Of a stretch of DNA of 33,650 nt, positions 1 through 33,650 are shown one piece after another. The notes beneath the pieces were generated by a model. That model ran no database searches and was not told the DNA's origin. It worked only from the letters and a program-made list of their open reading frames with translations. Position 1 is the first letter of the stretch. Every line of letters begins with the position of its first letter. Both the position numbers and the translations under genes were made by a program. This DNA is from Candidatus Acidiferrales bacterium (GTDB taxonomy: Bacteria > Acidobacteriota > Terriglobia > Acidiferrales > UBA7541): NCBI GenBank assembly GCA_030037335.1, contig JASHRN010000163.1:1-33650 (forward strand), written 5' to 3'.

Positions 1-602
1 GTGGGTTCGGAGCGAATTGTCGATGGATCGAAATCTACGATGATTTCTTCTTCTGCGCCGTACACCGACGGCGAGTCGCCGAGAGCAATTGACCTTTCGT
101 GAACACTCATCGGTTTAATCACGGGTTTAATCGCGTGTTTTTGAGAAAGCCGAATGCGAAAACCGTAGCAGGAATAGCCGCCCTCGCCGTCAGGTTGGGA
201 TGCGGTTTCAGGGCCGTCCCAGTCGCTGCTTGAGTAGTCGAGCGGATAGAGAACGAAGATATGCACGGAGAGTACAGCAGGATGCGCGCGATACTCCGTT
301 TCGGCATCCTGTTCCGTGTAGTTGGGGTTGTGCTGGCGAGAGCGCAGGGCAGTTTCTTCGAAGGGAGTCCGCAGCTCAATTGAATTGACACAGGCCCCGC
401 TGGGCGGGCAGTCGAGCATGCGCGAATATTTTTCGAAGAACTGCCTGACGGTGTCCGGATCGGTACTCCGGCCAACCGAAAAAGCTTCCTGGATTTCTTC
501 GGGATGTAATTTCTGAATAAATGCTACTGCGACCGGAGCGAAAACAGCGCTTAGGATGAGGCAGGCAAGAGCCAGTGCCACACGGTTGAAGGTTATTTTC
601 AT
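1..602 (-). CDS. Secreted protein of unknown function, 3' end cut by window edge
   Basis: An open frame runs from an ATG at 602 to the window edge without a stop, giving 200 codons of a longer protein. The N-terminus has a short basic start (MKITFNR) and a hydrophobic stretch at residues 8-28, so it is a likely Sec signal peptide or membrane anchor. The rest is polar, with a CX5C pair (C65, C71) and a YSCYGF segment near residue 140. I do not recognise a family. An AGAGG-like ribosome site lies about 9 bases before the ATG. It is the last visible gene of the pur/lepB block, 69 bases after purM, so it may be co-transcribed. Codon use looks like that of its neighbours. Reality of the gene is fairly sure; function is unknown. 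Confidence 0.72.
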   Translation of the reverse strand, partial: MKITFNRVALALACLILSAVFAPVAVAFIQKLHPEEIQEAFSVGRSTDPDTVRQFFEKYSRMLDCPPSGACVNSIELRTPFEETALRSRQHNPNYTEQDAETEYRAHPAVLSVHIFVLYPLDYSSSDWDGPETASQPDGEGGYSCYGFRIRLSQKHAIKPVIKPMSVHERSIALGDSPSVYGAEEEIIVDFDPSTIRSEP

Positions 603-671
603 GGGCTGGAGCCTCTGATATTTTGACGCTCTTGAGCCCCGGTGCGTTGCGGCGGATCGGGATTGAATCAA

Positions 672-1721
672 TTAAGTGATACTCAAGGCGCCCGAGAAAT
701 TGACCGGGGATTTGCCGGCTGCGGAGGATTCGATGCGGCCGATGCGGAAGAAGCGTTCGCGGCGGCGCTTCAGCTCGGCTTCGACCTGCTTCGCATTTTT
801 TGAGGGCACAACCAGAATCATGCCGACACCAAGATTGAAAGTGCGCAGCAGCTCTTCGGAATCGATTTTTCCGAGGCGCGCAAGATAAGTGAAAATCGGT
901 GGAACCGGCCAGGAGCCGAGCTCGACCACCGCCTGAACGTTGCGCGGAAGGACGCGCGGCAGATTGCCTGGAATTCCGCCGCCGGTAATGTGTGCCATGC
1001 CGGAGAGCCATCCGCGCAAGACGATATTTTTCAGCATGGGCCAGTAGCAGCGATGCGGCTTGAGGAGTTCGGCGCCAATTTTGTTGCTGACATCCGCCAC
1101 GTAGGAATCGGGCTTCAACTGCGCCACCTCGAAGACGAGCTTGCGCGCGAGCGAATAGCCGTTAGTGTGAAGGCCGGTCGAAGGCAAAGCAAGGAGAATA
1201 TCGCCGGCATGCACGCGGCGAGGATCAGCCTGCTTTCCGCGCTCGACGACTCCGACGATGAAGCCGGCGAGATCGTATTCGCCGGGCGAATACATGTCCG
1301 GCATTTCAGCGGTTTCTCCGCCGATGAGAGCGCAGCCGGCCTGGCGCGCGGCGCGGCTCATGCCTTCGACGACTTGTTCGACGATGCGAGGATCGATGCG
1401 AGACATAGCGAGGTAGTCGAGGAAAAAAAGAGGCTCGGCGCCCTGCGTGAGGATGTCGTTGACGCAGTGATTGATGATGTCTGCGCCTACAGTGGAGTGC
1501 ACACCGGCGGCGATAGCGATTTTTATTTTGGTGCCGACGCCATCCGCGCTCGAAACAAGAACGGGATCGCGCCAGCGCTGGCGATCGAGATGATAGAGCG
1601 CGCCGAAGCCGCCAATGGGCGCGAGAACGAATTTGTTCGACGTGCGCCCAGCGAGGTGCCGGATTTTCTGTTTGGCCTGGTCGGCGCGGGAGATATCCAC
1701 GCCTGCATCGGAATAACGCAT
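672..1721 (-). CDS. purM: Phosphoribosylformylglycinamidine cyclo-ligase (AIR synthetase)
   Basis: Cytosolic enzyme of de novo purine synthesis; it closes the imidazole ring of FGAM with ATP to give AIR. The family signatures are all present: DGVGTK near residue 62, VNDILTQGAEPLFFLDY near 87-103, GGETAEMPDMY near 134-144, GLHTNGYSLAR near 183-193, the HITGGGIPGNLPR loop near 244-256 and FNLGVGM near the C-terminus. Length of 349 residues matches the family (about 345). I chose the ATG at 1721, which has GGCGG five bases upstream; a TTG at 1733 would add four residues. The gene starts 31 bases after lepB and belongs to the purQ-purL-purF run, although two signal peptidase genes separate it from purF. 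Confidence 0.97.
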   Translation of the reverse strand: MRYSDAGVDISRADQAKQKIRHLAGRTSNKFVLAPIGGFGALYHLDRQRWRDPVLVSSADGVGTKIKIAIAAGVHSTVGADIINHCVNDILTQGAEPLFFLDYLAMSRIDPRIVEQVVEGMSRAARQAGCALIGGETAEMPDMYSPGEYDLAGFIVGVVERGKQADPRRVHAGDILLALPSTGLHTNGYSLARKLVFEVAQLKPDSYVADVSNKIGAELLKPHRCYWPMLKNIVLRGWLSGMAHITGGGIPGNLPRVLPRNVQAVVELGSWPVPPIFTYLARLGKIDSEELLRTFNLGVGMILVVPSKNAKQVEAELKRRRERFFRIGRIESSAAGKSPVNFSGALSIT

Positions 1722-1752
1722 TAAAACCGCCAATTCATTTTATACGCTTGAG

Positions 1753-2481
1753 TCAAAATGTATGGAAGAGTCTTCTCCAGCGCATGCGGCTGGGATGAAT
1801 CAGGATGCTCAGATAGGTGCCAAGGCGCTCGCCGACGTGGCCGGGTTCCCAGACTTCGTCCGGGGCTTTGACGGACATGTAAATGAATAATGGAGTGCCA
1901 ATGAGATTGGCACGCGGAACGTAGCCCCAGAAGCGGCTATCGTTGGAGTCGTCGCGGTTGTCTCCCATCACAAAATATTCGCCCGGAGGAACATGGAATG
2001 GGCCGGTGTTTTCCTGCGGTGCAGATGGATCCGGCGGCGGGTTCAGGTAGGGCTCGTTCAACTGTTTTCCGTTGATGAAAACAACGCCGCGTTGAATCAG
2101 GACAGTGTCGCCGGGCATTCCGATTACGCGCTTGATGAAATCTTCGTTGTTGGCGGCCTGCGGAGGCGCTTCGAAGACGATGATCTGCTGGCGCTTGGGG
2201 TTGCGCCAAAGCGCGATATGGTGTTCGGTGAAAGGAATTCCGACGTCGTAGCCGATCAGGGAAATGATGAGGTGGTCGCCAATAAGAATTGTGTTTTCCA
2301 TCGAGGCGCTGGGAATCACGCGCGCCTGGATGATCATGGATTCAATGATGAAGAAAGCCAGAATCACCCAGAACCACGAGATCAGCTCGTGGCGAAGGCG
2401 GTCGCCCGAGGTGGCTTCGGTTTTTTGCGGCTGTGACTTTGCTGCTGTTTTTCGCTTTTGGATTTTCTGGGTGGATGGCAT
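1753..2481 (-). CDS. lepB: Signal peptidase I, second tandem copy
   Basis: Membrane-bound serine protease that removes signal peptides from exported proteins on the outer face of the inner membrane. The 242-residue chain has a basic N-terminus, one membrane span at about 34-51, the nucleophile Ser60 in PSASMENT, the general base Lys117 in FIKRVIGMPGD, and the GDNRDDSNDSRFWG box near 173-186. The ATG lies 23 bases after the stop of the other lepB; no strong ribosome site is seen close to it, so coupling to the upstream copy is possible. Both copies end in near-identical RLFH(S/T)F, and this one lacks a roughly 25-residue insertion present in the other between the catalytic core and the GDN box. 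The active site is intact, so this is not a decayed copy. Confidence 0.95.
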   Translation of the reverse strand: MPSTQKIQKRKTAAKSQPQKTEATSGDRLRHELISWFWVILAFFIIESMIIQARVIPSASMENTILIGDHLIISLIGYDVGIPFTEHHIALWRNPKRQQIIVFEAPPQAANNEDFIKRVIGMPGDTVLIQRGVVFINGKQLNEPYLNPPPDPSAPQENTGPFHVPPGEYFVMGDNRDDSNDSRFWGYVPRANLIGTPLFIYMSVKAPDEVWEPGHVGERLGTYLSILIHPSRMRWRRLFHTF

Positions 2482-2504
2482 TCGCTTATATGGTCGAGGT
2501 TTCC

Positions 2505-3290
2505 TTAGAAACTGTGGAACAAACGGTGCCAGCGAACTTCGCTGGGATGAACAAAGATGCTCAGGTAAGTCTCAATACGCTCACCGATATGGCCTGGCTG
2601 CCATACTCCCTCTCCCTCCGGCGCCTTGATGGACATGAAAATGAACAACGGTGTCGCAATGATGTTCCTTCGTGGCACAAAGCCCCAGTAGCGGCTGTCG
2701 TAAGAATCGCCGCGATTATCACCCATCACGAAATAGTCATTCGGCGGAACGACGAGTTCACCATCATGGACATATTTCGGCAGCGTTTCAGCCCATTCCG
2801 AGGTAAGGCCGTCGTAGATTCCATTCCCGTCGGGAGGAAAGTTTTCGAGTGAGCTGGCCATCTCAGCGGGGTCGCGCAAGACGTAAGGCTCCTTCAGGCG
2901 CTGGCCGTTGACATAAACTGTTCCGTGCTCAATGCGGATGCGGTCGCCCGGGATGCCGATGACGCGTTTGATGAGATCTTCTGTGCCGTTGAGCGGCGAG
3001 ACAAGGATGATAATTTGCTGGCGCTTGGGATTTCGCCAGAGTGGCACGTGCAATTCGGTGTAAGGAATGCAAAGAGCGTAGCCAAATGGGCTGACGACCA
3101 TGTGGTCGCCAACAAGAATCGTGTTTTCCATCGAGCCGCTGGGAATCAAGCGGCTTTGCGCCATAGCGCCTTCGACGAAGAAGAGCGCGAGGAGCAGCCA
3201 GACCCACGAGAAGATCTCGCGCAGCACCCGTTGACGCGTAGTTTTCTTCTGTTGCTGCTTTTGAGGATGTGAGCTTCCCACGTTAGCCAC
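2505..3290 (-). CDS. lepB: Signal peptidase I, first tandem copy
   Basis: Type I signal peptidase with one N-terminal span (about 27-46), Ser53 in PSGSMENT, Lys108 in LIKRVIGIPGD and GDNRGDSYDSRYWG near 190-203. I chose the GTG at 3290 because GGAGG sits six bases upstream; it overlaps the purF stop by 8 bases. A GTG at 3281 is an alternative, and longer starts would run deep into purF. The 261-residue protein carries an extra loop at about 140-175 (with a Pro/Gly-rich stretch) compared with its neighbour. The N-terminal tail is Gln/Lys-rich. Overlap with purF argues for co-translation with the purine genes, an unusual setting for a secretion enzyme. Catalytic residues are intact in both paralogues, so both are probably active. 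Confidence 0.95.
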   Translation of the reverse strand: MANVGSSHPQKQQQKKTTRQRVLREIFSWVWLLLALFFVEGAMAQSRLIPSGSMENTILVGDHMVVSPFGYALCIPYTELHVPLWRNPKRQQIIILVSPLNGTEDLIKRVIGIPGDRIRIEHGTVYVNGQRLKEPYVLRDPAEMASSLENFPPDGNGIYDGLTSEWAETLPKYVHDGELVVPPNDYFVMGDNRGDSYDSRYWGFVPRRNIIATPLFIFMSIKAPEGEGVWQPGHIGERIETYLSIFVHPSEVRWHRLFHSF

Positions 3291-4692
3291 GGTGCGCCTC
3301 CACTTCGAGCTGGATATTTTCTGTTGGATAGACACCCGTGTAGCAGGAAGTGCAGAACGTCCCATCCGTATCTTCGACGGCTGCGCGCAGGCTTTCGAGC
3401 GAAAGATAAGCGAGCGAATCGGCTCCGATAAATTCGCGAATCTGCTCGACGGAATTGCGCGAGGCGATCAGCTCGATTTTTGTGGGCGTATCGATTCCGT
3501 AGTGACACGGAGAGACTGTCGGCGGGCAACTGATACGCATGTGAACTTCCGCTGCGCCGGCCTCGCGCACCATACGGACGATTTTGCGGCTGGTGGTTCC
3601 ACGAACGATGGAATCGTCCACGAGGACGACGCGGCGACCTTCGAGAAGTCGCCGCACGGGATTCAATTTCAAGCGCACGCCGAAATCGCGAATAGACTGC
3701 TCGGGTTCGATAAAAGTGCGGCCGATATAGTGATTGCGGATCAGGCCCATGCGAAATGGAATCCCAGATTCGGCCGCATAGCCTATCGCGGCGGGAACTC
3801 CGGAGTCGGGAACCGGAACTACGACATCGGAAATCGCGGGAGATTCGCGCGCGAGCAATCTGCCGAGTTTTTCGCGGGTGGCATTGACGGGACGGCCAAA
3901 GACGATGCTGTCGGGCCGGGCGAAATAGACGTGCTCGAAGATGCAGTGCTGGTGATTTTTCTCCGGCGCAAAGCGAATCGATTCGAGGCCGCCCTTCGAA
4001 ATGCGCAGCATCTCGCCGGGTTCGACATCACGGACGTATTCGGCACCGATCAAATCGAAAGCACAGGTTTCCGACGCAACTGCCCAAGAATTACGCAGCC
4101 GGCCTAGAGCGAGAGGGCGAAATCCGCGCGGATCACGAACGGCGAGAATCTCATCGCGCGTCAGGATAAGAAGTGAATACGCACCCTCGACCTGGCCGAG
4201 CGCATCGGCGACAGCTCCCGCCAAGTTTCCCACTTTGCTGCGGGCGACAAGATGAACGATTACTTCCGTGTCGCTGGTAGTCTGAAAAATTGAACCTTTG
4301 TGTTCGAGGCTGCGTCGTAATTCGAGAGCATTGGTCAAATTGCCATTGTGAGCCAGTGCGAGCTTGCCCTTATTGCAGTCGCTGGCGAGTGGCTGAGCAT
4401 TGCTGAGCGAAGTATCGCCCGCCGTGGAATAGCGCGTGTGGCCAATGGCCGCAAAGCCGGGCAGCCGGGCAATCACATCCGGTGTGAAGACGTCCTGAAC
4501 AAGGCCCATGCCGCGTTCAAGGCGAAACTGCACGCCATCGGTAGCGGCGATCCCGGCGGATTCCTGTCCGCGGTGCTGCAGGGCATAGAGCCCGAGGTAG
4601 GTGAGCTTGGCGGCTTCCTCTTCGCCGAAGATGCCGAACACACCACACTCGTCGTGAAAGTGGTCGTCGTCGAAATAAAGAATTCTGTTCAT
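3283..4692 (-). CDS. purF: Amidophosphoribosyltransferase (glutamine PRPP amidotransferase)
   Basis: First committed enzyme of de novo purine synthesis: it makes phosphoribosylamine from PRPP and glutamine. The start at 4692 overlaps the purL stop as ATGA, so translation is probably coupled; an upstream ATG at 4767 lies inside purL and gives a non-conserved extension. The N-terminus has a 15-residue propeptide before Cys16 ([10 protein letters not shown]), the Ntn-type nucleophile exposed after cleavage. The PRPP loop is at 355-368 ([14 protein letters not shown]). Cysteines in HCIFEH, in ISCPP (C389) and in FCTSC (C447, C450) match the 4Fe-4S cluster ligands of the Bacillus-type enzyme, so this is an oxygen-sensitive Fe-S form. 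Length 469 is normal. Confidence 0.96.
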
Positions 4693-6980
4693 GATGCGAT
4701 TTGCAGAAATTTTTCCAGGCTGCTGACCCAGATTTGCCGGAGCGAATCGACAGAAGCGCAAAGCCAAGGCTGGCCGTTCATTTGGATGCTGAATTCTCCG
4801 CGAGTGACTGTACCGATTCGCCGCGCTTCAATCTTATATTGTGCCGCAATCTGCTCGACGCGAGCAAGCGACTCCGGTTTCACGGAAATGACGGCGCGAG
4901 CGCCGGATTCTTCAAAAAGCGCAAACTCAGCAGGGTCATTCGTTTGCAGATTGATTTTCGCGGCCAACCCTTCCGCGGCGAAACAAGATTCAGCGAGCGC
5001 GACGGCAAGTCCGCCATCGCTGATATCGTGAGCCGATTGCAAGAGACGCCCTGAGGCGAGAGCGACGAGGCAATCGATGAGAGCTTTTTCCGCATGCAGA
5101 TCGATTTCTGGAGGCGCGCCAGCGACAATGCCATGAATCGCCTTCGAGTATTCGGAGGACGAGAACTCGCGGCGCTGCTGATTGCTCATATCCCGCGGTT
5201 CTATAGTTCCTTGAAGGAGCAGAATTGCATCACCCTCGTGGTGAAAGCCCATTCCAACGGCACAGTCCGCGTCGTCGAGGATGCCGAGCATTCCGATGAT
5301 GGGTGTGGGATAAATCGCGCGCCCGAGAGTTTCATTGTAAAAGCTGACGTTGCCGCCGGTGATTGGCGTACCTAAGGCACGGCAGGCATCACCAATACCG
5401 TCAACGATGTCGCTGAATTGACGCATGATTTCGGGCTTTTCGGGATTCCCGAAATTGAGGCAATTCGTTGCGGCAACGGGACGCGCTCCGGTGCATGCGA
5501 CGTTGCGCGCGGCTTCGGCTACAGCGTGCATCGCTCCCGCACGTAGGGAGAACTGACACCAGCGGCCATTTCCGTCCGTGGAAAGCGCCAGCGCGCGCTT
5601 TGTTTCCTTGATGCGCACTACAGCGGCATCGCCCGCGCCGGGGGGGATACGCGTATTCGTGCGGACCATGTGATCGTATTGACCAAACACCCACTGTTTG
5701 GAGGCAATTGCAGGAGATGCCAGCAATTTGCGGAAATTGTCATTCAAATTCGTATCGGCTGGAGCAAATTCTGTCAGACGGTGTGAGCTGGATTCGATTT
5801 TTCGCGTGGCGATGGGTCTTTTATAGACTGGTCCTTCTTCGGCAATTGCATGCGCTGGAATGTCCGCGACGATTTGGCCGCCCTGTAAGACGCGCAGATG
5901 GCCGTCCGAGGTCACTTTACCGATGGTCACCGCATCCAGGCCCCACTTGCGGAAGACGTCAAATACCTCGCGTTCGCGGCTGTGCTCAGCCACAAGCAGC
6001 ATGCGTTCCTGCGATTCGCTGAGCATGATTTCGTAAGCGGTCATGCCGGTTTCGCGCTGCGGCACGCGATCGAGAGCGATTTCGATGCCCATGCCGCCGC
6101 GCGAGGCCATTTCGCTGGAAGAGCTGGTTAATCCGGCGGCGCCCATATCCTGAATGGCGACGATGGCGCCTGTGTGCATTGCTTCGAGGCATGCTTCGAG
6201 CAAGAGCTTCTCCATGAAAGGGTCGCCGACCTGCACATTGGGACGCTTTTGCTGGGATTTTTCGTCAAATTCGGCGGAGGCCAGCAGAGATGCGCCATGG
6301 ATTCCATCGCGCCCGGTTTTCGCGCCGACGTAGATGACGGGATTGCCGGTGCCTTTTGCGCGCGCAAAGAAAAGTTCGTCGCGCCGCGCGATACCGAGCG
6401 CGAGCACGTTGATGAGCGGATTGTGGGAGTAGCAAGGCTCAAACTGAATTTCTCCGCCAACCGTGGGCACGCCAAAGCAGTTCCCATAAGATGCGATGCC
6501 GCTGATGACGCCGTCGAGAATACGCCGATTGCGCGCAGCTTCGGATTGCGTAACCGAATCGCTGGGCGCGAGTGGGCCGAAACGCAATGAGTCGAGAACG
6601 GCAATGGGGCGCGCGCCCATGGTAAAAATATCGCGCAGGATTCCGCCAACGCCAGTAGCGGCGCCCTGAAACGGCTCGACGAAACTTGGATGGTTGTGGG
6701 ACTCAATCTTGAAGACGGCGCAGAATCCATCGCCGATGTCAACGACTCCGGCGTTTTCGCCGGGACCCTGAACGACATGGGATCCTGAAATGGGCAAACG
6801 TTTCAGGTGCACTTTGCTGGATTTATATGAGCAATGCTCGCTCCACATAACGCTGAAAATACCCAGCTCGGTCAGGGAAGGATCGCGGCCCAGAATTTCC
6901 CGCACGCGGGCAAATTCCTCTGCGGTGAGGCCATGCTCAGAAGCAACTTCGGCAGTGATTTTTGTCTTCGTTCCAATCAT
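4689..6980 (-). CDS. purL: FGAM synthase, small-type PurL subunit
   Basis: Cytosolic subunit that converts FGAR to FGAM with ATP, using ammonia delivered by the glutaminase PurQ. The 763-residue length and the lack of a C-terminal glutaminase domain identify the small PurL type, which in known organisms works as a PurL/PurS/PurQ complex. Visible signatures are [10 protein letters not shown] at 47-56, IESHNHPS at 92-99, [12 protein letters not shown] at 106-117, SDGNGRWC-like catalytic segment in the middle and [14 protein letters not shown] near the C-terminus. It starts at an ATG six bases after the M20 peptidase stop and ends overlapping purF. PurQ is encoded two genes upstream; no purS is visible in this window. 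Confidence 0.97.
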
Positions 6981-6986
6981 TGCAAA

Positions 6987-8417
6987 CTATTTCGCGCGGG
7001 CGAAATCGTACACGATATCCCAATAGAGTTGCAGGCCATCTTTGTAACTTTGGATGGGAATGCGTTCGTTATCGCCGTGGACGCGCTCATCATCGGCATT
7101 CGTCACTGCAAATGGCTCAAAGCCGTAGCTCACGATGCCTTTGTCGCGAAAGAAATGCGAATCGGTAAATCCGGCGTCGACGGTCTGAACCACGCCGGCG
7201 CTGGAATAACGGTCATGGACGGCTTTTTGAATGGAAGCGAAAAGAGGTGTGTTCGTCGAGGAAGTTGCCGGAGGAAAATTGAGGATTACGTCGATGCGGA
7301 TCGATGGATCGTCGATGATGCGGCGAACCTCGGCCTCCCAGCGCTCGATGGTCCATCCGGGGAGCAAACGGCAATCCAATTCGGCGCTCGCTTCCGGTGG
7401 AATGATGTTGACCTTGTTCGAACCGCTGAGACCGGTGATGGAGATCGTGTTGGTGAGGCGTGCGAGAATTCCGGGACGCTTTTCGAGTTCAGAGTAGGCA
7501 TCGGGCTGAGCGAGAAATGCTTTTGGATTGGCGAAGCGGCTGCGCCACGGCTCGGGCTCGTAGGGAGCGCGAGTGCGAAGCATGGTTTCAACAGGAGGGG
7601 TGAGTTCCAGCGGCGGACGGTACTGACGAAGGCGCGTGAGGGCGGCGAGCAGTCGATTCGGCGCGGAATCGGGAATCGGAACTGAACCGTGACCGGCGCG
7701 GCCTGTTGCGGTAAGTTTCAACCAGGCGGGTGTTTTTTCCGTCGGCCCAACGCCAAAATAAATTGGCTTCCCGGAATCGTCGGCGAGCGAGCCTGCGCCT
7801 TCGGTAAGCATGAATCCGGCGCCCGCGATCCATTGCGGACGGTCTTTCACGACCCATCCAGCGCCGAAATTTCCGCCCGCTTCTTCATCCGCAGTGCCGA
7901 TGAAGATGATGTCACGGCGAAGCGGGACGTTCAGGCGATGGAGTTCGAGAAATGTAAGGAGTTGAACGATTCCCAAGGATTTCATGTCGAGCGAGCCGCG
8001 GCCCCAAAGGTATCCGTCGCGAATAAGGCCGGCGAATGGATCGACGCTCCAAAAAGCGCGGCTTACCGGTACAACGTCCATGTGATTGAGAAGAATCAGC
8101 GCTGGTTCGGAGCCGTTTCCTTTCAGGCGCGCAACGATATTGCCGCGGCCGGGAGCAGATTCCGCAATTTGATAGGGAATGCCTTCCTTCTGGAAAATGT
8201 TCGCATACCATTGTGCAGCACGAATTTCATTTCCGGGAGGATTGGTCGTGTTGACGCGAACATAGGCAGAAAGATCCTGAACAGCTTCGCTCTCAAGAGC
8301 ATGCCAATCCACCGAGGCGGTGGTGCTTTGCGCTTTCAGCGGAGGAGCGAGGGCGAGGCAGAGAAGTGAAACGAAAAGTACGAAGGCAAAAATTGAGCGG
8401 AGAGAGAAATTTCGCAC
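6987..8417 (-). CDS. Secreted M20-family metallopeptidase (carboxypeptidase-like)
   Basis: Zinc-dependent exopeptidase or amidohydrolase of the M20/M25/M40 type. The GTG at 8417 is chosen because GGGAGG lies six bases upstream; the GTG at 8441 would extend the N-terminus by eight residues. The protein begins with a clear signal peptide (MRNFSLRS, hydrophobic core, LKA/QS cleavage near residue 30). Metal and catalytic residues are visible: His112 and Asp114 in NHMDVVP, Asp144 in GRGSLDMKS, Glu178 and Glu179 in ADEEAGG, and His447 in VHGDNE. Length of 476 fits PM20D1/carboxypeptidase-S-like members. It lies between purQ and purL with gaps of only a few bases, so it shares their transcript, although a periplasmic peptidase has no known role in purine synthesis. 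Its substrate cannot be told from sequence. Confidence 0.9.
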   Translation of the reverse strand: MRNFSLRSIFAFVLFVSLLCLALAPPLKAQSTTASVDWHALESEAVQDLSAYVRVNTTNPPGNEIRAAQWYANIFQKEGIPYQIAESAPGRGNIVARLKGNGSEPALILLNHMDVVPVSRAFWSVDPFAGLIRDGYLWGRGSLDMKSLGIVQLLTFLELHRLNVPLRRDIIFIGTADEEAGGNFGAGWVVKDRPQWIAGAGFMLTEGAGSLADDSGKPIYFGVGPTEKTPAWLKLTATGRAGHGSVPIPDSAPNRLLAALTRLRQYRPPLELTPPVETMLRTRAPYEPEPWRSRFANPKAFLAQPDAYSELEKRPGILARLTNTISITGLSGSNKVNIIPPEASAELDCRLLPGWTIERWEAEVRRIIDDPSIRIDVILNFPPATSSTNTPLFASIQKAVHDRYSSAGVVQTVDAGFTDSHFFRDKGIVSYGFEPFAVTNADDERVHGDNERIPIQSYKDGLQLYWDIVYDFARAK

Positions 8418-8442
8418 AGATATCCTCCCAGAGAAGCGCACG

Positions 8443-9177
8443 CTAAACGGGAGCCGAGACTTTCAACTCGGCATCACGTCCGGTCGAATGCGCCAGGCTG
8501 TCGATTATGGAATGGAAAATCACGAGACCATCTTCGGAGCCGAGCGACGCTTCCACCGCTCTCTCCGGATGCGGCATCATGCCAAAGACGTTTCGTTGAC
8601 GATTGCAAATGCCTGCAATTGCCGCAAGAGAACCGTTGGGATTGGCGGCATCATCAAGTTCACCGGAGGCGGTTGTGTAGCGCAAGACGATTTGATCGTT
8701 TTGCTGGAGATCCGCGAGAGTATTCTGGTCGCAAAAATAGGAACCTTCCATGTGAGCGATGGGAATTTTCAGAATCTGCCCACGATGAGCCGTGGAGGTA
8801 AAAGGAGTGTCAGTGGTTTCAACGCGCAAGTAGACGTAACGGCAAAGAAAGCGCAGATGACGGTTGCGAAGCATCGCGCCGGGAAGCAGGCCCGCCTCGA
8901 GCAAGATTTGAAAGCCGTTGCAGATGCCTATGACAAGGCCGCCGCGGTTTGCGAAGCGCTCTACCGCGCGCATGATCGGAGAGAATCGCGCGATTGCGCC
9001 TGTGCGAAGATAATCTCCAAAGGCAAAGCCGCCCGGAAGAATGATTGCGTCACAACCAGCCAGATCACTGGAATCATGCCACAGAAATTCGACAGGCTGG
9101 CGCAAGACGGATCCAACGGCATGATAGGCATCGTGATCGCAGTTCGATCCCGGGAAGACGACAACGCCAAATTTCAT
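8443..9177 (-). CDS. purQ: FGAM synthase glutaminase subunit
   Basis: Class I glutamine amidotransferase that supplies ammonia to PurL. The start [14 protein letters not shown] is canonical for PurQ. The catalytic triad is intact: Cys86 in GICNGFQ, and His203 and Glu205 in MMPHPERA. The [15 protein letters not shown] segment at 47-61 is a family hallmark. Length is 244 residues against about 227 in Bacillus, the excess being a short C-terminal tail after the conserved end. It is the first pur gene of the cluster, 82 bases after glmU, and its stop lies just before the M20 gene. In many genomes purS sits directly upstream, but here that space holds only a short gap and glmU. Confidence 0.97.
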
Positions 9178-9259
9178 TTTTTCGGATTCTCCGCAGTTAT
9201 TCTAGCACACGCGACGGTTGAGATTTGGAGCGAGGCGGACAAAGACGTGCGCGGTTTGG

Positions 9260-10756
9260 CTAAGGCCGGGAGGACCGCTTTCCACGCTTGCCTTTGGGAC
9301 TTGGGCCTTGAGATTTCTGTTTTGAAAGATTGTTTCCGTCGCGGACCTTTTGTTCAGCGGATGCGGCTGCTGCTTCGGCCATTCGCCGGCGCCGCTCGGC
9401 TGCCCAACCTTCTTTGTTGACCTGGCATCCGCGCGCAATGGCAAGCGCGTCGGCGGGGACGTCATCTGTGACGGTCGAACCTGCGGCGATATAGGCGCGA
9501 TCGCCAATGCGAACCGGGGCGACCAGGGCTGAATCGCTGCCAACGAAAACGCGCTCGCCGATTGTCGTTGGGTATTTCTTCATGCCGTCGTAGTTGCAGG
9601 TGATCGTACCTGCGCCGATATTCGATTCGCGGCCCACGGTTAAATCTCCGAGATAGCTCAGATGCATGGCTTTGACGCCTTCGCCGAGCGTGCTCTTCTT
9701 TACTTCGACAAAATTGCCGACTCGTGCGCCTGCAAGCAATTCAGTTCCTTCACGGAGACGCGCGAACGGGCCCACAATAGCTCCGGCGCTGAGCGAACTG
9801 CCGGTAATGATCGAATGCTGGCGCACGAGTACGTGATGCTCGAGCTTACTATCCGTCAGAACGCTTCCGGATTGAATGCGGCAATGCGGGCCGATTCGCG
9901 TTTTGCCGAGCAACTGAACGCCAGGCTCGATTACAGAATCGCTCTCGACCTCAACTTCTGGATCAATCAAGACTGTCTCAGGCAAATAGATAGTGACTCC
10001 AGCATCCATGAGCGCTGCGGCTTTGAGCGCTCGGAAGATGCGGTCCGCTTCAGCGAGCTCGGCACGGGTGTTGCATCCCAGGATTTCTCGCGCACTGGCT
10101 GCCTTCACAGCGAGTACCCGCTTGCCGGTTTTATTCAATTCGGCAACCGCGTCGGTCAAATAAAGTTCGTGATGCGCGTTCTCCGGCCGGACTTTCGCGA
10201 GGGCGGGCCAGAGATGCTCAAGAGAAAAGCAATAAATGCCGGAATTCACCTCTCGGATCTTGCGTTGCGCCTCGGTTGCGGATTTCTCTTCCACGATGGC
10301 CGCTACGCTCGAATCTTTCTTGCGAACGATTCGGCCATATCCGGTTGGGTCATCGAGCTCAGCGGTCAGAACTGTCGCCGCTGCTTCGCCTTTGCGGTGA
10401 GCTTCGATTAGTGCGATCAGCGTCTCGGTTCGAATCAGCGGTGCATCTCCTGGAAGGACAATGGCCAATCGCGCCTTAGCACTGATCGCGGCGCGCGCAA
10501 TAAGCATCGCATGGCCGGTTCCGTTTTGCGGGCGCTGCAGCACAGTCTTGGATTTGAAGGGAGCTACGGCGGCAGTTACGCTTTCTGCTTGATGGCCCAC
10601 GACGGTCAGGATTTCACCTTCAAGCGGCAGGCACGCGGTGATGACATGCTCGACGAGGGTTCTTCCGCCGGCGGAGTGCAGCACCTTGGCGATCTCGGAT
10701 TTCAAACGAGTGCCTTTTCCAGCGGCCAGAATGACGCAGGCGAGGTCTTTTGGCAT
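9260..10756 (-). CDS. glmU: Bifunctional N-acetylglucosamine-1-phosphate uridyltransferase / glucosamine-1-phosphate acetyltransferase
   Basis: Makes UDP-GlcNAc, the precursor shared by peptidoglycan and lipid A. The N-terminal nucleotidyltransferase has the LAAGKGTRLKS signature (10-20), QNGTGHA and PGDAPL near 100-107. The C-terminal half is a left-handed beta-helix with hexapeptide repeats and the acetyltransferase site MHLSYLGD, followed by NIGAGTITCNYDG. Length 498 is longer than the usual 455-460 because of a basic tail after about residue 465 (Lys/Arg/Ser-rich). It follows lpxC by 95 bases on the same strand; the UDP-GlcNAc it makes feeds the pathway in which LpxC catalyses the committed step, so the pairing is functional. 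Confidence 0.97.
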   Translation of the reverse strand: MPKDLACVILAAGKGTRLKSEIAKVLHSAGGRTLVEHVITACLPLEGEILTVVGHQAESVTAAVAPFKSKTVLQRPQNGTGHAMLIARAAISAKARLAIVLPGDAPLIRTETLIALIEAHRKGEAAATVLTAELDDPTGYGRIVRKKDSSVAAIVEEKSATEAQRKIREVNSGIYCFSLEHLWPALAKVRPENAHHELYLTDAVAELNKTGKRVLAVKAASAREILGCNTRAELAEADRIFRALKAAALMDAGVTIYLPETVLIDPEVEVESDSVIEPGVQLLGKTRIGPHCRIQSGSVLTDSKLEHHVLVRQHSIITGSSLSAGAIVGPFARLREGTELLAGARVGNFVEVKKSTLGEGVKAMHLSYLGDLTVGRESNIGAGTITCNYDGMKKYPTTIGERVFVGSDSALVAPVRIGDRAYIAAGSTVTDDVPADALAIARGCQVNKEGWAAERRRRMAEAAAASAEQKVRDGNNLSKQKSQGPSPKGKRGKRSSRP

Positions 10757-10851
10757 GAGAGGCTATTGTCGCCTTCTGTCTACTCTTTGGCAATCTGGCA
10801 ACGTGAGATGAGTTCGGATGCGGAAATCCAGGGAAGACGCAGCCAGTGAAA

Positions 10852-11760
10852 CTAGTCAGCGTGGACTTCGGAAGAGTCAAGGTAAGCAGGAGCGCTCTTC
10901 TCTGTTGAATCATCTTCAAAAGTTTCGATCCAATACGAGGGCTCGGCGAGTAAGCGAGAGACCAGCCGTGTATGCAAGGCATGGCCCGCTTTGTGGGCGA
11001 CGACAAGAGCTTTAAGCGGACGCCCCAATAGTGCAAGGTCTCCGATCAAATCGAGAGCCTTATGGCGGCTGAATTCATCCGCGAATCGCAATTCACCTTG
11101 CATCAGCCCGTCTGCCGTCAGCACGATGGCATTTTCGAGCGAGCCACCACGAATGAGCCCCATCGCGCGCAATTTTTCTATTTCGTGAATGAAAGTGAAA
11201 GTCCGCGCAGGAGCAAGTTCGCTGCAGAAGGATTCGGGCGTAACTGTAATTTCGGTTCTTTGCTGGCGAATCAATGGATGAGGAAAATCAATAAGGCACT
11301 GAACGCGAAAGTCGTCGCTGGGGTAGATTCCGATGTGGCGGTCGCCTTCTGAAATCTCGAGTGGCCTTACCACTTTTAAGTATTTGCGCCGTTTGCGAAG
11401 CGACCGAAAGCCAGATCCCCCCAGCATCCGGACAAAAGGGAGAGCCGAACCATCCAGAATCGGCAGTTCGAGAGCATCAATGTCAACGTAAACGTTGTCG
11501 ATCGCGCAGGAATAAAGAGCGGCGAGCAGATGCTCGGTTGTGGAAAGCAGCACGCCGCTTTTCATCAGGCTGGTGGCATAGCTCACGCGCGCAACATTTT
11601 TGCCGTGAGCCTCAATTTCGAAGTTGTTCAGATCAGTGCGGCGAAAAACGATTCCGGTGTCGGCTGGAGCAGGAACCAGACGAACTCGCGACTGAACGGC
11701 GGTGTGAAGGCCAACGCCATGCGTGCTTACGGGACGCCGAATGGTAGTCTGGAAGCTCAA
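10852..11760 (-). CDS. lpxC: UDP-3-O-acyl-N-acetylglucosamine deacetylase
   Basis: Zinc deacetylase that commits UDP-acyl-GlcNAc to lipid A synthesis, hence evidence for a Gram-negative outer membrane. Zinc ligands are His77 in TTEHLLAAL, His233 and Asp237 in FSRHKALDLIGD; the catalytic His260 is in HKAGHAL. The N-terminal QTTIRRPVSTHGVGLHT is typical. The start codon is TTG at 11760: an in-frame TAA lies four codons upstream and the conserved family start fits this codon. No clear ribosome site precedes it. A TAAAAT hexamer six bases before the TTG raises the possibility of a leaderless message. Length 302 is usual. It is divergent from lipA across 239 bases. Confidence 0.96.
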   Translation of the reverse strand: MSFQTTIRRPVSTHGVGLHTAVQSRVRLVPAPADTGIVFRRTDLNNFEIEAHGKNVARVSYATSLMKSGVLLSTTEHLLAALYSCAIDNVYVDIDALELPILDGSALPFVRMLGGSGFRSLRKRRKYLKVVRPLEISEGDRHIGIYPSDDFRVQCLIDFPHPLIRQQRTEITVTPESFCSELAPARTFTFIHEIEKLRAMGLIRGGSLENAIVLTADGLMQGELRFADEFSRHKALDLIGDLALLGRPLKALVVAHKAGHALHTRLVSRLLAEPSYWIETFEDDSTEKSAPAYLDSSEVHAD

Positions 11761-11858
11761 ATCGATATTTTACATGCATTTTGTGTACCCAGTGACAGGA
11801 GTGTAAGTGCATTGTCTTTTGGTTGTTACATCATGGCGCGGCAGTGTTTCCGCGTTGT

Positions 11859-11878
11859 CTGTTGCAAGAATGCAACAG
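11859..11878. repeat. Perfect 8-bp inverted repeat between lpxC and lipA
   Basis: The arms CTGTTGCA and TGCAACAG are separated by AGAA. No T-run follows on either strand, so it does not look like an intrinsic terminator. It lies in the 239-base divergent region, 93 bases upstream of the lipA -35 box and about 100 bases upstream of lpxC. A binding site for a dimeric regulator is possible; nothing identifies which one. Confidence 0.4.
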
Positions 11879-11951
11879 TGCCTGGCTTCCGTGTTGCGCG
11901 ATTGAAACGCTGCAATTCTCCCATGACTGCTGCGCTCCTGCCGTGAGCGTC

Positions 11952-11980
11952 TTGTTCCGAGTTACGCCCGCCTGTACAAT
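11952..11980 (+). promoter_or_regulatory. Probable sigma70-type promoter for lipA
   Basis: TTGTTC at 11952-11957 and TACAAT at 11975-11980 are separated by exactly 17 bases. Transcription would begin near 11987, leaving 13 bases before the ATG at 12000 or about 49 before the ATG at 12036. The second fits a normal leader better and is one reason to doubt the longer LipA start. Confidence 0.55.
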
Positions 11981-11999
11981 AGAAGCTTCATAGCGCTTC

Positions 12000-12926
12000 A
12001 TGCAGAGTCCATTTCCAATTTTGTCGAGTCCAACGATGGCTGCGCCCAATCCGGCGTCCCATCCGCGGCCGTCGTGGTTGCGAGTGAAGTTTTTCGGCGG
12101 CGAGAATTACCACGACTTAAAACGCATCATGCGCACGCTCGATCTGCATACCGTCTGCGAGAGCGCGCGCTGCCCGAACATGGGCGAATGCTGGAATCAT
12201 CGCACGGCGACATTCATGATTCTTGGGAATATCTGCACACGCGCCTGCGGATTTTGCGCCGTTCCTTCCGGCAAGCCGATTGGGCCACCCGAAGAAGATG
12301 AGCCGCAGCGTGTCGCTGAGGCAGCGCAAAAAATGGGCTTGCGCTACGCCGTGGTCACCTCAGTGAATCGAGATGACCAGCCAGATGGAGGAGCGGAGAT
12401 CTTTGCGCGCACGATTTTCGAGATTCGCGAGCGAGTTCCGGGATGCAAAGTGGAAGTGCTGATTCCAGATTTTCGCGGAAACTGGAACGCGCTGGAGACG
12501 GTGATGCGAATGCGACCCGACGTTTTAAATCACAATATGGAGACGGTGCCGCGCCTGTACCGTCGAGTACGAAAGGGCGCGGTCTACGAGCGATCACTTG
12601 AGCTGCTGCGCCGGGCGAAGCAAATGTCCGCTGATTTTTCGGCGGTGCCGACGAAGACCGGAATGATGCTTGGCCTCGGCGAAGAGCATGCGGAAATCGT
12701 CAACGCGATGCAAGATATCGTGCAGCAGGGCGTGGATATTCTGACGCTGGGGCAATATTTGCAGCCCACGAGTGAGCATTTGCCCGTGGCGCGATTCGTG
12801 CATCCTGACGAATTCGCCGAGTACAAGCGCATCGGCGAGGAAATGGGATTCAAGCACGTGGAATCGGGACCGCTCGTGCGGTCGTCGTATCACGCCTTCG
12901 AGCAGGAAGAAGCCGCGCGCGCTTAA
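12000..12926 (+). CDS. lipA: Lipoyl synthase (radical SAM)
   Basis: Inserts two sulfur atoms into protein-bound octanoyl groups to make the lipoyl cofactor of 2-oxoacid dehydrogenases and the glycine cleavage system. Both iron-sulfur sites are visible: the auxiliary cluster C53-X4-C58-X5-C64 (CESARCPNMGEC) and the radical-SAM cluster C79-X3-C83-X2-C86 (CTRACGFC). The C-terminal RSSY motif that contacts the auxiliary cluster is present in VRSSYHA. Length is 308 residues from the ATG at 12000; an ATG at 12036 (MAAPNPASH) would give 296 and may be the true start, since no clear ribosome site marks either. No lipB is adjacent. The gene converges with the membrane protein downstream, with 15 bases between stops. 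Confidence 0.97.
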   Translation: MQSPFPILSSPTMAAPNPASHPRPSWLRVKFFGGENYHDLKRIMRTLDLHTVCESARCPNMGECWNHRTATFMILGNICTRACGFCAVPSGKPIGPPEEDEPQRVAEAAQKMGLRYAVVTSVNRDDQPDGGAEIFARTIFEIRERVPGCKVEVLIPDFRGNWNALETVMRMRPDVLNHNMETVPRLYRRVRKGAVYERSLELLRRAKQMSADFSAVPTKTGMMLGLGEEHAEIVNAMQDIVQQGVDILTLGQYLQPTSEHLPVARFVHPDEFAEYKRIGEEMGFKHVESGPLVRSSYHAFEQEEAARA

Positions 12927-12941
12927 CGCCTTCCGCTTTGA

Positions 12942-13862
12942 CTAATCCATAATTCGCGGGTCCTGAGATCGCGGAATCCAGCGCACCAGCCATGCTGCGG
13001 TGACGTACATTGCAAAACATTCCAGCGCGAACGGAAGGAATCCCAAAAAGCCCGGCGCGGGCATTTCGAAAATTTTGATGTTTTGAAACATGGGGAAAAT
13101 GTAGTGCCATTTTGCCGCAGCCCAGTAATTCCAGAATTCCCACAGCCATCCGCAAATCCATCCTGACGCGAGCAGTGCGCAGAACCGGCTCCAGCGGCCG
13201 TAAGAGATGTCGCCGAGAAGCGACGGCAGACCCAATCGAAAATTGAGTGGATCCAGGAGAAGATAGAAGCCAATCCAGACAAGGCCGAAGAGATGTGCGC
13301 CGATGTGCTGCGGCAAAATCAGCGGCACGATGAGGCACAAGAATCCTGCGATCATCAGATTGCGCCAAAGAACAGCGGGAATGTGCCTTTCCTCGCCCTG
13401 CTTGAACCAGCCGAACGCTTCCACGAGCTCCGCAGTTTCCAAGATGGCGGGCGTGATGGTGGCGAATGACCAGGAATATCCGAGGAGGGCCCAGAATGCG
13501 GAGCGCGGCACACCCACATAGGTCCAATTGCGCAACTGCAGATTATAGCTTTCGAAGATCAGCCAGAGAGGAATAGACAGCAGGGCCATCTGGAAAAAAT
13601 CGCGCGGGGAATTGCGTAACCGCGACCTGCCGGTAATCGCGAACACAGCGGAATCGCAAATCAGCAGATACGCCGACCAGGCGATTGGGGTGAAGTACGT
13701 TGACACCGGCTCAATTCCGCGAAACATCAGCCATTCCGCGCCGACAAGAGCAGCAAGGCCAAGCCAGCCCGCATACGGAAAATGATGTTTCCGGTGACGC
13801 AAAAATTCGGCGAAGACGATGGAGATGGTCGCAGCGGTGATGATGACGCCCAGCTTGATCAT
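12942..13862 (-). CDS. Polytopic inner-membrane protein of unknown function
   Basis: A 306-residue, very hydrophobic protein with about eight or nine membrane spans. The ATG at 13862 is preferred over an upstream TTG at 13871. Conserved-looking aromatic clusters stand out: WLIFESYNLQLRNW near 100-115, and WEFWNYWAAAKWHY followed by IFEMPAPGFLGFLPFALEC near 240-285. Several glutamates and asparagines within spans (for example in FESYN and WEFWNYW) could form a polar site in the membrane. I do not recognise a named family. It has weak resemblance in character to carotenoid-cyclase-like membrane proteins, but that is only an impression. It diverges from the permease gene at 13951 across fewer than 90 bases. 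Confidence 0.75.
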   Translation of the reverse strand: MIKLGVIITAATISIVFAEFLRHRKHHFPYAGWLGLAALVGAEWLMFRGIEPVSTYFTPIAWSAYLLICDSAVFAITGRSRLRNSPRDFFQMALLSIPLWLIFESYNLQLRNWTYVGVPRSAFWALLGYSWSFATITPAILETAELVEAFGWFKQGEERHIPAVLWRNLMIAGFLCLIVPLILPQHIGAHLFGLVWIGFYLLLDPLNFRLGLPSLLGDISYGRWSRFCALLASGWICGWLWEFWNYWAAAKWHYIFPMFQNIKIFEMPAPGFLGFLPFALECFAMYVTAAWLVRWIPRSQDPRIMD

Positions 13863-13950
13863 GCCGCGCAAAGTGTAGCGCAGTTCGCGCCAAGTTTATC
13901 GTGGGAGGATGCCGCTTCTTTGTTATGCTTTGCGCTCATTCTTCGCTGAC

Positions 13951-15297
13951 ATGAGCCAAACGGGACATCTCGAACGCGGCCTCGGCCTGAAAGAAGCTCT
14001 CGCCCTCAACATGATTGATATGGTGGGCATTGGTCCATTCATTGTGATTCCGCTGGTGATCAAGAACATGGGCGGACCGCAATGTTTGCTGGCCTGGGCT
14101 GTTGGCGCTGTGCTGGCGCTGATCGACGGATGCGTTTGGGCAGAGCTAGGCGCTGCGATGCCGGAAGCGGGCGGAAGCTATGTTTATTTACGGGAAGCGT
14201 ACGGGCCTGCGAAGTGGGGACGGTTGCTGTCGTTTCTGGTGATCTGGCAGACAATTTTTCAGGCTCCACTGGTGATGGCCTCTGGCAGCATTGGATTCGC
14301 GGAATACTTCAGCTACTTGCATTCGTTTGGGCGCTATGGACAAAAGGCTGTTGCCGGCGGCGTGGTGATTGTGCTCGCTGTTCTGCTGTACCGGCGCATC
14401 GGGCAGATCGGGAAAATATCCATGTTGCTGTGGGTCGGGGTCTTTGGCACGATTTTTTGGCTCATCATCGCCGGCATAACGCATTTTCATTCCGCGCTGG
14501 CTTTTACGTATCCTCCGGGAGCATGGTCGCTCAACTGGCTATTTTTTGCGGCGCTTGGCAGCGCGACGGTACAGACGATCTATACATATTGGGGTTATTA
14601 CAATGTTTGCTTTTTGGGCGGCGAGGTAAAGCAGCCGGGTCGCAATATCCCGCGGACGATTTTCTTCTCTATTATTGTGGTTGGAATTTTGTATCTCGTG
14701 ATGCAGACCTGCGTGCTCGGAGTCGTGCCGTGGCAACAGGCCCAGCATTCTGAGTTCATCGTCAGTACATTTTTTCAGCATATTTATGGAACGCAAGTCG
14801 CCAAATTTGCGACGGTGCTGATTCTCTGGATCGCTTTCGCCTCGCTTTTCTCGCTCACGCTTGGCTATTCGAGGATTCCGTACGCAGCGGCTCTCGATGG
14901 GAATTTCTTTTCGATCTTTGGTCGCGTACATCCCACGAAGCGCTTTCCGCATGTTTCTTTGCTGGCGCTTTGCGCTGTGGCGTTCGTGTTTAGCCTGTTA
15001 TTCCGATTGGAGACAGTGATTGCAGCAATTGCGGCGATGCGGGTTCTCGTGCAGTTTGTGGGTCAGGCGGTGGGTGTGATTCTCTTGCGGCGTCGCTGGC
15101 CGCCTGAGCGCAGGCCATTTCGCATGTGGCTTTTCCCGATTCCGGCGATAGTGGCTATAATTCTGTGGCTTGCTTTATTTGTCGCCACGGGCAAGCAAAT
15201 GCTATTCGGAATAATTGCCATCGGAGCAGGCGTGATTGTTTTTTTGATGCGTTCCAAGGGATTGAAGCAGTGGCCATTCGCGGAGGCAGTTCGATGA
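13951..15297 (+). CDS. APC-superfamily amino acid permease
   Basis: Inner-membrane secondary transporter of the amino acid/polyamine/organocation type, about 12 spans over 449 residues. The N-terminus LERGLGLKEALALNMIDMVGIGPF matches the first unwound helix region of this superfamily, where GIGPF takes the place of the more common GSGIF. Later segments such as TYWGYYNVCFLGGEVKQPGRNIPR (helix 6 region with the glutamate after the helix) also fit. The ATG at 13951 gives the family-like start; an ATG at 13909 in the same frame follows GGGAGG too closely for that site to serve it. The stop overlaps the next ATG (ATGA at 15294-15297), coupling it to the PIG-L gene. The substrate cannot be assigned. 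Confidence 0.9.
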   Translation: MSQTGHLERGLGLKEALALNMIDMVGIGPFIVIPLVIKNMGGPQCLLAWAVGAVLALIDGCVWAELGAAMPEAGGSYVYLREAYGPAKWGRLLSFLVIWQTIFQAPLVMASGSIGFAEYFSYLHSFGRYGQKAVAGGVVIVLAVLLYRRIGQIGKISMLLWVGVFGTIFWLIIAGITHFHSALAFTYPPGAWSLNWLFFAALGSATVQTIYTYWGYYNVCFLGGEVKQPGRNIPRTIFFSIIVVGILYLVMQTCVLGVVPWQQAQHSEFIVSTFFQHIYGTQVAKFATVLILWIAFASLFSLTLGYSRIPYAAALDGNFFSIFGRVHPTKRFPHVSLLALCAVAFVFSLLFRLETVIAAIAAMRVLVQFVGQAVGVILLRRRWPPERRPFRMWLFPIPAIVAIILWLALFVATGKQMLFGIIAIGAGVIVFLMRSKGLKQWPFAEAVR

Positions 15298-17786
15298 TAC
15301 GGAGATTTGCCGTTCTGGCAACGTTAGGAGCAATTTTCGCGGTCGGGAGCGGTGCGCGGGCACAATCGGTGGCAAACGTCGTCGACGCGATTGATCATGC
15401 CCGCGTATCCACACGCATTCTTTACGTGACCGCACATCCTGACGATGAACGGTCGAGCGTGCTCACATATTTGTCGAAGGGATTGGGAGACACCGTTGCT
15501 CTTTGCTCCACCACGCGCGGCGAGGGCGGACAGAATGCGATTGGTCCGGAGCTGGGTCCGGCGCTCAAGATTCTGCGGACGAATGAACTGTACCGTGCCA
15601 CGCAGGATTACGGCGTAGAGCTCTTTTTTACGCGTTCACCGGATTTCGGCTACTCGAAAAGTGCGGAGGAGACTCTCAACATTTGGCAAGGTGTCACGAA
15701 GGAAGACCTAGTCCGAGTGATCCGCACCTTCCGTCCGAATATTGTGATCAACCAATGGGGCGGTGTTCATACAGGGCACGGCCAGCATCAGGCGACGGGG
15801 ATTGTAACGCCGCTTGCTGTGCAGGCAGCCGATGATCCGAACGCGTATCCCGATCAATTAAAGGAAGGCTTGCGACCGTGGCACGTGGACCATGTGTTGC
15901 AATTTGTGTTCAGCGGAAACGGGAATGGGCAAGGCGAAATTCAACTGCCCGTGGGCGAAATTTCGCCTTTGTGGGGCGAAAGCTATGCTGATCTGGGACT
16001 AGTCGGGTTCGCGAATCACCGCTCCCAGGGTATCACTCGGATCCTCGATTCCTCCTTTTTTCGCAGGCCCGTCGATTTGACCGTTGTGCAGGGCGATCAA
16101 ATGAAATCTGAGGATCTCGCTCAGTCTCTCTTTTACATTGCCGCGGGGTCCAGCGCGCTGGAGGTCCCGCTCGGCGCTGCGGATGGAGCGCTTCTTACTG
16201 CGCGACAGGCGGCTCTTCGCCTCCAGTGGCCGAATGCGGTGAGATATCTAGCGCAGACTGGAAAGCAAATTGAAAGCGCGATCAAGGCAGCGCAGGCAAA
16301 TCCGGCCACTGATCAGAATGTGCTTTGGGCGCTGGAGCAGGAGCACCACCGAATCGACGCGGCGCTCGTAGAAGCTGCGGCTCTGCACGTTGACGGGGAG
16401 GCTGATCAAGGCACCTTGGTGGCTGGCGAGAGCTTTCCTGTGCGAGTGAATTGGTACGATCGCTCGGATGTGGGCATTCAACTCGATCAGCCCACTCTCG
16501 AATTGCCTGCGGGATGGTCATCCGGTATTGGAGATTCCACTGGCAATGCTGGTTCTGCGACGGCTATATCGTTCACCGTTCAGGTGCCAGCCGATGCCGT
16601 ACCGCCTTCGTCTCCGCAGGATGCCATTCTTCCTTGGCCGGCACCGCTTGTCCGAGTGCATATGACAGGAACGGCGGACGGCTACAAATTTTCGCTGGAT
16701 ACCCCGGTCATCGCGCATGAATACACATCAACTACGGTAGAAACCATGCCTCTCGAACTTGTTCCGGCGGTCACGCTTTCGGTGGATCCAGAGCAGATCA
16801 TGCTTCCCGTAGATCGGCCTTCGAGGGCATTCCAACTGTTGGCGCGAATCCACTATCACGGAAAAGCGCCGGTGCAAGTGCAGGCTGGAGTCGAAGTGCC
16901 AGAAGGCTGGAGCATTACGCCAGTCTCTTCTATTGATTTTTCGGGCGCTGGCGACAGGCTGGCGCGATTTACCGTAACTCCTCCGGAGGGAATTGCGCAG
17001 GGAGCTTATGAACTGAAGCCCTATGCGCGGCTCGGCTCACGCAGTTTCACCACTTCGTATGAGGCGCTGCCATCGCTCCCTTCAAGACACGTCAGCGAAC
17101 CTGCTGTCGCTCAGGCGCACGTGTTGGGCCTGATGATTCCTTCGAGCTTGCGCATCGGCTATGTTGCAGCAGGAATTGACCCGGTTCCTGAATCACTGCG
17201 GCAGCTTGGAATCGATGTGACGATGCTGGATGAAGCTGCTCTTGCGTTTGGGGACTTGAGTCATTTTGATGCGATCGTCATAGGCATTCGAGCTTATGAG
17301 CTCCGGCCTGACTTGATGAGCGCGAATCATCGCTTACTGGATTACGTCCAGAACGGTGGGACTCTCCTCGTCCAGTACGAGCGTGACTTCGCTTGGAACA
17401 AGCTCTTGCCGGCTCCGTTTCGCACGACGATGGATCAGCCTGCCGAGCGCATTACGGATGAAAACTCGGCTGTGCGCTTCGTCGATCCAAACAGCCCGTT
17501 GCTGAATTATCCCAATCGCATAACGCAAGATGACTTTCGGGGATGGATACAGGAACGCGGGCTCTACTACTGGGGGCAATGGGATCCTCGTTATCAGACT
17601 GTGCTTGCAATGCACGATCCGGGCGAGTCGGATGCGTTAGGTGGCTTGGTATGGGCTCACGATGGTAAGGGAGTTTACATCTATACGGGCTTGTCGTTCT
17701 TTCGACAGCTCCCAGCGGGCGTGCCCGGAGCGTACCGCCTGTTCGTCAACCTGTTGTGCGCGTCACGAGGCGTCTCGCAGAGATGA
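15294..17786 (+). CDS. Large secreted PIG-L/LmbE-family protein with extra C-terminal domains
   Basis: The 830-residue protein starts at an ATG that overlaps the permease stop, with GGAGG seven bases upstream. It has a signal peptide (MIRRFAVLATLGAIFAVG, cleavage near RAQS). Residues 40-250 form a PIG-L zinc deacetylase-like domain with AHPDDE at 47-52 and HTGHGQHQ at 159-166, the second metal/catalytic motif. Members of this family remove N-acetyl groups from GlcNAc-type substrates. Residues about 400-640 look like two beta-sandwich domains (NEW3-like: VRVNWYDRSD, LELPAGW, VEVPEGWSI). The last 180 residues resemble a glutaminase-like flavodoxin fold without an obvious active site (HFDAIVIGIRAYE, NGGTLLVQYE). 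Large proteins of this plan occur in Acidobacteria and Bacteroidetes. The substrate is unknown; the coupled permease may import a product. Confidence 0.88.
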   Translation: MIRRFAVLATLGAIFAVGSGARAQSVANVVDAIDHARVSTRILYVTAHPDDERSSVLTYLSKGLGDTVALCSTTRGEGGQNAIGPELGPALKILRTNELYRATQDYGVELFFTRSPDFGYSKSAEETLNIWQGVTKEDLVRVIRTFRPNIVINQWGGVHTGHGQHQATGIVTPLAVQAADDPNAYPDQLKEGLRPWHVDHVLQFVFSGNGNGQGEIQLPVGEISPLWGESYADLGLVGFANHRSQGITRILDSSFFRRPVDLTVVQGDQMKSEDLAQSLFYIAAGSSALEVPLGAADGALLTARQAALRLQWPNAVRYLAQTGKQIESAIKAAQANPATDQNVLWALEQEHHRIDAALVEAAALHVDGEADQGTLVAGESFPVRVNWYDRSDVGIQLDQPTLELPAGWSSGIGDSTGNAGSATAISFTVQVPADAVPPSSPQDAILPWPAPLVRVHMTGTADGYKFSLDTPVIAHEYTSTTVETMPLELVPAVTLSVDPEQIMLPVDRPSRAFQLLARIHYHGKAPVQVQAGVEVPEGWSITPVSSIDFSGAGDRLARFTVTPPEGIAQGAYELKPYARLGSRSFTTSYEALPSLPSRHVSEPAVAQAHVLGLMIPSSLRIGYVAAGIDPVPESLRQLGIDVTMLDEAALAFGDLSHFDAIVIGIRAYELRPDLMSANHRLLDYVQNGGTLLVQYERDFAWNKLLPAPFRTTMDQPAERITDENSAVRFVDPNSPLLNYPNRITQDDFRGWIQERGLYYWGQWDPRYQTVLAMHDPGESDALGGLVWAHDGKGVYIYTGLSFFRQLPAGVPGAYRLFVNLLCASRGVSQR

Positions 17787-17975
17787 TCTGAAGAGATTCT
17801 TTTGATGTTCTGTGCTGCAAGCCGAATCTCTACCTCTGGGTGCTCGAGAGTTGTTCGACGTTTACTCTAAAGAACGATTTTTCCTTCCCTACGCTCGCTC
17901 AAAACAGCCGGTGTTATTCTCAGGTGGCACTCTTTGTTTTTTTCGATTATGCCAGCAAAAAACTCGGGGGATCAG

Positions 17976-18479
17976 ATGCGAAAACTTTTGGTTCTGTATT
18001 CGTTCATCTGCTTATTTGGTTATTCCAATGCGTGGGCTACTCAACAAAAGCAAAAGAGGGAGATGAACGGCGCTTCGGGAGAAGTTTTTGCTTCCGTGGC
18101 TGACGAGATCAATCACGACATTGGCGAAATGCTTGGAGCGTGGCAAGTCGGCGACATCGAGGCGATGCACAGCTACTATGCCGACGACGCCACGTGGGTT
18201 TCCGGAAGCTTCAACGCACCGGTTGCGGGCTGGCAGAATTACGTGCCGCAATATCTCCAAAGTCGCAAGGGCTTCACCGGGATTCAACTCATCACGCGCA
18301 ATGTCAATATCTTCCATTACGGAGATACAGCCTGGGCATGTTACCAGTGGGAGTTCATGGGTCTCAGTGAAGGCAAATCAGTCAGCGCGCGGGGGCAAAC
18401 GACGCTTGTGTTTGTAAAGCAGGGTGGGCGCTGGCTGATTGTGCACAACCACACTTCACAACTTTGCCCGGGATCGTAG
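17976..18479 (+). CDS. Secreted SnoaL-like / DUF4440-type small protein
   Basis: A 168-residue protein with a signal peptide (MRKLLVLYSFICLFGYSNAWA, cleavage near residue 21) and an NTF2-like fold. The fold shows in the spacing of EMLGAWQVGDIEAMHSYYADDATWVSG, then AGWQNYVPQYL, then WACYQWEFMG, and a last strand GRWLIVHNHTS. That C-terminal pattern (WLIVHNHTS) is typical of DUF4440/SnoaL_3 proteins. The ATG at 17976 is preferred because GGGGG lies five bases upstream; the ATG at 17934 would mask the signal peptide. It follows the PIG-L gene by 189 bases and may have its own promoter. Such proteins bind small ligands or act as isomerases or hydrolases; no activity can be assigned. Confidence 0.85.
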   Translation: MRKLLVLYSFICLFGYSNAWATQQKQKREMNGASGEVFASVADEINHDIGEMLGAWQVGDIEAMHSYYADDATWVSGSFNAPVAGWQNYVPQYLQSRKGFTGIQLITRNVNIFHYGDTAWACYQWEFMGLSEGKSVSARGQTTLVFVKQGGRWLIVHNHTSQLCPGS

Positions 18480-18512
18480 GGCAAAAGAGAGATTTCGCGA
18501 TTCAGAGGGGGA

Positions 18513-18788
18513 TCAAAAACTCTTATACCCCTGCCAAATCCATAAACTTGCGCTCACTGCGGCGAGCACAATCCAGGCGATCATAACGGCTCGAATCACA
18601 GGATTGATACGCTCGATCCGGGCTACGACTTCCTGTTGGGCCTTCGCTAGCATTGGATCAGCAAGGTAAAGTTGATCATCCTCATGCGATTCGAGCGTTC
18701 CGCGGTAAATAATCAGGCAGAACCATGCTGCGAGCACCACACCACTGGCAATCAGAAATGAAAAAGATGTGATGTGAAACGCGTCCAT
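18513..18788 (-). CDS. Small two-span membrane protein of unknown function
   Basis: A 91-residue protein with two hydrophobic spans (about 7-28 and 65-86) separated by an acidic, soluble loop (LESHEDDQLYLADPMLAKAQQEVVARIERINP). The ATG has a strong GGAGG five bases upstream. A perfect TATAAT lies 72 bases before it on the same strand. The loop sequence gives the impression of an amphipathic helix. I know of no named family. It converges with the SnoaL-like gene, the two stops being 33 bases apart. Good translation signals and a promoter make a real gene likely. Confidence 0.8.
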   Translation of the reverse strand: MDAFHITSFSFLIASGVVLAAWFCLIIYRGTLESHEDDQLYLADPMLAKAQQEVVARIERINPVIRAVMIAWIVLAAVSASLWIWQGYKSF

Positions 18789-18852
18789 CGTGGCCTCCTC
18801 GCCCAGAGGCCAGCAACACCCTGGAAGACAACCGGCCTTCCGGGCCCTTAAT

Positions 18853-18874
18853 TGGCGGGATTATACCACCGCCA
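18853..18874 (-). promoter_or_regulatory. Promoter -10 box inside an inverted repeat
   Basis: On the minus strand a perfect TATAAT (18865 to 18860) precedes the small membrane protein gene. The -35 region is poor. The hexamer is flanked by TGGCGG (18853-18858) and CCGCCA (18869-18874), a 6-base inverted repeat with a 10-base centre containing the -10 box. A repressor bound there would block the promoter; this is inference. Confidence 0.45.
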
Positions 18875-19020
18875 GAGCAACATAAGTGAAACATGGAAGC
18901 GGTGCGGCTGCGCATGTAGTGTTGTTCCATCGCTGCTCAAATCGCTGGCACTGTTGAGAGTAGAGCTTTGCAGCTTCAAAAATTTGGAAAAATGATCTGA
19001 CCGTGGCCGCTCGCCCCTCG

Positions 19021-19049
19021 TTGACAAAGACCATATCGAGCGGCAGAAT
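19021..19049 (+). promoter_or_regulatory. Promoter for tRNA-Leu
   Basis: A perfect -35 TTGACA at 19021-19026 is followed after 17 bases by CAGAAT at 19044-19049 (four of six consensus bases). Transcription would begin near 19056, giving a leader of about 25 bases before the tRNA at 19081. Position and spacing fit well. Confidence 0.7.
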
Positions 19050-19080
19050 GAGCTCTCTACATCGCTTGCTCCTGTATTTT

Positions 19081-19167
19081 GCCCAAGTGGCGGAATTGGC
19101 AGACGCGCTAGATTCAGGGTCTAGTGGCCGCAAGGTCGTGGAGGTTCGAGTCCTCTCTTGGGCACCA
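19081..19167 (+). tRNA. tRNA-Leu (anticodon CAG)
   Basis: The acceptor stem pairs GCCCAAG (19081-19087) with CTTGGGC (19157-19163), followed by A and an encoded CCA. The anticodon arm pairs CTAGA with TCTAG around the loop TTCAGGG, so the anticodon is CAG at 19115-19117 and reads CTG. A long variable arm (TGGCCGCAAGGTCG) is the class II feature expected of leucine tRNA. The T-loop GTTCGAGTC is present. The 87-base length including CCA is normal. Confidence 0.98.
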
Positions 19168-19322
19168 TCCGTTTCTCATTAAGGATGTAACTGCGCTCGC
19201 CGGTCAATCATCGAAAAAATGCAACTCTGTTTTGAAGTTCGAACCGGCCTCATATTCTTTCCTTTTGGAGATGGCCTGCGATTCAAATTAAGAAGGCCAC
19301 AACTGCGCGCAGCTGGTTCAGG

Positions 19323-21470
19323 ATGGTCGGGGAGATGGCGAGAACAGTTCTTGTGGGCAGACCGTACCCTCAGGGTGCTACCTGGGATGGTTCCGGCGTA
19401 AATTTTGCTCTTTACTCGGAGCACGCTACAGCGGTTGATTTGTGCCTCTTTTCTTCGCGAGACGACCGCGAGCCCGAAATAATTCGGCTTCCTGAACAGA
19501 CTTCCTTCGTTTGGCACGGTTATCTTCCGAATGTGCAAGCTGGACAGCTCTACGGCTATCGGGTCGTCGGCCCCTATGAACCGGACAAAGGGCTGAGATT
19601 CAACCCGTCTAAGCTGCTCATCGATCCGTACGCTGTGGCGATCAGTGGAGAAGTCGACTGGAAAGCGCCAGTTTTCCCGTATGCGATTGGTGATGCTGCA
19701 GAGGATTTGAAGGCTGACGACAAGGACAGCGCCTGGGGCATGCCGAAGTGCATCGTAGGCAATCCCCACTTCGACTGGGAGGGCGACCGGCCTCTCAAAA
19801 TACCGCTGAGCGATTCGATAATTTACGAAGTACACGTGAAGGGCTTCAGCGTTTGCAAGCCTGAAGTTCCGCCCGAACTTCGCGGGACGTACGCTGGTTT
19901 AGCGTCGGAAGCGAGCATCAAGCATTTCAAGTCATTGGGAGTGACAGCCATCGAACTGATGCCGATTCACGATTTTCTGGACGATAAAATTCTTGTTGAT
20001 CGAGGATTGAAAAACTACTGGGGATATAACACCACGAATTTCTTCTCTCCCGCGGCGCGATATTCTGCCTCTGGCGATTCCGGCAGTCAGGTTGCTGAAT
20101 TCAAGTCAATGGTCAAGGCCCTTCATCGTCAGGGTCTCGAAGTGATTTTGGACGTGGTCTACAACCACACTTCCGAAGGAAACCATTTGGGTCCAATGCT
20201 GAGTTTTCGTGGCGTGGACAATCTGACCTATTACCGCGTGACGCCTGACAATCCACGCTACTACATGGATTACACGGGGACCGGCAACACGCTCAATGTC
20301 CGACATCCGCAGGTTCTGCGGCTGATTATGGACAGCCTGCGGTACTGGGCGATAGAAATGCACGTAGATGGTTTCCGGTTCGACCTGGCTGCGGCTCTTG
20401 CGCGAGAATTGCACGACGTCGACCGCCTCTCGTCTTTTTTTGACGTTATTTATCAGGACCCTGTGCTTTCTCAATTGAAATTGATTGCTGAACCGTGGGA
20501 TGTGGGCGAAGGAGGATATCAAGTCGGAAAATTTCCGGTATTGTGGGCGGAATGGAATGGAAAATACCGCGACACGGTGCGGCGCTATTGGAAGGGGGAC
20601 CCTGGGCAGCTTTCGGACTTGGCATACCGTCTGATGGGTTCGAGCGACTTGTATCAGCACGATGGACGACGGCCCTTTGCTAGCATCAATTTCGTCACCG
20701 CACACGACGGATTTACGCTCAACGATCTGGTGAGTTACAACGAAAAGCACAATGAGGCGAATGGCGAAGACAATCGGGACGGATCGAACGAGAATCATTC
20801 CTGGAATATGGGCGTAGAGGGTCCGACCGATGATCCTAAGATCATGGAGATGCGCGAGCGACAGAAACGCAATTTTCTTGCGACGCTTTTTCTTTCGCAA
20901 GGCGTGCCCATGCTTTCGGGCGGCGTTGAAATTAGCCGCACTCAGCACGGCAATAACAATGCCTACTGCCAGGATAATGAGACGACTTGGTTCGACTGGG
21001 ACCTGGACGAAAGAAAACAGGACCTGCTGGAATTCACTTCCAATCTAATCAAATTCAGGCTCGATCACCCTAATTTCCACCGTCGGAAATTCTTCCAGGA
21101 CCGCAGCATTCGCCACGCAGAGGACGCTGACGTGCTGTGGCTTCGGCCCGATGGCAGGCAAATGACGGACGAGGAGTGGGATCAGGGCTGGCAGAAGTGC
21201 ATCGGAGTATTTCTCAATGGGCATACCCTCGGAGACGTCAATCTGAACGCTCAACCCGTGATGGACGATGATTTCCTATTGCTCCTGAATTGCCACTATG
21301 AACCAGTTGATTTTTCCATTCCCGAGCTTGAATCGGATCGTAAGTGGGAAGTCGTATTTGATACGCGAGATGCCGCCTTCTCGGAATCGGGGAAATCAGT
21401 TGGCGCTGGTGAATCCATCCAGTTAATCGAGAGGTCTTTGGTTCTTCTACGCGCCCGCAACGGGCGTTGA
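19323..21470 (+). CDS. glgX: Glycogen debranching enzyme (isoamylase type, GH13)
   Basis: Cytosolic hydrolase that cuts alpha-1,6 branches of glycogen left after phosphorylase action. The N-terminal CBM48-like domain (about 12-130, with GATWDGSGVNFALYSEHA) is followed by a GH13 barrel. Visible catalytic sites are DVVYNH at 277-282, the nucleophile Asp354 in VDGFRFDLA, the acid/base Glu390 in AEPWD, and Asp462 in TAHDGFT. The GlgX/isoamylase trait NGEDNRDGSNENHSWN near 480-495 is present. Length 715 is usual. ATG at 19323 is taken; ATG at 19335 (MARTVLVGRP) is equally possible, each with a G-rich site very close upstream. No other glycogen gene is near. The last codons form a GC hairpin (21452-21466) without a T-run. 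Confidence 0.94.
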   Translation: MVGEMARTVLVGRPYPQGATWDGSGVNFALYSEHATAVDLCLFSSRDDREPEIIRLPEQTSFVWHGYLPNVQAGQLYGYRVVGPYEPDKGLRFNPSKLLIDPYAVAISGEVDWKAPVFPYAIGDAAEDLKADDKDSAWGMPKCIVGNPHFDWEGDRPLKIPLSDSIIYEVHVKGFSVCKPEVPPELRGTYAGLASEASIKHFKSLGVTAIELMPIHDFLDDKILVDRGLKNYWGYNTTNFFSPAARYSASGDSGSQVAEFKSMVKALHRQGLEVILDVVYNHTSEGNHLGPMLSFRGVDNLTYYRVTPDNPRYYMDYTGTGNTLNVRHPQVLRLIMDSLRYWAIEMHVDGFRFDLAAALARELHDVDRLSSFFDVIYQDPVLSQLKLIAEPWDVGEGGYQVGKFPVLWAEWNGKYRDTVRRYWKGDPGQLSDLAYRLMGSSDLYQHDGRRPFASINFVTAHDGFTLNDLVSYNEKHNEANGEDNRDGSNENHSWNMGVEGPTDDPKIMEMRERQKRNFLATLFLSQGVPMLSGGVEISRTQHGNNNAYCQDNETTWFDWDLDERKQDLLEFTSNLIKFRLDHPNFHRRKFFQDRSIRHAEDADVLWLRPDGRQMTDEEWDQGWQKCIGVFLNGHTLGDVNLNAQPVMDDDFLLLLNCHYEPVDFSIPELESDRKWEVVFDTRDAAFSESGKSVGAGESIQLIERSLVLLRARNGR

Positions 21471-21611
21471 GCTGAAACGTATACCGTTTCGGATGCATGC
21501 TTTTGCGCGTTCTGATCACTCCTTCTGCGCTGTTATTTTCCTGAATTTGGTTCTATCATTCGCCGCGCTATTTATTTTGATCCCGTCATGTTCGGTTGGA
21601 AGGAGAGACTG

Positions 21612-24356
21612 ATGAAGCACTCAAGCAGGCCCGCCCGCTGCCTTAGAGGCACCCTGGGCATGAATCTTACACTCGCTGGCATTCTTCTAATTCTGCTCTC
21701 GGTGAACATTGGCGTTCGTGCTGCCGGTCCACGGCAGGCCGCGCAAACCGCAGCCGCCGCGCCTGTCACACCAAACTATACGCTGGCGGCTCGATTTGTT
21801 CCCTCGCAGGTCAGCAAGCTCGTTTTTGATACCAGCGTGATGCCGCATTGGTTCGAGCTCTCCGACCGCTTCTGGTACAGCTACGAGACTCCCGATGGGA
21901 CGCGATATTGGATGGTGGATCCTCTTCGCCGCTCGAAGGCGCCTCTTTTTGATAATGCGAAACTTGCAGCCCAGCTTTCCACACTGACGAATTTTCCTTA
22001 TGACGCGCAACACCTGCCCATCAAGAATCTGAAACTGGTCAAGAAAGATACAGCGCTCCAGTTTGACATCGAAGTTTCCAAGGATGCGGTGATCCCGAAT
22101 GAACCCAAGAAAGCAGAAGATACTGAAGAGACGATTCAGGAAGGAAACGAGCAGAAGCAGACGCAGCAAGTCGGGCAGCGCCAGCAGAACGAGCAGGCCG
22201 GCACGTCTGGAGAAAAACCAGAAGCAAAGCCCGAAACTCGAAAAATCTATTTCGAATATGATCTGGCCAGCGGGAAACTGACGCGTCTCGACGGTTTTGA
22301 AGCTCCTCCGGTGAAGCCGATGTGGGCTTCCATCTCGCCGGATGAAAAGACGATTGTCTTCGCGCGCGGCTACAACTTATACATGATGGACGCTGCCAAT
22401 TACGCCAAGGCTGCGAAAAATCCAGGCGACAAGACGGTGGTTGAAACGCAACTCACCACCGACGGTGTCGCAAAGTACAGTTATGCCCGAGTGCTGGTTG
22501 ACGAGGAAATCGAAGAGCTGAAGAAGTCACAAAAGGGAGATACAAATCAGGAGGGCCCGCGAACGCCCGCAATTCCCATCGTCTGGTCGAAAGATTCGAA
22601 GAAATTCGCTCTAGTTCGTTCCGATGATCGCAAAGTCGCTGACCTTTGGGTGATTCACACACTCGGGAATCCACGTCCGACGCTCGAAACTTACAGCTAT
22701 GCAATGGCTGGCGACGTAAACGTGCCGCAGCAAGAGCTGCAAGTGTTTGACGTCGCGAGTAAGCAACACGTATTGATTCAGACTGCCGCATTCAAAGATC
22801 AAACCCTCACCATTGCGACCGACCGCCTTCTGGCGCGCGACCGCGAGCATGAGGAGCAACGGCTGCAAGGTGAGCGAAGGAATTTCGGCGGCTTCGGCCC
22901 TTTCATGGAGGGTCCATGGCTCTCGGACACTTCCAACAAGATCTACTTCTTGCGTTCCAGCCGGGACCTGCATCGCATTGATGTCTGTGTGGCGGATACG
23001 TCCACAGGTGTCTCCAAAGCGCTTATTGAAGAGCGCTCGAATGTATACCTCGATACTCAGCCTCTTCGGCAGATTGGGAACGGAAAAGAGCTGATCTGGT
23101 GGTCTGAGCGGGATGGCTGGGGCCACTACTATCTTTACGATTCCAATGGCCGCCTGGAAAATCAAATCACGTCGGGCGAATATATGGCTGGCCCAACTCT
23201 TTTTATAGATGACAAAACTCGAACCATGTATTTCATGGGCAACGGCCACGAGGCCGGAGAAAATCCATACAACGAACATCTTTATCGAGTAAGTCTCGAT
23301 GGTTCTGGCTTGAAGCTTTTAACTCCCGGCAATTTTAACGATGAAATCAGTGCGTCGGATTCCGGCAAGTATTTCATCAACAATTTTTCTCGCGTGGATA
23401 CACCGGCTCGATCCTCGCTCTACGATGATCAGGGTGAGCTACTGGCCAATCTGGAGACGACGGACGTTTCGCGCTTGCTCGCGGCGGGCTTCAAATATCC
23501 CGAGCCTTTTCACGTCAAGGCTGCGGATGGCGTGACCGACCTTTATGGCGTGATGATCAAGCCATTTGACTTTGATCCCTCCCGCAGGTATCCAGTGATT
23601 GAGTATGTTTATCCGGGGCCGCAGACAGAGAGCGTCGACCGCTCTTTTACACCAAAGGATCAGAATATTGCCCTTGCCCAGCTCGGTTTTATCATCGTCG
23701 AAGTCGGCAATCGCGGCGGAAGCCCGCATCGTGACAAGTGGTACGATGCCTACGGCTACGGCAATCTGCGCGACTATGGTCTCGCCGACAAAGAAGTGGC
23801 CGTTCAAGAACTGGCGGCCATGCACCCCTACATTGACATTGATCGCGTTGGAATCTGGGGACATTCCGGAGGCGGGTTTATGACTGCCGCGGCGTTGCTG
23901 CAGTATCCCGACTTTTTCAAAGTGGGCTGGTCGGAGTCAGGCAATCATGAAAACAACGTTTACAACAAGTATTGGAGCGAGAAGTATAACGGCATCAAAG
24001 AAATGGATCAAAAAGACGGCACAGTGAAATTCCTCTACTCGATTGAGAAGAATTCCGAGCTGGCTCGGAATCTCAAAGGCCACCTGATGCTTACTACCGG
24101 AGACATGGACAATAACGTTCATATGGCAAATACGATGCGGCTCGCGAATGCTTTGATCAAGGCGGACAAGCGTTTCGATATGTTCGTTTTTCCCGGTCTT
24201 CGCCATAGCTACATGCCCGACGCCGAATACGTTTTCTGGATGCGGGCAAATTACTTTTGCCGATGGCTCCTTGGTTCATCGGAAACGGGTCCGGACGTTC
24301 TCGAACTTGCGCGCGAGCATCAAGCTACGCCGAGCAACAAATCCGATGTGAACTAA
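21612..24356 (+). CDS. Secreted prolyl oligopeptidase-family (S9B, DPP-IV-like) serine peptidase
   Basis: A 914-residue periplasmic or extracellular peptidase. ATG at 21612 is chosen for AAGGAGAG just upstream. A signal peptide occupies about 1-37 (core LTLAGILLILLSVNIGVRA). Residues 80-620 are a DPP-IV N-terminal beta-propeller (YWMVDP, WASISPDEKTIVFAR, WSERDGWGHYYLYD). The C-terminal alpha/beta hydrolase has Ser752 in GHSGGG, an aspartate in TGDMDNNVH (D831 or D833) and His865 in LRHSYMP. A glutamine/glutamate-rich low-complexity stretch near 165-205 interrupts the propeller and may be a flexible loop. Family members release N-terminal dipeptides or cut small peptides. The stop overlaps the stop of the convergent gene by three bases. 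Confidence 0.93.
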   Translation: MKHSSRPARCLRGTLGMNLTLAGILLILLSVNIGVRAAGPRQAAQTAAAAPVTPNYTLAARFVPSQVSKLVFDTSVMPHWFELSDRFWYSYETPDGTRYWMVDPLRRSKAPLFDNAKLAAQLSTLTNFPYDAQHLPIKNLKLVKKDTALQFDIEVSKDAVIPNEPKKAEDTEETIQEGNEQKQTQQVGQRQQNEQAGTSGEKPEAKPETRKIYFEYDLASGKLTRLDGFEAPPVKPMWASISPDEKTIVFARGYNLYMMDAANYAKAAKNPGDKTVVETQLTTDGVAKYSYARVLVDEEIEELKKSQKGDTNQEGPRTPAIPIVWSKDSKKFALVRSDDRKVADLWVIHTLGNPRPTLETYSYAMAGDVNVPQQELQVFDVASKQHVLIQTAAFKDQTLTIATDRLLARDREHEEQRLQGERRNFGGFGPFMEGPWLSDTSNKIYFLRSSRDLHRIDVCVADTSTGVSKALIEERSNVYLDTQPLRQIGNGKELIWWSERDGWGHYYLYDSNGRLENQITSGEYMAGPTLFIDDKTRTMYFMGNGHEAGENPYNEHLYRVSLDGSGLKLLTPGNFNDEISASDSGKYFINNFSRVDTPARSSLYDDQGELLANLETTDVSRLLAAGFKYPEPFHVKAADGVTDLYGVMIKPFDFDPSRRYPVIEYVYPGPQTESVDRSFTPKDQNIALAQLGFIIVEVGNRGGSPHRDKWYDAYGYGNLRDYGLADKEVAVQELAAMHPYIDIDRVGIWGHSGGGFMTAAALLQYPDFFKVGWSESGNHENNVYNKYWSEKYNGIKEMDQKDGTVKFLYSIEKNSELARNLKGHLMLTTGDMDNNVHMANTMRLANALIKADKRFDMFVFPGLRHSYMPDAEYVFWMRANYFCRWLLGSSETGPDVLELAREHQATPSNKSDVN

Positions 24357-25093
24357 GAACGGCGGGAAAAGACTTTTCGGATCACACTCGAGCCGGTCGC
24401 ATGCAGCTCCGATTCAAATTTAGCGGCTGCGCGGCGGCCTTGGTCCAGCAGAGGCGAATCCAAGAGGAATCCGCAGCGATCGACGAATGGTCCGGCTGGA
24501 ACAGAAACACTTGAGCGTGATTTGGCACGCCTATCCTGCCGAAGCGTACGGTAGAGCTCCAGATCGCGGAAGAATTCGGCAAATTCCTGCTCTGAAAAGT
24601 CAAGGCTGCGTCCGAGAGCGAGGTAAAATTCATCGCGAAATAGCTTGATCAGTTCAGCTTGGGCTGTACTCATCTTTTGCGTTGAGCGTCCGCCTAAGCG
24701 CTCCGCGCCTTCTTCCTCTGCTTGCAGGGCAAGCGTCAGAAGCGCTTCGCGGCGAATTGTCTCCACGAGCTCGTGATAGCGCCCGGGGTTCGAGATGCGG
24801 CCAGGCCGCCCGCGCTCACTTGCGTACCAGCGGAGAAAGCGGTGCACGAGAGCTCCTCGGTCAATCGCGACCAGAAGCTGGAAGGCCAGTTCCTGCGCAC
24901 GCACGGCCGCTTGTCGCGGAGGCATCAGGTTTTGCTGAGCGCGCCGTCGTTTCGAACGAATGACGCGCTTCGCAGATTTACTTCGCAGACTCCTCGTTAG
25001 CTTGGTGCGGCGTAACGACTTTGTGCGCTTTCCAACCGGCTTTCGTCGGCCGCGCTTCTTCTCTTCCAGAACTCCTTTTCTCTTTTTCGCCAA
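24353..25093 (-). CDS. Lysine/arginine-rich protein of unknown function
   Basis: About 246 residues if a TTG at 25093 is used (AAGG eight bases upstream). An ATG at 25156 would begin inside the Lon terminator hairpin and translate it, so it is unlikely; the ATG at 24925 gives a shorter form without the basic tail. The first 55 residues are extremely basic, with Lys/Arg/Ser runs like nucleic-acid-binding tails. The remainder is predicted mostly helical, with VRAQELAFQLLVAIDRGALVHRFLRWY, then a helix-rich middle, and FSEQEFAEFFRDLELYRTLRQ. I do not recognise a family. It follows lon on the same strand, beyond a strong terminator. A role on DNA or RNA is only a guess from the charge. Confidence 0.6.
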   Translation of the reverse strand: MAKKRKGVLEEKKRGRRKPVGKRTKSLRRTKLTRSLRSKSAKRVIRSKRRRAQQNLMPPRQAAVRAQELAFQLLVAIDRGALVHRFLRWYASERGRPGRISNPGRYHELVETIRREALLTLALQAEEEGAERLGGRSTQKMSTAQAELIKLFRDEFYLALGRSLDFSEQEFAEFFRDLELYRTLRQDRRAKSRSSVSVPAGPFVDRCGFLLDSPLLDQGRRAAAKFESELHATGSSVIRKVFSRRS

Positions 25094-25121
25094 TCGTATG
25101 GCCTTATGCGTGAAGAAAATC

Positions 25122-25151
25122 AAAAAACCCGGCGGGAATGCCGCCGGGTTT
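25122..25151 (-). terminator. Intrinsic terminator after lon
   Basis: On the minus strand an 11-base perfect stem (AAACCCGGCGG, loop CATTC, CCGCCGGGTTT) runs into a T6 tract (complement of 25122-25127). It lies 32 bases beyond the lon stop. On the plus strand only three T follow, so it acts mainly on lon. Confidence 0.93.
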
Positions 25152-25182
25152 CTCATATTACTCTATCGGTTGCTCTGTATTC

Positions 25183-27597
25183 TCAGTGAATCGGGCTTGC
25201 CGGTGGCCGATCTTGTCGAGTTAGGCGCCCGATCGGCTTCTGCCAGGGTTCGATAGTCCCCAGAGCGATCCGCAGAACTTCGTCCACGCTATGAACGAAA
25301 TGTACTTTCAGATCGCCAAGTAAATTCTCCGGCAAATCCTCCTTCACGTTCGGTTCATTCTCCGCGGGAAGAATCACTTCGCGAATGCCCGCTCGTTTCG
25401 CGCCGAGAACCTTTTCCTTGATTCCGCCCACCGGCAACACCACTCCGCTCAGGGAAATCTCGCCGGTCATCGCCACGCGCGGTCGTACCGGATGGCCGCT
25501 CAGCAAACTCACCAGCGCTGTGACCATCGCTACTCCGGCTGATGGACCATCCTTGGGAATGGCTCCCGACGGCACGTGAATGTGCAGGTCCTGCTTGCGG
25601 AAGAAATCGGGATCGATTCCATAAGTGGCCGCATTCGCACGCACCCAGGAGAGCGCAGCCCTCATCGATTCCTGCATGACCTCTCCTAGATGGCCCGTCA
25701 TAGTGAATTGCTTGCCTCCGCGCATGCTGCTGGCTTCGATGAATACGATGTCCCCGCCTGCAGGAGTCCATACGAGTCCAACCGAAACACCAGGCCGCGC
25801 TACGCGCTCCTCGACCTCGCGTTCGACGTGGACTTTCGGCACACCAAGAGTTTCCCGGACAACTTCAGGCGTGACCACCAGTTTATCGGTTTTTCCATCA
25901 GCAATTCGTCGCGCCTGCTTGCGAACCATGGTTGCAATTTCGCGCTCCAAATTGCGGACACCGGCCTCGCGAGTGTACCCGTGAATGATTTCATGTAGCC
26001 CTTCATCCGCAAACTCAATCTGTTCGCCATCTTTTAGGCCATTTTCCGAGCATTGCCGTGGAATTAGGAACCGCTTCGCGATGTGAATTTTCTCATCTTC
26101 GGTATAGCCCGGAAGCTCAATCACTTCCATACGGTCGCGAAGAGGCTCAGGGATAGGATCCATCCAGTTTGCAGTCGCGATGAAAAGCACTTTCGAGAGA
26201 TCGAACGGCACGTCGAGATAGTGATCGCGAAATGTTGCGTTCTGCTCCGGATCGAGCACTTCCATCAGTGCGGCAGAAGGATCTCCGCGGAAATCGCGTC
26301 CGAGCTTGTCAACCTCGTCAAGCATGCACACAGGATCGTTTGTTTCCGCGCGCCGGATGCCCTGAATGATTTGTCCTGGCAAAGCGCCAATGTAGGTGCG
26401 ACGATGGCCGCGGATTTCCGCTTCGTCGTGCATACCACCGAGTGAGATGCGAACGAATTTCCGCCCTAAGGCCCTGGCAATAGATTTCCCAAGAGAGGTC
26501 TTGCCCACGCCCGGAGGGCCAATGAAGCACAAAATTGGGCCCTTCATCGAAGGCTGCAGCTTCTTTACAGCGAGGTAGTCCAGAATTCGCTGCTTTACCT
26601 TTTCCAGGTCGTAGTGGTCCTCGTCAAGAATGCCTTGTGCTTTTTGAATGTCGATATCTTCCGTACCGGATGATTTTGCCCACGGCAGCGAGGTCATCCA
26701 TTCGAGATAGGTCCTGGAAACCATATATTCGGCTGAAGCTGGAGTCATGCGCGTCAGTCGTTTCAGCTCCCGCTCGCATTCTTTTTTGGCTTCGGCGGGC
26801 ATGCCTGAAGATTCGACCTTTTCGCGCAGTTCCGCGACTTCTGCCTGCGTATCATCTGCATCGCCCAGTTCCTTCTGAATCGCTTTCATCTGTTCGCGCA
26901 GCAGGAATTCGCGCTGAGACTGATTGACTTGCTCCTGTACTTGCTCGTGGATTTTTGCGCGCAGCTCAAGAACTTCTTTCTCTTTCGTAAGCTCGCGAAT
27001 CAGAATTTCCAGCCGTTTCCGAACGCTCGGTGTTTCGAGTAGCTCTTGGCGCAGCAACGTGTTTAACGACGGCAGAGTGCCAGCTACGAAATCCGCGAGT
27101 TGGCTGGGCGACTCGATATTGTTGGCAGCGCCCTGCAAATCGTCAGAAAGTTGGGGTGACCGCGAAACGACATCGCGGAAAAGCTCTTGCGTGTTGCGAT
27201 AGAGCGCAGTGAGCTCCGGCTCAAGTTCGTTCTCTGTGTCCACCAACTCCTCAACGCGGGCGCGCAAGAACGGTTTCAGTCCAATTACTTCATTCACACG
27301 GATGCGCCTGAGGCCTTCAAGAAAAACGACAACGTTGCTGTTTGGTGTGCGCACCATTTTGTGCACTTTGCCCAGAGTGCCAACAGCGTGGAGATCGGTT
27401 CCGACCGGATCCTCAATGCGAGGATCGAGCTGTGCCACAACCCCAAGAATCTTGTCTTCTCCTTGCAGCGAATCGAGCAGCGCCAGAGAGCTATCTCGCC
27501 CTACGGTTAGTGGAATCACAGCGCCAGGGAAGAGCACAGTGTCGCGCAAGGGGAGGATCGGAAGCTCCGGAGGCACTTTGTATGGAGACTTTGGCAT
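25183..27597 (-). CDS. lon: ATP-dependent Lon protease
   Basis: Cytosolic AAA+ protease that unfolds and degrades damaged and regulatory proteins. The ATG at 27597 has AAGGGGA seven bases upstream; the ATG at 27630 would add eleven residues. The 804-residue chain has the LON substrate domain (ELPILPLRDTVLFPGAVIPL), a helical region, Walker A GPPGVGKTS near 355, Walker B VCMLDEVDK, and the LonA serine-lysine dyad: Ser686 in PKDGPSAG and Lys729 in KEKVLGAKRAG. Spacing of 43 residues between the two equals that of E. coli Lon. It is preceded by repeats that may bind a regulator, and followed by a strong terminator. The gene comes after a histidine kinase and a 94-residue gene on the same strand. 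Confidence 0.98.
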   Translation of the reverse strand: MPKSPYKVPPELPILPLRDTVLFPGAVIPLTVGRDSSLALLDSLQGEDKILGVVAQLDPRIEDPVGTDLHAVGTLGKVHKMVRTPNSNVVVFLEGLRRIRVNEVIGLKPFLRARVEELVDTENELEPELTALYRNTQELFRDVVSRSPQLSDDLQGAANNIESPSQLADFVAGTLPSLNTLLRQELLETPSVRKRLEILIRELTKEKEVLELRAKIHEQVQEQVNQSQREFLLREQMKAIQKELGDADDTQAEVAELREKVESSGMPAEAKKECERELKRLTRMTPASAEYMVSRTYLEWMTSLPWAKSSGTEDIDIQKAQGILDEDHYDLEKVKQRILDYLAVKKLQPSMKGPILCFIGPPGVGKTSLGKSIARALGRKFVRISLGGMHDEAEIRGHRRTYIGALPGQIIQGIRRAETNDPVCMLDEVDKLGRDFRGDPSAALMEVLDPEQNATFRDHYLDVPFDLSKVLFIATANWMDPIPEPLRDRMEVIELPGYTEDEKIHIAKRFLIPRQCSENGLKDGEQIEFADEGLHEIIHGYTREAGVRNLEREIATMVRKQARRIADGKTDKLVVTPEVVRETLGVPKVHVEREVEERVARPGVSVGLVWTPAGGDIVFIEASSMRGGKQFTMTGHLGEVMQESMRAALSWVRANAATYGIDPDFFRKQDLHIHVPSGAIPKDGPSAGVAMVTALVSLLSGHPVRPRVAMTGEISLSGVVLPVGGIKEKVLGAKRAGIREVILPAENEPNVKEDLPENLLGDLKVHFVHSVDEVLRIALGTIEPWQKPIGRLTRQDRPPASPIH

Positions 27598-27686
27598 TTT
27601 GTATTCCCCTTTCGAGCCCAAATGAAGCAATGGCCAAAAAAGCCCTGCTCTAATAGATGCGAGCAGACACTCTGTGGTTACTCGTA

Positions 27687-27714
27687 GTTAACATTGTTAT
27701 TGTCAGTTAACATT
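27687..27714. repeat. GTTAACATT direct repeats upstream of lon
   Basis: GTTAACATT occurs at 27687-27695 and 27706-27714, 19 bases apart. Each contains the palindrome GTTAAC, and the first is part of TAACATTGTTA, an inverted repeat (27689-27699). The pair lies 90-117 bases upstream of the lon start, where -10 and upstream elements would be expected. This resembles an operator, but it is not the CIRCE or HspR sequence. Confidence 0.4.
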
Positions 27715-27772
27715 AGCATAAAACACTAAACAACACAACGGCATCGTATCTAATTGAATAAAGATGATTTGA

Positions 27773-28057
27773 TTAAAATAATGGTTTACCGCGTATGATT
27801 ACTTCTCCCTGCGCGATCACATGATCGTCTATTGCGATTCGGTATTTGAATGCTCCCGGCTTGATGCCCGGGCGAGGAGTACCGCTCAGCAAGCGCACCC
27901 CTGGCGGCGCTTGAAACACATTAGAGGAGAAAGGGCAGCGTTGAGGGTCGAATTCCACCCGCAGATTCCCGGTTTGCGACACCCATACGACCTGATCGGC
28001 GTCTTCGATCAACACAATCTCTGGCAAAACGCCCACAAAGACAATCTTTTCTGCCAT
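27773..28057 (-). CDS. Small protein of unknown function, possible cupredoxin-like fold
   Basis: A 94-residue cytosolic-looking protein with no signal peptide. Its beta-rich pattern (VVWVSQTGNLRVEF, then PGVRLLSG, then GAFKYRIAIDDHVIAQGEVIIRG) suggests a small sandwich like cupredoxin-type domains, but the copper ligand set (His, Cys, His, Met) is absent. Similar short proteins occur in Acidobacteria beside regulatory genes, as I recall them, without a known function. It follows the histidine kinase by 91 bases and precedes lon by 175, all on one strand, so it could be co-transcribed with the kinase. A GGGAG site lies about 13 bases before the ATG, somewhat far. Confidence 0.75.
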   Translation of the reverse strand: MAEKIVFVGVLPEIVLIEDADQVVWVSQTGNLRVEFDPQRCPFSSNVFQAPPGVRLLSGTPRPGIKPGAFKYRIAIDDHVIAQGEVIIRGKPLF

Positions 28058-28148
28058 AGGTTAAGCCGCTCCCTTTCGGCATGCAGGTGAGAGACCATAG
28101 CACATTTGCCTATGCCAGGAGATGCGAACCTGTATCCGCTCGCCGCAA

Positions 28149-30191
28149 CTAGCTGATGCGATCACGGACATGGTTCAGCAGTTCGCGCAATCGTGCGAGC
28201 GTGAATGGCTTTGCGAGTATTGGAACGCCCTCCAATTCCGTCGCTGCCCGGTCGGCGTCGGCGAGGTTTCCGGTCATAAGCACGAACCTTTGGGCCAGAT
28301 CAGGTTGGTGCTTTCGCAGTTCGTGAAGCACGGCCAATCCATCGCGTCCCGGCATTTTCAGATCACAGAGCACCGCATCAAATGGGCCCTGGTGGAGCGC
28401 CATTTCAAGCTGATTAGAATCTTGCAGCGTTATTACCCTTCCGTTCGCGAAGCTCAAAGCTTGAACGACAAAACTCAGAATGTCAGCCTCGTCATCTATG
28501 GCGAGGACCCGAACGGAATCAGCGGACGCCATCGAAAATCCCGGATGCTCATTTTCTTCCCTTGTCTTGCACGGCGCGGGCGCAAGTTTCGCGGCATTCA
28601 GATTTGTCTCGATCTGCGATTCATTGATCGCCAAAGGGACGCAAATGCGAAATGCGGTGCCTTTGTTCAATTCACTCTCAACGGCGATCTCCCCTCCGTG
28701 TTGCTCAATGATGCCGTGACACACACTGAGCCCGAGACCGGTTACATGTCGCGACGGTCGAGTTGTGAAAAAAGGATCGAATATATGGTCCCGCATTTCT
28801 TCATTCATCCCGCAGCCGTTGTCCGCGACAGAAAGTAAGCCGTACGCGCCGGAGACCTCGCAATGCAAGGAGATCTCGCCAGATTCCCGATGATCGCGAA
28901 TGGCATGTTCCGCATTCAGCGTCAATTGGAGCATTACTTGGAGTAGTGCGTCATAGTCGCCCTTAATCCAGATGGGTTTTTCGGCCCGGCAGTATTCCTG
29001 GCGAATGTTGTTCGCCGCCAGTTGGTAACTTCTTAATTCGAGCAACCGATCAGGGATGCTGCGCAGATCGAGGCGGTGCAGTTGCTGCGGCGTGCGGCGT
29101 GCGAATTGGCATAGATTCGCGACGAGATGCTTCAGGCGCAGCGCTTCGTCGCGCATGGTTCGGACTTGATTACGGACGGTGTCGCTCAGTTTGTCGTTGG
29201 CCAAAACGATTTCGCTGAAACCCAGGATCGAAGTCAGTGGGTTATTAATTTCGTGTGCTACGCCTGAAACAAGCTGCCCCAATGATGCGAGCTTGGCGGC
29301 TCGCAATAAATCTTTTTGGGCTGCTTCCAGTTGCATAGCCCGCTGGCGGGCCTTCTCTTCCAGCGAAGTGCGCATATCGCGCAATTCTGCTGACATGGTC
29401 AGAAACGCGGCGGTAACGGAGCCGAGCTCGACGTTAGATGGAACAGTTCCCTGCACATCGAGGTTACCGCGCTTCACTTCGAGAACCATTCGGTGAAGAC
29501 GGTCCAGCGGATCCCAGATGTGCAATTGGTGTGAATGACGGAACCATATCATTACGACTACAGGAAACAGCCCGAGTACCAGGAGCACGGCACGGAGGAC
29601 GCGTGTGTAAACCGCCAAACGATCTGTGGCGCTCTGCAATCTGTCAAATTGCGCTTGCGCAGTGGCGCTGAGAGCTTTGCGAACGGCCAATTCCCGCACG
29701 GGAATTTCTGCCAGCGCCGCCTCGTTCGCCAGCTTCCCGGGCGGCGCAGCAACGAGTCGATCCGTTGAGCTCAGAATTGCTGTTTCGAGCTGCGCTAGAT
29801 TTTTTGCATCCTGCTGATCCGCATCCGTGATGGATGTCTCGGTGTTCTGTTTCACGAATTGGCGCAGTTCAATCGAGTAGTTTCCGTATTGCTGCAGGAG
29901 GGCTGGGTCCTTTGAGTCATAGTATCGCCAGAACGCGAGCACAGTTCCGTCAAATGCCTCGTGAATTTTCGAATGCAGGGCGATCTGCTGGTGCAGGTCT
30001 TCCACTCCGGAAGAAAATTGCGAGCGAATCAGGACACTGAGGACGAGGGCGCCGCTCATCAGAAACAAGGCAAGGAGTACTGTTGCAGCTTCCATTAAAA
30101 TGAAGCGACTCTGAAGGGAACATGGTTTTGGAACGGAAGCTGTTCGTTTTCCAATGAGTTGTCGCTCAGCGGTGTGTGGAAAAACTTCCAT
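28149..30191 (-). CDS. Hybrid sensor histidine kinase with C-terminal receiver domain
   Basis: A 680-residue inner-membrane sensor kinase. Two spans (about 33-55 and 199-217) bracket a periplasmic sensor region of about 140 residues, mostly helical (four-helix-bundle-like). A HAMP linker follows (218-272), then a coiled coil, the HisKA domain with phospho-acceptor His313 in VAHEINNPL, and an HATPase with N-box Asn426, DNGCGM at 457-462 and the GTAF box at 511-514. A linker leads to a receiver (560-675) with DDEAD, phospho-acceptor Asp610 in CDLKMPG and Lys661 in AKPF. No partner response regulator with an output domain is adjacent, so output may pass through another protein. The ATG has no clear ribosome site; ATG at 30095 would remove the N-terminal tail. 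Confidence 0.93.
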
Positions 30192-30716
30192 GGCAATAGC
30201 AACGCAACTGTGAGGCCAATCAGATTAGCCCTATGACACAGAGGAAGACGGACTTGCGCTAAATTGTGCAGTCGAAAGAGCAAAAGTGAAGTAGCCATTG
30301 GGACACATCTGTTCCGGCTCGGAACAGGAAGCACATGCCCATAGGCCAAGAGATAAAAACCACAAAACTTTGTCGCTCCGTCCTAATTCGTGGGTGAATA
30401 TTTTCTCCGTCCCAATCACATTTCCGCTGAGCTAGTAATCAAGGATTTGACGAAGTGAGTTTGAGTCAGGAGCTGTAAAGCTTGTATTTACAATAGAGTA
30501 CCAAGTCCCAGAGTACTATATCCTTGGGCCGTTCGCCTTATTGTCGTGACTTAAAGCTGTTTCTAGAATTCCTGCGCCGGGTGGAAGGATGTGCTGCGGG
30601 GACGAACGGTTCTGAGAAGAGCCGAGGCCGCCTCCACCCGAGCTAAAGCCCGCCTGTCGCCATCTGTATTGCCTCCGCTGACAGGTCGGCGCTTTGGAAA
30701 TGCCCTTTTCGGTTGT
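30192..30716. other. Gene-free stretch between kinase and lipoprotein genes
   Basis: No convincing gene is seen here. A short GTG-started frame at 30231-30419 (minus) lacks a ribosome site. The right part (30578-30640) holds a nested hairpin described separately. The palindrome TTGTA-TT-TACAA (30482-30493) and AGAGTAC twice (30495-30501, 30510-30516) lie about 300 bases upstream of the kinase and could mark regulatory sites. Near the right end CCTGTC (30653-30658) pairs with GACAGG, 18 bases on, at the 3' side of the lipoprotein gene. Confidence 0.6.
30578..30640 (+). other. Nested hairpin, possible structured RNA or extragenic repeat
   Basis: Read on the plus strand, CGGGTGGA (30578-30585) pairs with TCCACCCG (30633-30640), GCGG (30596-30599) with CCGC (30628-30631), and an inner hairpin GGTTCT-GAGA-AGAGCC (30608-30623) has a GNRA-type GAGA loop. 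No T-run follows and no gene starts downstream on that strand, so a riboswitch is not supported. It may be a repeated extragenic palindrome beyond the lipoprotein gene. The assigned strand rests only on the loop. Confidence 0.35.
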
Positions 30717-33101
30717 CTAGAACGTTGAGAATGCAAGGAAGAGGTCAGGGTAGCCGTTGAGGTCGTTATTCACCAAATTACTCGCGGCCGAATAGAACGC
30801 TACAATCGTTCCATTGCCGTTGATTACGGGGGTGGCAGAGGCTCCATTCGCCGCCACCAGCACGGCAGGGATGCTTACCAGTGCGGAAGTTGCGCTGCAC
30901 GAACTGCTCTGGCCCAAACAACTGTTCCTCACATAGATATTCTCCAGCCCATTCACATTAGTCGATACGAGATTGCTCGCCTGCGACGCGAACGCGACAT
31001 ACTGGCCGGTATTCTCGATGCTTGGGTTCTCGCTCAACGCATTTCCGGGCGTCGAACCGTCCGTCGCGACGGAGATGAGCACATTCTGAGGCGTGCATCC
31101 CGTCGGCGCTCCCTCGCATGTATCTCTCTCATAGATTTCCTGCACGCCGCCGGAAGCGGCCCCGAGAACTGTTGCTGTCGAGGCGAAGGCGATGACCCGG
31201 CCGTCGGGAGTCATTGCGGGCTCAATGCTCGCGCCGTCGGCCGGCGTCGTTCCGTCCGGTGTCGATATCAATTGCGGAGGACTTGTCGTACATCCTTTGG
31301 TGATACCGATGCAAAGACCCGCGCGATAAATTTCCGCGGCGCCTGTTGTCCCGCTTACCAGGTTGGTCGCGGTGGAGGCAAATGCGACAAACTGGCCCGT
31401 CTTGCTTGAAACCACCACCGGTTCGAAGCTTGATCCATTCGCGGGCGTTCCGTTTACCGCTGAAACCAGATACGTTTGCGGCATACACGTTGATGGCTGG
31501 CTAAGGCAGGTATCACGAACGTAGATTTCTTGTGCGCCTCCCGTCGGCGTAGCAACCAAGTTAGTGGCCGTCGAGGCAAACGCGACGAACCTTCCTTCAG
31601 TGCTGATGGAAGGTTCAATGGACGGGCCATTTCCTGCGCTGATTCCGTCGCTTCCGATGGACATGAGATTTGTGGTTACAGTGCATCCGCTGGTGGCGGT
31701 AATACATGGATTTGTCGCGAATATCTGGGAAGTTGTTCCATCAAATGCGATTCCGGATACAAGATCAGAAGCCAGCGAAACATACGCGACGATCTCTGCT
31801 CCCGTGGAATTCACCACCGGAGAGAAACTGGGCCCATTAGCGATCACGTTGGCAGCGTTCACGTCCACCAATACTTCCCGCGGTGCACAATCCACGGTAT
31901 CGCCCAAGCATGTGTCACGCACGAAAATATTTGAAGTTCCGTTCGTCAGTGGATTCAGGACTGGCGGTGGGATAAGCGTCGTAGTCTGCAGCAAATTTGT
32001 TGATGACGAGGCATATGCCACATACCTGCCGGTTGTGTCGATCGAAGGACCGACCTGACTGGGTGGGCTCACTCCATCGTTGGCTTGTGCGCCATCCGGA
32101 GCCAAATCCACAAGCGTTGGGAGGCCCGCTCCGGATGTGGCGGGTACGACGGAGAAATACAAAACCTGTGATGCTCCGCCACCCGGAGCGGGATTCTCCA
32201 CTTGTACGGTGTACGTACCCGCCGCAGCAAGATCTCCAGTAGCCAAATCTGCGGTGAGCGAGCCAGAACTCTTGAAAGTTGTAGGCCGGCCTGTGCCGTT
32301 GACCAGCACCTCGCTCCCCAGGTCGAAGCCGCTCCCAGAGACGGTAATCGTCGTGGTCACCGTGGAACCAGCTACAACGCTGAGTGGGCTGACTGAACTT
32401 AGCACCGGGGTTGGATTTACCACATCCAAGGCTACCGTATTCGACAGTCCTCCGCCGGGGGGTTTCAGATTCGGAGCCGGTGGATTCAGCACCGCGATGT
32501 TAATCGGGCCAGTGTTCGACATGTCTGAGGCTTGCAAGGTCACGGTCAATTCGGTGTTGGAAATAAAATTCGTGGTGCGATCTGCACCGTCAACCGTAGC
32601 AATCGATATGCTCGTGCCAGGTACGCCAACGAAGTTTGATCCCAGAATCGTTACGTCGGCAGTTGAGCCGCCCGCAGCAATAGTGTTTGGAGTAAGCGAC
32701 GAAATTTGTGGGACGGGAAGCGCATTCGGATTGATGACGAGCGTCACCGTATTGGATGTTCCTCCGCCCGGTGCTGGCGAGAAAACGGTTACATTGATGC
32801 TCTGCGAAATCGGGATGTCGCTGGGGCTGACCACTGTCGTCAGCTGATTGCTGGAAAGAAATATAGTGTTGCTGCTGCCGTTGCTGAAAACTCTCGGGGT
32901 GCCATTAAATTCAATTTCCGAACTTGGAGCGAATCCGGTGCCGTTCACAGTCAATGTAAACGTCGTGGAGTCTGCTGTGACACTCGCTGGGCTGAGAGAG
33001 GTAATCCCAGGTATGGGGAGATTGATATATTCCTCACAGGATGCAAAAAGCAGGATCCCCAGGAGCAATCCGGTCGTCGTAAGTTTTGTCCGTAGGCTCA
33101 A
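30717..33101 (-). CDS. Lipoprotein with three IPT/TIG domains and a cysteine-paired propeller
   Basis: A 794-residue secreted lipoprotein with lipobox LLFASC and lipid-acceptor Cys22. The start is a TTG at 33101; an in-frame TAA lies six codons upstream and no better codon precedes the lipobox. Three immunoglobulin-like IPT/TIG domains span about 30-124, 129-228 and 230-319 (each with a GxxF and a PGGG-SNTV turn). The rest (330-794) holds seven repeats of about 65 residues ending in VAFASxATNLV-like strands, a TolB/WD40-like propeller. Six loops carry a CX6C pair: 398/405, 466/473, 532/539, 597/604, 662/669 and 728/735. Such pairs probably form disulfides in the periplasm or outside the cell. 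The function is probably binding at the envelope; the ligand is unknown. Confidence 0.88.
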   Translation of the reverse strand: MSLRTKLTTTGLLLGILLFASCEEYINLPIPGITSLSPASVTADSTTFTLTVNGTGFAPSSEIEFNGTPRVFSNGSSNTIFLSSNQLTTVVSPSDIPISQSINVTVFSPAPGGGTSNTVTLVINPNALPVPQISSLTPNTIAAGGSTADVTILGSNFVGVPGTSISIATVDGADRTTNFISNTELTVTLQASDMSNTGPINIAVLNPPAPNLKPPGGGLSNTVALDVVNPTPVLSSVSPLSVVAGSTVTTTITVSGSGFDLGSEVLVNGTGRPTTFKSSGSLTADLATGDLAAAGTYTVQVENPAPGGGASQVLYFSVVPATSGAGLPTLVDLAPDGAQANDGVSPPSQVGPSIDTTGRYVAYASSSTNLLQTTTLIPPPVLNPLTNGTSNIFVRDTCLGDTVDCAPREVLVDVNAANVIANGPSFSPVVNSTGAEIVAYVSLASDLVSGIAFDGTTSQIFATNPCITATSGCTVTTNLMSIGSDGISAGNGPSIEPSISTEGRFVAFASTATNLVATPTGGAQEIYVRDTCLSQPSTCMPQTYLVSAVNGTPANGSSFEPVVVSSKTGQFVAFASTATNLVSGTTGAAEIYRAGLCIGITKGCTTSPPQLISTPDGTTPADGASIEPAMTPDGRVIAFASTATVLGAASGGVQEIYERDTCEGAPTGCTPQNVLISVATDGSTPGNALSENPSIENTGQYVAFASQASNLVSTNVNGLENIYVRNSCLGQSSSCSATSALVSIPAVLVAANGASATPVINGNGTIVAFYSAASNLVNNDLNGYPDLFLAFSTF

Positions 33102-33328
33102 GCCTGTTTTCTTCCCTTAACGCTTGCTCGAATCAACTTTGCGAAAAAACAATCAGAGAGAGTACTAAAGATGACAATTTCGGGCAATTAGGATGCTCCA
33201 CAGTTTTGATATATCGACAGGTCGCCTGGCAGTATTCCAGAATTCATATTTTACTCTCATTTTCAAGAGTTCCTGCGCTTTGCTCTACGGCCCGATTCTG
33301 TGAACCCCTTAATTTTCTTTGCATTGCT

Positions 33329-33468
33329 GGGCATCCCTTTCCGTTTGAGTCTGGTTTTGGACGTGCTTGCTCTCAGGCAGCGGGTCGCACCAAAAAAGTG
33401 CTCAGTAAGTAGCACTCCCGGGGTGATGTCCCAAGGGCTGCGCGAGTTAGTCTAGGCGCAGCCTTTTT
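33329..33468 (+). ncRNA. Candidate structured small RNA of unknown class
   Basis: Stems readable on the plus strand: GGGCATC (33329-33335) pairs with GATG-T-CCC (33425-33432, one bulged T), enclosing a stem TTTTG-gac-GTGC (33355-33366) with GCAC-CAAAA (33387-33395) and a hairpin AGTGCT-8 bases-AGCACT (33397-33416). An intrinsic terminator follows immediately. The 5' end is unknown, and one stem base is shared between the A-rich arm and the hairpin at most. Size (about 140-170 bases) is compatible with several housekeeping RNAs, including 6S RNA, but I recognise no specific consensus. Confidence 0.4.
33436..33468 (+). terminator. Intrinsic terminator with no gene upstream on its strand
   Basis: A perfect 8-base stem GGCTGCGC (33436-33443) and GCGCAGCC (33456-33463) with a 12-base loop leads directly into TTTTT (33464-33468). 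On the minus strand the hairpin is followed by CCTTGGG, not T, so it works only for plus-strand transcription. Since the plus strand has no gene in the preceding 400 bases or in the lipoprotein gene, it most likely ends a non-coding transcript. Confidence 0.88.
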
Positions 33469-33514
33469 GTTATTCCAAAGCTCCATCAGGAGCACCAAGC
33501 GGGAGGTTCACGCA

Positions 33515-33650
33515 CTAAGGGCTCTTCCTGCGTGAAGCTTCCATCAGGTCCCAGGCAGCATCGGGGAAATCGACAAAGTCGTTGAATTCTCCGGCACCGC
33601 GCAGCCACAATCCACCATCAATGACCACGCATTCGCCGTTTACGTATTCC
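33515..33650 (-). CDS. C-terminal end of a short-chain dehydrogenase/reductase, cut by window edge
   Basis: The last 45 codons read from the window edge to a TAG at 33515. The segment YVNGECVVIDGG followed by LWLRGAGEFNDF is characteristic of the C-terminal region of SDR oxidoreductases of the 2,4-dienoyl-CoA-reductase-like group, in which GxxxVxDGG closes the Rossmann fold. The N-terminal cofactor motif and catalytic Tyr/Lys lie outside the window, so the substrate and NAD(P) preference cannot be stated. The gene converges on the plus-strand terminator at 33436-33468. Confidence 0.85.
   Translation of the reverse strand, partial: EYVNGECVVIDGGLWLRGAGEFNDFVDFPDAAWDLMEASRRKSP

Follow-up and report, generated by a model that had tools for sequence, protein, structure and literature searches.

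A candidate small RNA gene of narrow range ending at an intrinsic terminator in Candidatus Acidiferrales

A terminator in a gap between minus-strand genes

What would a strong plus-strand terminator end, when the genes on both sides of it are read from the minus strand? The question arises in a 33,650-nt stretch of DNA, here called the window, which is one whole contig (C71) of a Candidatus Acidiferrales genome (G000) assembled in 255 contigs. The gap that holds the terminator lies between two minus-strand genes, one starting at 33101 and the other, an SDR gene, stopping at 33515, and we found no real plus-strand gene inside it. The gene starting at 33101 encodes a 794-aa protein with PD40 repeats according to Pfam, in which we also read what we take to be IPT/TIG-like repeats. 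The SDR gene runs into the end of the contig at 33650 and is incomplete; its N-terminal residues 1–209 apparently lie at the end of contig C232 (32112–32738) of the same genome, so that C71 and C232 are probably adjoining contigs. A DNA search of 61 relatives returned a single homologue of the gap sequence (E 3e-13), in G002 (JASHQB010000205.1), a Candidatus Acidiferrales MAG of another species in the same genus, where the gene order around the gap is identical. The features discussed below are as follows.

33150–33202, minus strand: conserved promoter-like element, CATCC-N3-TTGC-N10-CATCTYTAGTA-N-TCT
33237–33256, plus strand: small conserved block GTATTCCAGAATTCATATTT, 14 of 20 positions identical when globally aligned, with diverged sequence around it
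33329–33335, plus strand: GGGCATC, left arm of a proposed closing helix, present here and not conserved in G002
33359–33432, plus strand: conserved core of the candidate small RNA, 56 of 74 aligned bases identical to G002
33388–33425, plus strand: outer short stem of the consensus fold, CACC (33388–33391) with GGTG (33422–33425), enclosing the inner hairpin
33397–33416, plus strand: inner hairpin AGTGC...GCACT of the consensus fold, its outermost A-U pair replaced by C-G in G002
33436–33468, plus strand: intrinsic terminator with an 8-bp perfect stem, a 12-nt loop and T5

An earlier note on this DNA had described a textbook plus-strand terminator, with an 8-base perfect stem and T5, where no gene exists, and this description was confirmed by scanning, by shuffling and by folding. 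The stem arms are GGCTGCGC (33436–33443) and GCGCAGCC (33456–33463), followed by TTTTT at 33464–33468. The 33.65-kb window has two sites, this one included, at which eight or more perfect pairs are followed by T5, compared to a mean of 0.07 such terminators per window in dinucleotide shuffles. The hairpin folds with z = −3.9 relative to shuffles, and its homologue in G002, which keeps the stem with a T-rich tail on the corresponding side, with z = −5.2. Because it stands far above shuffles in both the scan and the fold, we regard the terminator as real; a simple terminator scanner that accepts loops of up to 8 nt missed it for reasons of this loop limit. The other comparable terminator in the window (25126–25150, minus strand) lies just downstream of lon and points the right way. 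The terminator in the gap belongs to no upstream plus-strand gene and lies on the strand of the candidate RNA. Downstream of it there is no plus-strand gene in either species, and the next gene 3’ of it is convergent in both.

Conservation, coding potential and fold of the upstream sequence

The sequence from 33359 to the end of the terminator at 33468 is 75% identical to G002 (81/108), and the remaining gap is 48% identical (110/230, a figure that omits two further conserved blocks; Fisher p 2e-6). In the neighbouring gene the two species agree at only 122 of 363 fourfold-degenerate sites (34%), which is near saturation (p 2e-14 against 33359–33468). This comparison indicates that 33359–33468 is held by purifying selection. 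Within it, the 74-nt core is 76% identical, compared to 51% for the sequence before the core, and its motifs are laid out as GGACGTGCT..CAGCGGGTCGCACC..GTGCTCAGT..GCAC..CCCGGGGTGATGTCC. With fourfold sites as the yardstick, even a single diverged homologue can back an intergenic prediction that was based on sequence alone.

This conservation is not that of a peptide. The two cores differ by a 4-nt indel, which breaks the reading frame, and by their stop codons; together these exclude a shared peptide in any frame, and Pfam gave no match to the core translations. Two small ORFs, one of 51 aa with a GTG start (33300–33455) and one of nine codons with an ATG at 33426, were rejected as their frame is lost in G002. 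The conserved sequence thus combines selection with an absence of shared coding capacity, as an intergenic small RNA gene would.

The earlier note had further claimed stacked stems closed by an outer helix, and this part fared less well. In the window GGGCATC can indeed pair with GATG(T)CCC (33425–33432), and inner stems exist. However, G002 reads AGCTAGCCGTAGG at the position of the left arm, and the helix is not conserved because this arm sits in diverged sequence, from which it also follows that the conserved unit begins near 33359. The fold itself is weak: the 149 nt including the terminator give z = −1.77, a value matched by 8 of 200 shuffles, and the sequence upstream of the terminator gives z = −1.06 and −0.66. 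Since this upstream stability is unremarkable, the stacked stems prove nothing by themselves. The consensus fold of the two homologues consists of a stem (33360–33367/33379–33386), the CACC/GGTG stem around the AGTGC/GCACT hairpin, and then the terminator. Covariation across the homologous gaps, here two homologues only, yields one clear compensatory pair, in the 33397–33416 hairpin, and one isolated C-G/G-U pair; CACC/GGTG is invariant in both species, so covariation neither supports nor refutes that stem. On the minus strand, 33390–33420 reads as the inner hairpin and then T6 (AGTGCTACTTACTGAGCACTTTTTT), which may terminate the SDR mRNA in this species; the T6 run is absent in G002.

Range and neighbouring elements

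A sequence model built from the two homologues (R1) found only these two convincing matches, G000 and G002, among 89 family genomes and a 399-genome class sample; the core was not credibly found in the 87 other family genomes or in the 399 class genomes. Pattern searches of IMG/VR viral contigs and DNA searches of phages and plasmids gave no match, and among GTDB r220 contigs the pattern was found once, in the G002 record itself. Weak R1 matches in G065, G014 and G102 were rejected, as they lie inside coding genes or run out of them. Each genome carries a single copy. The candidate thus appears to be restricted to one genus, with two species known, in line with the suggestion of a lineage-specific RNA in the earlier note.

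The genomes G001 and G004 show a different locus. There, with gene names from our own reading of the translations, a TonB/carboxypeptidase-regulatory-domain gene is divergent from the IPT-type gene and followed by porin-like, cytochrome c and SDR genes, the last of them oppositely oriented. G000 and G002 have neither the TonB-type nor the porin-like gene at this position; their SDR gene is turned round, and the candidate RNA takes the place of the missing genes. The cytochrome c gene is likewise not in the window gap 33101–33515. Descent of the RNA from the TonB-type leader was considered and rejected. The words CTCAGT and CCCGGGGTG are common to both, but the alignment fails, the spaced pattern of the two words occurs in G000 and G002 only, and comparison of the candidate with the G001 and G004 leaders revealed no convincing similarity.

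The gap holds a second conserved element, at 33150–33202, which is separate from the small RNA candidate. Of the 89 family genomes, 23 carry it, each in one copy, a far wider conservation than that of the core, and it lies about 50–175 nt upstream of the IPT/PD40 gene wherever that gene was located (about 20 genomes), whatever flanks the other side. From its sequence it looks like a TTGCCC-17-TA(G/C)TCT promoter whose spacer is strongly conserved, possibly as a site for an activator.

Candidate function and comparison with known RNAs

Terminator polarity, the conserved core, the fixed gene order, the absence of shared coding capacity and the fact that no gene follows on that strand all agree with a stand-alone RNA. 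Our leading reading, which we hold with about even confidence, is that the plus strand carries a single-copy, Rho-independent small RNA gene, most likely acting in trans, a mode suggested by the general anatomy of such RNAs. We infer that it is transcribed and that transcription would start upstream, possibly near 33240–33260, giving an RNA of about 210–220 nt; a later start would give about 110 nt. The block at 33237–33256 is the likeliest site of a putative plus-strand promoter, a tentative placement since sigma70-like sites in the gap scored no better than shuffles. The transcript would run through the conserved core, stop at the Rho-independent terminator at 33468, and base-pair with mRNAs by way of conserved segments that are mostly unpaired, such as CUCAGU and CCCGGGG. 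The central claim of the earlier note, an unannotated small RNA with a strong terminator, is thus supported by the syntenic homologue, the kept terminator, selection and the non-coding sequence; its closing helix and its option of a 6S-like RNA are not.

The SDR gene lies head-on to the terminator, only 47 nt away in the window, and in G002 we saw no minus-strand terminator with a T-run before the small RNA region. Both observations would suit a cis-antisense role, in which the convergent RNA pairs with the 3’ end of the SDR mRNA and affects its stability or termination. We consider this rather unlikely: orthologous SDR genes in G001, G003 and G004 have no such RNA and different neighbours, and conservation peaks in the core, at a greater distance from SDR.

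We find it somewhat more doubtful still that the RNA is a conserved but functionless short transcript, made from a promoter that diverges from the PD40/IPT-type gene, with only the terminator mattering, as a shield for the SDR gene. The divergent TonB-type gene of G001 and G004 means that such a promoter may be ancestral, and the terminator is the strongest element of the locus, but the higher identity of the core than of the sequence before it (76% versus 51%) would be left unexplained. A new genus-restricted class of structured RNA in Acidiferrales, with a function other than mRNA pairing (protein binding, for example) and having arisen at the place that a TonB-type transporter gene cluster occupies in related species, seems improbable.

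The best R1 match outside the genus (G127, 21.7 bits) falls in a xanthine-dehydrogenase-type iron-sulfur gene, on the codons for QCGYCTPGV, and a similar, weaker match in G020, at the family level, reads LQCGFCTPGLM. The G002 core can itself be read as AQCISCTPGVM (tblastn E 0.008 over 11 residues), which raises the possibility that the core is a decayed fragment of a xanthine/CO dehydrogenase small subunit with its CxxCTPG motif. This is very improbable. Over the 399 genomes searched the E value is about 0.2, Pfam found nothing and no other part of the protein is present; furthermore, the window copy is frame-shifted and has neither cysteine, and a neutral relic would not hold 75% identity with fourfold sites at 34%. 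We attribute the likeness to chance, the motif being very common.

A 6S RNA or other known Rfam RNA, suggested only by the general look of stacked stems and a terminator, can be dismissed: the Rfam search called for in the earlier note gave no family at gathering or relaxed thresholds, none even at E < 1, and the genome’s own 6S RNA (RF00013, 59.5 bits, above the cut-off) lies on contig C216 at 4238–4429, which refutes a 6S-like identity here.

A limited literature search found little on regulatory RNAs of Acidobacteria. With two species known, the candidate would extend the bacterial small RNAs modestly and is no surprise. The genomes of this lineage used here are metagenome-assembled, and the candidate offers a concrete target for metatranscriptomes. 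Compared with known systems, it would resemble 6S RNA (RF00013) as a stand-alone, structured-looking RNA, with no similarity to it otherwise. Like riboswitches and attenuators it has a conserved, structured-looking part directly before a terminator; however, there is no downstream same-strand gene in either species and the next gene is convergent, and thus a riboswitch, attenuator or leader was rejected. Rho-independent trans-acting small RNAs differ in having known relatives and recognised promoters, yet the candidate is like them in its intergenic site on its own strand, its non-coding nature, its core followed by a terminator, and its narrow range.
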